64,000 nt of DNA from Arthrobacter sp. NicSoilC5. GTDB lineage: Bacteria; Actinomycetota; Actinomycetes; Actinomycetales; Micrococcaceae. Location of the stretch: NCBI RefSeq assembly GCF_019977395.1, contig NZ_AP024660.1:1736001-1800000 (forward strand), written 5' to 3'. This document shows positions 1 to 64,000 of this stretch, in pieces. The position numbers and the translations under genes were made by a program. Every line of letters starts with the position of its first letter. The stretch's first letter is position 1. The notes beneath the pieces were generated by a model. It searched no databases. It had not been told where the DNA came from and saw only the letters and a list, made by a program, of their open reading frames with translations.

Positions 1-1
1 A

Positions 2-364
2 ATCAGCCTGGTCGACGGCGAGAAAACGGACACTGTGGTACACGTGGATTCCGACAAAGTATCTGTGCTGATGCAGCCCAGGACCCTGGGCACCTGGTTC
101 GTCTTTGCCCAGGACCCCTCTATCGACGGCGCAGACGCCCAACTCTCCCTCATCAAGGAACATCGGCGGACTCATCCCGAAGGGACCGCCTTTGTCCGGG
201 TCAAGTCGATCTCTGGGGAAGACCACCTGCTCATTCGACCGGAAGGCCTCGGCTGGGCGGTTGGCAAGGTTATCGATCCCACCCGGGATGTCGAGGAAAT
301 CACGGGCCTGGACACATACGGCCTGCTTACCCGTATTCGGGAAACCCGCGGAGAAACCACATGA
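2..364 (+). CDS. hypothetical protein, 5'-truncated by window edge
   Basis: Only the 3' part of this gene is visible. The frame is open to the left edge, so the GTG at 35 may be internal rather than the true start; about 120 codons can be read. I recognise no family. The product looks soluble, with no membrane segment or Cys cluster and a central motif RPEGLGWAVGKV. Its stop overlaps the start of the next gene (ATGA at 361-364), so the two are probably co-translated and may act together. The coding call rests on the overlap and on codon use; the function is unknown. Confidence 0.55.
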   Translation: MSLVDGEKTDTVVHVDSDKVSVLMQPRTLGTWFVFAQDPSIDGADAQLSLIKEHRRTHPEGTAFVRVKSISGEDHLLIRPEGLGWAVGKVIDPTRDVEEITGLDTYGLLTRIRETRGETT

Positions 365-771
365 GCAGCGAAGACCCACGACCGGTTCCTCCGGTCAAGC
401 GCAAAGGCTACTACAAGCGCCAAATCCAACTGGAGGCCGAGAGGCAGGGACTCACGCCCGAGGAATACGGGGTCTATAAAGGCTCAACGGGCAGCGTGAT
501 CAAACCCGTCAATTCAGCAGGCGGACTGCTCTTTCTTGCCATCTTGATCTCCCTGTTCTCTGGCATTGTGGTGGGTGCGGCAATCATCGTCCTTACCGGT
601 GACGGGGTCACCAACTGGGTGCAATTCGTCATCGCCTGTGTGATTGTGCTTTTCCTGGTGCCCACCTCATGGGCTTACTACTTCAAGGAACGCAAAGCGG
701 CACGGCTGCGGAAGGCGGCTGGAAAAACACTTGAACCTCCCACCCGACGCTCAAGCAGGCCGGACTGGTAG
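361..771 (+). CDS. small two-helix membrane protein, unknown function
   Basis: This 136-residue protein has a basic N-terminal tail (about 1-50) containing EEYGVYKGSTGSV. Two strongly hydrophobic segments follow, at about 53-78 and 87-108, and then a basic C-terminal tail (YYFKERKAARLRKA). This predicts a two-helix membrane protein with both tails in the cytoplasm. It is translationally coupled to the upstream unknown gene through ATGA. A decayed paralogue lies directly downstream, so the gene has been tandemly duplicated. No known family was recognised; the topology is inferred from hydropathy. Confidence 0.65.
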   Translation: MSSEDPRPVPPVKRKGYYKRQIQLEAERQGLTPEEYGVYKGSTGSVIKPVNSAGGLLFLAILISLFSGIVVGAAIIVLTGDGVTNWVQFVIACVIVLFLVPTSWAYYFKERKAARLRKAAGKTLEPPTRRSSRPDW

Positions 772-790
772 CAGAATTGGGTCTCCGACG

Positions 791-975
791 GTGCCGGTGA
801 AGCACCGCCTGGCCGGGAACGGTGAGATCGTCAGCTACACGGACGAAGAGTACGGGGTCAGGAAGGATGACGGCCCTGTTCGGCCTGATGGTTTACGGCA
901 CGGTCCGGATACTTCCGGGAGCGCAAGGCGGAGAGGCTCCGCAAAGCCAGGAACCTCCCGCGGCCCGTTGGATAG
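791..975 (+). pseudogene. decayed, frameshifted copy of the upstream membrane-protein gene
   Basis: Two pieces of the 361-771 protein reappear here in different frames. From 791 the frame reads VPVKH...DEEYGVRK, matching VPPVKR...PEEYGVYK of the intact gene. From 901 another frame reads YFRERKAERLRKA before TAG at 973, matching YYFKERKAARLRKA. The region that would encode both membrane helices is missing, so this is a tandem duplicate with a large internal deletion and a frameshift. It fills the gap before asd and is unlikely to make a functional protein. Confidence 0.75.
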
Positions 976-1069
976 CGCCTTACCCAGCCGGCCGACGTCG
1001 TAGGCTGATGGCGGCACGCAGTGACGTAACCGACTGCGCCCTTCCGGATGCGAAGTCTAAACTGGACCA

Positions 1070-2200
1070 ATGACTACAGCAGCTACCCCTTCCGTCGGCC
1101 TGGTCGGATGGCGCGGCATGGTCGGTTCCGTCCTCATGCAGCGCATGCAGGACGAGGGCGACTTCGCCAACATCAACCCGGTGTTCTTCTCCACCTCCAA
1201 CGCGGGAGGTGCCGCCCCGTCGTTCGCCGACGGTGCCGGCAAGCTCGAGAACGCGTTCGACCTCGACACCCTGGCCAAGCTGCCCATTATCGTCACCGCC
1301 CAGGGCGGGGACTACACCAAGCAGGTCCACGGGGACCTGCGCAGCCGCGGCTGGGACGGCCTCTGGATCGACGCCGCCTCCACCCTGCGCATGAACGACG
1401 ACTCGATCATCGTGCTGGACCCCATCAACCGCGATGTCATCGACAAGGGCCTGGTCAACGGCACCAAGGACTTCATCGGCGGCAACTGCACCGTGTCCTG
1501 CATGCTCATGGGCCTCGGCGGCCTGTTCAAGAACGGCCTGGTGGAGTGGGGAACCTCCATGACCTACCAGGCAGCGTCCGGCGGCGGTGCCCGGCACATG
1601 CGTGAGCTGCTCAGCCAGTTCGGCACGCTCAACGCCGAGGTCAGCACGGAACTGGACGACCCGGCGTCGGCCATCCTGGATATTGACCGCAAGGTCCTGG
1701 CCCACCAGCGCACCGACATCGACGCGACCCAGTTCGGCGTTCCCTTGGCCGGCTCCCTGATCCCCTGGATCGACGCAGACCTCGGCAACGGCCAGTCCAA
1801 GGAAGAGTGGAAGGCCGGGGTGGAAACCAACAAGATCCTGGGCACCTCCGAGGAAAACCACGTGATCATGGACGGGCTCTGCGTTCGCATCGGCGCCATG
1901 CGCTCCCACTCCCAGGCCCTGACTTTGAAGCTCCGCGAGGACCTGTCCGTGGCCGAGATCGAAAAGCTCCTGGACGAGGACAACCAGTGGGCCAAGGTGG
2001 TTCCCAACACCAAGGAGGCCTCCATGGCCGAGCTGACCCCCGTGGCCGCCTCCGGCACCCTGGACATCCCGGTGGGCCGCGTCCGCAAGATGGAAATGGG
2101 CCCGCAGTACATCAGCGCCTTCACCGTGGGCGACCAGCTCCTCTGGGGCGCCGCCGAGCCGCTGCGCCGCATGCTCAACATCGCCACCGGCAACCTGTAG
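1070..2200 (+). CDS. asd: aspartate-semialdehyde dehydrogenase
   Basis: Catalyses NADPH-dependent reduction of aspartyl phosphate to aspartate semialdehyde, the branch point to lysine/diaminopimelate, threonine and methionine; cytosolic. At 376 residues it has the length of the E. coli-type enzyme. The N-terminal nucleotide-binding loop is VGWRGMVGS (12-20). The catalytic Cys140 lies in GGNCTVS, and the later RSHSQ motif carries the usual acid/base His. The ATG has no strong ribosome site, but a -10-like TAAACT ends six bases before it, so a leaderless or near-leaderless transcript is possible. lysC, its common actinobacterial partner, is not adjacent here. Confidence 0.95.
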
Positions 2201-2218
2201 CTTCCAGCTGCCTCACTA

Positions 2219-2276
2219 GCGGCCCTCGCCCGCATAACCGTTGCTGCCCGGCACCGGTTATGCGGGAAAGGGCCGC
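2219..2276 (+). repeat. 22-bp-arm palindrome, copy A
   Basis: An inverted repeat with 22-base arms (GCGGCCCT...CGCATAACCG) and two mismatches around a short central spacer. It lies between the convergent asd and AbiEi-like genes and probably also ends transcription. The stop codon TAA and last codons of the AbiEi-like gene lie within the right arm. A copy identical at 43 of 48 aligned positions occurs at 3308, on the other side of that gene. Confidence 0.85.
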
Positions 2277-3232
2277 TTTTGCGTTCCGGAATGGCGCGCC
2301 AGGAATGCGTACAGCCGTTGCCGCAGCTCTCCTGGCCGGTTCAGCTGCTGCCAATTGATCCGGAAGACTGCCCAACCCAGCTCCTGCAATGCGTTCTCCC
2401 GGCGCCGCTCCGCGATCAGCACATCCGCCGCCGGCTTGTAGTCCGTGTACTTGGCGACGCCGTCGAACTCGATAATCACCCGGGCGTCGGGGTCCGCGAA
2501 ATCCGCCCGGAAAATGCCCTCGCGGGTGGTGATCCCAACCTGCGGTTCGAACATGCGCAGGCCAAGAGAATGCAGCATCAGCCTGGTCCGGGTCTCCCCC
2601 GGGGACTCGGACCGGGCATCCAGAACAGCCAGCAGGTCCCAGGCGCGCCTGCCGCCGCGGACCACTGGACTGTCGTTCAGCAGCTGCCGCATGGCCTCGA
2701 TGGACGCACCCTTGCGCAGCGCGTGGTCACCGATCACAGCGGCCTTTTCCAAGGGCAGGATACGTGCGCAGTCCAGCACGGTCCGCTCGGCACTGGTGGT
2801 AAGGACTTCCCGCCCGTCGGGCGTCCACAGTGAAGCTTTCTCAGCTTCCGCGAGCGGCAGCCTGTGAGTCCGGACGTCCCTTCCTGCGCTGGCCTTCGAG
2901 TTGGCGTACTGGGTTGTCACGTGCACGGCGGGCCCGCCTTCCCAGACAAAAAGCCCCCGCAACAATGCCGCGCTCACGTGGCTGTACCGGGACCGGCCGT
3001 GGGTGGACTCGAAGTGGGCCATCAGCCGGGCCTGGTCCCGGTCCCATTCTTTGAGCCCATGCCAGTTTCTGCTCCGGACGTAGGCTCCCCGCCGCAACCG
3101 GAGCACGGTACCGCTCTTCACGGCCGCAGTCAGCACACGGTCGTCCAGCCCGGCAGCCGCCAATTGGCGGGTTGACGCCACCACCTGCTTGGGCCAGCGA
3201 TGGTCGACGTGGGCCTGCAAATCACCGGAATT
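2258..3232 (-). CDS. AbiEi-type N-terminal domain / DUF559-like nuclease-fold protein
   Basis: The N-terminal half resembles the winged-helix AbiEi antitoxin-like domain common in actinobacteria (LAAAGLDDRVL, then LRLRRGAYV). The C-terminal third resembles the DUF559 / very-short-patch-repair endonuclease fold: FRADFADPDARVIIEFDG supplies acidic residues of a PD-(D/E)xK-like site, followed by ERRRENALQELGW. The start at 3232 (MNSGDLQAHVDHRW) is preferred because domain homology begins there; an in-frame GTG at 3274 is possible. No AbiEii-type nucleotidyltransferase partner is adjacent, so a classical toxin-antitoxin role is not supported. The gene is bracketed by two copies of one palindrome, and its stop lies inside one of them. 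Confidence 0.75.
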   Translation of the reverse strand, partial: NSGDLQAHVDHRWPKQVVASTRQLAAAGLDDRVLTAAVKSGTVLRLRRGAYVRSRNWHGLKEWDRDQARLMAHFESTHGRSRYSHVSAALLRGLFVWEGGPAVHVTTQYANSKASAGRDVRTHRLPLAEAEKASLWTPDGREVLTTSAERTVLDCARILPLEKAAVIGDHALRKGASIEAMRQLLNDSPVVRGGRRAWDLLAVLDARSESPGETRTRLMLHSLGLRMFEPQVGITTREGIFRADFADPDARVIIEFDGVAKYTDYKPAADVLIAERRRENALQELGWAVFRINWQQLNRPGELRQRLYAFLARHSGTQKRPFPA

Positions 3233-3307
3233 CATTGTCCAAGGTTCGACGGCGGACACCGGCATCGGAAGCACGGGACGCCGCTATGTGGATGGCCCGC
3301 GGTACGA

Positions 3308-3395
3308 GCGGCCCTTACCCGCACAACCGTTGCTGCCCGGGGCCGGTTATGCGGGGCGGGACCGGTTAAGCGGCCAAGGACCGGTTATGTGAGGG
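3308..3395 (+). repeat. palindrome copy B plus two half-copies
   Basis: A second copy of the 2219 palindrome (43 of 48 bases identical) between the AbiEi-like start and the end of the AlkZ-like gene. It is followed by two degenerate right-arm repeats (ACCGGTTAAGCGG and ACCGGTTATGTGAGG), so the right arm occurs three times in tandem. It is in the same orientation as copy A. Confidence 0.8.
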
Positions 3396-3406
3396 CTGGA
3401 AGCACG

Positions 3407-4510
3407 TCAGGTGGCCAGGAACGTCGTGTAGCGCCGGCCGGCCTTGGCCAGGGCTGCCTGCGCCGCCGGACCAAGCGGCCGGGCTTCGTCGAAGAGTTCA
3501 GGTACGACGGCGGCACCCGGCCCGGTGCCCTTCAGCGCCCAGGTGCCAACAACCTTCCCCGCGGCAACCACCGTCTTCTTGAAGACTCCGTTCCCGCCGG
3601 GCACGATCAGGTCGGAGTGCTCCGGCGCCAGGACGAGGCTGCGGTCTGTGTAGCCCAGGACAAACTCATCAAAACCCGGCAGCAGGTGGACGGACCGGCC
3701 GCCGGGCACTCCGGAGTCCAGCAGCGCCGCCACCTCCGGGGACAGCCAATAGCTGGTCCCCGCGAACTCCAGCTCCACCAACTCGCGCCGGACGTGTTCA
3801 AACGCCGTGCGTACCTCGGTCAGCGGCAGCTGCGTCCACCAGGCGAAATCGCGGAGGGTGGCTGGCCCGTGGCTGCGGAAATAACGGAGCAGGAACTCGG
3901 CCAGGGCCGCCTCACGCTCAAGGCTCCGGGATGCCGGTATCCATTCGTCGAACGCAGCGATCAGCTGCTGGTTGCCGGCCAAGGGCCCCAAAACCAGCCA
4001 GCCGTGCCGGCAGAGCGAACCCAGGAGATGAATCCCGCGCTGGCCCAGCGTCGGCTGGCCTCCGTCGTCGAACACCCTGAACAGAGCGGTGCGGCTGACG
4101 GGGCCCTCCGCCGAGATGTGTTCCAGCGCGAGGTCGCGGGCCTTCTCCACGTCTGCCCACATAATCTCCAGCTGCCGGTGACGGCCCGCGATGCTCCTGG
4201 TGAGCCTCTCGGCCGTGAGGTCCAGCATCCAGCGCAGGTCCTCCGGAGCCACGAGGTGCAACGTCCCGCGCATCGGCCAGGACCGCACCACTGTGCCGGC
4301 ATGGATGGCCGCCCGGACATCGGTGATTCCCGCCCCGGGCACGCGGACACCCACCGCCCAGAGTGCCGCGGGCAGGTCCTGGGCCTGCATGGCGGTCATC
4401 CAACGGACCAGCCCGGGCACGGAGGTGGCCTCAATCCCGGCGAGCCGCTGGGACACCAGCCGGAGCCTGCCGACCATCCTGCCGTCGCGCAGGGCACCAA
4501 ATGCAGCCAT
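3407..4510 (-). CDS. AlkZ/YcaQ-family winged-helix DNA glycosylase
   Basis: A 367-residue member of the winged-helix DNA-binding family that includes AlkZ and YcaQ (Pfam HTH_42). In characterised members a QxQ motif removes bulky alkylated bases or unhooks interstrand crosslinks. Here MQAQD places the two Gln at residues 42 and 44, and the usual RxTLHLV motif follows (MRGTLHLVAPEDL). The C-terminal part with LLPGFDEFVLGY is typical of the family. It would act on chromosomal DNA. No biosynthetic cluster is nearby, so it is probably a housekeeping YcaQ/AlkX-like enzyme rather than a self-resistance enzyme. Substrate range cannot be read from sequence. Confidence 0.82.
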   Translation of the reverse strand: MAAFGALRDGRMVGRLRLVSQRLAGIEATSVPGLVRWMTAMQAQDLPAALWAVGVRVPGAGITDVRAAIHAGTVVRSWPMRGTLHLVAPEDLRWMLDLTAERLTRSIAGRHRQLEIMWADVEKARDLALEHISAEGPVSRTALFRVFDDGGQPTLGQRGIHLLGSLCRHGWLVLGPLAGNQQLIAAFDEWIPASRSLEREAALAEFLLRYFRSHGPATLRDFAWWTQLPLTEVRTAFEHVRRELVELEFAGTSYWLSPEVAALLDSGVPGGRSVHLLPGFDEFVLGYTDRSLVLAPEHSDLIVPGGNGVFKKTVVAAGKVVGTWALKGTGPGAAVVPELFDEARPLGPAAQAALAKAGRRYTTFLAT

Positions 4511-4548
4511 GCGCCCATCCTAGGCCGGGCGCGGCCCTGCGGGGACGG

Positions 4549-5616
4549 CTAGAGTTCGAGGCCGATGAGCAGCGGCTCCGGGTGCAGCGAAATGCCGAAG
4601 TGGCGTTCGACGCCGGCCCGCACCTCCCGCGCGACAGCCACCATGTCGGCGGCGCTGGCGGAGCCACGGTTGGTGATGGCCAGGGTGTGCTTGGTGGAAA
4701 GCGACGCCCGGCCTCCGGCCACGCCGTCGTCTTCCAGGCCGAAGCCCTTCCCGAAGCCTGCTTGGTCAATCAGCCATGCGGCGGAGAGCTTCACCATCCC
4801 GTCCTGCCCGGCAGGATACCGCGGAGCGTTTTCCGGCAGTTTGTCCGCGACGTCAGCCGCCACGATCGGGTTGGTGAAGAAGGAGCCGGTGGAGTAGGTG
4901 TCCCGGTCCGCGGCGTCCCACACCATTCCCTTGGAGGCACGAAGGCGCAGGACTTCGCGGCGGACGTCGTTCGCGTAGGCGCGCTGGCCCACTTCCACAC
5001 CCAGGGCCCGGGCCAGCTCGGCATAACGGATGGGCGCGCTCATCCGGCCCAGCGGCAACTGGAACTCGACGGTAAGGACCACATACCGGGGCGAGCCATT
5101 GACGGTGGTCTGCTTGAGGATGGAGTCCCGGTAGCCGAACTTCAACTCCGAGTTGGTGAAGGTCTGCACGGCGTTCCGCTCGCGGTCCCAGGTACGGACG
5201 GCGGCGATGGTCTGGGAAACGTCGGCACCGTAGGCACCCACGTTCTGGACCGGCGTGGCCCCCGTTGAGCCGGGGATCCCGGACAACGCCTCGATACCGG
5301 ACCAGGCGTGGCGTACCGCGTGCTCCACCAGCCTGTCCCAGTTGTGGCCGGCCTGCACTACAACGGCCACTCCCCCGCATGAGTCCTCGGCGTTGACCGT
5401 GAACCCCTCGGAGGCGATCCTGATGACGGTCCCGGGGAACCCGTCGTCGGACACCAGGAGGTTGGACCCGCCGCTGACGATCAGGACTTGTTCCCCGGCG
5501 GCATCCGCCGAGCGGACCGCGTCGATGATCTCAGCCTCGGTGCGGGCCTCGATGTACTTGCCGGCAGGGCCTCCGACGGCGGAGGTGGTCAAGGAGGAAA
5601 GAAGCGTGGAAGTCAC
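4549..5616 (-). CDS. murB: UDP-N-acetylenolpyruvoylglucosamine reductase
   Basis: FAD- and NADPH-dependent reduction of UDP-GlcNAc-enolpyruvate to UDP-MurNAc, the second committed step of peptidoglycan precursor synthesis; cytosolic. The FAD-binding region carries VLIVSGGSNLLVSDDGF and GIPGSTGATPVQNVGAYG. GSFFTNP holds the catalytic Ser and the C-terminal HPEPLLIGLEL the catalytic Glu. The length, 355 residues, is normal. It is downstream of the MFS and two MaoC genes on the same strand, a neighbourhood often seen in actinobacteria (MaoC pair near murB). A 51-base gap separates it from the MFS gene, so it may be co-transcribed. Confidence 0.95.
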   Translation of the reverse strand: MTSTLLSSLTTSAVGGPAGKYIEARTEAEIIDAVRSADAAGEQVLIVSGGSNLLVSDDGFPGTVIRIASEGFTVNAEDSCGGVAVVVQAGHNWDRLVEHAVRHAWSGIEALSGIPGSTGATPVQNVGAYGADVSQTIAAVRTWDRERNAVQTFTNSELKFGYRDSILKQTTVNGSPRYVVLTVEFQLPLGRMSAPIRYAELARALGVEVGQRAYANDVRREVLRLRASKGMVWDAADRDTYSTGSFFTNPIVAADVADKLPENAPRYPAGQDGMVKLSAAWLIDQAGFGKGFGLEDDGVAGGRASLSTKHTLAITNRGSASAADMVAVAREVRAGVERHFGISLHPEPLLIGLEL

Positions 5617-5667
5617 CTGTCCACGTTACTTGAAGATACTGCGGGGGCGCAGTGACGCGCAGTACCT

Positions 5668-6945
5668 TCAGGCCAGCTTCCGGGCCACCGGGGAGAGGAC
5701 AAAGCTCACCGCGAGCATCACCATCACGGCCAGCAGCGAATGCAGGATGCCCACGTGCTCGGCCAGCAGCCCCAGCAGCGGCGGCCCGCACAGGAATGCG
5801 GCATAGCCGATGGTGGACACCACGGACACCCGGGCGGCAGCCATCGCGGGGTCGTCGGCTGCGGCGGACATGCCCACCGGGAAGCCCAGGGATGCTCCCA
5901 GGCCCCACAGTGCGAGCCCCACGTAGGCAAGCCACGGCACCGGCGCAAAGACGAAAATGCCCAGGCCCAGCACAGCCATGGCAGCGCAGCACCGCATCAC
6001 GGGGACCCTGCCAAACTTGTCCAGCAGCACCGTGCCGGCAAAGCGCCCGATGGTCATGAACGTGACAAAGAGTCCGTAACCGGCGGCGCCGGCAGCGTCG
6101 CTCTGCCCGTGCCCGTCGGCCAGGGCCAGCGCCACCCAGTCCCCCGCGGCGCCTTCGGCCAGGGCCAGGCCGAGGACCAGGACGCCCAGGAGCAGGGTCC
6201 GCCGGTCCCGCCACGCCTGTGCGATCTTCCGCTTGTTGTCCAGCGGCGCGTCACCGGAGGCGGTTGCGGGAGCGATGACCGGAATTGGCCCGGTGCTGGG
6301 ATCCTCGAAGGTGTCCGGGGAGTAGCTGCGCTCCCCCGCTACCGGGGTGATGTCGGCACGGAACCACGACGCCGCCGTCGCCACCGAAACAGCCACCACC
6401 GTCCCTGCCGCCGCGAGGTGCCAGAACACGGGCAGCGACACTGCCGCGGCGAGGGCACCCAGCCCCGCGCCTGCCACCGTTCCCAGGCTGAAGGCACCGT
6501 GGAGCCGCGGCATGATGTGCCGGCCCACCGCGCGTTCCACCGCGGCGCCTTCAACGTTGGATGCCGTGTTCCAGCTTCCGGTGCCCAGGCCAATGATGGC
6601 CAGGCCGATGGCGGTTGCCACCGGGCTTGCCAGCACGGTTGTGCCAAAACCCGCCGTCAGCAGGCCTGCGCCCACCATGATGCTGCCTGTCCGGATGGTC
6701 CGCTTGGAGCCCAGCCGCAGCACGATCAGCCCGGACGCAGACACGGAGGCGAAGGACCCCAGCGTCATGCACAGCAGGATGACGCCGATGTTGCCCGGGG
6801 TGAGGTCCAGGGTGTCCCGGATAGCGGGCAGCCGGGACACCCAGGAGGCAAAGGCAAGGCCGCTGGCGCCGTAGGCCACCACGACGGCGTTCCGCCAGGC
6901 AGTGACCTGCCCGGCCGTTGCGGTGGTTCCTGCAGGAGTGGTCAA
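5668..6945 (-). CDS. MFS transporter
   Basis: A 425-residue major facilitator protein with about 12 hydrophobic segments and a charged central cytoplasmic loop (about 200-235, RSYSPDTFEDPSTG). The N-terminal segment ASGLAFASWVSRLPAIRDTL resembles YbjJ/FucP-type MFS members. It lies 10 bases after the MaoC gene 6956-7393 and upstream of murB, all on the minus strand, so a four-gene operon is likely. The substrate cannot be assigned; export of a small metabolite is as plausible as import. Confidence 0.85.
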   Translation of the reverse strand: MTTPAGTTATAGQVTAWRNAVVVAYGASGLAFASWVSRLPAIRDTLDLTPGNIGVILLCMTLGSFASVSASGLIVLRLGSKRTIRTGSIMVGAGLLTAGFGTTVLASPVATAIGLAIIGLGTGSWNTASNVEGAAVERAVGRHIMPRLHGAFSLGTVAGAGLGALAAAVSLPVFWHLAAAGTVVAVSVATAASWFRADITPVAGERSYSPDTFEDPSTGPIPVIAPATASGDAPLDNKRKIAQAWRDRRTLLLGVLVLGLALAEGAAGDWVALALADGHGQSDAAGAAGYGLFVTFMTIGRFAGTVLLDKFGRVPVMRCCAAMAVLGLGIFVFAPVPWLAYVGLALWGLGASLGFPVGMSAAADDPAMAAARVSVVSTIGYAAFLCGPPLLGLLAEHVGILHSLLAVMVMLAVSFVLSPVARKLA

Positions 6946-6955
6946 AAGGTGCAGC

Positions 6956-7393
6956 TCAAGACAGCTTGACGAGGGCCTGGGCCTTCATCAGGACTTTTTG
7001 CCCGGCGGAGACAACGGTGAGGTCGACGCGCGCGGTGCCCGCATCGGCGTCGAGCTTTCCGATGGTGCCGCTGACCTCGATGGTGGCCCCGGGCTGGTCG
7101 GTTCCGGTGGTGTCGGTCACCAGGACCGGCTTGGTGAAGCGGGTCTGGAAGTCAACGACGGCGGCCGGGTCGCCCGCCCAGTCCGTCACCAGCTGGACGG
7201 CGGAGCCCATGGTGAACATGCCGTGGGCGATGACGCCGGGCAGTTCCACGCCGTTGGCGAAGGCCTCGTTCCAGTGGATGGGGTTGAAGTCGCCGGACGC
7301 CCCGGCGTACCTGACCAGGTCGGTGCGTGTGACCTCGATGGTGCGGCTGCCGATTTCCTGGCCGGCGCTGAGTTCGTTGAAGGTGGGGCTCAT
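6956..7393 (-). CDS. MaoC family (R)-hydratase, HadB-like
   Basis: A single hot-dog-fold hydratase of 145 residues. The hydratase motif is GDFNPIHWNEAFA, with Asp35 and His40 as the expected catalytic pair, and HGMF follows. Family members hydrate trans-2-enoyl-CoA or dehydrate 3-hydroxyacyl-ACP. Only two bases separate it from the upstream partner (7396-7857), which resembles the non-catalytic HadA-type subunit; by analogy with mycobacterial HadAB the two probably form a heterodimer for fatty-acid elongation. The exact substrate is inferred. Confidence 0.88.
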   Translation of the reverse strand: MSPTFNELSAGQEIGSRTIEVTRTDLVRYAGASGDFNPIHWNEAFANGVELPGVIAHGMFTMGSAVQLVTDWAGDPAAVVDFQTRFTKPVLVTDTTGTDQPGATIEVSGTIGKLDADAGTARVDLTVVSAGQKVLMKAQALVKLS

Positions 7394-7395
7394 GG

Positions 7396-7857
7396 TTACT
7401 GTCCCTCTCCGCGGACCAGGATGGATGACGTGGTGGTGGTGACGGGTTCCCGCGAATCACCGGAACCGAGGGCGAAGATCTCCGAGCGGGTGGTGATCAT
7501 GGCGCCGCCGCCCATGGCACGGACGCCGTCAACATGCAGTTCGGCAACGAGCCGGTCACCGGCGACGATGGGCCGGTGGTGGGTGAAGCGCTGGTCTGCA
7601 TGGACCACGCGGGAGAAGTCGATGCCTGCTTCCGGGTCCTCGATGAGCTGTGCGTCGGCACGCTGGGCGATGATGATGGCGAAGGTGGGCGGTGCCACCA
7701 GATCGGCGTGGCCCAGGGCCCTGGCTGCGTCCACGTCAAAGTGCGCGGGATGGGTCGCCTTCACGGCGCGGGCGAACTCACGGATTTTCTCGCGGCCGAC
7801 GTCATACACCTCTGCGGCAGGGTAGCTACGGCCCTGCAGGTCCGGATTGATAGTCAT
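7396..7857 (-). CDS. MaoC-like N-terminal domain protein, HadA-like subunit
   Basis: A 153-residue protein of the FAS1-type dehydratase / MaoC N-terminal family, beginning MTINPDLQGRSYPAAEVYDVG. It has the substrate-loop motif VVHADQRFTHHRPIVAGDRL seen in HadA proteins but lacks the D..H catalytic motif of its partner. The start at 7857 is chosen because the domain begins there; a longer in-frame extension reaches 7905. It is the first gene of the operon MaoC-MaoC-MFS-murB and is divergent from the ArsR-SulP pair. Confidence 0.85.
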   Translation of the reverse strand: MTINPDLQGRSYPAAEVYDVGREKIREFARAVKATHPAHFDVDAARALGHADLVAPPTFAIIIAQRADAQLIEDPEAGIDFSRVVHADQRFTHHRPIVAGDRLVAELHVDGVRAMGGGAMITTRSEIFALGSGDSREPVTTTTSSILVRGEGQ

Positions 7858-7909
7858 GGATTCCAGCCTATCGTTGCCACGCCCTTCAAAAGACGCCCGC
7901 TGCACTGGT

Positions 7910-7925
7910 ATGATGATTTCATCAT
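7910..7925 (+). promoter_or_regulatory. putative ArsR operator
   Basis: A perfect 7-base inverted repeat with a two-base spacer (ATGATGA, TT, TCATCAT) lies in the divergent region between the MaoC operon and the arsR-like gene. Size and AT-rich character suit an ArsR-family dimer site, implying autoregulation. Not tested. Confidence 0.55.
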
Positions 7926-7986
7926 TCCATCAATTCGCTGTTTCCGGGGTGCCGGGCAGCCATCGCGCACAGGAGCGCCACCTTTG

Positions 7987-8367
7987 ATGCTGTCTTCCGC
8001 CCAAGCCCCGCTCTACGAGATCAAAGCGAACCTTTTCAAGGGCCTGGCCCACCCGGCCAGGATACGGATCCTTGAGCTGCTGGCCGCGGCGCCGCAGGAG
8101 TCTGCCCCGGTGAGCTACCTCCTGGCAGAGACCGGGCTGGAGGCCTCGCACCTCTCCCAGCACCTGGCCACCTTGCGGAAGCACAAGGTGGTGACCTCCG
8201 CACGCAGCGCCAATGCGGTGACGTACCAGCTCGCCCACCCAGGAGTCTCGCAGCTGCTGGCCATCGCCCGGACCTTCCTCGTAGACAGCCTGGCCGGCTC
8301 CAATGAGCAGCTGCGGCTGGCACAGCAACTGCCGGCGGAACACCTGGCCGGCGGGTCAGCCAAGTGA
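7987..8367 (+). CDS. ArsR family transcriptional regulator
   Basis: A 126-residue winged-helix repressor. LFKGLAHPARIRILELL is the standard ArsR entry helix, and LEASHLSQHLATLRKHKVV (about 51-69) is the recognition helix-turn-helix. No CxC or similar metal-binding Cys pair is present, so it is not a typical arsenic or cadmium sensor. Its stop overlaps the GTG start of the SulP transporter (GTGA at 8364-8367), so both are made from one message. Control of the anion transporter, and possibly of the divergent MaoC operon, is the likely role. The ATG at 7987 is chosen from the start of the domain. Confidence 0.88.
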   Translation: MLSSAQAPLYEIKANLFKGLAHPARIRILELLAAAPQESAPVSYLLAETGLEASHLSQHLATLRKHKVVTSARSANAVTYQLAHPGVSQLLAIARTFLVDSLAGSNEQLRLAQQLPAEHLAGGSAK

Positions 8368-10052
8368 CCGCCGACCCGGTCACCGCCCGGGGCACGGCCG
8401 CGGGGAGCATCACCCGGTTCCTGCCCTCCCGGAAGGATTACGCCGGGCTTGCCGGCACCTGGCGTACCGACCTGCTGGCAGGAATCACCGTGGGCATTGT
8501 GGCGTTGCCGCTGGCCCTGGCGTTCGGCGTCAGCTCCGGGGTGGGTGCCGAAGCGGGCCTCATCACGGCGATCGTGGCCGGGCTGGTGGCGGCCGTCATG
8601 GGCGGCTCCCCGGTACAGGTGTCCGGGCCCACGGGAGCCATGGTGGTGGTGCTGGCCCCCGTGGTGGCGGTCCACGGCATCGGCAGCGTCGCCCTTTTGT
8701 CCCTGATGGCAGGGCTGCTGGTCTGCGCGCTCGGCTTCAGTGGCCTGGGCCGGGCCGTGGCCTTCATCCCCTGGCCCGTCGTGGAAGGCTTCACGCTGGG
8801 CATTGCCGCCATCATCTTCCTCCAGCAGGTTCCGCTGGCCACCGGCACGTCCGGCACCCCGGGGCACAACACCCTCCTTGCCGCAGTGGAGGCGGCAGCG
8901 GGCGCTGCCGCCGCGACCGTGGTGCTGACGCTCGCGCTCGTGGCGGGAGTCGCCGTCGTGATGGTCCTGGTGCAGAAGCTGTTCCGCGCCCTGCCGGCCA
9001 GCCTGCTGGCGGTACTCCTGGCGACCGCCGCCGCCGAAATCCTGCAGCTGGACGTCCCCCGGATTGGTGCACTCCCGCATTCCCTTCCGGCACCGTCCCT
9101 CCCCGCCCTGGACCCTGCTTCCCTTGGCAACCTGGCAATGCCCGCCGCCGTGGCTGTCGCCTTCCTGGCTGCCATCGAGTCACTGCTCTCGGCGCGCGTG
9201 GCCGCCGGGATGGCCGGGCCGGACGGCAGGCCCACCGGCCCCTACAGCCCCGACCGTGAGCTGATGGGACAGGGCCTGGCTTCCATCGCGGCCGGCCTGT
9301 TCGGCGGGATGCCGGCCACCGGAGCCATCGCACGGACCGCGGTCAACGTGCGGTCCGGCGCCAGGACCCGCCTGGCCGCAGCGGTGCACGCCATCGTGCT
9401 GCTGGGCATCACCTACCTGGCCTCGGGAATGGTCAGCCGCATCCCGCTGGCAGCATTGGGCGGGGTCCTGATGGTCACGGCAGTACGGATGGTCTCGCGG
9501 CGCACCATCACCGCCATCCTGCGTTCCACCCGGGCAGACGCCGCGGTCTTCGTGCTCACGGCCGTCATCACGGTGGCATTCGACCTCATCGTTGCCATCC
9601 AGATAGGGCTGGCCGCGGCCGCCCTCTTCGCACTGCGGAAATTCGCTTCACTGAGCGGGGTCCAACGCGAGGAGATTCCCGGTCCGCGGTTGGAAGGAGA
9701 CGAACACATCGCAGTTTTCCGGCTGGATGGAGCGATGTTCTTTGGTGCCGCCGAGCGCATCCTCCAGGAGATCAGCCAGGTCAAGGACGTGCAGGTGGCC
9801 ATCATCAGGTTGTCCCAGTTGCGGATGCTGGACGCGACCGGCGCCCACGCCCTGGTGGAGGTCATTTCCGCGCTGGAGCTGCGCGGCATCACCGTTTTGC
9901 TCAAGGGTGTGCGGCCTGACCACCTTGACCTGGTGACCAACGTGGGCGTGATCCGTTCCCTGCGGCACCACAAGCACCTGTTCGACCGGCTCCCGGATGC
10001 CGTGGAACATGCCCGCAGCCACGTGCTGCGGAACGCGGCGGCTAGCGCCTGA
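8364..10052 (+). CDS. SulP family anion transporter with C-terminal STAS domain
   Basis: A 562-residue membrane transporter. The membrane part, about 30-430, starts with LLAGITVGIVALPLALAFG and the family motif QVSGPTGAM. The cytoplasmic STAS domain covers about 450-550, with LRMLDATGAHAL at the position corresponding to the phosphorylatable Ser/Thr loop. SulP members carry sulfate, bicarbonate, molybdate or dicarboxylates, and sequence alone does not decide. It starts with GTG overlapping the arsR stop. The 3' end overlaps the convergent small membrane gene by 11 bases. Confidence 0.92.
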   Translation: MTADPVTARGTAAGSITRFLPSRKDYAGLAGTWRTDLLAGITVGIVALPLALAFGVSSGVGAEAGLITAIVAGLVAAVMGGSPVQVSGPTGAMVVVLAPVVAVHGIGSVALLSLMAGLLVCALGFSGLGRAVAFIPWPVVEGFTLGIAAIIFLQQVPLATGTSGTPGHNTLLAAVEAAAGAAAATVVLTLALVAGVAVVMVLVQKLFRALPASLLAVLLATAAAEILQLDVPRIGALPHSLPAPSLPALDPASLGNLAMPAAVAVAFLAAIESLLSARVAAGMAGPDGRPTGPYSPDRELMGQGLASIAAGLFGGMPATGAIARTAVNVRSGARTRLAAAVHAIVLLGITYLASGMVSRIPLAALGGVLMVTAVRMVSRRTITAILRSTRADAAVFVLTAVITVAFDLIVAIQIGLAAAALFALRKFASLSGVQREEIPGPRLEGDEHIAVFRLDGAMFFGAAERILQEISQVKDVQVAIIRLSQLRMLDATGAHALVEVISALELRGITVLLKGVRPDHLDLVTNVGVIRSLRHHKHLFDRLPDAVEHARSHVLRNAAASA

Positions 10053-10266
10053 GGTTTTTGCGGATCGCCTGGCCGCGCACCACGATGCCCACGACGTGGA
10101 GGACCAGCCCGAGCCCGATGAGGGGCAGGGAAGCCATGGCCAGTGCCTGGTTGCCGCTGGTGTTGCCCACCAGATTCAGGATGATGCCGACGGCGATCAG
10201 TCCCATCGCGCTGAAGACCAGGACTTTGTAGCGGGTGGGCGCGGTGGCCCAGAATTCGTTCAGCAC
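10042..10266 (-). CDS. small membrane protein, DUF3188-like
   Basis: A 74-residue protein with two hydrophobic segments (about 15-35 and 42-63) and a basic end, QAIRKNLRR. Length and pattern agree with the DUF3188 family of small actinobacterial membrane proteins; the assignment is from memory of the family and only moderately sure. No function is known. Its end overlaps the convergent sulP gene. Confidence 0.65.
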   Translation of the reverse strand: MLNEFWATAPTRYKVLVFSAMGLIAVGIILNLVGNTSGNQALAMASLPLIGLGLVLHVVGIVVRGQAIRKNLRR

Positions 10267-10320
10267 CGTCCAAGTCTACCGAGTGCCCGGCCACCCCGGC
10301 GGGCGGGCCGGGCCCCGGTA

Positions 10321-11262
10321 TCAGAACAATGCTTCCTGCACTGCCGGCACCTCTGAGGCATACTCCCCCAGCACGACGGTCCGGGCAGCCAGCTGGGACA
10401 GGTTCACCACGAATTCGGCGTCCGTTCCGTCCAGCCGGGCCAGCGCGTTGGCCCCGCCCAGGGCTGCGATGCTGAAACCGTGCCGCCCCTGGTCCAGGGC
10501 ATGCGGATAGGCGTGGCGGGACGCGCTTCCGTACAGGGCATCAGCATGCGCGGGACGCAGCCACTGCTCCTCCACGGCCTGAAAGCCGTCGACGGCGGTG
10601 CGCGCCAGCAGGGCCCGTACGTCACCGGCGGCGCGGGAATTGGCTTCGTCCACCGCGCCGGCCGGCAGCGGCCGGAGCAGCGCCTCCGCCTTCGCGGCCG
10701 AGCGCACCTGCTGGGTCAGGCCGACGCCGGCCGTCACCAGGTCCTCGAGGACCCGTACCACCCGGCCATCCTCCGCCCTGGCAACATACCTCGCCACTGC
10801 GGCCCCCTGCTCCGCCAGCCGGTTCCACTTCCGCGGGCCGGAGGCCGTTCCCACCTTGGTGGCGCCTCCCGCGAACGTGGCCACGTAGAGCCAGTGTTCC
10901 TGCATCAGGTAGTCCCGCAGGCCGGGGGTCACCCTGCCGCCACGGTGGAAGTCGTGCATCAGGCGGGACTCGTCAAGTACGAAGCACCGCTCGCACTGCT
11001 TGCCCCGAAGGGCCGGGGCGGCGGAGCCGCACAGGATGTGGCGGCGGGAGCCCGCTGACTGGACCTGGACGTGGCCCAGGCAGAACCGGCCGGGTTCCAC
11101 CACCTTGAAGCCGAGCCGGCTGCCCGCCCTGAGGCTGAGCTCCCGGAAGTCCCCCTCGGGTGACTGGAGGCGCAGGACCGGGCCGCCGGCGTCGTCCGCT
11201 GGGGTTGAGGCAGGCGGGCCATCCCAAAAGACCCCGTGGACCAGATAGCGGGTATCGGTCAC
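10321..11262 (-). CDS. DUF2797 domain-containing protein
   Basis: A 313-residue protein with the features of DUF2797: a Cys-rich stretch, HILCGSAAPALRGKQCERC, that could bind a metal, and the conserved block LYVATFAGGATKVGTAS...RLAEQGA. The function is unknown; the Cys pattern suggests a small zinc site. GTG at 11262 is preceded by a good AGGAGA ribosome site. It stands alone between the DUF3188 gene and the CitE-like lyase, all on the minus strand. Confidence 0.82.
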   Translation of the reverse strand: MTDTRYLVHGVFWDGPPASTPADDAGGPVLRLQSPEGDFRELSLRAGSRLGFKVVEPGRFCLGHVQVQSAGSRRHILCGSAAPALRGKQCERCFVLDESRLMHDFHRGGRVTPGLRDYLMQEHWLYVATFAGGATKVGTASGPRKWNRLAEQGAAVARYVARAEDGRVVRVLEDLVTAGVGLTQQVRSAAKAEALLRPLPAGAVDEANSRAAGDVRALLARTAVDGFQAVEEQWLRPAHADALYGSASRHAYPHALDQGRHGFSIAALGGANALARLDGTDAEFVVNLSQLAARTVVLGEYASEVPAVQEALF

Positions 11263-11288
11263 GGGGTCTCCTGAAGTGATGGGTGGCG

Positions 11289-12152
11289 CTACAGCGCGGG
11301 CTGCACCCCAAAGGCTACCGCGAGCTTCATGATCTTTTCGGCGCGGCCCAGGCGGGGCAGGTCGGAGCCGTCACGGATGACGCGCCCGTTGGCTTCGAAG
11401 TCGTTCATGAAGTCGGTGGCCCAGGCGACGTCCGACGGCGTGGGGCTGATGACCTCGTTGATCACCGGGGTCTGGTCGATGGCCAGGCAAAGCTTGCCGG
11501 TCATGCCCATCATCACGGTGATGCCGGTCTGCTCGCGCAGGATGGGGTGGTTGGTGCCGACGGTGGGGCCGTCGATGGGGCCCGGCAGGTTGCCGACGCG
11601 GCTGGCGACGACGAGCTTGGCGCGCGGGTAGGCCATGGCCTCCGGGGTGGCAGCCATGCCCGTGTCGCGGCGGAAGTCACCGGAGCCGAAGGCCAGGCGG
11701 AACGCGCCCTGGGCCTTGGCGATGTGGTTGGCTTCCTCGATGCCGAGCGCGGATTCCACCAGCGGGATCACGGGCGTCTTGCCGTCCATGCGGTGGTAGC
11801 TCTCGGTCACCTGGTCAGCGGATTCGGTCTTGGCGAGCATGACGCCCAGCAGGCCGGGCGTGCCGCGCAGGCCGGCCAAGTCATCGGCCCAGAACGGGCT
11901 GGTGGCGTCATTGATCCGGACCCAGGCCTTACCACCGGCGGTCAGCCAGTCGATGACGTTGTTGCGGGCCTGGTCCTTCTGCGACGGGTCCACCGCGTCT
12001 TCAATATCCAAGATGATCGAATCGGCCCGGGATACGGCCGACTGGTCGAAGAGCTCCGGCTTCATGGCATTGACCAGCAACCAGGAACGGGCGATCTCTG
12101 CAGGGATATTGCGTTCCGGCCTAACGGTTTCGGCGGCGATGGTAGACGTCAT
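11289..12152 (-). CDS. HpcH/HpaI or CitE-like CoA-ester lyase
   Basis: A 287-residue TIM-barrel protein of the citrate-lyase beta-like family. RSWLLVNAMKPELF replaces the usual RSxLFxP entry. LDIEDAVDP holds metal-ligand acidic residues, PLVESALGI carries a conserved Glu, and FGSGDFRRD follows. Members cleave malyl-, citramalyl- or HMG-type CoA esters. No citrate lyase alpha or gamma subunit is nearby, so it is a stand-alone CitE-like enzyme whose substrate is undecided. Confidence 0.85.
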   Translation of the reverse strand: MTSTIAAETVRPERNIPAEIARSWLLVNAMKPELFDQSAVSRADSIILDIEDAVDPSQKDQARNNVIDWLTAGGKAWVRINDATSPFWADDLAGLRGTPGLLGVMLAKTESADQVTESYHRMDGKTPVIPLVESALGIEEANHIAKAQGAFRLAFGSGDFRRDTGMAATPEAMAYPRAKLVVASRVGNLPGPIDGPTVGTNHPILREQTGITVMMGMTGKLCLAIDQTPVINEVISPTPSDVAWATDFMNDFEANGRVIRDGSDLPRLGRAEKIMKLAVAFGVQPAL

Positions 12153-12249
12153 GCTTTCTACAGTATCCGGCCTGCAAGCGGCACGGCGAAGAAAACGGCC
12201 GGCTTGTGAGGATCAATACGAACTAAACGGGTTATGACCGGGCCCTAAC

Positions 12250-12316
12250 GGGAAGCAGGTAGCAGTAAGTGTCGTTATGAGGTTCCATAACGACACTTAC
12301 TGCTACCCAGTTGGGC
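12250..12316 (+). repeat. REP-like intergenic palindrome, copy 1
   Basis: A perfect 22-base inverted repeat (12258-12279 and 12286-12307, starting GGTAGCAGTAAGTG) around a six-base loop, followed by ACCCAGTTGGG. It sits just past the end of the aldo/keto reductase gene. A related palindrome with the same GGTAGC...AAGTG...CGTT...TGA plan and the same flank occurs at 30756, so this is a repeat family and not just a terminator. Confidence 0.8.
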
Positions 12317-12320
12317 GGCG

Positions 12321-13262
12321 TCAGGGGATATTGCTGCCCCGCGCGGTGACCCACAGCTTGTACCAGTCGGCACGGGTCAGCGCCCCGGCCACGCGGGCGG
12401 CGTCCGCGCATGCCCGGATCCGACCCGGATTGACCGTGCCAACGACCGGTGCGATCCCGGCCGGATGCTTCATCAGCCATCCCAGGAGGACGGCCTCGCC
12501 GGAGGCGCCGTATTGGTCCGCAAGCTGCGCCACGAGTTCTGCCGTGGCGGCCCCGGCTGACGTGGGGCTCCCGGGTTCGGCACCGGTGTAGGCGCCGCGG
12601 GCCAGCGAGCCGTACGCCTGCAGGGTGATGTTGTTGCGGGTGCAGTATTCCAGCGTGCCGTGCGGAAAACTGTAGTCCAGGTGTTCCGGGTGGTTGACCA
12701 GGACCTGGCTTTCCAGCCACGCCCGCTTGAGCAGGCTCATCTCCAGCTGGTTGGCCACCACAGGGGTCTCCAGCCGGTCCTGCAGCACCTCGATCTGGGC
12801 AGCGGACATGTTGGACACGCCCAGTTGCCGGACCTTGCCTTCGGCCATGAGCTGTCCGACGGCGGCTGCCACCTCCGCCGGGTCCGCCAGGGGGTCCGGT
12901 CGGTGCAGCAGGAGGATGTCCACGTAGTCGGTCCGCAGCCGGCCGAGGCTGCCGTTGACCCGTTCCAGGATGGCCTCCCGGCTCAGGTCGTAGTGGGTCT
13001 GCAGGCCACGCTCGTTCAGCCGGATGCCGCACTTGGTCTGCAGCCGGATGCGCTCCCGCAGGCCCGGGGCCGCGGCCAGCACCTCACCGAAAACGGCCTC
13101 GGACTTGCCGCTACGGTAGATGTCGGCGTGGTCGAACAAGGTGATGCCCGCGTCCAGGGCGGCCTGGACGGCAGCAGCGGCCTGGTCCACATGGTCAGCC
13201 CCATGCGGCTCGTCAGACCAGCTGCCGCCCAGTCCCATGCACCCGTAGATGACTTCCTGCAT
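12321..13262 (-). CDS. aldo/keto reductase
   Basis: A 313-residue NADPH-dependent (beta/alpha)8 reductase. The catalytic tetrad is visible: Asp and Tyr in LFDHADIY, Lys in LQTKCGIRL, His in ILLLHRPDP. GVSNMSAAQIE and the C-terminal PVVGTVNPGRIRACADA are cofactor-side motifs of the YdhF-like group. The start at 13262 (MQEVIYGCMGLGGSW) is taken from the start of the fold; longer in-frame starts would add a non-homologous tail. It probably reduces aldehydes or ketones of intermediary metabolism; the substrate is unknown. Confidence 0.9.
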   Translation of the reverse strand: MQEVIYGCMGLGGSWSDEPHGADHVDQAAAAVQAALDAGITLFDHADIYRSGKSEAVFGEVLAAAPGLRERIRLQTKCGIRLNERGLQTHYDLSREAILERVNGSLGRLRTDYVDILLLHRPDPLADPAEVAAAVGQLMAEGKVRQLGVSNMSAAQIEVLQDRLETPVVANQLEMSLLKRAWLESQVLVNHPEHLDYSFPHGTLEYCTRNNITLQAYGSLARGAYTGAEPGSPTSAGAATAELVAQLADQYGASGEAVLLGWLMKHPAGIAPVVGTVNPGRIRACADAARVAGALTRADWYKLWVTARGSNIP

Positions 13263-13326
13263 CAGCCCCGGTCCCCCGTCCGGACTCCCTGCTTTGGCAG
13301 TCCCCGGGTGCCCGCGGGCTCCGGGA

Positions 13327-15039
13327 TCAGCGCAGCCATGCGGTGGTGTTGGCCGGCAGCTTGCCGTCCTCCAGCGGGGCACTGCTGACCAGGACCGCAC
13401 CGGCGGGAAGGTCGACGGCGGTGTTCCCGAAGTTGGTCACGGACTGCCACCCGTTGGGGCGCTTGAAGTGCAGGACGTCCGGGTTGCCGTTCTCCACCCA
13501 CTCAAGGTCCTCGTCGGTCAGCAGTTCGCGGCGCAATTTGAGTGCCTTGCGGTAAAGCTCCAGCGTGGAGCCCTCGGTCCCGTCCTGGGCCTCGACGGCG
13601 TACGTGCTGAACCAGTCCGGCTGCGGCAGGTGGGAACCGCCATCGCCGAAGCCGAAGGACGTGCCTTCCACCTTCCACGGCAGCGGCACGCGGCAGCCGT
13701 CACGGCCGATTTCCACGCCCTTGTTGCGGAAGAAGGACGGGTCCTGGCGTTCCGATTCGGGAATCTCGGCCACTTCCTGCAGGCCCAGTTCCTCACCCTG
13801 GTAGAGGTAGGCGGATCCGGGGACTGCCAGCATCAGCAAGGTGGCGGCGCGGGCGCGGCGCTCACCCAGTTCAACGTCCAGCTGGTCCTTGGGGCCGCCG
13901 GCGAGCAGCCAGTCCTTGCCGTCCTGGCCCTTGGCACCGGCCTTCGCCTTGGCCACCTGCGGCAGGCCGTAGCGGGTGGCGTGGCGCACCACGTCGTGGT
14001 TGGAGAACACCCAGGTGGAGGAGGCACCGGTGGCCGCCGCCTCGGCAAGGTTCCGGGTGATGATTTCCTTGTACTCGGCGGCGTCGAAGTCGGCCTGCAG
14101 GAGGTCGAAGTTGAACGCCTGGCCCAGGCCCTGCGGGCTGGCGTAGCGGGCCCGGCGGGTGGCGTGGACCCATGCTTCAGCGACGGCGGTGCGCGGCGGG
14201 TTGTACTCGTTGAACACCTCGCGCCATTCGGCGTAGATTTCGTGGACTTCGTCGCGGTCCCAGAACGGGTGCGTTCCGTCGTCGAATCCGTCCACGCCGG
14301 TGTTGGCGGCGCTCAGTTCTAGCTTGGACAGCAGCGGCTCGGTGAGGTCCTTGGTGAGGGCGTGCGCCACGTCAACGCGGAAGCCGTCCACGCCCCGGTC
14401 CGACCAGAAGCGCAGCGTCTTGAGGAAGTCATCCCGGATTTCCCGGTTGGACCAGTTCAGGTCCGGCTGCTCCTTGGCGAAGATGTGCATGTACCACTGG
14501 CCGGGGGTGCCGTCGGGTTCGGTGATGCGCTCCCAGGCCGGTCCGCCGAACACGGAGTCCCAGTCCGACGGCGGAAACTCGCCGTTGGGGCCCTTGCCGT
14601 CCCGGAAGATGTAGCGGTCGCGGGCCGGGGAGCCCTTCGGGGACGCCAGCGCTTCCTGGAACCACTTGTGGCGGTCGGAGGAATGGTTGGGGACGATGTC
14701 CGCGATCAGCTTGATCCCGGCGTCGTGCAGTGCCTTGGCCATCTCGTCGAAGTCAGCCAGCGTGCCCAACTTGGGGTCGACGTCGCGGTAATCATCGACG
14801 TCGTACCCGCCGTCGGCGAGCGCGGACGGGTAGAACGGGCTGAGCCACACGGCGTCGATACCCAGCGTCTTCAGGTAGGGGACCTTGGCGGTGATGCCCT
14901 TCAGGTCGCCGATGCCGTCGCCGTTGGAGTCGGCGAAGCTGCGGGGGTAGATCTGGTAGACGGAGGCCTGGCGCCACCAGTTGGGGTCGGCCAGACGGTC
15001 AGAGTCGGACAGGGTTGCCAGAGTGGCGGTGGTGGACAA
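13327..15039 (-). CDS. GH13 alpha-glucosidase (oligo-1,6-glucosidase type)
   Basis: A cytosolic glycoside hydrolase family 13 enzyme of 570 residues. The N-terminal WWRQASVYQIYPRSFAD...GDGIGDLKGI is diagnostic. The catalytic triad is seen as the nucleophile Asp in GFRVDVAHAL, the acid Glu in AVAEAWV and the third Asp in FSNHDVV. It likely releases glucose from maltose, isomaltose or related oligosaccharides. The start is a TTG at 15039, the only start codon before the conserved fold. It is divergent from a ROK repressor with a shared palindromic promoter, which suggests substrate induction. No sugar ABC transporter is adjacent. Confidence 0.93.
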   Translation of the reverse strand: MSTTATLATLSDSDRLADPNWWRQASVYQIYPRSFADSNGDGIGDLKGITAKVPYLKTLGIDAVWLSPFYPSALADGGYDVDDYRDVDPKLGTLADFDEMAKALHDAGIKLIADIVPNHSSDRHKWFQEALASPKGSPARDRYIFRDGKGPNGEFPPSDWDSVFGGPAWERITEPDGTPGQWYMHIFAKEQPDLNWSNREIRDDFLKTLRFWSDRGVDGFRVDVAHALTKDLTEPLLSKLELSAANTGVDGFDDGTHPFWDRDEVHEIYAEWREVFNEYNPPRTAVAEAWVHATRRARYASPQGLGQAFNFDLLQADFDAAEYKEIITRNLAEAAATGASSTWVFSNHDVVRHATRYGLPQVAKAKAGAKGQDGKDWLLAGGPKDQLDVELGERRARAATLLMLAVPGSAYLYQGEELGLQEVAEIPESERQDPSFFRNKGVEIGRDGCRVPLPWKVEGTSFGFGDGGSHLPQPDWFSTYAVEAQDGTEGSTLELYRKALKLRRELLTDEDLEWVENGNPDVLHFKRPNGWQSVTNFGNTAVDLPAGAVLVSSAPLEDGKLPANTTAWLR

Positions 15040-15075
15040 GGACTGACCCTTTTCTTCAGTGCGGCTATATTTATA

Positions 15076-15106
15076 TTGAGTCTAAATTTACTTACTCAAG
15101 TATTAT
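15076..15106. promoter_or_regulatory. overlapping divergent promoters on a palindrome
   Basis: TTGAGT (15076-15081) and its complement ACTCAA (15094-15099) form a 6-12-6 palindrome. Each half reads as a -35 element. For the ROK gene, TTGAGT is followed after 19 bases by TATTAT. For the glucosidase, TTGAGT on the minus strand is followed after 18 bases by TATAAA. A repressor bound to the palindrome would block both genes. Confidence 0.6.
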
Positions 15107-15135
15107 CTGGTGCTTTGGACAGGAAGGTCAACAGG

Positions 15136-16347
15136 ATGCCTGAACCGGTTCCCGCTACTCCCCAACTGCTGCGGCGGGTCAGTGCCGGCGCGGTCCTGGA
15201 GTTCATGCGCGCCTCAGGGGCTGTCACCGTCACCGACGTCATGGCAGCGACGGGCCTGACCCGCGCCACCACCATCGCCGTCTGCGAGGACCTGGTCCGG
15301 CGGGGCTGGCTCCTGGAACTGGAAAACCAGCGCGAGTTCGGCGGGTACCGGAAGGGCCGCCCGGCCCGGCGCTTCGAGCTCAATGAGCGGGCCGGCGTGG
15401 TGCTGGGCATGGACATTGGATACTCAAAGGTCACGGTGGTGGTCTCCGATCTCCGGGGTACGACCATGGCCCGGTCCAGCCGCCCCTTCCAGGCCGGCGA
15501 GGTCGGCTCCCGGGAGCGGATCGCCTTCATTGACGGCGTCGCCATGGCCGCACTGCGCTCCGCCGCGACGGATCCCGGGCAGGTGCTGGCCGTGTGTGCC
15601 GGTGTGGCAGCACCAGTGGACCGGCACGGGGAGGTGGTGGCCACGCAGGAGTTCTGGGGACTGTTCGACCTGGGACTGCCGCCGGCACTCAAAGCAGCCC
15701 GTGGATGGACCGTCCTGCTGGAAAACGACGCCAACCTCGCTGCCCTGGGTGACCGGTGGCAGGGGGCCGCCGCCGGCATCGACGACGTCGTGGTGATTTT
15801 GGCCAGTGAACGGCTGGGCTCCGGCATCGTGGAGGGCGGCCGGCTGGTGCATGGAACCCGGGGCAGCGCCGGGGAGCTCGCCTACCTGAACCTGGTAGAA
15901 GGCGTAGGCGATACATACGGCATCGCCCATCTGGCCCGCACGTGGGCCGCCGAAGCGCTGGCCACCGCCGCACCGACGGCCCTCCGGGCCTTCCAGCCCG
16001 GGCGTGTGGAGGCCGAACAGGTCTTCGCAGCAGCAGCCCAAGGCGATGCGGTGGCGTTGGGGATCCTGGACCGGCTGGCGGACAGGATGGCGCGCGTTAT
16101 TGGCACCGTGGCCACCATGCTCAACCCGGAACTGGTGGTGATCGGCGGCGGCGTGGCGGATTCCGCCCACGTGCTCCTGGCCCCGATCAGCGAGCGCCTG
16201 GCCGGGTACACAGCCACCCCCGCCCGCGTGGCAGTATCCCCGCTGGGCGATTCGATCGTGACCGTAGGCGCGGTGCGCCGCGCCCTGGACTACGTGGAGG
16301 GGAATTCCCTGGACCTGGTGCTGGCTGCGGCCGCTACTCCGGCATGA
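15136..16347 (+). CDS. ROK family transcriptional repressor
   Basis: A 403-residue protein with an N-terminal winged helix (about 10-75, TVTDVMAATGLTRATTIAVCEDL) and a C-terminal ROK fold. The phosphate-loop equivalent reads DIGYSKV instead of DxGGTK, and the family zinc motif CxCGxxGC is absent between HGTRGSAGEL and the end of the fold. It should therefore bind a sugar or sugar phosphate without kinase activity. ATG at 15136 follows GGAAGG. Divergent to the alpha-glucosidase, which is its probable target together with itself. The 3' end overlaps the antiporter gene by 14 bases. Confidence 0.9.
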   Translation: MPEPVPATPQLLRRVSAGAVLEFMRASGAVTVTDVMAATGLTRATTIAVCEDLVRRGWLLELENQREFGGYRKGRPARRFELNERAGVVLGMDIGYSKVTVVVSDLRGTTMARSSRPFQAGEVGSRERIAFIDGVAMAALRSAATDPGQVLAVCAGVAAPVDRHGEVVATQEFWGLFDLGLPPALKAARGWTVLLENDANLAALGDRWQGAAAGIDDVVVILASERLGSGIVEGGRLVHGTRGSAGELAYLNLVEGVGDTYGIAHLARTWAAEALATAAPTALRAFQPGRVEAEQVFAAAAQGDAVALGILDRLADRMARVIGTVATMLNPELVVIGGGVADSAHVLLAPISERLAGYTATPARVAVSPLGDSIVTVGAVRRALDYVEGNSLDLVLAAAATPA

Positions 16348-17905
16348 CCATGGTGCGCAGGTCCAGCTGACGGAGCACCCGGTCCGCCACCTCGGGGTCC
16401 ATGTCCGGCTCGTTCCGCGCCGCCACCACTTCCTGCCGCGCCGCGTCCAGCGCGATGGTCTGGACGGCGATGGCCAGTTCGCGTCCCCGCTGGCGCTTTT
16501 CGGCCAGCGGTTCGTTCCGCAGGCTGCCGTCCGTCAGTTCCGCGTGCAGGCGGCGCATCCGGTCCTTGACCAGCGTTACCTTTTCCGGCGGCAGGTCCGT
16601 CATCAGGTCGTGCTGCTTCAAGGCGGCGACGGCCGCGGCCTGGGCGCGTGCGGCGAGCAGCCGGACAGCGTCGCGTTCCGCCGTTCCATCCTCGGAGGCC
16701 TTGAGGACACGCATCAGCCACGGCAGGGTCAGGCCCGGGAGGACCAGCGTGGCCAGCAGCACCGCGCAGGCAATGACCAGCAGATAGTCCCGCCCCGGGA
16801 ACGGCGTGCCGTCCGCCAGGGTCAGAGGAAGCGCCAAGGCCAATGCCAGGGTGGCCAGGCCGCGCATGCCGCACCAGGTCAGGATGAGGACTTCCTTCAG
16901 GGACGTGGGCTGCAGGACGTTCTTCCGTTTCCGGGCACCCAGTGCCAGGACGGCCAGCCACAGGAACCGGACAGCGAAAACCAGGACGCAGACCACCGCG
17001 GCCACTCCGATCATGCCGAAGATCTCCGCCCCCTCATCGCGGATGACATGCCTGATTTCCAGCCCCACCAGGCCGAATGCCAGCCCGGTAACCAGCAACT
17101 CCACCACATCCCAGAAGGCGTTCCGGGTGACACGCTCCGCCGCGTCCTGCGGGCGGGCATGGCGCTGCATTTCAAGGGCCGTGACCACCACGGCGATAAC
17201 GCCGGAGGCGTGCACCTCCTCGGCGAGGATGTAGGCGGCGAAAGGCACCACCAGGGTCACCGCGCTCCTGGCCACCATGGACGTGACCAGCCGGGTGACC
17301 AGCGCGATCAGCCAGCCCATGGCAATGCCCACCAGCACGGCGAGCGCCGCGCCCATCAGGAACTGCAGGACGACGTCGGGCCCCACCTTGGTGCCGCCCA
17401 CGGCTGCTGCCACGGCTGCCTGGAAGATGACGATGGCCGCGGCGTCGTTGAACAACCCCTCGCTCTGGAGGACGGTGATGAGGCGGCGCGGCATGTGCAC
17501 CCGGCCTGCAACGGATTCCACCGCCACAGGGTCCGGCGGCGCCACCATGGCACCAAGGGCGATGGCCGCGGGGACCCCGATGCCGGGAATCATCAGCCAC
17601 GCCGCTCCGGCCACCACCGCCGTGCTGATCACCACCAGGGCCACGGCCAGCATGATCAGCGTCCGCCACCGGACACGGAACACCGCCCACGAACTCCGCT
17701 GGGCGGTGGCGAACAGGAGCGGCGGAAGGAAGATGGGCAGGATCAGGTCCGGTTCAATCTCCAGGTCCGGGAAGCCGGGAATGAACGTCAGCGCCGCCGC
17801 CAGGAGGAGCATCAGGACCGGGTATGGCAGCCGGAGCCTGTCCCCCAGGCCCACGGCCACCACCGTGGCCAGCAGCAGTCCAATGATGAGTGCGAGCTGG
17901 TCCAT
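16334..17905 (-). CDS. Na+/H+ antiporter, CPA1 family
   Basis: A 523-residue monovalent cation/proton exchanger with about 12 membrane helices over residues 1-400. The ion-site motifs are GAMVAPPDPVAVESV and EGLFNDAAAIVIF (the Asn-Asp pair). The C-terminal ~120 residues are charged and helical (AVAALKQHDLMTD...KDRMRRLHAEL) and likely form a cytoplasmic regulatory tail. It would expel Na+ or K+ and support pH homeostasis. It is followed on the same strand, upstream, by an NAD(P)H-binding protein only 18 bases away, so both may be co-transcribed. Confidence 0.92.
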   Translation of the reverse strand: MDQLALIIGLLLATVVAVGLGDRLRLPYPVLMLLLAAALTFIPGFPDLEIEPDLILPIFLPPLLFATAQRSSWAVFRVRWRTLIMLAVALVVISTAVVAGAAWLMIPGIGVPAAIALGAMVAPPDPVAVESVAGRVHMPRRLITVLQSEGLFNDAAAIVIFQAAVAAAVGGTKVGPDVVLQFLMGAALAVLVGIAMGWLIALVTRLVTSMVARSAVTLVVPFAAYILAEEVHASGVIAVVVTALEMQRHARPQDAAERVTRNAFWDVVELLVTGLAFGLVGLEIRHVIRDEGAEIFGMIGVAAVVCVLVFAVRFLWLAVLALGARKRKNVLQPTSLKEVLILTWCGMRGLATLALALALPLTLADGTPFPGRDYLLVIACAVLLATLVLPGLTLPWLMRVLKASEDGTAERDAVRLLAARAQAAAVAALKQHDLMTDLPPEKVTLVKDRMRRLHAELTDGSLRNEPLAEKRQRGRELAIAVQTIALDAARQEVVAARNEPDMDPEVADRVLRQLDLRTMVMPE

Positions 17906-17923
17906 AAGCCTCTTCGCCGCCGG

Positions 17924-18580
17924 CTATGCGCGGGGTTCCAGGGCTGCCGCCACGGGAAGGGTGCCGTCGCGGAATTCGATGGTCCGGCCGGCAGTCTGGG
18001 GAAGGTCCAGCACGGCCGCTGCCACGATGGCCGTATTGGCACGGGAGGTGTCCCGGTCCCCTTCCGGTGAGGGGTCGACGTCGATCAGACCGGTTCCGGG
18101 CTTGTCCGTCAGCGCGCCGGGCCCAAGGATGGTCCACGCCAGGCCGGTGCCGCGCAGGTACTCGTCCGCTGCAGCCTTGGCTTCCGCGTAGGCAAAGAAG
18201 CTGTTGTCCTCCGGCACCCCGTGATCCTTGCCGGCACCGAAGTAGGAGACCATGATGTACCGGTCCACGCCGGCCTGGGCCGCGGCATCCATGGAGCGGA
18301 TGGCGGCGTCCCGGTCCACCGCGTAGGTGCGTTCGGGATTGCCGCCGCCGGCCCCGGCCGACCAGACCACGGCGTCATGCCCGGCAAGGGCATCGGCGAG
18401 GGCGCCCGTCGTCGAATTTTCCACGTCCAGGACCAACGGCGTGGCCCCGGTGCCGGCGACGTCGTCTGTGTGCTCGGGATTCCGGATGAACGAGGTGACG
18501 GAATGGCCTTCGCCGGTGAGAAGGGCGGACAGGAGGAGGGCCACTTTGCCGTGGCCGCCGATGATGGCGATGCGTGTCAT
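17924..18580 (-). CDS. NAD(P)H-binding atypical SDR
   Basis: A 218-residue Rossmann protein with the dinucleotide loop IIGGHGKVALLL and the later block DRYIMVSYFGAGKD, typical of YwnB/NmrA-like atypical short-chain dehydrogenases. The usual YxxxK is present only as YAEAKAAADEYL. The start at 18580 is fixed by the first beta strand (MTRIAIIGG); upstream in-frame extension is not homologous. It precedes the antiporter by 18 bases. Role unknown; it may be a redox sensor or a reductase. Confidence 0.85.
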   Translation of the reverse strand: MTRIAIIGGHGKVALLLSALLTGEGHSVTSFIRNPEHTDDVAGTGATPLVLDVENSTTGALADALAGHDAVVWSAGAGGGNPERTYAVDRDAAIRSMDAAAQAGVDRYIMVSYFGAGKDHGVPEDNSFFAYAEAKAAADEYLRGTGLAWTILGPGALTDKPGTGLIDVDPSPEGDRDTSRANTAIVAAAVLDLPQTAGRTIEFRDGTLPVAAALEPRA

Positions 18581-18781
18581 GCACCCATTCTGCCTGCACG
18601 GCGCCTTCACGCAGAGCCATTTGGCGTTGAACAGGGCCTTTATGCACTGTTGGGAATTTCCGCCTTTTCCTGTTTCGACTACTTCCCCAGGCAAGTGCGC
18701 TGTCTGGATAGCTGAAGCGTTCGTTCTGGTTGATGTGTTCACCCTCTTCGCGGTGCAGCCACGGGCCGGGACGGCAGCGGT

Positions 18782-19336
18782 TCAGCGGGCACGGTAATGC
18801 AGGTACACCACCCCGTTGCCGAACCGGTGGTCCTCCAGTAACTCCAGCCGTGCCTGCAGCCCGTCCGGCAGGAAGCGCAGGCCGCCGCCGACGGCCACCG
18901 GATTAATGAACAGCCGGCATTCGTCCACCAGCCCGGCTTTGAGGGCGTGTGCCGCGAGGGTGGGGCCGCCGATGCTGATGTCCCGGCCGCTGTCCTTCTT
19001 CAGGTCCCGCACGGTTTCCGGGAGGAACTGCCGCTCGAGGCGGGTCTTCGAAGTACTGGGCGTGTCCAGTGTGGTCGAGTAAACCACCTTGTCCGCCGCC
19101 TGCCAGATGCGGGCGTAGTCCTGGATGACCGGCGGCTCATCCCGGGTGTCCATGGTTTCCCAGACCGACATCACCTCATACATCCGCCGCCCCAGGAGGT
19201 ACGTGCCGACGTCCCGTTCCATGTCATTGATGAAGGCGTGGACTTCCTCATCCGGAGCGGACCAGTTGAAGTTGCCGTCCCTGTCTGCCGTGTAGCCGTC
19301 GATGGACAAGATTGCGGAGTAGATCAGCTGCGCCAT
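18782..19336 (-). CDS. dihydrofolate reductase family (RibD C-terminal-like) protein
   Basis: A 184-residue single-domain protein of the DHFR / RibD C-terminal superfamily, starting MAQLIYSAILSIDGYTAD. LLGRRMYEVM and DISIGGPTLAAHALKAGLVDE are family blocks for NADPH binding. It is not the folate-pathway FolA, which has a different N-terminus, and is probably one of the YyaP/YwjB-like reductases of unknown substrate. The start at 19336 is taken from the first beta strand. Confidence 0.87.
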   Translation of the reverse strand: MAQLIYSAILSIDGYTADRDGNFNWSAPDEEVHAFINDMERDVGTYLLGRRMYEVMSVWETMDTRDEPPVIQDYARIWQAADKVVYSTTLDTPSTSKTRLERQFLPETVRDLKKDSGRDISIGGPTLAAHALKAGLVDECRLFINPVAVGGGLRFLPDGLQARLELLEDHRFGNGVVYLHYRAR

Positions 19337-19413
19337 GGGCCCATTCTGCCGGGCCAACCCTTCGCGGAACAGGCCTGCCGCGAGGTTTGCGGCCGGCAGG
19401 CGCCCTGGCCGGG

Positions 19414-20073
19414 TCAGAGCAGGTTCGCTGCCAGGGTCCTGGCGATGAACGTGCCGTAGCGGTCGGCGGACCATCCCCGCTTGATCACCAAGGTCTCGTA
19501 AAGTTCGGCGGCGGTGGAGGTGAACATGACGTCGGCAGCTTCGGCCGTGGTAAGTCCGGGCTTGAGGAGCCCCCTGCCCACCAGCTGCCGCGCATTGTGC
19601 AGCATCCGGCGGTAACGGGCCTCGTCCACATCCCGCAGCAGTGCGGCCATGGAAGCGTCCCCGCTGGCCGCCGCGTCCCTGATGAGGAGGTAGACCGGGG
19701 CGCCGATGGGACTGATCTCCGTGGTGAACCGGCCGAACCGCTCCATCAGCCGTGCCGGATCCGTTTCCGTCGCCTGGGCCAGATCAGACCTCTGCTCCGC
19801 CGGCGGACCGCCCGCACCGAGGAGGCTTTCCTCGTAGATGGCGCGGACCAGCCCCGCCTTGCTGCCGAAGTTCTTGTAGACCGACTCGGCGGATACGCCG
19901 GCAGCGCGCGCAATCTCCGCAATGGTGGTCGCACCAAATCCTTGCGCAAGGAACAGTTCCCGGGCGTGCGCACGGACGCTGTGCAGCGACTCCGCGGCCA
20001 GCTGCCGGCGCCGCCGGGCGTCATAACTCCGCTTGGCGGGGCGTTTGCCGGAGGCATTGACTGGGCTCTGCAT
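19414..20073 (-). CDS. TetR family transcriptional regulator
   Basis: A 219-residue repressor. The N-terminal domain has ARELFLAQGFGATTIAEIARAAGVSAESVYKNFGSKAGL, the typical TetR helix-turn-helix, and the rest is an all-helical ligand-binding domain. ATG at 20073 has GGAG 10-12 bases upstream. A TTG at 20094 would put the start codon inside the palindromic operator and is less likely. It probably represses itself and the divergent SnoaL/NmrA-like pair. Confidence 0.9.
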   Translation of the reverse strand: MQSPVNASGKRPAKRSYDARRRRQLAAESLHSVRAHARELFLAQGFGATTIAEIARAAGVSAESVYKNFGSKAGLVRAIYEESLLGAGGPPAEQRSDLAQATETDPARLMERFGRFTTEISPIGAPVYLLIRDAAASGDASMAALLRDVDEARYRRMLHNARQLVGRGLLKPGLTTAEAADVMFTSTAAELYETLVIKRGWSADRYGTFIARTLAANLL

Positions 20074-20091
20074 GCGGTCATAAACTCCAAT

Positions 20092-20111
20092 CAATACAGT
20101 TCACTGTATTG
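20092..20111 (+). promoter_or_regulatory. TetR operator palindrome
   Basis: CAATACAGT, a two-base spacer and the exact complement ACTGTATTG form a perfect 9-2-9 palindrome between the divergent tetR and SnoaL genes, 19 bases before the TetR ATG. Size and position fit a TetR dimer site controlling both directions. Confidence 0.75.
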
Positions 20112-20165
20112 AAATTAATCTAACAGGTCACAGCCTCGCCCCGCGAGGCACCAAGGAGCATTTCC

Positions 20166-20618
20166 ATGGACACGCCAAACGGCGTGGACCGCCTCCCCGA
20201 CGGCCCTGTTCGCCGAATGTTTTCCGCGACACAGCGGCGCGACCTCGATGCCATGGTGGCCGAGTTCGCCGACGACTACGTCAACATCACCCCCAACCAC
20301 CCCGCCCGCAGCTTCACCGGAAGCTCACAGGTGCGGAAGAACTGGTCCGCACTGTTCGCGGGGATCCCGGACATGACCGTCACAGTGCTGGACTCGTCAA
20401 CCGGTACCGGCGGAAACGTATGGGTCGAATGGGGGTCACATGGCAGCCGCCTGGACGGCACCGCCGTCGAGCAGGCAGGCGTCGCCATCTTCAGCCTCCG
20501 CAACGACCGGATAGCGGCCGTGAGGTTCTACCTGGAGCCTGTCGAAAGGGACACGGCGGACGTGAATGCCGCCGTCCAGGCCGTCACCGGAGCAGGAACG
20601 GAAGGAGCAAGGCCATGA
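20166..20618 (+). CDS. SnoaL-like / NTF2-fold protein
   Basis: A 150-residue protein with the cone-shaped NTF2-like fold (FSATQRRDLDAMVAEFADDYVNITP at the start, then IAAVRFYLEP). Proteins of this group are small cyclases, isomerases or ligand-binding proteins. The stop overlaps the ATG of the following NmrA-like gene (ATGA at 20615-20618), so they are co-translated under the adjacent TetR operator. Substrate unknown. Confidence 0.82.
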   Translation: MDTPNGVDRLPDGPVRRMFSATQRRDLDAMVAEFADDYVNITPNHPARSFTGSSQVRKNWSALFAGIPDMTVTVLDSSTGTGGNVWVEWGSHGSRLDGTAVEQAGVAIFSLRNDRIAAVRFYLEPVERDTADVNAAVQAVTGAGTEGARP

Positions 20619-21514
20619 TCCTCCTGGTCGGAGCCACGGGTGACCTGGGCGGCCGGGTGGCACGGCTGCTGCGTGAATCAGGGCAGGATGTCCGCTGCCT
20701 GGTCCGGCGCACCACCGACGATTCGCCACTCCGGGCGATCGGCGCGGAAGTTGCGCGCGGAGACCTCACCGAGCCTGCCACGCTGCCGCCCGCGTGCGAG
20801 GGCGTCCAAACCGTGGTTGCCACGGCGACGGCGATAAGCCGCCGGCTCGCGGGGACCAGTTCCGCCACCATTCGGGACGTCGACGAGGTGGGCATGGGCC
20901 ACCTCATCGACGCTGCGGAGGCCGCCGGCGTGCAGCGCTTTGTCTACCTGTCCTTCCCCATCGGCAGCGCCAGCCTCCGGACCCCACTGGAACAGGCCAA
21001 GCTCGCCATTGAACGGCGGCTGGCGGGCTCCCCCATGCGGGCCGTGGTGGTCCGCTCCGACGGCTTGCAGGAAGTCCAGCTCAGCCGCGCCGCCCGGTTC
21101 GACCTCGCGGCGGGAAAGGCAGCCGTCATCGGCAAGGGCGACAACCGCCGCCGGCTGGTGTCCACCGGGGATATTGCCGCCCTCCTCGCCGCCGTGGCGC
21201 TGGAGCCCGATCCGCCGTTACAGATTGACGTGGGCGGACCTGAGCCGCTGAGCAAGAAAGAGATTATTGCACTGGCAGGGGAACTGGCCCACCACCCGAT
21301 GAAGGTGCAGCGCATGCCACGCCCCGTGGCGCGGGTGGCCACGCTCATGCTGCGGCGCAGGAACGACGCCATGGCTTCCGCACTGGGCGCCGGGTTGTCC
21401 TCGGACATCGAGGTGGCCACCTGGGATGACACGCCCCTCCGCCGGCGCGGGATCGACCCGAAGTCCGTCAGCGACTTCCTCAAGGAGCAGGCGCAGGCGT
21501 TGTCCGGCCGCTGA
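20615..21514 (+). CDS. NmrA-like NAD(P)H-binding protein
   Basis: A 299-residue atypical short-chain dehydrogenase with the dinucleotide motif LVGATGDLGGRVARLL at the N-terminus and RFVYLSFPIGSAS at the active-site strand. It lacks the classical YxxxK; members of this group act as quinone reductases, redox sensors or reductases. It is translationally coupled to the SnoaL-like gene and probably induced with it when the TetR ligand appears. The ATG at 20615 is preceded by GGAAGGAG. Confidence 0.88.
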   Translation: MILLVGATGDLGGRVARLLRESGQDVRCLVRRTTDDSPLRAIGAEVARGDLTEPATLPPACEGVQTVVATATAISRRLAGTSSATIRDVDEVGMGHLIDAAEAAGVQRFVYLSFPIGSASLRTPLEQAKLAIERRLAGSPMRAVVVRSDGLQEVQLSRAARFDLAAGKAAVIGKGDNRRRLVSTGDIAALLAAVALEPDPPLQIDVGGPEPLSKKEIIALAGELAHHPMKVQRMPRPVARVATLMLRRRNDAMASALGAGLSSDIEVATWDDTPLRRRGIDPKSVSDFLKEQAQALSGR

Positions 21515-21522
21515 CGGCGCGC

Positions 21523-22311
21523 TCAGGGCCCGCGCGACACCAGGGATTGCTGGCCCAGGGTCCACAGATTGGAGACCGTCCAGTAGACCAGGACGCCGAT
21601 GGGGAAAAAGATCCCGCCCACGCCGAAGATCAAGGGCAGGACATACAGGAGGATCCGCTGCTGGCGCATCAGCGGGCTGTCAAGGTCCTGCCCGGCCATG
21701 GTCCGTGCCGCCACCAGCTTCTGGGTGAGGAACTGGCAGGCAATCATCACCAGGATCATGGCGACGGCGAGCACCGCAACGGCGGTGGGGTCACCGCCGC
21801 CGTGCAGCAGCGAGGCGGACAGCGGAGCTCCAAGAATGCTGGAGGAATCGAACTGGACCACCTGGTCCCTGCCCAGCGCGCCAATGCCCTGGTCCTGCCG
21901 CGCGGCACTGGTGATCCCGGACAGCACCTGGAAGAGGGCCAGGAAGAATGGCGCCTGGATCAGCAGCGGCAGGCATGCCGAGAACGGGTTGGTGCCATGC
22001 TTCCTGTACAGGGCCATCTGTTCCTGGGCCAGGGCCTGCCGCGAGGCCTGGTCCGTCCGGCCCTTGTACTTGTCCTGGAGCTCCTTCAGGTCCGGTTGCA
22101 GGAGCCGCATCCGGCGCTGGGCCCGGACCTGGGCCAGGAATACCGGAACCAGCGCGGCGCGGATCACCAGCACCAGCCCGACGATGGACAGCGTCCAGGT
22201 CCACCCGTCCCCCGGCGGCATTCCCGCCGCGCCGAGGCCGTCGTGGAAAGCCACCATGATGACGGACACCAGCCACCGGAACGGCTCCATCACCGCCGCC
22301 AGAAAGTCCAC
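21523..22311 (-). CDS. yidC: YidC/Oxa1 family membrane insertase paralogue
   Basis: A membrane insertase of about 262 residues with the Oxa1 core: a first helix FRWLVSVIMVAFHDGL, the positively charged cytoplasmic hairpin RAQRRMRLLQPDLKELQDKYKGR, then NPFSACLPLLIQAPFFLALFQVL and two further helices. It is short and lacks a basic C-terminal tail, and it is not next to rpmH/rnpA, so it is probably a second paralogue and not the main oriC-linked YidC. The start is uncertain: an ATG at 22380 would lie inside the tRNA-Met terminator, so GTG at 22311 or ATG at 22290 is preferred. Confidence 0.85.
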   Translation of the reverse strand: MDFLAAVMEPFRWLVSVIMVAFHDGLGAAGMPPGDGWTWTLSIVGLVLVIRAALVPVFLAQVRAQRRMRLLQPDLKELQDKYKGRTDQASRQALAQEQMALYRKHGTNPFSACLPLLIQAPFFLALFQVLSGITSAARQDQGIGALGRDQVVQFDSSSILGAPLSASLLHGGGDPTAVAVLAVAMILVMIACQFLTQKLVAARTMAGQDLDSPLMRQQRILLYVLPLIFGVGGIFFPIGVLVYWTVSNLWTLGQQSLVSRGP

Positions 22312-22364
22312 CGATTCCCCCGTCCGCAGTTGCTGCCAAGCTACTGCGGATCCCGGGTACAGGA

Positions 22365-22396
22365 AAGCCCCCGGGATCATTCGATCCAGGGGGCTT
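22365..22396 (-). terminator. intrinsic terminator of tRNA-Met
   Basis: A strong hairpin (AAGCCCCC-g-GGATC, loop ATTC, complement) read on the minus strand directly after the tRNA-Met 3' end and followed by TTTCC. Confidence 0.8.
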
Positions 22397-22402
22397 AGCC
22401 TG

Positions 22403-22476
22403 TAGCGGTGGGGAGGCTCGATCTCCCGACCTCACGATTATGAGTCGTGCGCTCTAACCAACTGAGCTACACCGCC
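22403..22476 (-). tRNA. tRNA-Met (CAT, elongator type)
   Basis: A 74-base cloverleaf on the minus strand. The acceptor GGCGGTG pairs with CACCGCT, the D arm is GCTC...GAGC, and the anticodon stem CACGA/TCGTG holds the loop CTCATAA (anticodon CAT). CCA is not encoded. The G1-U72 pair and overall sequence match elongator tRNA-Met of actinobacteria and not initiator tRNA; a tRNA-Ile2 reading of CAT is less likely. Confidence 0.93.
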
Positions 22477-22479
22477 ACG

Positions 22480-22533
22480 AATGAGAAAAACCTGCGTCAA
22501 GCCGGTCAAACCGCCTTGACGCAGGCCCTCATT
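22480..22533 (-). terminator. intrinsic terminator between tRNA-Thr and tRNA-Met
   Basis: A 16-base stem with one mismatch (22491-22506 with 22510-22525) and loop CAA is followed on the minus strand by TTTTT, then extended by the outer pair CTCATT/AATGAG. This is a textbook intrinsic terminator for tRNA-Thr, yet tRNA-Met begins only about 10 bases later. Confidence 0.85.
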
Positions 22534-22536
22534 CAG

Positions 22537-22608
22537 AGCCCCCCACCGGAATCGATCCGGTGACCTCGTTCTTACCAAGAACGCGCTCTACCACTGAGCT
22601 AGGGGGGC
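22537..22608 (-). tRNA. tRNA-Thr (GGT)
   Basis: A 72-base cloverleaf on the minus strand. The acceptor GCCCCCC pairs with GGGGGGC, the anticodon stem CGTTC/GAACG holds the loop TTGGTAA (anticodon GGT, reading ACC and ACT), and the T arm ACCGG/CCGGT closes a seven-base loop. The 3' CCA is not encoded. Confidence 0.93.
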
Positions 22609-22619
22609 AACGAGTAAAT

Positions 22620-22648
22620 ACTCTACCGGAAGATTTACGCACCAACAA
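22620..22648 (-). promoter_or_regulatory. predicted tRNA-Thr promoter
   Basis: On the minus strand a -35 TTGTTG (22648-22643), a 17-base spacer and a -10 TAGAGT (22625-22620) end 11 bases before the tRNA-Thr 5' end, good spacing for a sigma-70-type promoter. Confidence 0.6.
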
Positions 22649-22847
22649 ATCGGCGTCCGGCCCCTCCCTGGACGGGGGATTGCACCTGTTGCCGGCACCG
22701 CGCACCCCGCATATTCCGCGGAATTCCGGGGCTAAAGGGGCATGGACAGCGGAGCGGCCGACGCCGGGAAGGGCCTTCCAGAGGCCCGTTGAGTACATTC
22801 CGCGGCGGGAATGTGTCCAGCCCCACATTCGGCTTCGACTTAAATGC
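22649..22847. other. intergenic region, no gene seen
   Basis: About 200 bases between the tRNA-Thr promoter and the helicase terminator. Only short frames occur. A 7-base inverted repeat ACATTCC...GGAATGT (22795-22814) is the one visible structure; no function is assigned. Confidence 0.5.
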
Positions 22848-22877
22848 CGATGGGCCGGCTCGAAAGCCGGCCCATCG
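22848..22877 (-). terminator. terminator of the DEAD-box helicase
   Basis: A perfect 13-base stem (CGATGGGCCGGCT and complement) with loop CGAA, about 30 bases after the helicase stop on the minus strand. It is followed by GCATTT, a weak T-run. Confidence 0.7.
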
Positions 22878-22908
22878 CCATCGTCAATCCCTCAACGCGC
22901 GGAAGTGT

Positions 22909-24954
22909 TTACCATTTGCCCTTGCGGTTGAACTCGCGGTGGCCGCTGTCGCCGCCGCTGCGGGGCTTGCGGGAGCCGTCGCCGTGGCCGGCGAAGCGGG
23001 AATCACCGCGGTCGCTGAAGGACCGCTCTGAACGCTCGCTGTACGAACGGCCGCCGCGGTCAGCGGAGGTCCGCTCGCCGTCGTTCTTGCGGAATTCCTT
23101 CTTGAACCCGCCGTTGCCCTTGAAGTTGCCGCCGCGGTTGCCCTGGTAGGCGCCACGGTCGCCGGAGGGCTTGCGGCCGTTGTCCAGTTCGAGGTGGATC
23201 AGCTCGCCGCCGATCCGGGTGCGGGACAGGGCGCGCAGCTGCTCGGGGCTCAAGTCCGCGGGCAGCTCCACAAGGGAGTGGTCCGAACGGATGTCGATGC
23301 CGCCGATCTGCGCGGAGGAGATGCCGCCCTCGTTGGCGATGGCGCCCACAATCGAGCCGGGCATGACCCGCTGGCGGCGGCCCACCGCGATGCGGTAGGT
23401 GGCGTTGCCCTCGGTCAGTGCACGGGTCGGCCCGCGCGAACCGAACCCGTCCTTGGAGCGTTCGCGCTTCTGGAACTCGGGTGCGGCGGGCAGTTCCTTG
23501 ACCAGCAGCGGCTGCCCGCCCTGGGCCATGACGGCCAGTGCCGCAGCGATTTCTGCTGCCGGCACCTTGTGCTCCTCCTCGTAGGAGGCGATCAGGTCGC
23601 GGAACATCGAGACGTCCTCGGATTCGAGGGTCTCGGTGATGCGCTCGGCGAACTTGCCAAGGCGCAGCGTGTTCACGGTCTCGGCGGTCGGCAGGTGCAT
23701 CTGCTCCACCGGCTGGCGGGTGGCCTTTTCGATGGCGCGCAGCAGGTACTTCTCCCGCGGCGTCATGAACAGGATCGCGTCACCGTTGCGGCCCGCGCGG
23801 CCGGTACGGCCGATCCGGTGCACGTAGGACTCGGTGTCGTGCGGGATGTCGTAGTTGACCACGTGGCTGATGCGCTCCACGTCCAGGCCGCGGGCAGCAA
23901 CGTCGGTGGCCACCAGGATGTCGATGCGGCCTTCCTTCAGCGCGTCAACAGTGCGTTCACGCTGCTGCTGCGGGATGTCGCCGTTGATGGCGGCAGCCTG
24001 GAAGCCGCGGGACTTCAGCTTGTCAGCCAGGTCCTCGGTGGCCATCTTGGTGCGCACGAAGGCGATGACGCCGTCGAACTCCTCCACCTCAAGGATGCGG
24101 GTCAGCGCGTCCAGCTTGTGCGGGCCCATGACCTGCAGGTAGCGCTGGCGGATGTTGGTGCCCGTGGAAGTCTTGGTCTTGACCGAGATCTCGGCGGGGT
24201 CGTTCAGGTACTGCTTGGACATCCGGCGGATCTGGCTGGGCATGGTGGCCGAGAACAGGGCAACCTGGCGGTCCTCGGGGGTCTGCTGGAAGATCTGCTC
24301 CACGTCTTCGGCGAAGCCCATGCGCAGCATCTCGTCGGCCTCGTCCAGCACCAGGTACTGCAGTTCGGACAGGTCCAGGGAACCCTTGGAGATGTGGTCG
24401 ATCACGCGGCCGGGGGTACCCACGACCACCTGGGCGCCGCGGCGCAGGCCGGCCAGCTGGGGACCGTAGGCGGAGCCGCCGTAGACGGGCAGCACGGTGA
24501 AGTCATCGATGTGCTTGGCGTAGGAGGTGAAGGCCTCGGCAACCTGGAGGGCCAGCTCGCGGGTGGGGGCCAGGACCAGGGCCTGGGTCTTGCGGGAAGG
24601 GCCGTTGAGGTCGTGGAGCTCTGCCAGGCGGGACAGTGCCGGCACTGCGAATGCTGCAGTCTTGCCGGTACCGGTCTGCGCCAGGCCCACCACGTCGCGG
24701 CCTTCAAGCAGCAGCGGGATGGTGGCTGCCTGGATGGGGGACGGCTTTTCGTACCCGACATCCTGCAGGGCGGCCAGGACGCGGCCATCGATGCCGAGGT
24801 CGGCGAACTTGACGGTGTTTTCGTCAGCGTCGGCGGCGGGGACGGGGGCGTCCGTTGCGGGAGCCTCGGCGGCGGGAGCGGTTACGGGAGCCTCAGCGGC
24901 AGCCACGGGGGCGTCCTCGACAACAGCGGTGGTTTCGTTCTGATTTTCGGGCAT
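22909..24954 (-). CDS. deaD: DEAD/DEAH-box ATP-dependent RNA helicase (CsdA/DeaD type)
   Basis: An RNA helicase of 681 residues for ribosome assembly, RNA decay and cold growth. An acidic Ala/Pro-rich N-terminus is followed by the helicase core: SPIQAATIP (Q motif), AQTGTGKTA (I), PTRELA, DEAD (II), SAT (III) and HRIGRTGRAGR (VI). A DbpA-type RNA-binding domain follows (YRIAVGRRQRVMPGSIVGAI). The Arg/Gly/Ser-rich tail is of the CsdA kind. ATG at 24954 has GAGGAA about 10 bases upstream, which decides it over ATG 24975. A long untranslated leader probably lies upstream. Confidence 0.94.
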   Translation of the reverse strand: MPENQNETTAVVEDAPVAAAEAPVTAPAAEAPATDAPVPAADADENTVKFADLGIDGRVLAALQDVGYEKPSPIQAATIPLLLEGRDVVGLAQTGTGKTAAFAVPALSRLAELHDLNGPSRKTQALVLAPTRELALQVAEAFTSYAKHIDDFTVLPVYGGSAYGPQLAGLRRGAQVVVGTPGRVIDHISKGSLDLSELQYLVLDEADEMLRMGFAEDVEQIFQQTPEDRQVALFSATMPSQIRRMSKQYLNDPAEISVKTKTSTGTNIRQRYLQVMGPHKLDALTRILEVEEFDGVIAFVRTKMATEDLADKLKSRGFQAAAINGDIPQQQRERTVDALKEGRIDILVATDVAARGLDVERISHVVNYDIPHDTESYVHRIGRTGRAGRNGDAILFMTPREKYLLRAIEKATRQPVEQMHLPTAETVNTLRLGKFAERITETLESEDVSMFRDLIASYEEEHKVPAAEIAAALAVMAQGGQPLLVKELPAAPEFQKRERSKDGFGSRGPTRALTEGNATYRIAVGRRQRVMPGSIVGAIANEGGISSAQIGGIDIRSDHSLVELPADLSPEQLRALSRTRIGGELIHLELDNGRKPSGDRGAYQGNRGGNFKGNGGFKKEFRKNDGERTSADRGGRSYSERSERSFSDRGDSRFAGHGDGSRKPRSGGDSGHREFNRKGKW

Positions 24955-25361
24955 AGAGAGATATTCCTCATCCATAGGGGGCCAGGCGGCACTACCCGAG
25001 GTGAGCGGAGCCGCAGTACACGTGCCGATGATGCCGGGCAAACGTTGACCGGCCGGTCACAGAAGTCCGGCGCTTTCGCAATCCCGTGGCAGGACTTCGC
25101 GCTGCATCTCTTGGCTGCTATCCCAGCAGTCTGTACAGCGTTTTCTTTAGCCGGCTCTCCCTATGAAAATGCCCGCATCGCTTGCGCGGGCCCCAACACT
25201 TGCCAGTCCTGCCTCAAGAATTGGGCAGGAAAAAGGGATTTCCGGAGTGGGGGATGTTTCAAGTGTAGGGCACGGACGCCGCGGACCGGAAATCGAACGG
25301 CCGACGACGGCGGGTGAGCTTGCGCACACAGCCCGCCGCATCGCCGTGGGGCCGGGCGGCG
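24955..25361 (-). other. long leader region of the helicase; possible structured RNA
   Basis: About 400 bases without a gene separate the helicase start from the MOSC gene. Read on the minus strand it contains a GCCCGC...GCGGGC hairpin followed by ATTTT (25169-25190), which could end the MOSC transcript. Next comes a segment with GAAGTCC pairing to GGACTTC across about 23 bases (25063-25101). Cold-shock helicase genes often have long regulated leaders. No known Rfam motif was recognised by eye. Confidence 0.4.
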
Positions 25362-26015
25362 CTACCGTCCCAGCCGCCGCAGGAGTACCTCGAACTTGGT
25401 GTGGTACTCGTCCTGGAGCCGGATCTCGCCGTCGGCCTCTGCTCCGCGGAGGGCTGCAATGATGTCCGCGTCCGGCTCACTGAACCACTGGCCAATGGTG
25501 ACGCCGTGGCGCGGGACGAACGTGCGCTCGATGGTGTCGCCAGCCTGGATGCTGCCGGTGCGGAGGACGCGCAGGTAGGTACCCACCCGTCCTTCGTCGG
25601 TGAAGCGCTTCACCCACTGTGGTTCCTTCATGCGCCGCTGGAACGTGGCGCAGGGCGTGCGCGGGGAGGTGACTTCCAGTTCGACGCCGGAGCCCACCAT
25701 CCAGCGCTCCCCGATGACCGCGTGGGTGGCCTCGATGCCGGACACCCGCAAATTCTCGCCGAAGAAGCCCGGGGGTACCTCCCGCCCCAGGGCCTCGGCC
25801 CAGTAGTCGGCGTCGGCCTGGGAATAGGCGTAGACGGCCTGGTCCTCCCCGCCGTGGTGGGCCCTGTTGGCCTGGATATCCCCGCGCAGGCCCAGCTTGT
25901 GCACCTTGACCGGACCATTCGCCGGGCGCTTGTCGATGGCTGTGACGCCCACGCTGCCCGCATCCCCCAGGAGCTGGTGGACGCGGCAGACGGCAAGGAC
26001 AGAACCTGATTCCAT
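25362..26015 (-). CDS. MOSC domain-containing protein
   Basis: A 217-residue stand-alone MOSC protein of the YiiM type. The motifs are GDIQANRAHHGGEDQAVYAYSQ, FGENLRVSG, and the conserved Cys in SPRTPCATFQ that is expected to carry molybdenum cofactor sulfur. YiiM-like members reduce N-hydroxylated bases such as 6-hydroxylaminopurine, so a detoxifying role is plausible. A 3-alpha-helical C-terminal extension (DADIIAALRGAE) agrees with YiiM. No molybdenum cofactor gene is adjacent. Confidence 0.9.
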   Translation of the reverse strand: MESGSVLAVCRVHQLLGDAGSVGVTAIDKRPANGPVKVHKLGLRGDIQANRAHHGGEDQAVYAYSQADADYWAEALGREVPPGFFGENLRVSGIEATHAVIGERWMVGSGVELEVTSPRTPCATFQRRMKEPQWVKRFTDEGRVGTYLRVLRTGSIQAGDTIERTFVPRHGVTIGQWFSEPDADIIAALRGAEADGEIRLQDEYHTKFEVLLRRLGR

Positions 26016-26195
26016 GGCATCAGTCTAGGGTTTCCGCGGGACGCGCCTGCAGGTCCGAACCATGGGCACTTCTCCCCCGTTGCCGCAGTGCGTTCCTGCT
26101 CGCAGGCGGCACCGGCAGGGACTACGCTGATTCGAGACTTGCATTGGGGGTGCAGCGCTGTGCCCACATCGCGTGACGAATTTGAGGGGGACGCC

Positions 26196-26804
26196 GTGGA
26201 CTCGAACCAGAAAGACCCAAAAGAGGAGCCGGAGACCGGGCCTGCACCTGACGGCAGCACTGGCGCCGGCAGCACCGCCAAGCCACCGCCCTGGCAGGTC
26301 CCCAAGCCGGACCTGCGTCCCGAACTGCTCAACGAACCCGTCACCCCCGTGGATCCGTTTGCACGCGAGCGGGAGAAGCAGCTCAACCAGGCCGCTGCCC
26401 GCAAGAAGCGCTCACAGCGGCGCACCGTGGTGGTGGGCCTCGGCGTGACCGCGCTCCTGGCCGGCACCATCACGGCGGTGGTGGCCAGCAATGAGGACGA
26501 CCCCGAGTACGCACAGGTCTGTTTCAACGACGAAACCGGCGAGCGCGTGGCGGACACCAACTGCGACAGTTCCGCCGGCCGCGGTGGCGGCATCTACGCC
26601 TGGTACTTCTACTCCCGCGGGGCGAGCGTTCCGCCCATCGGCCAGAACAGGTCCACCGCACCCAACTTCACCCGCAGCATCCCCACTGGCGCCAAGGCAT
26701 CCACGGGTTACAGCAGCAAGGGCGGCACGGTCAGCCGTGGCGGGTTCGGTTCAAGCGCCAAGAGCGGTTCAAGCGGCGGCGGCGGCAAGGTCTCGGGAGG
26801 CTGA
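26196..26804 (+). CDS. YgiB-like (DUF1190-type) membrane-anchored protein
   Basis: A 202-residue protein. The acidic, Pro-rich N-terminus (1-75) is followed by a basic stretch RKKRSQRR and a single membrane helix (about 88-108). The exposed part has a Cys pair (VCFNDETGERVADTNC) and a Gly/Ser-rich C-terminus with GGTVSRGGFGSSA. The VSRGGFG block matches the C-terminal VTRGGFG of E. coli YgiB, and the next gene is a YgiC homologue, so this is the YgiB-type partner even though it has a transmembrane anchor instead of a lipobox. GTG at 26196 follows GAGGGGG with five-base spacing. Confidence 0.75.
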   Translation: MDSNQKDPKEEPETGPAPDGSTGAGSTAKPPPWQVPKPDLRPELLNEPVTPVDPFAREREKQLNQAAARKKRSQRRTVVVGLGVTALLAGTITAVVASNEDDPEYAQVCFNDETGERVADTNCDSSAGRGGGIYAWYFYSRGASVPPIGQNRSTAPNFTRSIPTGAKASTGYSSKGGTVSRGGFGSSAKSGSSGGGGKVSGG

Positions 26805-26807
26805 GGG

Positions 26808-28019
26808 ATGAAACGGTTGTTGTCTGAGCCCCGGCCGGGCTGGAAGCAGAAGATCGAAGAGCAGGGCCTGGTCTTTTCCACCACCACCATGGATGACGGG
26901 CGCAGGATCGAGTACTGGAACGAATCGGCGTACTACGAGTTCACCATGGACGAGGTGGAAACCCTCGAGCTCGCCGCCGAGGACATGCACCGGATGTGCC
27001 TGGAGGCGGCGAAGTTCCTGGCCACCGGCGCCATGGGCAGCATCGGCATCGGACCCCAGGCCCTGGAGCTGGCAGCGGAATCCCTGCAGGCCGGCGACGT
27101 GGACGTGTACGGCCGGTTCGACTTCATCTACGACGGCCAGGGCGGTCCCGCCAAGATGCTCGAATACAACGCGGACACCCCCACCGGGCTCATCGAGGCC
27201 GCTGTGGCCCAATGGTTCTGGCTGCAGGACGTCCACCCGGAAAAGGACCAGTGGAACGGCATCCACGAGGCCCTGATCCGGCAGTGGAGGAAGTTCCAGT
27301 ACCGCACGGGAATGAGCACGCTGCACGTGGCCCATTCGGAGGTTGAGGAATCCGGGGAGGACTGGATGACCGCCGCCTACATGCGCGACGTCGCCAGCCA
27401 GGCCGGATGGACCACCATCGGCATCAACATGTCCGATATCGGGTGGGACCCCAACCTGAACCGCTTCGTGGACCTGGACAACTTCATGATCAGCACCATC
27501 TTCAAGCTCTACCCCTGGGAGCTGATGATGAAGGAGGAGTTCGGCCCCCGCCTCCTGGAACGGTCCCACAACCCCCGCTGGGTTGAACCGGCCTGGAAAA
27601 TGCTGCTCTCCAACAAGGCCCTGCTCGCCGCACTGTGGCACCTCTACCCCAACCATCCCAACCTGCTGCCGGCGTACCTCACGGACCCGGGGCCGTTGAA
27701 GGAATGGGTGGCCAAGCCCCTGCATGGCCGTGAGGGCGACAACATCCGCATCCACGCGGACGGCCTCAAGCTGGAGCAGCCCGGCGGGTACGGCCGGGAG
27801 GGCTGGTGCTACCAGCAGTACCACCCGCTCCCGGACTTCGACGGCAACCGTCCGGTCCTGGGCCTGTGGGTGGTGGACGGCGAGTCCGTGGGCTGCGGCA
27901 TCCGCGAATCGGACGGGCCGGTCACGGACTACTTCTGCCGCTTTGTGCCCAACACCATTGACGCGCCGGCGCCGCTTTCGGCGGTGGCCGACTCCACCAA
28001 GGCAGGAATCACCTTATGA
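26808..28019 (+). CDS. ygiC: YgiC-type glutathionylspermidine synthase-like ATP-grasp ligase
   Basis: A 403-residue member of the glutathionylspermidine-synthase pre-ATP-grasp family. Shared YgiC blocks are LLSEPRPGWKQKI, LEYNADTPTGLIEA, IFKLYPWELMM, LSNKALLAALW, PNHPNLLPAY, AKPLHGREGDNI and QQYHPLPDF. The Lys of AKPL and acidic residues downstream form the ATP-grasp site. The family joins an acid to an amine with ATP. Actinobacteria generally lack glutathione, so glutathionylspermidine is not the likely product; the real substrates are unknown. It starts three bases after the ygiB-like stop and overlaps the permease start by ATGA. Confidence 0.88.
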   Translation: MKRLLSEPRPGWKQKIEEQGLVFSTTTMDDGRRIEYWNESAYYEFTMDEVETLELAAEDMHRMCLEAAKFLATGAMGSIGIGPQALELAAESLQAGDVDVYGRFDFIYDGQGGPAKMLEYNADTPTGLIEAAVAQWFWLQDVHPEKDQWNGIHEALIRQWRKFQYRTGMSTLHVAHSEVEESGEDWMTAAYMRDVASQAGWTTIGINMSDIGWDPNLNRFVDLDNFMISTIFKLYPWELMMKEEFGPRLLERSHNPRWVEPAWKMLLSNKALLAALWHLYPNHPNLLPAYLTDPGPLKEWVAKPLHGREGDNIRIHADGLKLEQPGGYGREGWCYQQYHPLPDFDGNRPVLGLWVVDGESVGCGIRESDGPVTDYFCRFVPNTIDAPAPLSAVADSTKAGITL

Positions 28020-29509
28020 GCACGGACATTTCGACGGCGGGAAGCCAGGGCGGCGGGGCCGGCACCCCGGTGCCGGCCAAGGGTCTGCGGGCCGGGATCC
28101 TGGACCTGGGCGACTCCGTGATGCTGGGGCTGGCCTCTACCGCCCCGGTGTACTCGCTCGCTGCCACCCTGGGCCTGATTGTTGCCGTCAACGGCAACTA
28201 CACTCCCCTGATCCTGCTGCTGGGCTTCATCCCCGTCCTCTTCATCGCCTACGCCTTCCGCGAGCTCAACAGCGCCATTCCTGACTGCGGCACCACGTTC
28301 ACCTGGTCCCGGCAGGCCTTCGGCCCCTGGGCCGGCTGGCTGGGCGGCTGGGGGGTGGCGCTGGCCGGGATCGTGGTCCTGGCCAACCTGGCGCAGGTGG
28401 CGGGCCAGTACCTGTGGCTGCTGATGGGCGACGGGTCACTGGCACAGAACAAGCTGCTGGTCACCGGAACCGGCCTGCTGTTCATCGTGCTGATGACCCT
28501 GGTGAACTACCGCGGGATCAGGCTGGGCGAGCACGTCCAGCGCGTCCTCACGTATGTCCAGTACATTGCGCTGGGCATCTTTGCGCTGGCCATCGTCATG
28601 CGGATCGTCGGCGGGGCGCCCGAGGGCCAGGCCTTCGACTTCGAATGGTTCAATCCGGTGGGCGCTTTTGCCGACCCCGGCGCCGTGGTGCACGGCGCCC
28701 TCCTTGCCCTGTTCATCTACTGGGGCTGGGACACCTGCCTGGCGGTCAATGAGGAAACCGAGGACCCGTCCAAGACGCCGGGCCGGGGCGCGGTCATCTC
28801 CGCTTTCGTGCTGGTGGCCATCTACGTTTCGGTGGCGCTGCTGGTGATGATGTACGCCACCGTGGGGTCCGAGGGCATCGGCCTGGGCAATGAGGCCAAC
28901 CAGGACGACGTGTTCCTGGCCATGAAGGATGTGGTCCTGGGGCCGTGGGGCTGGCTGATCGTCGTCGCGGTCCTCGCCTCCGTCCTGTCCTCCACGCAGA
29001 CCACCATCCTGCCGACCGCCCGCGGCACCCTGTCCATGGGCGTGCACGGCGCCCTGCCGGCGAAGTTCGGCGAGGTGCACCCGCGCAACCAGACCCCTGG
29101 TTTTTCCACCAAGGTGATGGGTGCCGCCGCGGCCGCCTACTACGTGGCCATGAGCTTCCTCAGTGAAAATCTGCTGGCGGACTCCATCAGCGCCATCAGC
29201 CTTTTTATCGCGTTCTACTACGCCCTGACCGGCTTCGCCTGCTTCTGGTACTTTCGCGGAACGCTCAGGGACTCGGCCCGCAACCTCTGGTTCCGCGGCA
29301 TCCTCCCGCTCGCGGGCGCGCTGCTGCTGACCGCCGCGTTCTTCATCTCGGCCGTCCAGATGTGGGACGCGGCGTACGGCGATACCCGGATCTTCGGCGT
29401 CGGCGGTGCCTTCGTGAGCGGTGTGGTGCTCCTGGCCCTCGGTGTGGTGCTCGCCGCCGTCTGCCGGTTCCTGCCCGCCACCCGCGGCTACTTCCTGGTA
29501 AAGAAATGA
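28016..29509 (+). CDS. APC superfamily amino-acid/polyamine permease
   Basis: A 497-residue permease with 12 predicted helices. The first helix region is LGDSVMLGLASTAPVYSLAATLG, the second holds LNSAIPDCGTTFTW, and NEETEDPSKTPGRGAVIS is a conserved loop. Members import amino acids or polyamines by proton symport. Translational coupling to the YgiC-like ligase through ATGA at 28016-28019 suggests that it supplies the amine or amino-acid substrate of the ligase; that link is an inference. Confidence 0.9.
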   Translation: MSTDISTAGSQGGGAGTPVPAKGLRAGILDLGDSVMLGLASTAPVYSLAATLGLIVAVNGNYTPLILLLGFIPVLFIAYAFRELNSAIPDCGTTFTWSRQAFGPWAGWLGGWGVALAGIVVLANLAQVAGQYLWLLMGDGSLAQNKLLVTGTGLLFIVLMTLVNYRGIRLGEHVQRVLTYVQYIALGIFALAIVMRIVGGAPEGQAFDFEWFNPVGAFADPGAVVHGALLALFIYWGWDTCLAVNEETEDPSKTPGRGAVISAFVLVAIYVSVALLVMMYATVGSEGIGLGNEANQDDVFLAMKDVVLGPWGWLIVVAVLASVLSSTQTTILPTARGTLSMGVHGALPAKFGEVHPRNQTPGFSTKVMGAAAAAYYVAMSFLSENLLADSISAISLFIAFYYALTGFACFWYFRGTLRDSARNLWFRGILPLAGALLLTAAFFISAVQMWDAAYGDTRIFGVGGAFVSGVVLLALGVVLAAVCRFLPATRGYFLVKK

Positions 29510-29519
29510 CGGGTAAAAA

Positions 29520-30749
29520 ATGACTGCTGAAGAGATGCCCCGTGAAGAGATGCGCGGTGAAGAACGTGAAGCCGTGACCGCGGGCCCGTCCGACATCCTG
29601 GACCTCGACTCCCTGCTGTCCGCGGAGGAACTGGAGCTCCGGCAGAAAGTCCGCGACTTCACCCACCAGCGGATCAAGCCGGAGATCGCCCGCTGGTACG
29701 AGGACGCCGTCTTCCCCCTGGAACTGGCGACGGAACTGGGTGAGCTGGGCGTCCTGGGGATGCACCTGGAGGGCTACGGCTGCCCGGGCCGGTCCGCCGT
29801 CGAGTACGGACTGGCATCCATGGAACTGGAAGCCGGGGACTCCGGCATCCGCACGTTCGTGTCCGTCCAGGGTTCGCTGGCCATGACCGCCATCCACACC
29901 TGGGGCTCCGAGGAGCAGAAGCAGGAGTGGCTGCCCCGCATGGCCGCCGGCGAGGTCATCGGGTGCTTCGCTTTGACCGAACCCACGGCAGGCTCGGACC
30001 CCGCCTCCATGGCCACCTCCGCGGTCCGGGACGGCAGCGGGGACGACGCCGGCTGGGTGCTCAACGGCACCAAGCGCTGGATCGGGCTGGCCTCCGTGGC
30101 CGGCGTCATGGTGGTGTGGGCCATGACGGACGACGGCGTGCACGGCTTCCTGGTGCCGGCCGGAACCCCCGGCGTGACGGCCACGCCCATCCGGCAGAAG
30201 CTGTCCATGCGCGCCTCCATCCAGTGCGACGTGGTGTTCGACGACGTCCGGCTGGGTCCCGAGGCCCTGCTCCCGGCTGCGCGCGGGCTCCGCGGCCCGT
30301 TCACCTGCCTTAACGAGGCCCGGTACGGGATCGCATGGGGTGCCATGGGCGCCGCCCGTGATTCTTATGAGGCAGCGCTGGAATACTCGCTGGGACGGCT
30401 GCAGTTCGGCAAGCCGCTGGCGGGCTACCAGCTCACGCAGCAGAAGCTGGTGGACATGCTGGTGGAGATCCAGAAGGGCACCCTGCTGGCGCTGCACCTG
30501 GGCCGGCTCAAGGACGCGGGGACTATCCGGCCCGAGCAGATCTCGCTGGGCAAGCTGAACAACGTCCGCGAGGCCATCAGGATCGCCCGCGAGGCCCGCT
30601 CCATCCTGGGCGGCAACGGCATCACCACCGACTACTCCCCCCTGCGGCACGCCGCGAACCTTGAATCCGTGCGGACGTATGAGGGCACCGACGAGGTGCA
30701 TACCCTGGTCCTGGGCCGGCACATCACGGGCCTCGACGCCTTCCACTGA
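29520..30749 (+). CDS. acyl-CoA dehydrogenase, glutaryl-CoA dehydrogenase-like
   Basis: A 409-residue FAD enzyme. The conserved blocks are CFALTEPTAGSDPASM (flavin loop), WVLNGTKRWIGLAS, QFGKPLAGYQLTQQKL, and YEGTDEVHTLVLGRHITG with the catalytic Glu. The NGTKRWIG and EGT pattern fits the glutaryl-CoA dehydrogenase branch (ACAD). It starts 10 bases after the permease, in the same operon. If the permease imports lysine, cadaverine or a related compound, a glutaryl-CoA-type oxidation is a sensible partner, but no other genes of that route are here. Several in-frame ATGs near the start make the N-terminus uncertain. Confidence 0.9.
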   Translation: MTAEEMPREEMRGEEREAVTAGPSDILDLDSLLSAEELELRQKVRDFTHQRIKPEIARWYEDAVFPLELATELGELGVLGMHLEGYGCPGRSAVEYGLASMELEAGDSGIRTFVSVQGSLAMTAIHTWGSEEQKQEWLPRMAAGEVIGCFALTEPTAGSDPASMATSAVRDGSGDDAGWVLNGTKRWIGLASVAGVMVVWAMTDDGVHGFLVPAGTPGVTATPIRQKLSMRASIQCDVVFDDVRLGPEALLPAARGLRGPFTCLNEARYGIAWGAMGAARDSYEAALEYSLGRLQFGKPLAGYQLTQQKLVDMLVEIQKGTLLALHLGRLKDAGTIRPEQISLGKLNNVREAIRIAREARSILGGNGITTDYSPLRHAANLESVRTYEGTDEVHTLVLGRHITGLDAFH

Positions 30750-30755
30750 CCCCTC

Positions 30756-30823
30756 CCCCAACTGGGTAGCGCGAAGTGCCGTTTTGACTCCTCAAAACGG
30801 CACCTCGCGCTACCCAGCTGGGG
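30756..30823 (+). repeat. REP-like intergenic palindrome, copy 2
   Basis: 32-base arms with two mismatches (starting CCCCAACTGGGTAGCG) around a four-base loop, between the convergent acyl-CoA dehydrogenase and SDR genes. It matches the 12258 palindrome at 18 of 23 core positions and shares the flank GCTACCCAG[CT]TGGG. It may also terminate transcription. Confidence 0.8.
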
Positions 30824-30826
30824 TGG

Positions 30827-31597
30827 TCAGGCGGAGAAGCCTCCGTCGGACTTGATCAGCTGCCCGGAGACCCAGCGTCCGGCTGGTGAGAGAAGGAAGG
30901 CCACGGTCCCGGCAACGTCCGCCGGGGTGCCCAGGCGGCCGCCCGGCTGCTGCGCCGTGAGCTCTTCACGCACTTCCTGGGTCATCCAGCCGGTGTCCAC
31001 GGGACCGGGGTTCAGGACGTTCGCGGAGATGCCCTGTGGTCCCAGCTCGCGGGCTGCGGCAATCACGATCCTGTCCAGGGCGCCCTTGGAGGCGCCGTAG
31101 GGAAGGTTGAACGCTGTGTGGTCGCTGGTCAGCGCAACGATCGCGCCGCCGTCGTCCGTCGCCTGCCGCGCGAAGGCGGCTATCAGCTGCCAGCTGGCGC
31201 GGGTGTTGACGGCAAAGTGCCGGTCGAAGGATTCAATGGTGGTGTCCAACACTCCGGAGTCAACGGATTCCGCATGGCTGAGCACCAGGCCCTGCAGCGG
31301 ACCGGCCAGCCGGGCGGCCTCCGCCACGAGCCGGTCCGGGACCCCGGGATCCTGCAGGTCGGCCGACAGGACGTGGAACTGGGCGCCGATGGCTTCCAGC
31401 TCCGCAGTCAGGCGGACCACGTCTTCGGGTTCGCTCCCCCACGGCATGCGGGCGTCGTAGTCGGCCCAGTAGGACAGGACCAGGTCCCAGCCGTCCGCCG
31501 CGAGCTGGCGGGCAATTCCCGCGCCGATGCCGGCCAGCCGGCCCACACCGGTGACCAGGGCAACAGGGCGGGCTGGGGCGGCTGAGAGGGGTTCCAT
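30827..31597 (-). CDS. short-chain dehydrogenase/reductase
   Basis: A 256-residue classical SDR. The cofactor loop is TGVGRLAGIGAGIA, the catalytic Ser lies in ALTSDH, Tyr and Lys in YGASKGALD, and NPGPVDTGWM follows. The sequence resembles 3-oxoacyl reductase-type SDRs. VSGQLIKSDGGF is the usual C-terminal end. It stands alone, with the palindrome at its 3' side and an MFS gene 25 bases upstream on the same strand. Substrate unknown. Confidence 0.9.
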   Translation of the reverse strand: MEPLSAAPARPVALVTGVGRLAGIGAGIARQLAADGWDLVLSYWADYDARMPWGSEPEDVVRLTAELEAIGAQFHVLSADLQDPGVPDRLVAEAARLAGPLQGLVLSHAESVDSGVLDTTIESFDRHFAVNTRASWQLIAAFARQATDDGGAIVALTSDHTAFNLPYGASKGALDRIVIAAARELGPQGISANVLNPGPVDTGWMTQEVREELTAQQPGGRLGTPADVAGTVAFLLSPAGRWVSGQLIKSDGGFSA

Positions 31598-31622
31598 CCG
31601 ACCAGCCTAGCGGCGCCGCGTT

Positions 31623-32966
31623 TCAGGCCGCTGCGGGCTCCGCTTCCCGCGCGGTGTGGTGCCGGCGGATGGTGGCGCTGATGACGGCGGCGATGGTGCA
31701 CATCGCGGCCGCGCCGAACCAGGCGTAGGTGTAGTGGCCGGTCGCGTCGCGGAGGGCCCCGGCGGCGATGGCGGCTGCTGCGGCGCCCAACTGGTGCGCT
31801 GCAAAGACCCATCCGAAGACCACGCTGCCGTCAGCTCCGAACGTTTCGCGGCAGATGGCTGCCGTGGGTGGAACGGTGGCCACCCAGTCCAGGCCGTAGA
31901 TCACTACGAACACGATCATGCTCGGCTGGACCTCGGCGTTCAGCAGCAGCGGAAGCACCAGCAGGCCGATCCCGCGGAACTGGTAGTAGACGGCCAGCAG
32001 GACGCGGGGGTTGAACCGGTCCGTCAGCCAGCCCGAGGCGATGGTCCCGATGATGTCAAAGATCCCGACGACGGCCAGCAGGCCCGCGGCAGTGGTTTCA
32101 GGCATTCCGTGGTCGTGCGCGGAGGGGATGAAGTGGGTGCCGATCAGGCCGTTGGTGGTGGCGCCGCAGATGGCGAACCCCGCCGCGAGGGCCCAGAAGG
32201 TCCTGACCTTGCTGGCGCGCCGCAGCACCTGGAGGGCGCGGACGGCAGCGTTGGTGCGGGGTCCGCTGTCCTGGACCGGTGCAGCCTCTTGAGCCTCGTC
32301 GACCGGCACAGCACCATATGGCAGCACCCCGACGTCGGCAGGCGAGTTCTTGAGGAACTTCAGCACCAGCGGGACCACGGCCAAGGCGCCGGCAGCGATG
32401 AGCAGGGAGGCCTGCCGCCAGCCGGGATCCTGCGCGAGCATGGCGATGAAGGGCAGGAAGACCAGCTGGCCGGCCGCGCTGCCGGCAGTGAGGATGCCAA
32501 TCACCAGTCCGCGGCTCTTGGTGAACCACGTGTTGGCGATAGTGGCGGCGAAGACGAGGGCCATGGAGCCGGTGCCAAGGCCGATGAGCAGGCCCCATGT
32601 CAGCAGGATCTGCCAGGACTGGTTCACCAGCACCGTCAGCGCGCTGCCCATGCCGATCAGGACCAGGGCCGTTGCCGTCACGGCCCGGATGCCGAACCGT
32701 TCCATCAGGGCTGCGGCGAACGGGGCGGTCAGGCCGAAGAGGACCAGGTTGATGCTGACTGCCGCCGACAGGACCGTGGTGGACCAGCCGAACTCCTGCT
32801 GGAGCGGGACCATCAGGACGCCGGGGGCAGCCCGGAAACCGGCGGCCCCCACCAGGGCAAGGAAGGCGACGGCGGCGACAATCCAGGCGGGGTGGAAGCG
32901 GCGGCGCGGTCCGCGCGGGGTCTGCAGCGTTGACGTGTCCGCCGTTTCCCCGGGCAGGGCGCTCAC
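31623..32966 (-). CDS. MFS transporter (monocarboxylate-like)
   Basis: A 447-residue major facilitator with 12 predicted helices and a central loop of about 45 residues (VDEAQEAAPVQDSGPRT). LVFAATIANTWFTKSRGLVIGILTAG resembles oxalate/formate and monocarboxylate-type MFS members. GTG at 32966 overlaps the HxlR stop and has GGAA ahead, so it is translated with the regulator. It was probably acquired or is induced as a two-gene efflux or uptake unit; the substrate is unknown. Confidence 0.87.
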   Translation of the reverse strand: MSALPGETADTSTLQTPRGPRRRFHPAWIVAAVAFLALVGAAGFRAAPGVLMVPLQQEFGWSTTVLSAAVSINLVLFGLTAPFAAALMERFGIRAVTATALVLIGMGSALTVLVNQSWQILLTWGLLIGLGTGSMALVFAATIANTWFTKSRGLVIGILTAGSAAGQLVFLPFIAMLAQDPGWRQASLLIAAGALAVVPLVLKFLKNSPADVGVLPYGAVPVDEAQEAAPVQDSGPRTNAAVRALQVLRRASKVRTFWALAAGFAICGATTNGLIGTHFIPSAHDHGMPETTAAGLLAVVGIFDIIGTIASGWLTDRFNPRVLLAVYYQFRGIGLLVLPLLLNAEVQPSMIVFVVIYGLDWVATVPPTAAICRETFGADGSVVFGWVFAAHQLGAAAAAIAAGALRDATGHYTYAWFGAAAMCTIAAVISATIRRHHTAREAEPAAA

Positions 32967-33469
32967 GCGGCCGTTCCTTTCCCGGAGGCGGTGGACAGCC
33001 GGATGGGCTGTTCGGACCGGGCGCGGCTGTGCCAGCTGGTGTTCGCCGCGGTGAGCCGTTCCCCGCATTCGGTGCAGGTGTCCGCCGAACTGGTGGCTTT
33101 TCCGCAGCCGGAATGAATGACGTAGAGATGCGCCTGGTCCGAGGGCGCCGGCAAGTGCTTCTCCGCCCAGATGGTCACCGCGTTCAGGACCGGGAGGGCG
33201 TCTTCACCTTTGGGCGTGAGGACGTACTCCTGGCGGGTGCGGCCGCCGTCGTCGTACGCCCTTTTCTCCAGCAGCCCGGACTCAACCAGGCCTGCCAGCC
33301 GCTTGGTGAGGACCGAGTCCGCCACCTCCAGCCGGCTCCTCATGGCGTCGAAGCGCCCGTTGCCGAAGAAGACCTCGCGCAGGACCAGGATGGACCAGGG
33401 GTCACCCAGGATGTCCAGGCCGCGGGCCATGCTGCAGGTGCGTTGGGACCAGTCGGATCGAAGAGGCAT
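32963..33469 (-). CDS. HxlR family regulator with C-terminal Cys-rich tail
   Basis: A 168-residue winged-helix regulator of the MarR/HxlR type. CSMARGLDILGDPWSILVLREVFFG is the HxlR signature, and FDAMRSRLEVADSVLTKRLAGLVESGLLEKR is the recognition region. The C-terminal third has Cys residues in GCGK and CTECGE, which could form a small zinc ribbon, seen in a subset of actinobacterial HxlR proteins. The stop overlaps the MFS start (GTGA), so regulator and transporter are co-translated and the regulator probably controls its own operon. Confidence 0.88.
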   Translation of the reverse strand: MPLRSDWSQRTCSMARGLDILGDPWSILVLREVFFGNGRFDAMRSRLEVADSVLTKRLAGLVESGLLEKRAYDDGGRTRQEYVLTPKGEDALPVLNAVTIWAEKHLPAPSDQAHLYVIHSGCGKATSSADTCTECGERLTAANTSWHSRARSEQPIRLSTASGKGTAA

Positions 33470-33519
33470 ACCGGAACACTAGTTGACTTTCTTCAAGAAA
33501 GCCAGAGATTCGGCTGCCG

Positions 33520-34683
33520 TTACGGGATGTGGGAGAACGCCTGGTCGAGGTCTGCGATCAGGTCTTCCTTGTCCTCGATGCCGCAGGACAGGCGCAGCAG
33601 GTTCACCGGGACGGCCAGCTCGGTGCCCTTGACGGACGCGTGGGTCATCTCGGACGGGTAGTTCATCAGTGACTCGATCCCGCCCAGGGACTCCGCCAGC
33701 GTGAACACGGACGTTGACTCGGCCACCTTGCGGGCAGCGGCCTCACCGCCCTTGAACTGCACGGAGACCATGCCGCCGAACTTGCGCATCTGCTTTTTGG
33801 CGAGCTCGTGGCCCGGGTGCTCCGGCAGGCCCGGGTACAGGACGGCCTCAACCTCGGGGCGCTCCAGCAGCCACTCGGCCACGGCCTGGCCGTTCTCGCT
33901 ATGCCGGTCCATCCGGACGCCGAGCGTCTTCAGGCCGCGGGTCGTCAGGAAGGCGTCCATGGGGCCCGACACGGCCCCCACCGCGAACTGGACGAAGCCG
34001 ATCTTCTCCGCCAGTTCCTCGTCCTTGACCACGACGGCGCCACCCACCACGTCGGAGTGGCCGCCAATGTACTTGGTGGTGGAATGGACCACCACGTCGG
34101 CTCCCAGGGCGAGCGGGTTCTGCAGGTAGGGCGAGGCGAAGGTGTTGTCGACCACCAGGAGGGCCCCGGCGTCGTGCGCAATGTCGGCGAGCGCCACGAT
34201 GTCGGTGATCTTCATCAGCGGGTTGGACGGCGTCTCCACCCAAACGAACCGGGTCTTGTGCGCAGCCACTGCGCGGCGGACCCTGTCCAGGTTGGCCATG
34301 TCCACCGGGGTGTTGCCGATCCCCCAGTCACCCAGGACACGGCTGATGAGCCGGTAGGTGCCGCCGTAGGCGTCGTTGCCCAGCACGATGTGGTCCCCGG
34401 GGCGGGTCAGTGCGCGGATCAGGGCGTCCTCCGCGGCGAGCCCGGAGCTGAAGCTGTAGGCGTGCGTGCCAAGCTCCAGTGCCGCGAGCTGTTCCTGGAG
34501 CGCGTCCCGGGTCGGGTTGCCGCCGCGCCCGTACTCATAGCCGCTGCGCAGGCCGCCGATGCCGTCCTGGGCGTACGTGGAGGAGAAATGCAGCGGCGGG
34601 ACCACGGCGCCGGTGCGCGGCTCGAAGGCCTGGCCGGCGTGGACGGCGCGGGTGTTGAAACCCTGGTTTTCAGAGGCAGTCAT
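33520..34683 (-). CDS. metB: cystathionine gamma-synthase / gamma-lyase
   Basis: A PLP-dependent Cys/Met-metabolism enzyme of 387 residues. SSTYAQDGIG and YEYGRGGNPTRDALQ are substrate-site motifs; VVVHSTTKYIGGHSD contains the PLP-binding Lys. It makes or cleaves cystathionine. It is co-transcribed with cbs (24-base gap, AAGGAG ribosome site), an arrangement like mycobacterial cbs-metB. In that setting MetB is thought to work mainly as gamma-lyase, converting cystathionine to cysteine; sequence alone does not separate the two activities. Confidence 0.93.
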   Translation of the reverse strand: MTASENQGFNTRAVHAGQAFEPRTGAVVPPLHFSSTYAQDGIGGLRSGYEYGRGGNPTRDALQEQLAALELGTHAYSFSSGLAAEDALIRALTRPGDHIVLGNDAYGGTYRLISRVLGDWGIGNTPVDMANLDRVRRAVAAHKTRFVWVETPSNPLMKITDIVALADIAHDAGALLVVDNTFASPYLQNPLALGADVVVHSTTKYIGGHSDVVGGAVVVKDEELAEKIGFVQFAVGAVSGPMDAFLTTRGLKTLGVRMDRHSENGQAVAEWLLERPEVEAVLYPGLPEHPGHELAKKQMRKFGGMVSVQFKGGEAAARKVAESTSVFTLAESLGGIESLMNYPSEMTHASVKGTELAVPVNLLRLSCGIEDKEDLIADLDQAFSHIP

Positions 34684-34707
34684 GATGCTCCTTTTGGGTG
34701 ACGCAGA

Positions 34708-36093
34708 TCAGTTGCTGAGGTAGGCCAGCAGGTCGTGCCGGGTGAGGATGCCCACCGGCGCGCCCACGAACGTGACCATCAGGGTGTCCGTGTCAGAGAG
34801 CAGTTCCCTGGCAGCGGAGATGGTTTCCAATGAGCCGATCACGGGCAGCTTGGGGCCCATGTGTTCGGAGATCTTGTCCGTCAGCTTCGCTTCGCCGCGG
34901 AACAGTTTGGCGGTCAGGGTGCGTTCGTCCACGGCGCCGAGGACCTCGCCCATGACCACCGGCGGTTCCTGCGAGAGGACCGGGATGTGGCTGACGCCGA
35001 ACTCGTTCATGATGTTGATGACGTCTCGGACCGATTCGTTGGGGTGGATGTGCACCAGGTCCGGCAGCTCGCCGTTCTTGGATTTGATGACTTCCCCCAC
35101 GGAGGTTTCCTCGCCGCCGGAGAGGAACCCATAGGAGCGCATCCACTGGTCGTTGAAGATTTTGGCCAGGTAGCCGCGGCCGGAGTCGGGCAGGATGACC
35201 ACGACGACGGCGCTCTCCGGCAGGTCCTTGGCCGCCTGGAGCGCGGCTACTACGGCCATGCCGGAGGAACCGCCCACCAGCAGGCCCTCCTCCCGCGCCA
35301 GGCGCCGGGTCATGGCAAACGAGTCGGCATCGGAGACGGCGATGACGTCGTCCGGGATGGTCTTGTCGTAGTTCGCCGGCCACATGTCCTCGCCGACGCC
35401 CTCCACGAAGTACGGGCGCCCGGTGCCGCCTGAGTAGACCGAGCCTTCGGGGTCCGCGCCGATGATCCGGACCACGCCGCCGTCGGACTCCGGCCTGTCA
35501 GCCGAAACCTCCTTGAGGTACCGGCCTGTGCCGGTGATGGTGCCGCCCGTGCCGGCGCCGATGACGCAGTGGGTGACCTTGCCGTCGGTGTCCCGCCAGA
35601 TCTCCGGACCGGTGGTCTTGTAGTGGCTGCCGGGCGCGGCAGGGTTGGAGAACTGGTCCGGCTTGAAGGCGCCCGGGGTCTCGCGGGTAATCCGGTCCGA
35701 GACGCCGTAGTAGCTCTGCGGGCTGTCCGGCGGCACGGAGGTGGGCGTGACCACCACTTCCGCACCGTAGGCCTGGAGCACGGCACGCTTGTCCTCGCCC
35801 ACCTTGTCCGGGACCACGAAGACGCACTTGTAGCCCTTCTGCTGCGCCACCAGGGCAAGGCCCACCCCGGTGTTGCCTGAGGTCGGCTCCACGATGGTGC
35901 CGCCGGGCTTCAGTTTGCCCTCGCGTTCGGCGTCCTCGATCATCTGCGCCGCGATCCGGTCCTTGATGGACCCCCCGGGGTTCAGGTACTCCAGTTTGAC
36001 CAGGACGGTGGCCTTGATGCCCTCAGTCACGTGGTTGAGTTTGATGAGCGGGGTGTTGCCGATGAGGTCCAGGATGGACTGGGCGTACTTCAT
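34708..36093 (-). CDS. cbs: cystathionine beta-synthase
   Basis: A 461-residue PLP enzyme condensing serine and homocysteine to cystathionine. The PLP Lys lies in NPGGSIKDRIA; EPTSGNTGVGLAL binds substrate; GAGTGGTITGTG binds the PLP phosphate. Residues of about 330-460 hold a pair of CBS domains (LVHIHPNESVRDVINIMNEFGVSHIPV and a second copy) that probably regulate activity. No heme-binding N-terminal region is present. The start at 36093 (MKYAQSILDLIGNTPLI) is the family start. First gene of the cbs-metB operon, divergent from the SLC13-like transporter. Confidence 0.95.
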   Translation of the reverse strand: MKYAQSILDLIGNTPLIKLNHVTEGIKATVLVKLEYLNPGGSIKDRIAAQMIEDAEREGKLKPGGTIVEPTSGNTGVGLALVAQQKGYKCVFVVPDKVGEDKRAVLQAYGAEVVVTPTSVPPDSPQSYYGVSDRITRETPGAFKPDQFSNPAAPGSHYKTTGPEIWRDTDGKVTHCVIGAGTGGTITGTGRYLKEVSADRPESDGGVVRIIGADPEGSVYSGGTGRPYFVEGVGEDMWPANYDKTIPDDVIAVSDADSFAMTRRLAREEGLLVGGSSGMAVVAALQAAKDLPESAVVVVILPDSGRGYLAKIFNDQWMRSYGFLSGGEETSVGEVIKSKNGELPDLVHIHPNESVRDVINIMNEFGVSHIPVLSQEPPVVMGEVLGAVDERTLTAKLFRGEAKLTDKISEHMGPKLPVIGSLETISAARELLSDTDTLMVTFVGAPVGILTRHDLLAYLSN

Positions 36094-36152
36094 AGGTACA
36101 AAGCTACCGCTTCCTGCGCTGCCTCCCCCGCCCGGGGTGCGAGGATAGCCCG

Positions 36153-37340
36153 GTGAAGCAGTTCGCATGGCTGAGAGCCGCCCGAAGTTACCTGCTGCCC
36201 GGCGCAACCCTGGCAGCGGGCGTGGCCACCCTGGCATCCGGGGTGCTGCCCTTTCCCGCCTTCGGGGAGCTGGCGTCCCGGACCATTCCCATCCTGGCCT
36301 TCGTGCTGGCCATGTCCCTGGTCACCGAACTGGTGGACGAGGCAGGGCTGTTCCGGGTGGTGACGGACCGCCTGGCCGCCCTGGGCCGGGGCCGCGTCTT
36401 CCTGCTGTGGCTCCTGGTGGTGGCAGTGGCTGCGGTGTCCACGGTGTTCCTGTCCCTGGACACGACGGCGGTGCTGGTCACACCCGTGGTGGTCCTGCTG
36501 GCCGTCCACGCCCGGATTCCGCCGCTGCCGTTCGCGTTGACCAGCATCTGGCTGGCCAATACCGCCTCCCTGCTGCTGCCGGTGTCCAACCTGACCAACC
36601 TCCTGGCGCAGGACCGGCTGGGCCTGAGCCCTTGGCGCTTCGCCGGGCTGGTGTGGGCCCCGGCCCTGGTTGGCCTGCTGGTCCCCCTTGCCCTGCTGTG
36701 GCTGGCGTTCCGGCGGGACCTGCGCGGAACGTACAGACCGCAACCTGCGCATCCTGTCCGCGACCGGACCCTGCTGAAAGCCGCGGGGATCACGCTGGTG
36801 GTCCTGCTGCCCGCGCTGGTATCCGGACTGCCGGTCCAGTACCCGGCACTGGCCGCCGCCGCCGTCCTGGTGGCGGTCTTCCTCCGGCGCCGGCCCTCTG
36901 CTCTGCGGTGGTCCATGGTGCCCTGGCGGCCGCTGATGCTGACGGTGGGGCTGTTCATGCTGATGGAGGCCCTGCACGCGCACGGCCTCACCACCCTGCT
37001 GGCGGGTGTGGCCGGGACCGGGGACAGCCTGCCTGCCCTCCTGCAGCTGGCCGGCCTCGGCGCCGGCGCGGCCAATGCTGCCAACAACCTCCCCGCCTAC
37101 CTGGCGCTGGAGCCGGTGGCCGGTTCCCCGGCACGGCTCGCAGCACTCCTCATCGGGGTGAACCTCGGCCCGCTGGTGACCCCGTGGGCCTCGCTGGCCA
37201 CGCTGCTGTGGCACGAACGGCTCCGGGTGCTGAACGTGCCCATCAGGTGGGGCGGGTTCGCAGCGGCGGGGCTGGTGGCGGCGGCCCTGACCGTGCCGCT
37301 GGCCGTCCTGGCTCTGTGGGCCGTGTCCGGAATGCCCTGA
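36153..37340 (+). CDS. SLC13/ArsB-type anion permease
   Basis: A 395-residue membrane protein of the ion-transporter superfamily with about 11 hydrophobic segments. The re-entrant motifs LSLDTTAVLVTPVVV and SNLTNLLAQ, and AANAANNLPAYLAL in the second half, show the internal duplication of this superfamily. Substrates in the family include arsenite, dicarboxylates and sulfate. It starts with GTG at 36153, divergent from cbs with only 59 bases between. A sulfur-compound substrate is possible from position but not shown. No arsenic genes are adjacent. Confidence 0.82.
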   Translation: MKQFAWLRAARSYLLPGATLAAGVATLASGVLPFPAFGELASRTIPILAFVLAMSLVTELVDEAGLFRVVTDRLAALGRGRVFLLWLLVVAVAAVSTVFLSLDTTAVLVTPVVVLLAVHARIPPLPFALTSIWLANTASLLLPVSNLTNLLAQDRLGLSPWRFAGLVWAPALVGLLVPLALLWLAFRRDLRGTYRPQPAHPVRDRTLLKAAGITLVVLLPALVSGLPVQYPALAAAAVLVAVFLRRRPSALRWSMVPWRPLMLTVGLFMLMEALHAHGLTTLLAGVAGTGDSLPALLQLAGLGAGAANAANNLPAYLALEPVAGSPARLAALLIGVNLGPLVTPWASLATLLWHERLRVLNVPIRWGGFAAAGLVAAALTVPLAVLALWAVSGMP

Positions 37341-37353
37341 GCAACGGCACGCC

Positions 37354-37731
37354 TTACCCCACGAACATCAGCCAAAGGATTACGGCAGGGAGGAACGCCT
37401 GGCCAATGCCGCTGATCCACAGCCGGGGTTCACTGATGATCAGCACGACGCCGAGGATGGCGTGGGCAATGGACATCATGGCCACGATGGTCCGGCCCAC
37501 CGTGACCTGGCCGGCATTGGCGAGGACCACCCCGGATATCCCGAACAAACCCCAGACGATGTTGTAGAACCCCACGTTGATGGTCCAAAGGCGCACCGCG
37601 GAAGTATCTTCCGGCCTGATCAGGAAGATGGGATGGAGGCGCTGGTCCGTGTACCGGAAAGCTTCCAGCAGGCCCACAGTGATAAGGGTTATCCCGGTGA
37701 TGACTGCAAGCACCTGGATGACCGTACTCAT
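37354..37731 (-). CDS. DUF1304-like membrane protein
   Basis: A 125-residue protein with four hydrophobic segments. The central block LWTINVGFYNIVWGLFGI matches the NxGxYN motif of DUF1304 proteins. The family has no assigned function. It is convergent with the SLC13-like gene and separated from it by 13 bases, without a clear hairpin. Confidence 0.7.
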   Translation of the reverse strand: MSTVIQVLAVITGITLITVGLLEAFRYTDQRLHPIFLIRPEDTSAVRLWTINVGFYNIVWGLFGISGVVLANAGQVTVGRTIVAMMSIAHAILGVVLIISEPRLWISGIGQAFLPAVILWLMFVG

Positions 37732-37764
37732 GGGCGCGTCCTGCTGCCCCGGTGCAGGCGCATG

Positions 37765-38160
37765 CTATGCGCCGGCGGTCCCGGCGGGGAGGTTCTCCCA
37801 GAGGCCCATGACGTTGCCTTCGGAGTCCTTGAAGTAGGCCGTGTACCCCATGCCGGGAACTTCGTTTTTGGGTATGAGCACGGAACCGCCGGATTCCTCT
37901 ACGGACTTCAGGGTTGAGTTGATATCCGGCACATCGATGGTGATGACCGGGCTGGTGATCTGTCCTTCGCGGGCCATCATCCCGCCGTTGATGGCCCCTG
38001 GAGTTGTTGATTGCCCGGCGTCGTCCATGTCCGTGGTGATGACCATGTTGTAGTCCATGCCGGGCACCGGTTCGATCCGCCAGCCCAGGGCGTTCCGGTA
38101 GAATTTCCTGGCCCGTTCCTGGTCGTCCGCCGGGATCTCGAAATGCACTACGCCGCCCAT
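37765..38160 (-). CDS. VOC/glyoxalase family protein
   Basis: A 131-residue single vicinal-oxygen-chelate unit starting MGGVVHFEIPADDQERARKFYRNALGWRIE. It ends AYFKDSEGNVMGLWEN, with the Glu and His positions of the metal site partly kept. Similar proteins are small metal-dependent lyases or bleomycin-resistance-like binders. The start at 38160 is fixed by the first beta strand. Not coupled to a neighbour; substrate unknown. Confidence 0.87.
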   Translation of the reverse strand: MGGVVHFEIPADDQERARKFYRNALGWRIEPVPGMDYNMVITTDMDDAGQSTTPGAINGGMMAREGQITSPVITIDVPDINSTLKSVEESGGSVLIPKNEVPGMGYTAYFKDSEGNVMGLWENLPAGTAGA

Positions 38161-38314
38161 GGTTGCCCTCCGTGTTCCTGTGCTTGTCTGCTGGTTGGGT
38201 GCCTTGCCGCGCAGGCGCCCGGGTGCCACACGCGGCGATCCTAATCCGGGGCCGCAGTGCGCGTAAGGGCCGATGGTCCCGCCGCTGTCAGTGGTCCGTG
38301 GGACGATTGAAGGC

Positions 38315-39301
38315 ATGACGATCGCAGAGGCACCTCCCCGGCTGGCAGCCGCGGCGGACGTGTCCCTGCGGTGGTATCCGGAGGCCCCCTACAGTCTTTC
38401 CCGGACCATTGGTCCGCTCCTGCGCGGCAACAGCGATCCCTCCTTCTGCGTGCAGGGGGACGTCGTCTGGAATGCCTTTACGACGCCGGACGGTGCGGCC
38501 ACCATGCGGCTCGCCCCCTCGGGTGGCGGCGATGTGGGCGCGCCGTTGGTGGATATCCAGGCGTGGGGCCCCGGCGCCGCAGCTGCCGTGCAGTCGGCGC
38601 CCCGCCTGTTGGGAGCCGACGACGACTGGCAGGGTTTCGATGAACCGGCCTTCCATGCCACGCTGCCGCGCATGGTGCGGGAGGCCCGGCGCCGCAGCGT
38701 GGCGGTCCGGCTGCCTTCAAGCGGCCGCATGGTGGACCAGCTGGTGCCGATCATCCTGGAGCAGAAGGTGACGGTGATCGAGGCGCGGCGTGCCTACCGC
38801 TACCTGGTGCACCGCTACGGAACTCCGGCGCCCCTGGCAGGGACGTCCACGCCGGGCGGTTTGCTCGTGGCACCGACGGCCTCCCAGTGGCTGCAGGTTC
38901 CCAGCTGGGAGTGGCACAAGGCCGGAGTGGGACCCCAGCGCTCCGCCACCGTCATGCGCGCCCTGCGCTCCGCCGCCGCGCTTGAACGCCTCGCGGCGCT
39001 CCCCGCGCTGGAGGCAGCGGAGAAGATGCAGGCCATCCCGGGGATTGGGGTGTGGACCGCGGCCGAGGTGGTGCAGCGCACCCACGGCTGCCCGGACTCG
39101 ATCTCGGTGGGCGACTACCACCTCGCGGCCTACGTGGGGGCCGCACTGACCGGACGCCGGACCGACGACGCCGGGATGCTCCGCCTGCTGGAGCCCTGGC
39201 GGGGGCACCGCCAGCGCGTGGTCAGGATGATCCAGGCCACCGGCTTCCGCAAACCCACCTTTGGCCCGCGGATGACCATCCAGGACCACCGGGGGCACTG
39301 A
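38315..39301 (+). CDS. AlkA-like DNA-3-methyladenine glycosylase (HhH-GPD)
   Basis: A 328-residue base-excision repair glycosylase. The helix-hairpin-helix motif reads MQAIPGIGVWTAAEVVQR, and the catalytic Asp is in ISVGDYHLAAYVG. The N-terminal half (YPEAPYSLSRTIGPLLRG) resembles the DNA-binding domain of large AlkA-type enzymes. It would remove alkylated purines. ATG at 38315 is preferred; a GTG at 38273 would add a short extension. With the AlkZ-like gene at 3407 the window holds two unrelated families of alkyl-base glycosylases. Confidence 0.88.
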   Translation: MTIAEAPPRLAAAADVSLRWYPEAPYSLSRTIGPLLRGNSDPSFCVQGDVVWNAFTTPDGAATMRLAPSGGGDVGAPLVDIQAWGPGAAAAVQSAPRLLGADDDWQGFDEPAFHATLPRMVREARRRSVAVRLPSSGRMVDQLVPIILEQKVTVIEARRAYRYLVHRYGTPAPLAGTSTPGGLLVAPTASQWLQVPSWEWHKAGVGPQRSATVMRALRSAAALERLAALPALEAAEKMQAIPGIGVWTAAEVVQRTHGCPDSISVGDYHLAAYVGAALTGRRTDDAGMLRLLEPWRGHRQRVVRMIQATGFRKPTFGPRMTIQDHRGH

Positions 39302-39444
39302 CCTGCACGGCACTTCCGGCCGCCTGGAAACGCTTGATCTCCGTGCCAGAGGGTACGGAGCCGGTATGGGGTGCCCCGCGGGGTGCCACACCCGTCCGGC
39401 TGGACGGCACCAGGCTGGCAGGCAACCTCGACCGAAAGGATCCC

Positions 39445-40056
39445 ATGAGCTCCGAAACAGGCAGCACCAACCCAAACGCCGAGGCTGTGCCCGGGACGTC
39501 CCAGGATCCCGCGGTCCTGGATCCGGACGCCCAAGACCCGGACGCGGAGCAGAAGCTCAAGCTGCAGCTGGCCATCTTCGACGTGTCGCGCGACGCCGGA
39601 GGCAGGAGCCTCGAGGAAATCCGGGACATGCTGCATACAGCCTTTGCCGCGCGCGGCGTCGCCCCGCCTCCCGGCACCTGGGTGGAGTCCGTGGCGTCGT
39701 CGGCGTTTCACGGTGAGCCCTACATCATCGACTACCCCACGGCCATCGCCGCGGACAACCTGGAACCGGCCCCGAACCCGGAGGTCCGCGAGCGGCTCGC
39801 CGCCCGGCGGGAACTGCGCGAGGTGCAGCTCCCACCCGGAATCTTCCCCTCCCAGGAGGAGTGGAATATCCCGGCCAACGAAGTCACCAGCGCGGACCGG
39901 GGACGCGGCGGGCGAGGTGCCCTCCGAGCCCTGACGGCACCTGAAGGCCCCTCCCGGCAACTCTTGGCAGCGGTAGGGCTGGCAGGAGTCGTGCTGGCTG
40001 CCCTTGCGGTTATCCAGGTATCACGCCGCACCTCCAGGGGCTCCTTGGAGGGCTAG
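39445..40056 (+). CDS. hypothetical protein with C-terminal membrane anchor
   Basis: A 203-residue protein. The acidic N-terminus is followed by a short alpha-helical region (LQLAIFDVSRDAGGRSLEEIRDMLHTAFAARG, about 40-70) and a hydrophobic helix near the C-terminus (about 173-192) followed by SRRTSRG. This predicts a tail-anchored protein with the bulk on one side of the membrane. ATG at 39445 follows AAAGGA. No domain was recognised and no obvious partner is adjacent. Confidence 0.7.
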   Translation: MSSETGSTNPNAEAVPGTSQDPAVLDPDAQDPDAEQKLKLQLAIFDVSRDAGGRSLEEIRDMLHTAFAARGVAPPPGTWVESVASSAFHGEPYIIDYPTAIAADNLEPAPNPEVRERLAARRELREVQLPPGIFPSQEEWNIPANEVTSADRGRGGRGALRALTAPEGPSRQLLAAVGLAGVVLAALAVIQVSRRTSRGSLEG

Positions 40057-40180
40057 GGCAGTTCTCCCCATCCCGCCTTTGTCCGCCGTCCCATAGGCTG
40101 TGTTGGAGGCTGGGACTGATTTGGGGGAAAGACGTGGCAGTAATTCATAGGACCCGCGAGGCCTGCACTGCGGTGGTGCG

Positions 40181-40431
40181 GTGATGGCCGCTCCTGCCAT
40201 CGCGACAAGTTCACGCCGACTGTGGGGCTGGCTGGCACGAAGGCCGCTGCCTCCCCTGCAACTGCCGACTTGTCCATGGCGGCAGATGCTCCTGATCCCA
40301 CTCCGGCCTACTTCAATGGCCTGCAGCCCGGCTCCGAAGCTTCCCATAACGGCTACACCATCAAGATCACCTCGATCTGCGACGGCGAAGTCCGCTTCGA
40401 TCTGGTGCAGCAGCCCGATGGACAATCCTGA
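40181..40431 (+). pseudogene. frameshifted copy of the downstream lipoprotein
   Basis: The C-terminal frame (from about 40222) reads ATADLSMAADAP...GLQPGSEASHNGYTIKITSICDGEVRFDLVQQP. This closely matches VTADLSVALL...GLALGQQASFDGYTVRITSICEGEVRFDLVQQP of the next gene. The matching N-terminal part (SSRRLWGWL, like NSEAWGWLL) is in a different frame starting at 40181, and the middle, including the lipobox, is missing. This is a tandem duplicate that has lost part of its coding region and shifted frame. A short product from GTG 40222 without a signal cannot be excluded. Confidence 0.7.
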
Positions 40432-40444
40432 GGCCGGTCGGCTC

Positions 40445-40894
40445 ATGGCGCGAAATTCGGAGGCGTGGGGCTGGCTCCTTGTCCTGGCAGCCCTGTCCTC
40501 GGCCCTGACCCTCGCCGGCTGTGCCCAGACCGAAACAACGGTTGATTCGAAGCCGCAGGCAGTAGCCACGAAAGGCCAAGGGCGCGCTTCCAGTCCAAGC
40601 TGCACCAGCACTGGAAACTACAAGGTGGTCCCATCAGCCAACGGCTCATTCCCGCTGCTTCCAGCAACCTCCACAGCGGAGCCACCCCTGGTCCGGCTTT
40701 CCAGTACGCACCTGAAGAATGACCCGGTGACCGCGGACTTGTCGGTTGCCCTCCTTTCCGGTGGCAGCCCCGCGTCAAGAGAGTTCCGCGGGCTCGCTCT
40801 CGGCCAGCAGGCATCCTTCGACGGCTACACGGTCCGGATCACCTCCATCTGCGAGGGCGAAGTCCGCTTCGACCTGGTGCAGCAGCCCGGGTAG
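40445..40894 (+). CDS. putative small lipoprotein
   Basis: A 149-residue secreted protein. The N-terminal signal WGWLLVLAALSSALTLAGC ends in the lipobox LAGC, so Cys would be lipidated and the protein held on the outer face of the membrane. The exported part is unstructured at first, then has a conserved C-terminal block (DGYTVRITSICEGEVRFDLV) shared with the decayed copy upstream, suggesting a small beta-rich domain. Function unknown. It ends at the convergent acyl-CoA synthetase gene. Confidence 0.72.
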   Translation: MARNSEAWGWLLVLAALSSALTLAGCAQTETTVDSKPQAVATKGQGRASSPSCTSTGNYKVVPSANGSFPLLPATSTAEPPLVRLSSTHLKNDPVTADLSVALLSGGSPASREFRGLALGQQASFDGYTVRITSICEGEVRFDLVQQPG

Positions 40895-42571
40895 TCAGAG
40901 GCCCAGCCGGGCCACGGCCTCCTCGCGCATCTGGACTTTGCGGATCTTGCCCGAGACCGTCATGGGGAAGCTCTCCCGAACTTCCACATAGCGGGGAATC
41001 TTGTAGTGGGCCAGCCGCCCGCGGCAGAACTCTGCGAGGGCCCCGGCGTCGAGGGGCCCGGCCCCCGGCTTGAGGATAATGCAGGCCATGAGTTCCTCGC
41101 CATACCGCTGATCCGGGACCCCGATGACCTGGACGTCCTGGATGTCCGGGTGGGTGTAGAGGAATTCCTCGATTTCGCGGGGGTAGATGTTTTCGCCGCC
41201 GCGGATCACCATGTCCTTGATGCGGCCCTCCACCACCACATAGCCGTCATCGTCCATGCGGGCCAGGTCCCCGGTGTGCATCCAGCCCTCTGCGTCGATG
41301 GCCTCGGCGGTCTTGTCCGGCTGGTTCCAGTATCCGGCCATGACGGCGTAGCCGCGGGTGCAGAGTTCGCCGATCTGCCCGCGTTCCAGGTCCTCCCCGG
41401 TGGCAGGATCCACGATCTTGCTTTCCAGCTGCGGCATGGTGCGGCCCACGGTCTCGGTGCGCTGCTGCAGGGTGTCGCCCTTGCGGGTCATGGTGGACAC
41501 CGGCGAGGTCTCGGTCATGCCGTAGCAGATGGCCACGTCCACCATGTTCATTTCCGAGATGACCCGGTTCATCACCTCGATGGGACACAGCGAACCCGCC
41601 ATGACCCCTGTGCGGAGCGTGGACAGATCGTAGGAACCGAAGTCGGGCAGTGCGAGCTCGGCGATGAACATGGTGGGCACGCCGTACAGGGAGGTGCCGT
41701 GGAAGTCCTGGACGGCCTCGAGCGCGGCGGCGGGTGAGAAGCCCCGGCCCGGGATGATGGTGGCGGCGCCGTGGCTGAGGGCGTTGAGGTTGCCGATCAC
41801 CATGCCGAAGCAGTGGTAGAACGGCACGGGGATCACCACGCGGTCATGCTCGGTGTAGCCCAGCAGCTCGCCGATCGCAAAACCGTTGTTCAGGATGTTG
41901 TGGTGCGTCAGCGTGGCCCCCTTGGGGAAGCCGGTGGTTCCGGAGGTGTACTGCAGGTTGATGGGATCGTGCGGGCTGAGTTCGGCCATACGGGCCACCA
42001 GGTGCGAATGCGCGACGGCGTCAGCGCGCTTGAGCAGCTCGGCGTACGTGAGTTCGGCGTCGCTTTGGGGGCTGCCGGCTTTCAGCGCGTCCAGGCCATG
42101 GTCCGGCAGGAAGACGAGTTCGCGCAGGTCCGGGCAGGTAAGGAGGGCCTGGCGGCCCATGGCCACGTAGTCGCTGTTGGCGTCCGACGGCGCCGTGACC
42201 AGCATGCGCATGCCGTTCTGCTTGACCACGAACTCCAGTTCGTGGCTGCGGTACGCGGGGTTGACGTTGACCAGGATGGCACCCATCTTGGCGGTGGCGT
42301 ACTGCAGCAGCGTCCACTCGGCGCAGTTGGGGCTCCAGATGCCCACCCTCTCCCCCTTGGCGACGCCCAGGGCGAGGAGCGCGCGGGCCAGCCGGTCGAC
42401 GTCGTCGTTCATCTTGGTGTAGCTCCAGCGGCGGGCGTCAGCGCCCGGCACGGGTGCGGCCTCGATGAGGGCGTCGTGGAGGGGAAACTGCGCGGCGACG
42501 CGCTCGAAGTTCGCGCCGATGGTTTCCTCCAGGAGCGGGACGTCAGTGTCCCCGGCTGTGTAAGCACGCAT
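40895..42571 (-). CDS. AMP-forming fatty-acyl-CoA synthetase
   Basis: A 558-residue adenylate-forming enzyme. LQYTSGTTGFPKGATLTHHN is the ATP-binding P-loop, YGMTETSPVS the adenine motif, HTGDLARMDDDGY the hinge Asp, and GRIKDMVIRGGENIYPREIEEFL the C-terminal domain entry. The catalytic Lys is in MTVSGKIRKVQM. It activates medium- or long-chain fatty acids to CoA esters. It is close to FadD-type enzymes used in beta-oxidation. Monocistronic by position. Confidence 0.93.
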   Translation of the reverse strand: MRAYTAGDTDVPLLEETIGANFERVAAQFPLHDALIEAAPVPGADARRWSYTKMNDDVDRLARALLALGVAKGERVGIWSPNCAEWTLLQYATAKMGAILVNVNPAYRSHELEFVVKQNGMRMLVTAPSDANSDYVAMGRQALLTCPDLRELVFLPDHGLDALKAGSPQSDAELTYAELLKRADAVAHSHLVARMAELSPHDPINLQYTSGTTGFPKGATLTHHNILNNGFAIGELLGYTEHDRVVIPVPFYHCFGMVIGNLNALSHGAATIIPGRGFSPAAALEAVQDFHGTSLYGVPTMFIAELALPDFGSYDLSTLRTGVMAGSLCPIEVMNRVISEMNMVDVAICYGMTETSPVSTMTRKGDTLQQRTETVGRTMPQLESKIVDPATGEDLERGQIGELCTRGYAVMAGYWNQPDKTAEAIDAEGWMHTGDLARMDDDGYVVVEGRIKDMVIRGGENIYPREIEEFLYTHPDIQDVQVIGVPDQRYGEELMACIILKPGAGPLDAGALAEFCRGRLAHYKIPRYVEVRESFPMTVSGKIRKVQMREEAVARLGL

Positions 42572-42664
42572 GATGGCACGCTACCAACAGGATCCCGGCA
42601 GGAGAAGCATGCCGGCACCGCAACACTGCCGGTTCGTTCCCGGACGCCCGGTATTGTGAAATCC

Positions 42665-42943
42665 ATGAGTGCACCCATTGACCTGATAGCAACGTTCATC
42701 CCCAACGACGGCGAGTTCCACCGCGTCAAGCTGGCCCTGGAAATCGCCATCGACGAGGTGGTGAAGGAGCCAGGCTGCATCCAGTACGAACTGACCGAAG
42801 CCACTGAAGAGAAGCTGGTCCTGACCGAGCAGTGGGCCTCCGAAGAGGACCTGGACAGGCACTCCAAGGGCATCGCCGTGCAGGACCTGAACGAATCGCT
42901 GAGCGCGCTGCTGGCCGAACCGGTCAAGGTGGAACGCGTCTAG
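42665..42943 (+). CDS. antibiotic biosynthesis monooxygenase (ABM) domain protein
   Basis: A 92-residue dimeric alpha+beta barrel of the ABM/YgiN type, with EPGCIQYELTEATEEKLVLTEQWASEEDLDRH as the core. Such proteins oxidise quinols or small aromatic metabolites without a cofactor, though many have no shown activity. ATG at 42665 lies close to the start of the fold. It ends in front of a strong bidirectional terminator. Confidence 0.85.
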   Translation: MSAPIDLIATFIPNDGEFHRVKLALEIAIDEVVKEPGCIQYELTEATEEKLVLTEQWASEEDLDRHSKGIAVQDLNESLSALLAEPVKVERV

Positions 42944-42953
42944 CGCAGCCGTT

Positions 42954-43001
42954 AAACGCAGAATGCGGGACCTCCGGTGGGAGGTCCCGCATTCTGCGTT
43001 T
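42954..43001. terminator. bidirectional terminator
   Basis: A perfect 22-base inverted repeat with a four-base loop, starting AAACGCAGAATGCGGG and ending GCGTTT, between the convergent ABM and thioredoxin genes. T-runs on both strands make it active in both directions. Confidence 0.85.
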
Positions 43002-43009
43002 ATTGGGTT

Positions 43010-43444
43010 TTAGAAGTCGGGGATCTGCGTGCCGTCCTGGGGACCGTTCTGGCCGGCAGGCTTGCCGGCGGCGGCTGCTGCTTCCTCGCGCTGCTTGGCC
43101 ACATGGGCGTGAACCTCGTCCATGTCCAGCGCCTTCACGGCGTCCACCACCTGTTCCAGCTGCTGGGCATTGAGGGCGCCGGGCTGGGAGAACACCAGCA
43201 CCTTTTCACGGAAGGCCATCAGCGTGGGAATGGAGGTTATGCCTGCCTCCGCGGCGAGCTGCTGCTCCGCTTCGGTGTCCACCTTGGTGAAGAGGACGTC
43301 CGGGTGCTTCTCGGAGACTGACGAGTAAGTGGGGCCGAACTGCTTGCAGGGGCCGCACCATTCTGCCCAGAAATCGACCAGGACAATGTCGTTTCCTTCA
43401 ATCGTCGATGCGAACTGTTCACCTGTGATGTCAAGGGTAGCCAT
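43010..43444 (-). CDS. thioredoxin family protein
   Basis: A 144-residue thioredoxin. The active site is WAEWCGPCKQF, with the cis-Pro in GITSIPTLMAF. After the normal domain (about 1-105) it has a 35-residue helical, Ala-rich extension (EVHAHVAKQREEAAAAAGKPAG), longer than in standard TrxA. Start at 43444. It should reduce protein disulfides in the cytosol. The neighbouring thioesterase is on the same strand but 93 bases upstream, so co-transcription is uncertain. Confidence 0.92.
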   Translation of the reverse strand: MATLDITGEQFASTIEGNDIVLVDFWAEWCGPCKQFGPTYSSVSEKHPDVLFTKVDTEAEQQLAAEAGITSIPTLMAFREKVLVFSQPGALNAQQLEQVVDAVKALDMDEVHAHVAKQREEAAAAAGKPAGQNGPQDGTQIPDF

Positions 43445-43537
43445 GTGTCCACGGTACGCGTCCGGCCGGGGACTGTCGCGGTTGTTCGCTCCCCGCGTCA
43501 TTGGGAATACCGGGAAGGACGACGGCGGCCGCCGGGT

Positions 43538-44092
43538 TCAGGCGGTGGCATGCCAGAGATGCGGGGCCGGGGTGCGGCTGCCGGGCAGGGCACTTGAGGC
43601 CCGCCATTCGTGGATCCATTCGGGAAGGACCAGGTCCGCCGGCGGGGCGCCGAACTCCTCAAGGATGTCTTCCTGGCTGACCGGGCCCGTCCTGGTGACC
43701 AGCCGGGTGGCGATATAGGCACGCGCGTAGATTTCGCCGTCGGACACCATGCGCTGCTCGAAGAAGATCGCCTTGGTGTCCAGCCCGATGATGCGGGTCT
43801 CGATGGCGTACTCCTGCCACAGCTGCAGGGATTTGCGGAAGGAAATGGTCTCCGCGGACACCACCGGGCTCCAGCCGCGGCGGCGCATCCGCTTCCAGAC
43901 GCCGCTGCGCACCATCAGGTCGAACCGGCCCAGGTCCATCAGGGACAGGTACATGCCGTTGTTGACGTGCATGGCGATGTCGATGTCCGTGGGCAGGACG
44001 CGCAGGGGCAGGGACGACGGGTCCCACACCGCCAACGGCGGACGGCGGCCGGAGCGGAAGAGCATAAGGAGGGTTCTCAGGAGCAGGTGCAT
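43538..44092 (-). CDS. hot-dog thioesterase (4HBT-like)
   Basis: A 184-residue single hot-dog domain. DIDIAMHVNNGMYLSLMDLGRFDL is the helix region with the conserved Asp and Asn of acyl-CoA thioesterases of the THEM6/YbgC-like group, and ETISFRKSLQLWQEYAIETRIIG is the core sheet. It probably hydrolyses acyl-CoA. The N-terminal LLRTLLMLF could be a short membrane-contact helix. Divergent from the K+ channel gene. Confidence 0.85.
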   Translation of the reverse strand: MHLLLRTLLMLFRSGRRPPLAVWDPSSLPLRVLPTDIDIAMHVNNGMYLSLMDLGRFDLMVRSGVWKRMRRRGWSPVVSAETISFRKSLQLWQEYAIETRIIGLDTKAIFFEQRMVSDGEIYARAYIATRLVTRTGPVSQEDILEEFGAPPADLVLPEWIHEWRASSALPGSRTPAPHLWHATA

Positions 44093-44163
44093 GCCTCAAT
44101 GTTACCCGCCGGTAACATTTTGCGGGAGGGCGGGCCGTACCCCCGCCCCGTAGGATTTCCTGC

Positions 44164-44898
44164 ATGACGCAGCAACGCTACCGGGCCCTGGCGGAGTGGC
44201 CTTTGATGGCTACCGCCCTGGTGTTCCTGGCCGCGTACGCCTGGCAGGTGATCGGCCGGATCGAAGGCACAGGAGCGGACTGGCTCGAGGGCGCCATGTG
44301 GGTCACCTGGTGCGTCTTTGTCCTGGACTACGCGGCAAACCTGTGGCTGGCGGAAAACCGCAGGCAGTGGTTCGTCCGGAACCTGCACGAGCTGGTGATC
44401 GTGGCCCTGCCGTTCTTCCGCCCCCTGCGGCTGCTGCGCCTGGTGACGCTGTTGTCCGTGCTGCACCGGACCGTGGGCGAAACGCTGCGCGGCCGGGTGG
44501 TCACCTACGTGGCGGCGTCCGCGGCATTGCTGGTTTTCGTGGGGGCCCTGGCCGTGCTGGACGTGGAACAGTGGGCACCCGACGCCAAGATCACCACATT
44601 CGGTGACGCCCTGTGGTGGGCCACCGCCACCATCACCACCGTGGGCTACGGGGACATGTACCCCGTGACGCCCATCGGCCGCCTGGTGGCCACAGCTCTC
44701 ATGATGAGCGGGATCGCGGTCCTCGGTGTGGTGACGGCGTCCATCGCCTCCTGGCTGGTCCAAAGGGTGGAAGACACAGCCGAAACGGTGGCCGAGGCCG
44801 TGGAGGAACCGGTGCGGGCCGAGGTGGCCGAGCTGGTCAGCGAGATCGCCCTGCTGCGGCGGGAGATCGCGGAACTGCGGGAACGCCGGCCCCTTTAA
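44164..44898 (+). CDS. voltage-gated-like potassium channel
   Basis: A 244-residue channel subunit with about six hydrophobic segments. The selectivity filter TVGYGD is at 159-164, following the pore helix ALWWATATITT. The S4-like helix has Arg at three-residue spacing (FFRPLRLLRLV, about 84-94), so a voltage sensor is plausible. The C-terminal 50 residues form a heptad-like coiled coil (VEDTAETVAEAVEE...LLRREIAELRER), suited to tetramer assembly. No RCK domain is present, so regulation by nucleotide is not expected. Divergent from the thioesterase. Confidence 0.9.
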   Translation: MTQQRYRALAEWPLMATALVFLAAYAWQVIGRIEGTGADWLEGAMWVTWCVFVLDYAANLWLAENRRQWFVRNLHELVIVALPFFRPLRLLRLVTLLSVLHRTVGETLRGRVVTYVAASAALLVFVGALAVLDVEQWAPDAKITTFGDALWWATATITTVGYGDMYPVTPIGRLVATALMMSGIAVLGVVTASIASWLVQRVEDTAETVAEAVEEPVRAEVAELVSEIALLRREIAELRERRPL

Positions 44899-45236
44899 CG
44901 GCAAGTATCCAACGTTCCAGCGTCGAGTAGCGACCCCGTTCCGGGCGAGTAGCGGGCCAGCAAAATCGGGTAACCCCTACTGGTGCCCCTGCGTTGCCCC
45001 ATTCCTAGACTCGGGATTCCTAGGACCAACACGCACTGGCAGGTCCCCCGGGTGGCTTCCGGGAGCTCCTGCCGTCACGCGGAGCCCCGCATTTTCTGGG
45101 TATGCGGATGCCTCCAACCTGCGCCGCTTCCGACTCCGGCCCCCGCCGGAGCCGGCGGCGCAATAACATCTCGCTTCGTCCAGCGTCCTGGTGTGCACGC
45201 AGCGCCCCGGCGGGACCGAACACTGATGGGCAACCC
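44899..45236 (+). other. leader region of the LysM gene
   Basis: About 340 bases with no gene. It holds a CGAGTAGCG direct repeat (44925 and 44948) and a duplicated ATTCCTAG (about 45001 and 45016). A hairpin CCCCCGG...CCGGG inside GGCAGG...CCTGCC (45039-45074) follows. The leader was checked by eye for the c-di-AMP (ydaO) riboswitch that often precedes cell-wall genes in actinobacteria; its conserved motifs were not found. Confidence 0.4.
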
Positions 45237-46238
45237 ATGAACCAGCCTTCCCTCCCCTCCCCCGACGGCACCAGCAGAAGCTTCGCCACCGACGAACCCC
45301 GCACCGACCTCACCACCGGCCGGCCGGTCATCAGCAACAAACTATGGGCCGGCATGGCCACGGCAGCGGTGGTGGCGGCTGTGGGCGTCGGCGCCATGGC
45401 GGCGCCCCCCGCGTCCCTCAACGGGAGCACGACGGCGGCGGCGCAGGTAGCAGAGGCACCCGCGCCGCCGTCGGCAAGCAGCGCCGACCCAACACCTCCT
45501 GCAGCCGCTCCCGGCGCGGCGGAAGCAGTGGCAGCGCAGGCGGCCGCTCCGGCCGCCGAAGCGCCGGCCCCACCGGCCGACCCGGCTCCGGCTCCGCCAC
45601 CCGCAGCACCTGAGCCTGCGCCCGCACCGGTCCCCGAACCTGCCGGCGACCCCAACCTGTACACGGTGGTCCCGGGCGACACCGTCGGGGCGATCGCGGC
45701 CAGCCATGGCGTGGACATGAATGCCATGCTCGCGGCCAACGGATTGAGTGCCTACAGCTTCATCTACCCGGGCGAAACGCTCCTGTTGACGGGCCCGCCG
45801 ATCGCAGTTGCCGAGCCTGCTCCTGCTCCGGCTGCCGCGCCCGCCCCCGCAGCGGCACCGGTTGCTGCGCAGGCATCCGCTCCGGCCGCCGTTGCGCCGG
45901 CGGCTCCTGCCGTCCGGACCATCTACGTGGCCGGTTCGGGTGGCCAGTCCATGGTGGACGCCTGCATCGGGCCCATCCACTACACCCCCAATGACGGCTA
46001 CTCCCTGTTCATCACCGAACACGATTTCTGCGGTGGCTGGGCCCGGTTCTCAGGAATCGGCGTGGGTGAGACCGTGAGCATCCCGGGTTACGGAACGTAC
46101 ACGGTGACCGGGCGCGGCACAGTGCCAAATCCCGGAACCACCAATGACGTCATCTCGGTGTTCGGCGGCTTTCCCCGGGCGATCCTGCAGACCTGCATTC
46201 CGGGGACCAGCACCATGCTCCTGGTCGCGCTGAACTGA
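45237..46238 (+). CDS. LysM protein with C-terminal sortase-like domain
   Basis: A 333-residue exported protein. A cytoplasmic N-terminus is followed by a hydrophobic anchor at 37-56. An Ala/Pro-rich linker leads to one LysM domain at 141-186 (YTVVPGDTVGAIAASHGVD), then a second Ala/Pro linker and a C-terminal domain from about 228. That domain resembles sortases: His262 in ITEHDFCGG, a beta strand GETVSIPGYGTYTV, and Cys320 in ILQTCIPG, the position of the TLxTC active site. The usual catalytic Arg after Cys is not seen. A peptidoglycan-bound enzyme or pseudoenzyme is the likely reading. Confidence 0.75.
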   Translation: MNQPSLPSPDGTSRSFATDEPRTDLTTGRPVISNKLWAGMATAAVVAAVGVGAMAAPPASLNGSTTAAAQVAEAPAPPSASSADPTPPAAAPGAAEAVAAQAAAPAAEAPAPPADPAPAPPPAAPEPAPAPVPEPAGDPNLYTVVPGDTVGAIAASHGVDMNAMLAANGLSAYSFIYPGETLLLTGPPIAVAEPAPAPAAAPAPAAAPVAAQASAPAAVAPAAPAVRTIYVAGSGGQSMVDACIGPIHYTPNDGYSLFITEHDFCGGWARFSGIGVGETVSIPGYGTYTVTGRGTVPNPGTTNDVISVFGGFPRAILQTCIPGTSTMLLVALN

Positions 46239-46255
46239 AATTCCGGGATTCATAA

Positions 46256-46302
46256 GCTTGTCCGCGGATCCGGGCCTTCAAGGGCCGGATCCGCGGACAA
46301 GC
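46256..46302 (+). terminator. long hairpin after the LysM gene
   Basis: 21-base arms with one mismatch (starting GCTTGTCCGCGGATCC) and a five-base loop between the convergent LysM and CBS-domain genes. No T-run follows, so it is a weaker terminator candidate. Confidence 0.65.
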
Positions 46303-46323
46303 CAATGATGCGCCAGTGGCACG

Positions 46324-46749
46324 CTACACGCCGTGGCGTTCTGAAATGTGTTCCACCAGTTCGCCCACGCGCTGTTCGGAGTAGTTGCGGGCAATATCGC
46401 CCTGGCTGATGATGCCTACCAGTTTGTGGTCCGAGATCACCGGAAGCCTGCGGACCTGGTGCTGCTCCATCATGTCGATGGCTGCATCAACGTTGGCGTC
46501 GGCGTCGATGCAGAACGGCTTGCCGGCAGCGAGCTCGCGGGCCATCATCTGGCTGGGGTCGCGGCCGGCGGCAACGCACTTGAGCACGATGTCACGGTCA
46601 GTGATCATGCCCTTCAGCTTGCCGTCGTCACCGCAAATGGGAAGCGCTCCGCAGTCGAGGTCCATCATCATGCGGGCCGCGTCCGTCAGTGACTCTGTTT
46701 CCCTGACGCACCGCGCGTCAGTGGTCATGAATTCACGTACAGCACTCAT
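46324..46749 (-). CDS. two-CBS-domain protein
   Basis: A 141-residue protein made only of a CBS-domain pair (about 7-60 and 70-130): MTTDARCVRETESLTDAARMM, DGKLKGMITDRDIVL, and VRRLPVISDHKLVGIISQGDIA. Such pairs bind adenosine nucleotides, and the stand-alone form resembles mycobacterial hypoxic response protein 1. ATG at 46749 is set by a strong GGAGGA site. Its partner protein is not known; no operon neighbour is on this strand. Confidence 0.9.
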   Translation of the reverse strand: MSAVREFMTTDARCVRETESLTDAARMMMDLDCGALPICGDDGKLKGMITDRDIVLKCVAAGRDPSQMMARELAAGKPFCIDADANVDAAIDMMEQHQVRRLPVISDHKLVGIISQGDIARNYSEQRVGELVEHISERHGV

Positions 46750-46861
46750 TGAATCCTCCTTCATCGATGGATTATCGACGCAGGGCATCGGAGCACATGC
46801 GCCGATGCTGCCAGATTACGCCCGCACCAACATGGTGTCGACGGCGGATGGAGCGTTGCCG

Positions 46862-47268
46862 CCACTTCCCTTCCAACGCCCCATCACCTCCCGCCGCTTC
46901 CCTTCCAACGCCCCATCACTTCCCGGCGCTTCCGCGCCGATGCCCCAGCAGATTTGGTGAAGCGCGCCGACATACTGCCGCGGCCACGTGCCCTGCGGAC
47001 TGCGGGATACGCGGGAAGTGATGGCGCGTCCCCGGATCCGGGACCGGACGTGATCGCGCGTCCCCTGGGATTGGGACGGGAAGTGATCGCGGGTCCCCGG
47101 ATCCGGGACGGGAAGTGATCGCGCGTCCCCGGATCCGGGACGGGACGTGATCGCGCGCCCCCGGGATTGGGACGGGACGTGATCGCGCGTCCCCGGGATT
47201 GGGACGGGACGTGATCGCGCGTCCCCGGATCCGGGACCGGACGTGATGGCGCGTTCGGGGCGGGAACG
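46862..47268 (+). repeat. 32-bp tandem repeat cluster, two orientations
   Basis: Eight direct units begin at 47012, 47044, 47077, 47109, 47141, 47173, 47205 and 47237, with period 32 (once 33). The core is CGGGACGTGATCGCGCGTCC, then CCGGATCCGGGA or CCGGGATTGGGA. Two further units with the same 32-base period lie at about 46865-46925 in the opposite orientation (GTGATGGGGCGTTGG on the minus strand). The units are contiguous and lack spacers. A long minus-strand frame across the cluster is repeat-derived and not a gene. Confidence 0.85.
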
Positions 47269-47271
47269 AAA

Positions 47272-47303
47272 AAGCCTCCGGAACCTGATGGTTCCGGAGG
47301 CTT
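47272..47303 (-). terminator. tRNA-Tyr terminator
   Basis: A perfect 14-base stem (AAGCCTCCGGAACC and complement) with loop TGAT, followed by TTTTT on the minus strand, directly after tRNA-Tyr. Confidence 0.9.
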
Positions 47304-47312
47304 CTCCTTGGG

Positions 47313-47394
47313 TGGCAGATGAGGGATTCGAACCCCCGTAGGCGTTGCCAGCTGATTTACAGTCAGCCCCCTTTGGCCGCTCGGGTAATCTGCC
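47313..47394 (-). tRNA. tRNA-Tyr (GTA)
   Basis: An 82-base class II tRNA on the minus strand. The acceptor GGCAGAT pairs with ATCTGCC, the anticodon loop in GCTGACTGTAAATCAGC gives GTA, and there is a long variable arm. CCA is not encoded (the 3' end continues ACC then C). Confidence 0.94.
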
Positions 47395-47560
47395 GAACTT
47401 CAAAAGAAGTACCCGCCGATGCAGTGGGCGGAAGGGTCCGTTTCCGGTCCTTCCCGCTTCAGTAACCGCGGGCAAGACAACTTTACAGAACTTCCGGCGA
47501 AGAATCGAATCGGGCCCTCCATGGCCGCAAAACCAGCAAAACGGCGGGGTATTTCGGCCC

Positions 47561-47815
47561 TTAGGCCTCCCCCAGGATCCGTCCAGCCAGCTTGGCTTCG
47601 AAGCTGAGCGCCTGCTCCTCGGTGATCTGGTTGAGCTGCACAGCCCGCTGGAGGTCGGCACGGACCCCGTCCATCCGGGCAGAGGCATCCGCCACGGGAC
47701 TGAAGACAATTGAGGCCGCCACTGCAGCCGCCGCCACCGAGGACGCTGCGGCAGCCACCGCCCCTGCTGCCGTACTGGTGCTCCGGGTAACGTAACGGGC
47801 GGCTTTGCGGTGCAT
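47561..47815 (-). CDS. small secreted or membrane protein, hypothetical
   Basis: An 84-residue protein with a basic start (MHRKAARYVTR) and an Ala-rich hydrophobic stretch to about residue 43 that resembles a signal peptide with possible cleavage near VADASA. A short helical remainder follows (AVQLNQITEEQALSFEAKLAGRI). No family recognised. Compact actinobacterial proteins of this kind are common but poorly known. Confidence 0.55.
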   Translation of the reverse strand: MHRKAARYVTRSTSTAAGAVAAAASSVAAAAVAASIVFSPVADASARMDGVRADLQRAVQLNQITEEQALSFEAKLAGRILGEA

Positions 47816-48000
47816 GGTGTTCCCTTCAACTGCGGTCCAACTGCTCCAACTCTCGCCAGCCCTCCTTCGTTCCCCCGGTGCGTCCGCTGAGAGGGAACTG
47901 TGAATGGGCCGCCCCCACCGGCCCGGCCATCCGTATTAGGCTGGATGCCAGTGATCCAGGCCCTGTATCCGCACGGGGCTCCCATCAACAAAGGAGAGTC

Positions 48001-48492
48001 ATGGCAGGCGAGTCAACGTTCGACGTCGTAAGCAAAGTGGACAAGCAGGAAGTGGCCAACGCGCTCAACCAGTCCCAGAAGGAAATCGCCCAGCGCTATG
48101 ACTTCAAGGGCGTGGGCGCCGAGATCGACTTCAGCGGCGAGAAGATCCTCATGAAGGCCAACTCGGAAGAGCGCGTCAAAGCCGTCCTGGACGTTTTCCA
48201 GTCCAAGCTGATCAAGCGCGGCATCTCGCTGAAGTCCCTGGACGAGGGGGAACCCTACGCCTCGGGCAAGGAGTACCGCCTGGAGGCCTCCATCAAGGAA
48301 GGCATTGCCCAGGACCTGGCCAAGAAGATCAACAAGCTCATCCGCGATGAAGCACCCAAGTCGGTCAAGTCGCAGATCCAGGGCGACGAACTGCGCGTTT
48401 CCTCCAAGTCGCGTGACGACCTGCAGGCCACCATGGCGCTGCTGAAGGACTTCGAGGAAGCAGACCTGCAGTTTGTGAACTTCCGCAGCTAG
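48001..48492 (+). CDS. YajQ family nucleotide-binding protein
   Basis: A 163-residue YajQ-type protein beginning MAGESTFDVVSKVDKQEVANALNQSQKEIAQRYDFKG, with the conserved repeated DELRVSSKSRDDLQ block. Some members bind cyclic di-GMP; the role in actinobacteria is unclear. ATG at 48001 is preceded by AAAGGAG. It ends with a good intrinsic terminator, so the gene is monocistronic. The length is standard. Confidence 0.93.
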   Translation: MAGESTFDVVSKVDKQEVANALNQSQKEIAQRYDFKGVGAEIDFSGEKILMKANSEERVKAVLDVFQSKLIKRGISLKSLDEGEPYASGKEYRLEASIKEGIAQDLAKKINKLIRDEAPKSVKSQIQGDELRVSSKSRDDLQATMALLKDFEEADLQFVNFRS

Positions 48493-48543
48493 TGACCCGC
48501 CGCCGTCGTTTTCGACACGGAGAAAGTTACACGCCACGCCTAG

Positions 48544-48582
48544 AGGCCGGTGCACCCCGCATTCCGGGTGCGCCGGCCTTTT
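48544..48582 (+). terminator. terminator of yajQ
   Basis: A 14-base stem with one mismatch (AGGCCGGTGCACCC and complement) and an eight-base loop, followed by TTTT on the plus strand, about 50 bases after the YajQ stop. Confidence 0.85.
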
Positions 48583-48718
48583 GCATGTCGCCCCCGCTTT
48601 ACGCGGCGCGGAGCTGCCAGGGCGCTTGGGGCCCGGAGTTTGGGGCCCGGGGGGGTAACCTGGGGACAATTACGGCACGTTTAGTTTGCGTAATCGACGG
48701 CGCCGGGTAATCTCTTCC

Positions 48719-48737
48719 TTAGGCCTGCCTAAGTAAG
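48719..48737 (+). promoter_or_regulatory. iron box (DtxR/IdeR type) upstream of efeU
   Basis: TTAGGCCTGCCTAAGTAAG fits the known DtxR/IdeR 19-base consensus TTAGGTTAGGCTAACCTAA at most positions, with the left half intact. It ends 25 bases before the efeU start, where a repressor would block transcription. Repression of efeUOB by iron is inferred. Confidence 0.75.
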
Positions 48738-48762
48738 GGCAGCCTGAGCGAAAGAACACTCC

Positions 48763-49620
48763 ATGACTGCCAACTTCCTGATCGGCCTGCGCGAAGGACT
48801 CGAAGCCACCCTGGTGGTGGTCCTCCTCATGGCCTACCTGGCCAAAACGGACCGCCGCCATCTCATTCCCCGGTTGTGGGTGGGCGTGGCAGCGGCCGTT
48901 GCAGTGTCCGTTGCCTTCGGCGCCCTGCTGACCTTCGGCCCCAAAGGCCTCACCTTCGAAGCGCAGGAGGCCATCGGCGGCACCCTGTCCATCGCCGCCG
49001 TCGGCCTGGTGACGTGGATGGTCTTCTGGATGGCACGCACCGCACGAACCCTGGGCAGCGACCTGAAATCCCGCGTGGACAGGTCCGCGGGCGGAGCAGG
49101 TTGGGGGCTGGCCGTCGTGGCCGCCATCGCGGTGGGACGCGAGGGCCTGGAAACAGCCCTCTTCCTCTGGGCAGCAGCCAAGGCCACGGGCGAATCCACC
49201 CAGCCGCTCATCGGCGCCCTCCTGGGCCTGGCCGCCGCGGCCGGCTTCGGCTACCTGCTGCACCGGGGCGTCCTGAAAGTGAACCTCTCGCGTTTCTTCA
49301 CCTGGACCGGCGCGGCCCTGATCATCATCGCCGGCGGCGTGCTGTCCTACGGGATCCATGACCTCCAGGAAGCCGGACTGCTCCCGGGCCTGCACTCCCT
49401 GGCCTTTGACATCAGCGGCGCCGTCCCGCCGTCGTCCTGGTACGGCACCCTGCTCAAGGGCACCCTCAACTTCTCCCCCGCCACCACCTGGCTGGAGGCC
49501 GGAGCCTGGCTGCTCTACGTGCTGCCCGTGCTGTTCCTGTACCTCCGGATCAACCGCAAAGCACCGCCCGGCCCTGCCGGCTCCCACAACACTGCCGTCA
49601 AGGCCGTAGCCGCCGCCTAA
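48763..49620 (+). CDS. efeU: EfeU/FTR1 family iron permease
   Basis: A membrane permease of 285 residues for uptake of ferrous or ferric iron, with about seven helices. The iron-site motifs REGLEA (near residue 10) and REGLET (near 127) are both present. It is the first gene of efeUOB, with EfeO 30 bases downstream, and has an iron box upstream. In the EfeUOB system the EfeO and EfeB proteins deliver iron to EfeU. Confidence 0.94.
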   Translation: MTANFLIGLREGLEATLVVVLLMAYLAKTDRRHLIPRLWVGVAAAVAVSVAFGALLTFGPKGLTFEAQEAIGGTLSIAAVGLVTWMVFWMARTARTLGSDLKSRVDRSAGGAGWGLAVVAAIAVGREGLETALFLWAAAKATGESTQPLIGALLGLAAAAGFGYLLHRGVLKVNLSRFFTWTGAALIIIAGGVLSYGIHDLQEAGLLPGLHSLAFDISGAVPPSSWYGTLLKGTLNFSPATTWLEAGAWLLYVLPVLFLYLRINRKAPPGPAGSHNTAVKAVAAA

Positions 49621-49650
49621 ATCCCCCTCACCCGCACCAAAGGAATCCCC

Positions 49651-50844
49651 ATGCCTGGCTTCACCCTGCCCAAAAACGCCCGCGTCCCCGGGACGAAGAT
49701 CGCTTCCCTGGCCGCCGCCGTCGTCGCCGTGCCGTTGATCCTCACGGGCTGCACGGACAACACCAAGGCCCCGGACACTGCCGGGGGCGCCATTGACGTC
49801 GTCAGCTCGAACAGCGAATGCAAGGTCTCCGCCACCAGCGTGCCCAGCGGCAACCTCACGTTCTCGGTCAAGAATGAGGGTACCGAAGTCACGGAGTTCT
49901 ACCTGCTGGCCGCGGACGGGCTGCGCATCCTTGGCGAGGTGGAGAACATCGGCCCGGGCCTGAGCCGCAACCTGGTGGTGACCGCACCCGCCGGCACCTA
50001 CACCACCGCGTGCAAGCCCGGCATGGAAGGCGACGGGATCAGGGCTGCGCTGGAGGTCACCCCGTCCGGCAACCAGCGGCCGGCGGACGCGGATTTCCAG
50101 CACCTCCTCGACACCGCCACCACGCAGTACGCGTCCTACGTCAAGGACCAGGGCGAACAGCTGCTCACCGGGACCGAGCAGTTCGCCGCGGCCTTCGCTG
50201 CCGGTGACGCGGCGACGGCGCGCGGGCTGTACGCCGCAACGCGCCAGCACTGGGAGCGGATTGAGCCCGTCGCCGAGTCCTTCGGGGACCTGGACCCGCA
50301 GCTTGACGCCCGCGAGGCCGATCTCGAGCCGGGCCAGGAGTGGACCGGGTGGCACCGCGCCGAGAAGGACCTGTTCCCGCCCGCCGGCTACACGGCGTTG
50401 ACCGCCGCCGAGCGCTCAGCCATCGCCGACCGCATGGTGGCCGACACCAAGGACCTCGTTGAGCGCACCCGCACGCTGGAGATCTCCGCGGACATGCTGG
50501 GCAACGGCGCCAAGGAGCTCCTGGATGAAGTTGCCACCGGAAAAGTGACAGGTGAAGAGGAAATCTGGTCGCACACGGACCTTTGGGACTTCCAGGCGAA
50601 CGTGGACGGTGCCCGCATCGCGTTCGAAAACCTCAAGCCGGCCCTGCAGCAGAAGGACGCCGCCCTGGCCGCGTCGCTGGATGAGAAGTTCGCCGCGCTG
50701 CAGGCCGAACTCGCCACCCATGCCCAGGGTGCCGCCTTCACCTCCTACGACAAGCTGACGCCGGAACAGGTCCAGCGGCTGGCCTCCCTGGTGGACGCCC
50801 TTGGGGAGCCCCTGTCCCGGCTGACGGCGGCGGTGGTCCTGTGA
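49651..50844 (+). CDS. efeO: EfeO iron-uptake lipoprotein
   Basis: A 397-residue exported protein. The signal ends in ILTGC, a lipobox, so it is anchored to the membrane outside. A cupredoxin-like domain (about 50-130) is followed by an imelysin/M75-type all-helical domain with the HxxE site in GWHRAEKDLFP. It is expected to bind iron in the cell envelope and pass it to EfeU. The stop overlaps the efeB start (GTGA), so the two are translationally coupled. Confidence 0.92.
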   Translation: MPGFTLPKNARVPGTKIASLAAAVVAVPLILTGCTDNTKAPDTAGGAIDVVSSNSECKVSATSVPSGNLTFSVKNEGTEVTEFYLLAADGLRILGEVENIGPGLSRNLVVTAPAGTYTTACKPGMEGDGIRAALEVTPSGNQRPADADFQHLLDTATTQYASYVKDQGEQLLTGTEQFAAAFAAGDAATARGLYAATRQHWERIEPVAESFGDLDPQLDAREADLEPGQEWTGWHRAEKDLFPPAGYTALTAAERSAIADRMVADTKDLVERTRTLEISADMLGNGAKELLDEVATGKVTGEEEIWSHTDLWDFQANVDGARIAFENLKPALQQKDAALAASLDEKFAALQAELATHAQGAAFTSYDKLTPEQVQRLASLVDALGEPLSRLTAAVVL

Positions 50845-52217
50845 CCGGCTGCCCGTTCAGCGGCCGGGCGCCGGAGGCATCGGAGCCAACCACCGGGCCC
50901 GCTTCCGCCCAGGCACCGTTGGACCCCGCCGTAGGGGAACGGCCGACGGCGGGCGCACGTCTGAGCAGGCGCGGACTGTTTGGCATCGCCGGACTGGGCG
51001 GGGCTGCGGCAGGACTGGCGGCCGGCTTCCTTGGCCACGACGCGGTGGCGGCCTCCGCGGCACCTCCCGCCGCCGACAGTCCGGTGGTCCCCTTCCACGG
51101 GGACCACCAGGCCGGCATCACCACCCCCGCCCAGGACCGCCTGCACATGGCCGCGTTCGACGTCACCACCACCAAACGCGACGAGCTCATCCAGCTGCTC
51201 AAGGACTGGACACGCGCGGCCGAAGCCCTGACCGAAGGCCGCCCTGCCGGCGCAACCGGCGCGGTGGATGGCCCCTACGGCGCTCCGCCCGAGGACACCG
51301 GCGAGGCCCTGGACCTCAACGCGGGCAAGCTGACCCTGACCTTCGGCTTCGGCGCCGGCCTGTTCGAGAAGGACGGCGTGCCCCGGTTTGGCCTGGACGG
51401 CCGGCGGCCCGAGGCCCTGATCGACCTGCCGCACTTCCCCGGCGACGACCTGGACCCCGCCCGCAGCGGCGGCGACCTGGTGGTCCAGGCCTGCGCCGAC
51501 GACCCCCAGGTTGCCGTCCACGCCATCCGGAACCTGGCCAGGATCGGGTTCGGAAAGGTCCGGGTGCGGTGGTCCCAGCTGGGATTCGGCCGGACCTCAT
51601 CCACCACCCGTGCCCAGCAGACCCCTCGGAACCTCTTCGGCTTCAAGGACGGCACCAACAACCTCAAGGTCGAGGACGACCAACTGCTGGACCAGCACGT
51701 GTGGGCCACGGCCGGCCGGCCTGAAGATGCCTGGCTGGCGGGCGGCAGCTACCTGGTGGCGCGGCGGATCCGGATGCACATCGAGACCTGGGACCGGACG
51801 TCGCTGGGCGAGCAGGAGGGCCTGATCGGCAGGACCAAGGGCACGGGCGCACCCCTGTCCGGCGGCGAGGAATTCACCGAGCCCGACTTCACCCGGCAAG
51901 GCAAAGGCGGCAAACCCCTGATTCCGCTCGATTCCCACATGCGGATGGCCCACCCCAGCCAGAACAGCGGCGTCCGGATGCTGCGCCGGGGCTATAACTA
52001 CACGGACGGTTCCGACGGCGTAGGCCACCTCGATGCCGGCCTGTTCTTCATCGCCTTCGTCACCGATCCCCGGAGCCACTACGTCCCCATGCAGATGGCA
52101 ATGGCCAAGGGCGACACCCTGGCCGTGGAGTACCTGAAGCACACGGGGTCGGGGCTGTTCGCCGTTCCCGGCGGGGTGAAGCCCGGCGGATTCATCGGGG
52201 ACGGGCTGTTCGCATAG
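50841..52217 (+). CDS. efeB: EfeB deferrochelatase / DyP-type peroxidase
   Basis: A 458-residue heme peroxidase of the DyP family. The twin-arginine signal LSRRGLFGIAGLGG sends it, folded, across the membrane. GFKDGTNN is the GxxDG catalytic Asp motif; the distal part AHPSQNSGVRMLRRGYNYT contains the conserved His/Arg region. In other bacteria EfeB oxidises ferrous iron or takes iron from heme. Third gene of the operon, coupled to efeO. Confidence 0.94.
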   Translation: MTGCPFSGRAPEASEPTTGPASAQAPLDPAVGERPTAGARLSRRGLFGIAGLGGAAAGLAAGFLGHDAVAASAAPPAADSPVVPFHGDHQAGITTPAQDRLHMAAFDVTTTKRDELIQLLKDWTRAAEALTEGRPAGATGAVDGPYGAPPEDTGEALDLNAGKLTLTFGFGAGLFEKDGVPRFGLDGRRPEALIDLPHFPGDDLDPARSGGDLVVQACADDPQVAVHAIRNLARIGFGKVRVRWSQLGFGRTSSTTRAQQTPRNLFGFKDGTNNLKVEDDQLLDQHVWATAGRPEDAWLAGGSYLVARRIRMHIETWDRTSLGEQEGLIGRTKGTGAPLSGGEEFTEPDFTRQGKGGKPLIPLDSHMRMAHPSQNSGVRMLRRGYNYTDGSDGVGHLDAGLFFIAFVTDPRSHYVPMQMAMAKGDTLAVEYLKHTGSGLFAVPGGVKPGGFIGDGLFA

Positions 52218-52247
52218 CCGCTCGGGTGTCCGACGGCGGGGTCCCGG

Positions 52248-53114
52248 CTACTGCTGCCGGCCCGCCATCCGCTCCAGCCGGGCGATCCGGTCCCGCATGG
52301 GCGGGTGGGTGGCGAACAGCTTGTTCATGCCGCCGCCGCGGAACGGGTTGGCGATCATCAGGTGCGAGGCGTTGACCAGCCGCTGGTCCTGCGGCAAGGG
52401 CGCAAGGCTGACGCCGCGCTCAATCTTGGCCAGGGCTGAGGCGAGCGCCAGCGGATCGCCGGTGAGCTGCGAACCGTCCTCGTCGGCGTCGTACTCCCTG
52501 GTGCGGGAGATGGCCATCTGGATCAGCGACGCCGCGAAAGGCGCCAGCAGTGCCATGGCGATCATGGCCAGCGGGTTGGCGTTGCGCCGGTCTCCGCCCC
52601 CGAAGAACAGCAGCATCTGCCCCACCGAGGTGATCACGCCGGCGACCGCTGCGGCCACGGACGAGGTGAGGATGTCGCGGTTGTAGACGTGCATGAGCTC
52701 GTGGCCCAGGACTCCGCGGAGTTCGCGCGGGTCCAGCAGCTGCAGGATGCCCTCGGTGCAGCAGACGGCGGCGTTTTGCGGGTTGCGGCCGGTGGCGAAG
52801 GCGTTGGGGTTCATGGTGGGCGAGACGTAGATCCGCGGCATGGGCTGGTTGGCGCGCATGGAGAGCTCGCGGACAATCTGGTACAGCTGCGGCGCCTGGG
52901 CTTCGGTCACCGGGAAGGCCTGCATGGAGCGGATGGCGATCTTATCGCTGTTCCAGTACCCGTAGAACGTGGTGCCGACGCCGATCAGGGCCATGATCCA
53001 GATGGGCGCCGAACTGCGGGTGCCGACGCCGATGATCGCACCGAGGCCCAGCAGGACTGCCCACAGCACCCCGAAAAGCGCCGCGGTCTTCAGACCGTTG
53101 TGATGGTTGTGCAC
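52248..53114 (-). CDS. htpX: membrane zinc metalloprotease HtpX
   Basis: A 288-residue M48-family protease for quality control of membrane proteins. About four hydrophobic segments; the zinc motif is HELMH, with the third ligand Glu in [12 protein letters not shown] at 53114 is set by GGAGGAAAC just upstream. Ends 30 bases from the convergent efeB gene, with only a weak repeat between. Confidence 0.95.
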
Positions 53115-53142
53115 GTTTCCTCCTTGCTTAAGGAACGGCTTG

Positions 53143-54414
53143 CTAGGGCACCGGGTTCCGGGCGTCGTACTTCCGGAAACCGGGCTGCAGTTTCGCCGCC
53201 AGCCACGCCCCCGCGATGCACAGCGCACCGCCAACCAGCAGGACCCAGCCCTCATTCAAAAGCTTAGTCGCGCCGCCGGCCAGCAGGTCCCCGATCCGGG
53301 GGCCGCCGGCCACCACCACGATGAACACCCCCTGCAGGCGTCCACGCAGGTGGTCCGGGGCCGCGGCCTGAAGGATGGTGTTGCGGAAGACGCTGCTGAT
53401 GGAGTCGGCGATCCCGGCCAGCGCGCAGCAGGCGGCGGCAGGCAGCAGCCACAGGGTGACGGCACCGTCCGGCGCGGGCCCGGCGAGCAGCACCACCAGG
53501 CCGAAGGCGCCAATGGACGCACCCCAGCCCATGACGGAAACCACGACGGCGGTCCCCTGGCGGCGCACGCTGCCCAGCGGACCGGAGAACAGCCCGGCCA
53601 GGAAGGCCCCGACGGCGGTGCAGGCCAGCAGGATGCCCACGGTCGCCTCGCCGCCGCCGATCATGAGGGCAGCGACGGCGGGGAGCAGCGCCCGCGGCTG
53701 GGCAAGGACCATGGCCACGAGGTCGATGATGAAGGTCATCCGGAGGTTGGGGCGCGTTCCCAGGAAGCGGAAACCCTCAACCACGGAACGAAGTCCCACT
53801 TTGCTGCGGGTTCCGGCTGGTGGCATGGGCGGAAGCCGGTAGACGGCCCAGAGGACGAACGCGAAGCTGGCGAAGTCGATGGTGTATGTCCAGCCGAACC
53901 CCAGCCACGCCACCAGGACGCCGGCCAGCAGCGGCCCGGCGGTCATGGCCAGGCCCAGGGACAGCATGCTCAGGGCGTTGGCCGCCGGCAGGAGTTCCTT
54001 GCGGATGAGCATCGGGATGATGGCACTGCGGGCCGGCTGGTTGATGGCCTGGGCCCCGCTTTGCAGCGCCACCAGCAGGTACAGCACCCACACGTTGCCC
54101 AGCTGCAGCCAGGCCTGCAGCGCGATCAGGCCGGTGGTCAGCCAGAGGACCGTGGAGGCCAGCAGGGCGATGCGCCGGCGGTCGTGCGCGTCCGCGATGG
54201 AGCCGCCCATCAGGCCGCCCACCACCAGGGGAACCAGCGCGAAGATGCCCAGCAGGCCAACGTAGAAGCTGTCCTGGGTCAGCCGGTACACCTCAAGGCT
54301 CACCGCCACCAGGGTGAGTTGGCTGCCGACGGCGGACACTGCCGATCCCAGCCACAGCCGGCGGAATGCGGGGCTTTCCTTGAGCGGCGTGACATCGGCA
54401 AGTATTTTCCCCAC
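53143..54414 (-). CDS. MFS exporter, EntS-like (enterobactin-type)
   Basis: A 423-residue transporter with 12 helices, [29 protein letters not shown] at the start and [10 protein letters not shown] as the first cytoplasmic loop, the pattern of the EntS/MFS_3 siderophore exporters. It has a GTG start at 54414 and an iron box 26 bases upstream, supporting a role in siderophore or iron-chelator export. The gene upstream on the other strand is furA. No siderophore biosynthesis gene is in the window. Confidence 0.85.
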
Positions 54415-54439
54415 CCCGCAACACTAGCGGGCGACACGG

Positions 54440-54458
54440 AAAGGTAAGCCGAGCCTTA
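54440..54458 (-). promoter_or_regulatory. iron box upstream of the MFS exporter
   Basis: On the minus strand TAAGGCTCGGCTTACCTTT matches the DtxR/IdeR consensus at about 15 of 19 positions, allowing A/T at the weak ones. It lies 26 bases before the exporter start. Confidence 0.65.
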
Positions 54459-54465
54459 TTGTGAG

Positions 54466-54478
54466 TTATTAATAATAA
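54466..54478 (+). promoter_or_regulatory. FurA-type palindrome upstream of furA-katA
   Basis: TTATTA, one base, TAATAA is a perfect 6-1-6 palindrome 16 bases before the furA start, like the AT-rich 7-1-7 boxes of Fur-family regulators. Autoregulation of furA-katA by peroxide is expected. Confidence 0.65.
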
Positions 54479-54494
54479 GTGTTTCAATGGAGCC

Positions 54495-54980
54495 ATGACG
54501 GAGCACTTTGATGGCCAGGAAGCATGGGCTGCAGCCCTGCGCGCCCATGGCCGCAGGGTGACCAAGCAGCGGCTCGCTGTACTCGCCGCCGTCGAACGCC
54601 ACCCCCACTCCCCTGCCGAAAGCATCCTCGCCGCCGCCCGGACGGAACTGCCGGAACTCACGGCGCAGTCCGTCTACGTGGTCCTCGGCGACCTGACGGA
54701 CCTGCACATGCTGCGCCGGTTCGAGCCGCCGCACTCCCCCGCACTGTATGAAACGCGGGTGGGCGACAACCACCACCACGCCATCTGCATCAGTTGCGGC
54801 CGCGTGGAAGACGTGGACTGCGCCGTCGGCCACGCCCCCTGCCTTACACCGCACTGGAACCCGGACGCCAAGCCGATGACCATCCAGATTGCGGACGTCA
54901 TGTACCAGGGCATCTGCCAGGAATGCCAGCAGGCCCAACAGCTACCTCCCCCCAGTCCCTCGCAAGAAAAAGAGAAATAG
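54495..54980 (+). CDS. furA: Fur family peroxide/metal regulator FurA
   Basis: A 161-residue repressor. The winged helix ([48 protein letters not shown]) is followed by a dimer domain with metal ligands HHHAIC and two CxxC pairs (CISC and CQEC) for structural zinc. In actinobacteria FurA usually precedes catalase and senses peroxide. Here katA starts seven bases after the stop, in the same operon. The gene is divergent from the exporter, with an AT-rich palindrome in front. Confidence 0.9.
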
Positions 54981-54987
54981 GAGAACA

Positions 54988-56484
54988 ATGACTGCCGTTT
55001 CCACAACCCAGTCAGGTGCACCGGTTACGTCCGACGCACACTCGAAGTCAGTTGGTGCCGATGGTGCTATCATCCTGACTGACCACTACCTGGTGGAGAA
55101 GCTCGCCCAGTTCAACCGTGAGCGGGTTCCGGAGCGCGTAGTGCACGCCAAGGGCGGCGGCGCATTCGGTACGTTCAAGGCCACCGAGGACATCTCCAAG
55201 TACACCAAGGCAGCGTTCCTGCAGCCTGGCGTCGAGACCGAGATGCTGATCCGCTTCTCCTCCGTGGCCGGCGAGAACGGCTCCCCGGACACCTGGCGCG
55301 ACCCCCGCGGTTTCGCCGTGAAGTTCTACACCACCGAGGGCAACTACGACCTCGTGGGCAACAACACCCCCGTCTTCTTCATCCGCGACGGCATCAAGTT
55401 CCCGGACTTCATCCACTCCCAGAAGCGCCTGCCCGGCACGCACCTGCGCGACGCCGACATGCAGTGGGACTTCTGGACCCTGTCCCCCGAGTCCGCCCAC
55501 CAGGTCACCTGGCTGATGGGCGACCGCGGCCTGCCCGCCTCCTGGCGCGAGATGCAGGGCTACGGCTCGCACACCTACCAGTGGATCAACGCCGAGGGCG
55601 AGCGTTTCTGGGTCAAGTACCACTTCAAGTCCAACCAGGGCGTGAACTCCATGACCTCCGAGCAGGCCGAACAGCTTGCCGGCTCCGACGCGGACTTCTA
55701 CATCCGCGACCTGTCCGAGAACATCGAAGCCGGCAACTTCCCGTCCTGGGACCTGCACGTGCAGGTCATGCCGTACGAGGATGCCAAGACCTACCGCTTC
55801 AACCCGTTCGACCTCACCAAGGTGTGGCCGCACGCGGACTACCCGCTGATCAAGGTGGGCACCATGGAGCTGAACAAGAACCCGGAGAACTACTTCGCGC
55901 AGATCGAGCAGGCCACCTTCGCGCCGTCGAACTTCGTGCCCGGCATCGCCGCTTCCCCGGACAAGATGCTGCAGGCCCGCATCTTCTCCTACGCGGACGC
56001 ACACCGCTACCGCGTGGGCACCAACCACGCCCAGATCCCGGTGAACCAGCCCAAGAACCAGGTCAACAACTACAGCCAGGACGGCCAGGGACGTTTCCTC
56101 TTCAACGCCCCCTCCGTTCCGGTCTATGCGCCGAATACCTTTGGCGGCCCGGCTGCCGTTGAGCCGCAGAACCCGGCCGGCGGCTGGGAGAACGACGGCG
56201 AGCTGACCCTCGCCGCGCACTCCCTCCACGCCGAGGATGGCGACTTCGTTCAGGCCGGCGCGCTGTACCGCGAGGTCTACAACGAAGGTGAAAAGGCCCG
56301 TTTCCTGGAGACCATCACCGGTGCTGTGGGCGGCGTGAAGCGCTCCGACATCAAGGAACGTGCCATCCAGTACTGGACCAACGTCGACGCCGAGCTGGGC
56401 GCCAAGCTCCGCGCCAACCTCGGCGCCGGTGCCGCCCCGTCGGCTCCGGCTTCGGACGCTGAGTCCGCCAACAAGATCGGCTAG
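54988..56484 (+). CDS. katA: heme catalase
   Basis: A 498-residue monofunctional catalase that decomposes hydrogen peroxide. The distal His lies in [14 protein letters not shown], the Asn in [12 protein letters not shown], and the proximal heme-ligand Tyr in [17 protein letters not shown] at 54988 follows TAGGAGAAC. It ends at a strong terminator. Co-transcribed with furA, so peroxide-inducible expression is expected. Confidence 0.96.
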
Positions 56485-56510
56485 TCAGGCCTCCTGCCGG
56501 CTGAATTAAA

Positions 56511-56546
56511 GAACACCCCGTCACGGTCTTCCGTGGCGGGGTGTTC
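56511..56546 (+). terminator. terminator of furA-katA
   Basis: A 16-base stem with one mismatch (GAACACCCCGTCACGG and complement) and a TCTT loop follows the katA stop and leads into TGCTG. A strong hairpin with only a weak T-run. Confidence 0.8.
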
Positions 56547-56622
56547 TGCTGTCCGGCTCCGGTTGTGCACATACGGCGCCGGGGATCTGGCCGGTTGGGG
56601 ACGGCGGCCCTAGGCTCCGTAG

Positions 56623-57258
56623 ATGAACACTTTCGCAGGCATTCCCCCGGAAGCCTTCCGCTTCTACGCGCAGCTGGAGGACAACAACAACCGCGACTGG
56701 TGGCTGGAACACAAAGCCACGTACGACGAATCAGTCAAGGAGCCCCTCACCCTCCTGCTCTCCGAGCTGGAGCCCGAGTTCGGACCTGCCAAGCTCTTCC
56801 GCCCCAACCGGGACATCCGATTCTCGCTGGACAAATCACCGTACAAGACCGCCCAGGGAGCCTTCGCCGCACGCCAGGAAGGCGTGGGTTTCTACCTTCA
56901 AATCAACGCAGACGGGCTGTTGATCGGCGGCGGCTACCACTCCCACACTCCCGCGCAGCTGGCCCGGTTCCGCGCGGCCGCTGACGCTTCCGCCAGCGGC
57001 GCAGCCCTGCAGGACATTGTGGATGCCGTGGCCGGGGCCGGTTTTGCCATCGAGGGTGAGAAGCTGAAAACCGTCCCGCGGGGTTTCGACAAGGACCATC
57101 CCCGCGCCGAACTGCTCAAGCACAAATCGCTGTCCGCGGGTGTCGAGGTGGGCCAGCCGGAGTGGGTGTCCACACCGGCCGCGAAGGAGCAGATCGCGGA
57201 ACGCTGGCGGCAGCTGCGGCCGCTCGTGGAATGGGTGGGACGGTACGCGGCGCCGTGA
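56623..57258 (+). CDS. DUF2461 domain-containing protein
   Basis: A 211-residue protein of the DUF2461 family. Its characteristic blocks are FYAQLEDNNNRDWWLEHKATYD near the start, LFRPNRDIRFSLDKSPYKT (about 62-82), and GFYLQINADGLLIGGGYH. The function is unknown; the conserved basic and aromatic residues suggest a nucleotide or polyanion ligand, which is an inference. It stands alone after katA, convergent with the permease. Confidence 0.88.
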   Translation: MNTFAGIPPEAFRFYAQLEDNNNRDWWLEHKATYDESVKEPLTLLLSELEPEFGPAKLFRPNRDIRFSLDKSPYKTAQGAFAARQEGVGFYLQINADGLLIGGGYHSHTPAQLARFRAAADASASGAALQDIVDAVAGAGFAIEGEKLKTVPRGFDKDHPRAELLKHKSLSAGVEVGQPEWVSTPAAKEQIAERWRQLRPLVEWVGRYAAP

Positions 57259-57321
57259 CCGGCCGGGAGCGCTGAACCGGGCTGTGCGGCAGCCGGAAAT
57301 GCGGACCGCCCGGAAACGCGG

Positions 57322-57351
57322 CTGCCCGCCCGGCGCAGGCCGGGCGGGCAG
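57322..57351. terminator. hairpin between convergent genes
   Basis: A perfect 12-base stem (CTGCCCGCCCGG and complement) with a six-base loop between DUF2461 and the permease. It probably acts in both directions; T-runs are weak. Confidence 0.7.
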
Positions 57352-57375
57352 GTCAACAGCGGGGGTTGCGGGCCG

Positions 57376-58938
57376 TCAGGTCCGGCTCAGTTCGTCCTCG
57401 TCTTCAGGCTCCGCGGCTTTCCGGGGAGCCGCGCCGGACGCGCCATTGACGCTCGCGTTGGCCTCGGCGAAACGCTCATTGAGCCGCGAGTGGCGCTGGC
57501 CGTAGGCGAAGTAGATGGCCAGGCCCAGCACCAGCCAGAAGGCGAAGAAGATCCAGGTCTCCACAGCGAGGTTGGTCATCAGGTAGAGGCACAGCACCGC
57601 AGAGACGATGGGCAGCACCTTGCCGAACGGAACCCGGAAGGCCGGCTTCAGGTCCGGGCGCTTCTTGCGGAGCACCAGGATGCCCAGGCTGACCACCACG
57701 AACGCGGACAGCGTACCGATGTTGATCATTTCCTCGAGCAGATCCACGTTGGTGAGGCCTGCAACCAGCGCCACCGCGGCACCGCAGATGACCTGGAGGC
57801 GCACGGGAGTGGACCGCTTGTCGCTGGTCTTGGACAGCGCCCGGGGCAGCAGGCCGTCGCGGCTCATGGCCAGCACCACGCGGGACAGGCCCATGAGGAG
57901 CACCATGATCACGGTGGTCAGGCCCACCAGGGAACCGAAGGCGATGACCTTGGCCGCGGAGGTGTCTCCCACTGCCTCGAAGGCCGTGGTGAGGGTGGGG
58001 CTCTTGGCTTCGGCAAGCTGGGTGTAGGACACCATGCCGGTCAGGGCCAGGGACACGAGGATGTAGAGCAGCGTGACCAGGGCCAGGCCGCCGAAGATGC
58101 CGCGGGGCAGCGTCTTCTGCGGGTTCTTCACTTCCTCTGCGGAGGTGGCCACCACGTCGAAGCCGATGAAGGCGAAGAACACCAGGGCGGCACCGGCGAA
58201 GATGCCCATGGTGCCGTACTGGGCAGGCGCAGCTCCGGTCAGGAAGCCAAAGAAGGACTGCTTCAGGACGTCCGCAGCGCCGGTGCCGCCCGTGGGCTCA
58301 GCTGCCGGAACGAAGGGGGTGTAGTTCTCGAACTTCACGTAGGTGAAGCCCACCACGATCACGAACAGCACCACCGCGATCTTGATCAGGGTGAAGACGT
58401 TGCCTACACGGGCGGAGAGCTTGGTGCCCAGCACCAGCAGCACGGTAAAGATGGCCACGATCAGGAATGCGCCCCAGTAGAGGTCCACGCCCCCCAGCGG
58501 GATGGCCGGCGGGATGTCCAGGCCGGTGAGGGCGAACACCTTGCTGAGGTAGATGCCCCAGTACTTGGCGATCACGGCGGCGGCGGTGAACAGTTCCAGG
58601 ATCAGGTTCCAGCCGATGATCCAGGCAAGGAGCTCACCCATGGTGGCGTACGTGAAGACGTAAGCGGATCCCGCTACGGGAATGGCCGTGGCGAACTCGG
58701 CGTAGCACATGATGGCCAGCGCGCACGTGACGGCCGCAATCGCGAAGGACAGCGTAACGGCGGGACCTGCAAAGTTGGCGGCGGCCTTTGCGCCGACCGA
58801 GAAGATGCCGGCGCCGACAGCAACGGCGACGCCCATAATCATGAGGTCCCAGGTGCTGAGGGAACGCTTGAGCTTGCGTCCGGGCTCATCGGCGTCGGCA
58901 ATCGACTGCTCGATGGATTTTGTCCGCAGAAGGTTCAT
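57376..58938 (-). CDS. APC family amino-acid permease (CAT type)
   Basis: A 520-residue amino-acid permease with about 12-14 helices. The first helices carry GVAVAVGAGIFSVGAKAA and AVTCALAIMCYAEFATAIPVAGSAYVFTY, the hallmark of the cationic-amino-acid-type branch. IGFDVVATSAEEVKNPQKTLPRGI is the conserved loop. It likely imports amino acids by proton symport. A promoter region with repeated GACGGTCCC elements lies upstream. Confidence 0.92.
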   Translation of the reverse strand: MNLLRTKSIEQSIADADEPGRKLKRSLSTWDLMIMGVAVAVGAGIFSVGAKAAANFAGPAVTLSFAIAAVTCALAIMCYAEFATAIPVAGSAYVFTYATMGELLAWIIGWNLILELFTAAAVIAKYWGIYLSKVFALTGLDIPPAIPLGGVDLYWGAFLIVAIFTVLLVLGTKLSARVGNVFTLIKIAVVLFVIVVGFTYVKFENYTPFVPAAEPTGGTGAADVLKQSFFGFLTGAAPAQYGTMGIFAGAALVFFAFIGFDVVATSAEEVKNPQKTLPRGIFGGLALVTLLYILVSLALTGMVSYTQLAEAKSPTLTTAFEAVGDTSAAKVIAFGSLVGLTTVIMVLLMGLSRVVLAMSRDGLLPRALSKTSDKRSTPVRLQVICGAAVALVAGLTNVDLLEEMINIGTLSAFVVVSLGILVLRKKRPDLKPAFRVPFGKVLPIVSAVLCLYLMTNLAVETWIFFAFWLVLGLAIYFAYGQRHSRLNERFAEANASVNGASGAAPRKAAEPEDEDELSRT

Positions 58939-59000
58939 TGGGGGTCACAATCCTGGTTTGTGAGGGAAACAGACCTATCAACGATACTGTCCATCCACTG

Positions 59001-59045
59001 GACGGTCCCAATCGTCCCGAATAGTGAGACGGTCCCGATGCCGAA
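59001..59045 (-). promoter_or_regulatory. direct repeats upstream of the amino-acid permease
   Basis: The block GACGGTCCC...AT...CGAAT occurs twice with 27-base spacing (59001 and 59028) about 63 bases upstream of the permease start. Reads as GGGACCGTC on the coding strand. Helical spacing (about 2.5 turns) could suit a tandem activator; function is not known. Confidence 0.4.
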
Positions 59046-59057
59046 TATTCTTCCGCC

Positions 59058-59100
59058 AATGCACTCGGGGCCCTCCGAATGGAGAGCCCCGAGTGGCATT
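59058..59100 (-). terminator. terminator of the alcohol/aldehyde operon
   Basis: A near-perfect 19-20-base stem (AATGCACTCGGGGCCCTCC side) with loop GAAT, directly after the DUF779 stop on the minus strand. Confidence 0.8.
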
Positions 59101-59112
59101 TGGTCGAACTTC

Positions 59113-59520
59113 CTAGGACGGCCAGTCCATCAGCGTTGACCGGATCAGGAAGCGTTTACCTTCAGGCGCTTCAACGGAAAAGCCGCTCCCTCTTCCCGGT
59201 ACGACGTCGATGGTCAGATGGGTGTGGCTCCAGTAGTTGAACTGCTCCCGGGACATCCAAAACTCCAGCGGCAGGGGCTGCAGACCGTCCGAAAGGTCGA
59301 ACAGCCCCAGCAGGACATCCGCGTCCCCCGTGATGAAGTCCCCGGCCGGATAGCACATGGGCGAGGACCCGTCGCAGCAGCCGCCGGACTGGTGGAACAT
59401 GAGCGGGCCATGCTTGTCCCAAAGCATCCGGAGCAGATCCACGGCAGCCGGCGTGAGCGCGACCCGGGAGAAATCTTCCCCGGGCAGCGTCACGGCGGCA
59501 GCGAGCCCTTCAGCCGGCAT
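59113..59520 (-). CDS. DUF779 domain-containing protein
   Basis: A 135-residue protein with the DUF779 signature FHQSGGCCDGSSPMCYPAGDF, followed by FWMSREQFNYWSHTHLTIDVV. The Cys cluster suggests a metal or redox site. DUF779 genes commonly sit beside aldehyde dehydrogenases of this type, as here. It starts at the TGATG overlap with the adhP stop, so it is translated with it. Function unknown. Confidence 0.9.
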   Translation of the reverse strand: MPAEGLAAAVTLPGEDFSRVALTPAAVDLLRMLWDKHGPLMFHQSGGCCDGSSPMCYPAGDFITGDADVLLGLFDLSDGLQPLPLEFWMSREQFNYWSHTHLTIDVVPGRGSGFSVEAPEGKRFLIRSTLMDWPS

Positions 59521-60542
59521 CAGAACCTCAGCACCACGCGGCCGTCGATCTTGGCGTGCTTCATCTCATCGAGCACGGCATTGACCTCCGACAGCTCCCG
59601 CACGGACACCGTGGGGTGGATCTTCCCGCGGGCATAGAAGTCAAGGGCTTCCTCCATGTCCTGCCGGGTGCCGACGATCGAGCCGCGCACAGTCAGTCCC
59701 TTGAGCACAATCTCGAAGATCGGCGCCGGGAAATCCCCCGGCGGCAGTCCGTTGAACACGATGGTGCCGCCGCGGCGGGCCATCCCAATGGCCTGTCCGA
59801 ACGCTGACGGGTGCACCGCAGTGACCAGGACTCCATGGCAGCCTCCTGTCTCCCGCTGGATTACTTCCACCGGGTCCTCATGCAGGGCGTTGACCGTGAG
59901 TTCAGCGCCGTGGGCCTTGGCCAGGGCCAGCTTGTCGTCGGCGATGTCCACGGCCGCAACCCGGAGTCCCATGGCCACGGCGTACTGGACCGCGATGTGC
60001 CCCAGGCCGCCGATGCCGGAAATGGTGACCCACTGGCCCGGCCGGGTCTCGGTCATCTTCAGCCCCTTGTAGACGGTGACGCCGGCGCAAAGCACCGGCG
60101 CCACCTCGACGGGGTCGGATCCCGCCGGTATGCGCGCCGCGAACCGGGAGTCCACCAGCATGTACTCCCCGAAGGAGCCGTCCACGCTGTACCCGCCATT
60201 CTGCTGCGCCTCGCACAGTGTTTCCCACCCCGTACGGCAGTACTGGCAGTCGCCGCAGGCTGACCACAGCCATGCGTTGCCCACCAGGTCACCGACGGCG
60301 AGGTCGGAAACTCCGTCGCCGAGGGCAACCACCTCGCCCACGCCTTCATGGCCGGGAACGAACGGAGGCGAGGGCTTGACCGGCCAGTCGCCTTCCGCTG
60401 CATGGAGGTCGGTGTGGCAGACGCCCGTGGTCAGGACCTTGACCAAGGCCTGTCCCGGCCCCGGCGTGGGAACGGCGATGTCCTTGACCGACAGGTCGGC
60501 GCCGAATTCGGTTACTACTGCTGCTTGCATTGTCGTCGTCAT
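59520..60542 (-). CDS. adhP: zinc-dependent alcohol dehydrogenase AdhP
   Basis: A 340-residue medium-chain zinc alcohol dehydrogenase. The catalytic zinc ligands lie in GVCHTDLH and PGHEGVGEV; the structural zinc is held by four Cys in ACGDCQYCRTGWETLC. The cofactor loop is GIGGLGHIAVQYA. It converts a primary alcohol such as ethanol to an aldehyde with NAD+. It is co-transcribed with the upstream aldehyde dehydrogenase and overlaps DUF779. Confidence 0.94.
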   Translation of the reverse strand: MTTTMQAAVVTEFGADLSVKDIAVPTPGPGQALVKVLTTGVCHTDLHAAEGDWPVKPSPPFVPGHEGVGEVVALGDGVSDLAVGDLVGNAWLWSACGDCQYCRTGWETLCEAQQNGGYSVDGSFGEYMLVDSRFAARIPAGSDPVEVAPVLCAGVTVYKGLKMTETRPGQWVTISGIGGLGHIAVQYAVAMGLRVAAVDIADDKLALAKAHGAELTVNALHEDPVEVIQRETGGCHGVLVTAVHPSAFGQAIGMARRGGTIVFNGLPPGDFPAPIFEIVLKGLTVRGSIVGTRQDMEEALDFYARGKIHPTVSVRELSEVNAVLDEMKHAKIDGRVVLRF

Positions 60543-60583
60543 TGGCGAAATCCTTGCGTCGTTGTAGTGGTGCGGGCCTAGGC

Positions 60584-62107
60584 TTAGAAGAAGCCCAGCT
60601 TGTTTTCGTCGTAGCTGACCAGGAGGTTCTTGGTCTGCTGGTAGTGGTCCAGCATCATGGCGTGGTTCTCGCGCCCGATGCCTGAGGACTTGTAGCCGCC
60701 GAAGGCGGCGCCTGCCGGGTAGGCGTGGTAGTTGTTCACCCAGACGCGTCCGGCCTGGATCTCGCGGCCGGCGCGGTAGGCCACATTGCCGTTGCGGGAC
60801 CAGACGCCGGCGCCCAGGCCGTACAGGGTGTCGTTGGCGATGCCCATGGCGTCGTTGTAGTCACTGAACCGGGTCACCGCCACCACGGGGCCGAAGATCT
60901 CCTCCTGGAAGATCCGCATCCGGTTGTGGCCCTCGAACACGGTTGGCTGGACGTAGAAGCCGCCGGCGAGGTCGCCCGGGAGTTCGGCACGGGCTCCGCC
61001 GGTGAGCACCTTGGCGCCTTCCTGCTTTCCGATGTCGATGTAGGACAGGATCTTCTCCAGCTGGTCGTTGGAGGCCTGCGCACCAACCTGAGTTTCGGTA
61101 TCCAGCGGGTTGCCCTGGATCATCTTCTCCACCCGGGCCACGGCGTCGGCCATGAAGGACTCGTAGATGTCCTCCTGCACGAGGGCACGCGAGGGGCAGG
61201 TGCAGACTTCGCCCTGGTTGAAGGCGAACAGGGCAAAGCCCTCCTGGGCCTTGTCGTAGAAGGCGTCGTTTTCCTGGGCAACGTCGTTGAAGAAGATGTT
61301 GGGGCTCTTGCCGCCCAGTTCCAGGGTGACGGGGATGAGGTTCTGGCTGGCGTACTGGCTGATGAGCCGGCCCGTCGTGGTTTCACCGGTGAAGGCGACC
61401 TTCCGGATCCGGGAGCTGGAGGCCAGCGGCTTGCCGGCCTCGACGCCGAAGCCGTTGACCACGTTGATCACGCCGGCGGGCAGCAGGTCCCCGATGAGTT
61501 CCATCAGCACCAGGATGGATGACGGCGTCTGCTCGGCGGGCTTGAGCACCACGGTGTTGCCGGCAGCGAGCGCGGGGGCAAGCTTCCAGACGGCCATCAG
61601 GATGGGGAAGTTCCAGGGAATGATCTGGCCCACCACGCCGAGCGGTTCGTGAAAGTGGTAGGCGGTGGTGTTGTCATCGAGCTGGGACAGGCTGCCCTCC
61701 TGGGCGCGGACCGCGGAGGCGAAGTAGCGGAAGTGGTCCGAGGCCAGCGGCAGGTCGGCGTTGAGGGTTTCCCGCACGGGCTTGCCGTTGTCCCAGGTTT
61801 CGGCCACGGCGAGCATCTCGAGGTTCTCATCGATGCGGTCGGCGATCTTGTTCAGGATGGCGGCGCGTTCCGCCACGGAGGTCTTGCCCCAGGAGGGTGC
61901 GGCCTTGTGTGCCGCGTCCAGGGCGAGCTCGATGTCCTCGGCGGTGCCTCGGGCCACCTGGCAGAACGCCTTGCCCGTCACCGGGGTGATGTTCTCGAAG
62001 TACTGGCCCTTCACCGGGGCCACCCATTCGCCGCCAATCCAGTTCTCGTAGCGGTCCTTGAAGGTGACCTTCGAACCTTCGGTTCCCGGCTGCGCGTAAA
62101 CGGTCAT
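60584..62107 (-). CDS. NAD-dependent aldehyde dehydrogenase (acetaldehyde type)
   Basis: A 507-residue aldehyde dehydrogenase. The catalytic Cys is in [14 protein letters not shown], Glu in LELGGKSPN, and the NAD site in [22 protein letters not shown] and FTGETTTGR. It resembles the AldB/ExaC acetaldehyde dehydrogenases that act with AdhP to make acetate. AAGGAG precedes ATG at 62107. First gene of the aldehyde dehydrogenase-adhP-DUF779 operon. Confidence 0.94.
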
Positions 62108-62183
62108 GTGCTTGGCTCCTTTGCTGTGCAGAAGGCTGGCCCATAGGGGCGCTCGCCGATGAAGCCAGCGTAGGAGCGGGGAG

Positions 62184-62202
62184 GTTGCAGCAAGGTTGCA
62201 AC
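62184..62202 (+). promoter_or_regulatory. palindrome upstream of the aldehyde operon
   Basis: GTTGCA, seven bases, TGCAAC is a 6-7-6 inverted repeat, and GTTGCAAC on the right side is itself a palindrome. It is 77 bases upstream of the aldehyde dehydrogenase start, between it and its likely GAF regulator, a sensible activator site. Confidence 0.5.
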
Positions 62203-62243
62203 GATGCGACGCAGGTCACAACGGGCGCCGGCGGGGCCGGGTT

Positions 62244-63587
62244 TCAGGCGCGGAGTTCGGCTTCCAGCCGTTCCAGGTCGGCGACGACGGCGGCCCGCTT
62301 GGGTGAGCGCGGCGGCAGGAGGCGGAGCGCGGCGCGGCGGATGACGACGTCGTCCCTTGCCTCCGGGAGCGCAGCGTACTTGAGCAGGGACTCGGCGCTG
62401 CCGTCCGTGAGGACCGCTTCCCGGAGCAGGGAGGACACCCTGCTCCTGAGGTCGAGAATGCCTGGCGCTTCCGAGCGCGGAAGCACCTCACCCCGGTAGA
62501 TCTCGAGGGCGATGCGGTGCGCACCGCGCTGCAGGCAGCTGAGCACCTGGCCGGTATCCGGCACCAGATCCAGCGGGAGCCGGTACGGGCGGGAGCCGGG
62601 GACAGCGTCGGGACTCAGCTGCTGAATGACCTTGCGCAGCCGGACCATCTCGGCCCGGAGCGTGATGGTGGAGCCCTCCCCCGGGTACAACAGCAAGCCC
62701 AGTTCCTCGGCGCTGAGCCCTTCCGGATGCGCGCTCAGCAGGGCCAGGATCTCGCTGTGCCGCGCGGACAGGGAAACGGTCCTGCCGCCCAGGCTCAGCA
62801 AGGCCTGGTCGCGGCCCAGCAACTGCAGGCTGTTCCGGTAGAGGCTGCCTTCGACGCCGCCCTGCCCTTGCCTGGCGGCTGCGGCCGGGGACCGTCGTCG
62901 TACAGGTTTCCTGGCGAGCTCCGCCGCAAGCTGCAGGCGCTCCACCCGCAGCTGCGCCTGGGCGGCAGCAACGGTGGCCTCCACCAGCGACAGCGTGTGA
63001 GGCGCCACCGCGGTGGCCGTCCCGGTGATGTCCACGACGCCGAGCACGGCAGCTGAGTCGGGGTCATGGAAGGGGACGGCGGTGCAGCTCCAGGGGTGGA
63101 CTGCCCGCTGGTAGTGCTCGGCGCCGGCGATCTGGATGCCCCTGCCCAGGGCAAGGGCGGTGCCCGGAGCGCTGGTGCCGACGCTGGCCTCGGACCAGTC
63201 GGCGCCGGGGACGAACATCATGCCTTCGGCCCGGCGTTGGAGGGTAGGGTCGCCATCCACCCACAGCAGCCTGCCCACCTCGTCACCCACCGCAACCAGG
63301 AGCCCGCTGTCATGGCTGGGCTGGACCAGGAGTTTGTTGATGACCGGCATGATCGCGGCCAGGGGATGCTGCCGCCGGTAGTCCTCCAGCTGCTCCCAGT
63401 CGAAAGCCAGCGGCGCGGCCGCGTTGTCCGGGTTGGCCTTGAAGCTTGCCGACCGCTGCCAGGACTCCTTGATGAGGTTGCGCAGCCCGGGGATCTCGGG
63501 GGTGAGGTTGCCGGGGTCCGAGCCCAGGCGCTCGTGGCCGGCCAGCGCGGCACGCTGGCGCGGTTCAGGGTGGAGCAGGTTCGTCAT
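62244..63587 (-). CDS. GAF-domain regulator of the alcohol/aldehyde operon
   Basis: A 447-residue regulator. LIKESWQRSASFKANPDN starts an AcoR-like sensor with a GAF domain (about 75-220), with WVDGDPTLQRRAEGMMFVPGADWSEASVGTSAPGTALALG as its core. The second half has a winged-helix region (LSLGGRTVSLSARHSEILALLSAHPEGLSAEELGLLLYPGEGSTITLRAEMVRLRKVI). It lacks the sigma-54 AAA+ domain of AcoR proper. Location upstream of the aldehyde operon suggests that it activates that operon in response to an alcohol or carbonyl. Confidence 0.85.
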   Translation of the reverse strand: MTNLLHPEPRQRAALAGHERLGSDPGNLTPEIPGLRNLIKESWQRSASFKANPDNAAAPLAFDWEQLEDYRRQHPLAAIMPVINKLLVQPSHDSGLLVAVGDEVGRLLWVDGDPTLQRRAEGMMFVPGADWSEASVGTSAPGTALALGRGIQIAGAEHYQRAVHPWSCTAVPFHDPDSAAVLGVVDITGTATAVAPHTLSLVEATVAAAQAQLRVERLQLAAELARKPVRRRSPAAAARQGQGGVEGSLYRNSLQLLGRDQALLSLGGRTVSLSARHSEILALLSAHPEGLSAEELGLLLYPGEGSTITLRAEMVRLRKVIQQLSPDAVPGSRPYRLPLDLVPDTGQVLSCLQRGAHRIALEIYRGEVLPRSEAPGILDLRSRVSSLLREAVLTDGSAESLLKYAALPEARDDVVIRRAALRLLPPRSPKRAAVVADLERLEAELRA

Positions 63588-63668
63588 CGAACTCCCGTTC
63601 CGGAGTCTTGTCCGGCTGTGCAGGGCTGGAGGGTGGCCAAGTCAGCATAGCTGGACAACAACCCTCTG

Positions 63669-64000
63669 TCACCGGCCTGCCCGGACCAGCTCTTCCAGGG
63701 CGTCCGCGCCCGCCGCTGCTCCCCCGGCGGCCGCGTAGCCCTCCGCCACCCGTCGCGCCCCCGGCGCCTTGCCCAGGGCCTGGTGGACGGCTTCCCGGAG
63801 CCGCTCCGGAGTGAGGCGCTTCCGGCTGAGCCGCACGCCGGCGTCGGCCGCCACTACCCTTGCGGCTACCTCGTGCTGGTCGCGGCCGAACGGGACCACC
63901 ACCACGGGCACTCCCTTTGAGAGGGCCTTCTGCGTTGCCCCCATGCCGCCATGGGTGATGGCAACGGCGGCGCGGTCGAGGACAGGGCCGTGCGGCACGA
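63669..64000 (-). CDS. UGT/MGT-type glycosyltransferase, partial (C-terminal end)
   Basis: The reading frame runs off the right edge of the window, so only the C-terminal part is visible. It is the nucleotide-sugar-binding end of a GT-B glycosyltransferase of the macrolide/UGT type: VPHGPVLDRAAVAITHGGMGATQKALSKGVPVVVVPFGRDQHEVAARV has the HGG and D-Q residues that bind the donor sugar. The donor and acceptor cannot be decided. It is convergent to nothing visible and may belong to an adjacent natural-product or lipid-glycosylation locus. Confidence 0.85.
   Translation of the reverse strand, partial: VPHGPVLDRAAVAITHGGMGATQKALSKGVPVVVVPFGRDQHEVAARVVAADAGVRLSRKRLTPERLREAVHQALGKAPGARRVAEGYAAAGGAAAGADALEELVRAGR

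Follow-up and report, generated by a model that had tools for sequence, protein, structure and literature searches.

A conserved YgiB-YgiC-APC permease unit in Arthrobacter and the possible amine capping of the YgiB diglycine tail

Genes of the locus and extent of the cassette

We analysed four consecutive reading frames of Arthrobacter sp. NicSoilC5 in the window, that is, the whole stretch of 64,000 nucleotides that was studied. The features of the locus, in window coordinates, are as follows.

26196..26804, + strand: YgiB-like frame, 202 aa from GTG at 26196
26424..26489, + strand: YgiB membrane span, residues 77-98 (by eye from the sequence; alignments)
26730..26750, + strand: VSRGGFG motif, YgiB residues 179-185 (sequence and alignments)
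26796..26801, + strand: C-terminal Gly-Gly of YgiB, proposed YgiC acceptor carboxylate (sequence and tail comparisons)
26808..28019, + strand: YgiC-type ATP-grasp amide ligase (PF03738), 403 aa
28016..29509, + strand: APC-superfamily permease, 497 aa, putative amine/amino-acid importer
29520..30749, + strand: glutaryl-CoA-dehydrogenase-like acyl-CoA dehydrogenase, a neighbour judged to lie outside the cassette
30756..30823 (ends approximate), no strand assigned: strong hairpin in the interval between the dehydrogenase and a convergent SDR gene, -60.4 kcal/mol, z -9.3

The ORF coordinates were rechecked, and the four frames and their spacing proved to be as the sequence-only reading gave them: YgiB and YgiC are separated by 3 bases (26805-26807), YgiC and the APC permease overlap in an ATGA at 28016-28019, and 10 bases lie between the permease and the dehydrogenase. 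Longer in-frame starts for YgiB are also present (e.g. 26088). A promoter scan of the locus found none, against 0.4 expected, a result of little weight in this GC-rich genome. The hairpin is a possible transcription end shared by the dehydrogenase and the SDR gene, and was absent from the terminator-like elements listed by the terminator scan.

The sequence-only reading had linked all four genes. In related loci the YgiC-APC part of that linkage was real and conserved among close relatives, with the permease adjoining YgiC in 71 of 75 loci, while the dehydrogenase part did not hold, this gene being adjacent in 50 of the 75, displaced in 7 and not found in 18. The permease was not adjacent in two close relatives (G031 and G071). 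It also occurred in two cassettes on Arthrobacter-type plasmids, with no dehydrogenase within their 6 kb flanks; on one of the plasmid loci (L263) it is followed by an ion channel. A frame with the tail motif was found near the YgiC match in 257 of 273 loci (a redundant set), and since the permease is also kept beside YgiC in close relatives, the YgiB-YgiC-APC arrangement exceeds chance. The conserved unit is these three genes.

The ligase and the tail of its partner

YgiC matched Pfam GSP_synth (PF03738) over the full profile (1-371 of 371) with E 4.7e-148 and 493.8 bits (cut-off 29.3). Its active-site residues are R103, D105, E119, N121, E130, E184, K270, K303, and R366. Seven of these (R103/D105/E119/N121/K270/K303/R366) align to R316/D318/E330/N332/K498/K533/R598 of GspS, which we take to be active-site positions and whose roles were checked in the TryS paper, and they are kept in 72-73 of 73 distinct YgiC rows. 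The full-length match and the retained catalytic set bear out the identification of YgiC as a genuine YgiC/GspS-type ATP-grasp ligase, and a peptide-amine ligase activity is predicted.

We compared the substrate sites with those of GspS and TryS, whose substrate is the tripeptide glutathione. In the modelled TryS of L. major, Glu355 and Glu407 hold spermidine; they align to E130 and E184 of YgiC, both at least 97% conserved among the 73 distinct rows. The L. major enzyme binds the glutamyl end of glutathione through Thr457 and Ser462. These two align to L234 and L239, so the glutamyl-binding residues are not kept, and neither are GspS T441 and T446. The glutathione site is partly kept, with Asp at the position of TryS Glu408 (GspS E392) and GspS R538 retained in 60 of the 73 rows. 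YgiC scored 98.8 bits against the NCBIfam equivalog for bifunctional glutathionylspermidine synthetase, below its cut-off of 882. The RefSeq records name E. coli YgiC and YjfC peptide--spermidine ligases, a naming that follows a 2023 paper, and the statement that YgiB/YgiC pairs have no settled function is, on these records, outdated.

The YgiB-like protein consists of a predicted cytoplasmic N-terminal region, one membrane span, a small two-Cys domain, and a flexible tail. The span is flanked by a basic N side (KKRSQRR) and an acidic C side, and the C-terminal domain is therefore predicted to lie outside; many relatives carry a lipobox-like Cys at the span position. C109, R117, D120, C123, G176, G182, G183, and F184 were invariant in an alignment of 37 rows. 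The AlphaFold2 model gave 10-residue means of 76-95 over residues 101-180, with values below 50 for residues 183-197 and an overall mean of only 67.7, and the tail is predicted to be disordered. Foldseek with this model returned no match at E <= 0.001. As to the YgiB label, the protein is anchored, next to YgiC, and has an RGGFG tail ending in Gly, which is our own description of the type, drawn from alignments. By family the support for the label is weak, the DUF1190 profile (PF06693) reaching 15.0 bits (below the cut-off of 22; E 0.032) over residues 145-193 only (profile 109-157), and hhalign of actinobacterial against proteobacterial YgiB profiles aligned 28 columns of the anchor region only.

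From Arthrobacter to E. coli, the YgiB-type tail is RGGFG, a short linker, and mostly a C-terminal Gly-Gly. In the window YgiB, 17 residues follow VSRGGFG and the last two are Gly-Gly. Among 67 cluster representatives, 46 ended in GG versus 7.2 expected, and 60 ended in GG or GS versus 10.6 expected. Partners picked by adjacency and codon composition ended in GG in 38 of 70 cases (6.1 expected), whereas control glycine-rich frames did so in 2 of 85 (5.2 expected); this control is a second definition of glycine/serine-rich frames, as the first matched zero frames. A strict diglycine rule fails because part of the YgiBs end otherwise (by cluster majority, n = 67: GS 15, SS 4, and HA, GA, CG, and SG 1 each). 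E. coli YgiB ends in SMGG and YjfM in HWGG, and ten aligned proteobacterial DUF1190 proteins had Gly as the last residue in 10/10 and the penultimate in 9/10, with linkers of variable length. An RGGFG-like motif with a C-terminal Gly-Gly was found beside ligases in Actinobacteria, Proteobacteria, Deinococcus, and apparently a Bacillus plasmid. The conserved diglycine tail is a new observation of the present analysis.

The permease and the supply of amine

The permease matched Pfam AA_permease_2 (E 1.2e-28, 100.6 bits) and AA_permease (79.1 bits), both over cut-off. All ten NCBIfam matches that bear on its substrate subfamily were far under cut-off, the best being TIGR00909 (111.3 versus 556.8). 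An APC permease, window-like or distant, lies beside only 9 of the 73 distinct YgiC rows, and it is therefore dispensable for YgiC action. The six rows with a downstream permease cluster together (100/99), and two of them (L020 and L246) carry a permease of just 28% identity. A separate lineage is also linked to APC, in the order APC>YgiB>DUF350>YgiC (L239 and L240); this co-occurrence rules out the permease as a plain replacement of DUF350, which was not detected over cut-off in the window genome. A saccharopine-dehydrogenase-like gene adjoins a near homologue of the permease in G031 (by eye also in G089); this gene scores far below the carboxynorspermidine synthase cut-off, and we record it as a hint only.

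No AdoMet decarboxylase or spermidine synthase was found over the family cut-offs in the window genome, and for this reason the permease is the most likely supplier of amine. Among 42 actinobacterial genomes with YgiC, 40 had no AdoMet decarboxylase, both with APC and with DUF350 as the neighbour. Missing synthesis is therefore no peculiarity of the APC lineage, and polyamine auxotrophy was rejected as the reason for the permease. The ligated amine may be other than spermidine.

Interpretation and alternatives

Our best explanation, to which as a whole we give a probability of about 0.5, is that the cassette is an actinobacterial form of the peptide-polyamine ligase module YgiB/YgiC (YjfM/YjfC) and that the dehydrogenase serves catabolism on its own and adjoins the cassette by chance. 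To the observed gene unit, active-site retention, and tail conservation we add a scheme in which, at even odds, YgiC joins an amine, which the permease may have imported, to the C-terminal Gly of YgiB. YgiC would phosphorylate a peptide C-terminal carboxylate and then ligate the amine, a chemistry modelled on glutathionylspermidine synthetase acting on the glycine of glutathione. The acid substrate would most likely be the free C-terminus of the adjacent YgiB, Gly-Gly or in some lineages Gly-Ser, with the RGGFG tail as the recognition element and the permease most likely delivering the amine. Against capping of YgiB, its tail is predicted to lie outside the membrane and YgiC requires cytoplasmic ATP. 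Cytoplasmic YgiC would act before the C-terminal part of YgiB crosses the membrane, and YgiB would therefore end outside with an amine-capped tail. For YgiB/YgiC systems in general we suggest, a little short of even odds, a conjugation of protein tails: RGGFG...Gly-Gly-COOH on a membrane-anchored protein would receive a polyamine or diamine cap at its last glycine, and the exported protein would bear a cationic amide at the C-terminus. In Micrococcaceae, the cassette's dedicated permease would bring in that amine.

The sequence-only reading proposed a pathway of all four genes, here taken as a catabolic operon. An amine or amino acid would enter through the permease and be conjugated by YgiC, with the dehydrogenase serving to oxidise a CoA-linked derivative; lysine/polyamine breakdown via glutaryl-CoA would be an example. 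The dehydrogenase carries the Pfam Acyl-CoA_dh N, M, and C domains and is closest to glutaryl-CoA dehydrogenases (3swo, E 7.4e-156); SGYR and TYEGT of 1sir align to its SGIR and TYEGT, stretches that presumably hold the conserved Arg and the catalytic Glu. This kinship, the common strand, the tight spacing here and in the 50 loci, and the hairpin after the dehydrogenase speak for the operon, and the gene may be co-transcribed with the cassette in close relatives where it is tightly adjacent. However, it is detachable. In six of the seven displaced loci the gap to the permease is 1.3-1.5 kb, and the three of these that were opened (L083, L087, and L093) hold an opposite-strand gene in between, in L087 a GT87 by Pfam. 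A MOSC-dehydrogenase-SDR order without the cassette is present in two YgiC-less genomes (G086 and G028), and the plasmid cassettes have no dehydrogenase beside them. Its presence is independent of YgiC (21/29 genomes of the family with YgiC versus 87/120 without, at E <= 1e-150, counted by hand), and no linkage to the cassette beyond general synteny was found. A second copy with 78% identity lies elsewhere in the window genome. We consider the four-gene pathway very improbable; the oxidation step falls away, and the joining of an amine to a surface peptide stands as a plausible guess. In E. coli, aidB, which encodes a homologue of acyl-CoA dehydrogenases, likewise lies after yjfC; we judge this parallel a coincidence because the dehydrogenase of the window is detachable and most similar to glutaryl-CoA dehydrogenases.

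Two other explanations concern the tail. YgiC could act on free peptides to form a small peptide-amine metabolite, with YgiB as only an anchor, sensor, or chaperone and its GG end serving binding rather than chemistry. The use of glutathione by GspS and TryS, the naming of E. coli YgiC as a peptide ligase, the predicted position of the tail outside the cell, and the few YgiBs that end in HA or GA all agree with this, but the constancy of the last free Gly carboxylate amid a variable linker is left unexplained, and we hold this explanation to be rather unlikely. The Gly-Gly end could instead mark the protein for a different enzyme, for example a protease or a rhombosortase-type sorting transpeptidase, with YgiC acting elsewhere. 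One operon of this type, that of pQBR103, does include a rhomboid protease gene. Beside the window cassette there is no protease gene, and the GG of YgiB is the C-terminus itself with no membrane segment after it; we consider this explanation improbable.

The cassette was compared with known systems. E. coli YgiB-YgiC and YjfL-YjfM-YjfC have ligases of the same family (39% and 38% identity over the window YgiC), the same order of anchored protein then ligase, and RGG[FY]G tails ending in Gly-Gly. The window differs in the permease after YgiC, in a genome with no DUF350 match over cut-off, and in a YgiB whose middle is not recognisably DUF1190; the E. coli genes are arranged as ygiBC after tolC and as yjfL-yjfM-yjfC-aidB. 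Glutathionylspermidine synthetase (E. coli gss) and trypanothione synthetase share with YgiC the reaction centre and, by alignment, the polyamine-binding acids, whereas the window YgiC lacks the amidase domain and carries other residues at several glutathione-binding positions. That YgiC does not have the same activity is stated, with Sui 2012 as the source, in a table of PMC12506659. PMC11237479 (mSystems 2024) describes PspA/CesT-Tir, DUF350, and K+ channel operons with a GspS-like ATP-grasp; these resemble YgiB/YgiC loci in their ligase, DUF1190 lipoprotein, DUF350, and K+ channel partners, and passages of the paper on those operons mention neither an APC permease nor a diglycine tail.

The analysis removes a misleading tie of the cassette to acyl-CoA metabolism, and the APC linkage gives a handle on the identity of the amine. 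The RGGFG-like motif and Gly-Gly beside peptide-polyamine ligases offer a precise and cheap test of C-terminal polyamination of proteins which, if true, would to our knowledge add a new type of protein modification in bacteria.

Conservation of the cassette and its neighbours

The four frames and the spacing between them, as given by the sequence-only reading, were confirmed on the sequence.

26196–29509, + strand: YgiB-YgiC-APC cassette, comprising an anchored protein with an RGGFG-like tail motif and C-terminal Gly-Gly (YgiB), a 403-residue ATP-grasp ligase (YgiC) and an APC permease
29520–30749, + strand: glutaryl-CoA-dehydrogenase-like acyl-CoA dehydrogenase
30756–30823: long near-perfect hairpin (−60.4 kcal/mol, z −9.3), with no clear T run, where the dehydrogenase and SDR genes converge

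The Pfam results showed a match of the ligase to PF03738 at 493.8 bits, the only one in the whole window genome (one contig, 4.69 Mb, of which the window spans 1736001–1800000; closest named relatives Pseudarthrobacter and Arthrobacter). The permease matched AA_permease_2, and the last of the four genes matched three acyl-CoA dehydrogenase domains, all over the cut-off.

We pooled the window with the best 80 of the 106 loci detected in species-representative genomes and counted synteny in the 75 of this set with at least 8 kb downstream and at least 4 kb upstream. APC adjoined YgiC in at least 71 of the 75, a lower bound as some APC matches were broken. The dehydrogenase lay beside APC in 50, was displaced in 7 and was not found in 18, so that the proposed conserved four-gene order held for the permease but not for the dehydrogenase. 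The upstream neighbours MOSC and DEAD were each present in 71 loci, and the downstream neighbours CGS, CBS, MFS and SDR in 55, 48, 47 and 40, respectively, the farther ones possibly exceeding the 10 kb flank. From these counts, the dehydrogenase is retained about as loosely as ordinary downstream neighbours. One displaced case (L069) had an apparently broken frame, and in the other six the gap between APC and dehydrogenase was 1.3–1.5 kb; an opposite-strand gene filled this gap in all three displaced loci inspected (L083, L087 and L093; GT87 by Pfam in L087). Two genomes with no YgiC match (G086 and G028) showed the order DEAD-MOSC-dehydrogenase-SDR without the cassette. MOSC was absent from 19 other dehydrogenase stretches of other genomes, from one APC stretch (L311) and from the stretch around the second dehydrogenase copy of the window genome. 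In L317, from a genome with the cassette elsewhere (G144), the dehydrogenase lay some kilobases from CGS and CBS.

The window YgiC was matched in 29 of 149 genomes of the family. By hand count, the dehydrogenase (E ≤ 1e-150) was present in 21 of these 29 versus 87 of the 120 without YgiC, while an APC with an identity of 50% or more, a threshold set after the list had been seen, was present in 19 of 29 versus 5 of 120. Where YgiC was at least 67% identical (18 genomes), APC was adjacent in 16, the two without it beside YgiC being G031 and G071. Two Arthrobacter-type plasmids also carried YgiB-YgiC-APC; their 6 kb flanks contained no dehydrogenase, and on one of them an ion channel followed the cassette.

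The window genome carries a second glutaryl-CoA-dehydrogenase-like gene (G000:C1:2381244-2382389; L291 5245-6387; 78% identity), perhaps the housekeeping copy. Near it lie a LysR-type regulator and a CoA-transferase-like protein, both identified by eye, and a third dehydrogenase (40% identical). Separately, close APC homologues in two family genomes (L293 4979-7761 and L295 4352-7389) overlap a saccharopine-dehydrogenase-like gene, identified by Pfam in L293 and by eye in L295, with distant likeness to carboxynorspermidine synthase.

Wider distribution of YgiC and APC

PF03738 was matched in 26 of 396 genomes across the phylum, 90 of 394 across the class and 40 of 396 across the order. Beside 73 distinct YgiC rows, DUF350 occurred at 37 and APC at 9, some stretches having just 1.5 kb of flank. 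In the tree of these rows, the six labelled as having APC downstream grouped together (100/99), surrounded by actinobacterial branches that mostly bear DUF350; L015, L021 and L023 fell inside this group without an APC label. Two of the six, L020 and L246, had APCs only 28% identical to the window APC. Two loci of another actinobacterial family (L239 and L240) showed the order APC>YgiB>DUF350>YgiC with an APC of 38% identity, and L217 showed the same order as far as its stretch extends. These loci are a second linkage of an APC permease. L238, L241 and L242 had DUF350 and no APC within the available stretch. On pQBR103 (L259 975-1529), a rhomboid protease gene sits inside a yjf-type PspA-DUF2491-DUF350-DUF1190-ligase operon.

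The module is already known (PMC11237479), and a ligase activity has been published for its E. coli enzymes. In RefSeq, YgiC and YjfC of E. coli are each named peptide--spermidine ligase, with Pederick 2023 as the source. Our literature search found no paper on an APC-linked form or a YgiB diglycine tail, and a prior mention may exist.

The C-terminal tail of YgiB

A GGFG-like motif was present in the last 90 residues of a nearby frame at 257 of 273 loci with a YgiC match, yielding 201 distinct frames; several genomes were taken more than once, frames of 8 motif-variant loci were added, and the frames were taken without individual curation and may in some cases be wrong. Clustering at 60% identity gave 67 clusters, which by majority ended in GG (44), GS (15), SS (4) and GA, SG, HA or CG (1 each). 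Among the cluster representatives used for the test, 46 of 67 ended in GG versus 7.2 expected from the pair frequency per tail, and 60 in GG or GS versus 10.6. Because the motif used for selection itself lies in the tail, we repeated the test choosing frames by adjacency and codon composition only. GG ended 38 of 70 upstream frames versus 6.1 expected, and six of the non-GG frames were DUF350 genes between YgiB and YgiC. As a comparison, we took 85 further called frames from these loci that had 6 or more Gly in the last 30 residues; GG ended 2 of them versus 5.2 expected.

E. coli YgiB ends in SMGG and YjfM in HWGG. Ten DUF1190-annotated proteobacterial proteins (E. coli K-12 and plasmids) had Gly as last residue in all ten and as penultimate in nine, in an alignment that left out frames without that annotation, such as L261 (ending HA). 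The AlphaFold2 model of the window YgiB (mean pLDDT 67.7) was confident at about 101–180 and of low confidence in the tail (183–197); a PDB fold search with it gave no match at E ≤ 0.001. Profile comparison did not align the middle domains of actinobacterial and proteobacterial YgiB; this makes the shared tail more striking, though common ancestry is unproven. Distant GspS-family genes on a Bacillus (L272), a Brevibacillus (L270) and a cyanobacterial plasmid (L271) are also preceded by Ser/Gly-rich-tailed frames, ending in GFGG, GAGS and GSSS, respectively.

The YgiC active site and a proposed reaction

The nearest solved structures to the window YgiC by sequence were E. coli YgiC (7uk8, E 6e-80, 39% identity) and YjfC (7uk6, E 1e-67, 38% identity), followed by trypanothione synthetase (TryS) and GspS. 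Of the 273 loci, 269 were usable, and a cut at 75% identity left 73 distinct proteins, which we aligned with E. coli GspS; with GspS as the reference, the catalytic Arg, Asp, Glu, Asn, two Lys and Arg were retained in 72–73 of 73. In a modelling study of L. major TryS (PMC3581523), Arg328 contacts the glycyl carboxylate and gamma-phosphate, Asp330, Glu344 and Asn346 contact Mg, Ser351 the glycyl carboxylate, Glu355 and Glu407 spermidine, and Glu408, Asp403, Thr457, Met459, Ser462 and Ser571 the glutamyl end of glutathione. With the alignment read by hand, Arg328 corresponds to R103 of the window YgiC, the Mg ligands to D105, E119 and N121, Ser351 to T126 (Thr in 61 of 73 YgiC), the spermidine contacts to E130 and E184, and Glu408, Thr457, Met459 and Ser462 to residues D185, L234, P236 and L239. 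Judged from these TryS and GspS correspondences, the parts that activate the C-terminal carboxylate and hold the polyamine are kept, and most compared positions recognising the far end of glutathione are not.

In GspS-type enzymes a glycyl carboxylate is phosphorylated and then attacked by a polyamine. The most strictly placed feature of the neighbouring YgiB is its free C-terminus, mostly Gly and otherwise Ser; read most simply, YgiB would be the acid substrate of YgiC. Charges predict an N inside/C outside topology for YgiB, relatives of which have a lipobox-like Cys; YgiC would therefore have to modify the tail before translocation, the weakest step of the mechanism. The APC permease would supply the amine, a plausible source since AdoMet decarboxylase and spermidine synthase had no match over the cut-off in the window genome. 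However, AdoMet decarboxylase was generally lacking among the YgiC-bearing actinobacteria tested (40 of 42), so that putrescine, cadaverine or some other compound may be the amine and the permease may represent one route to it among several.
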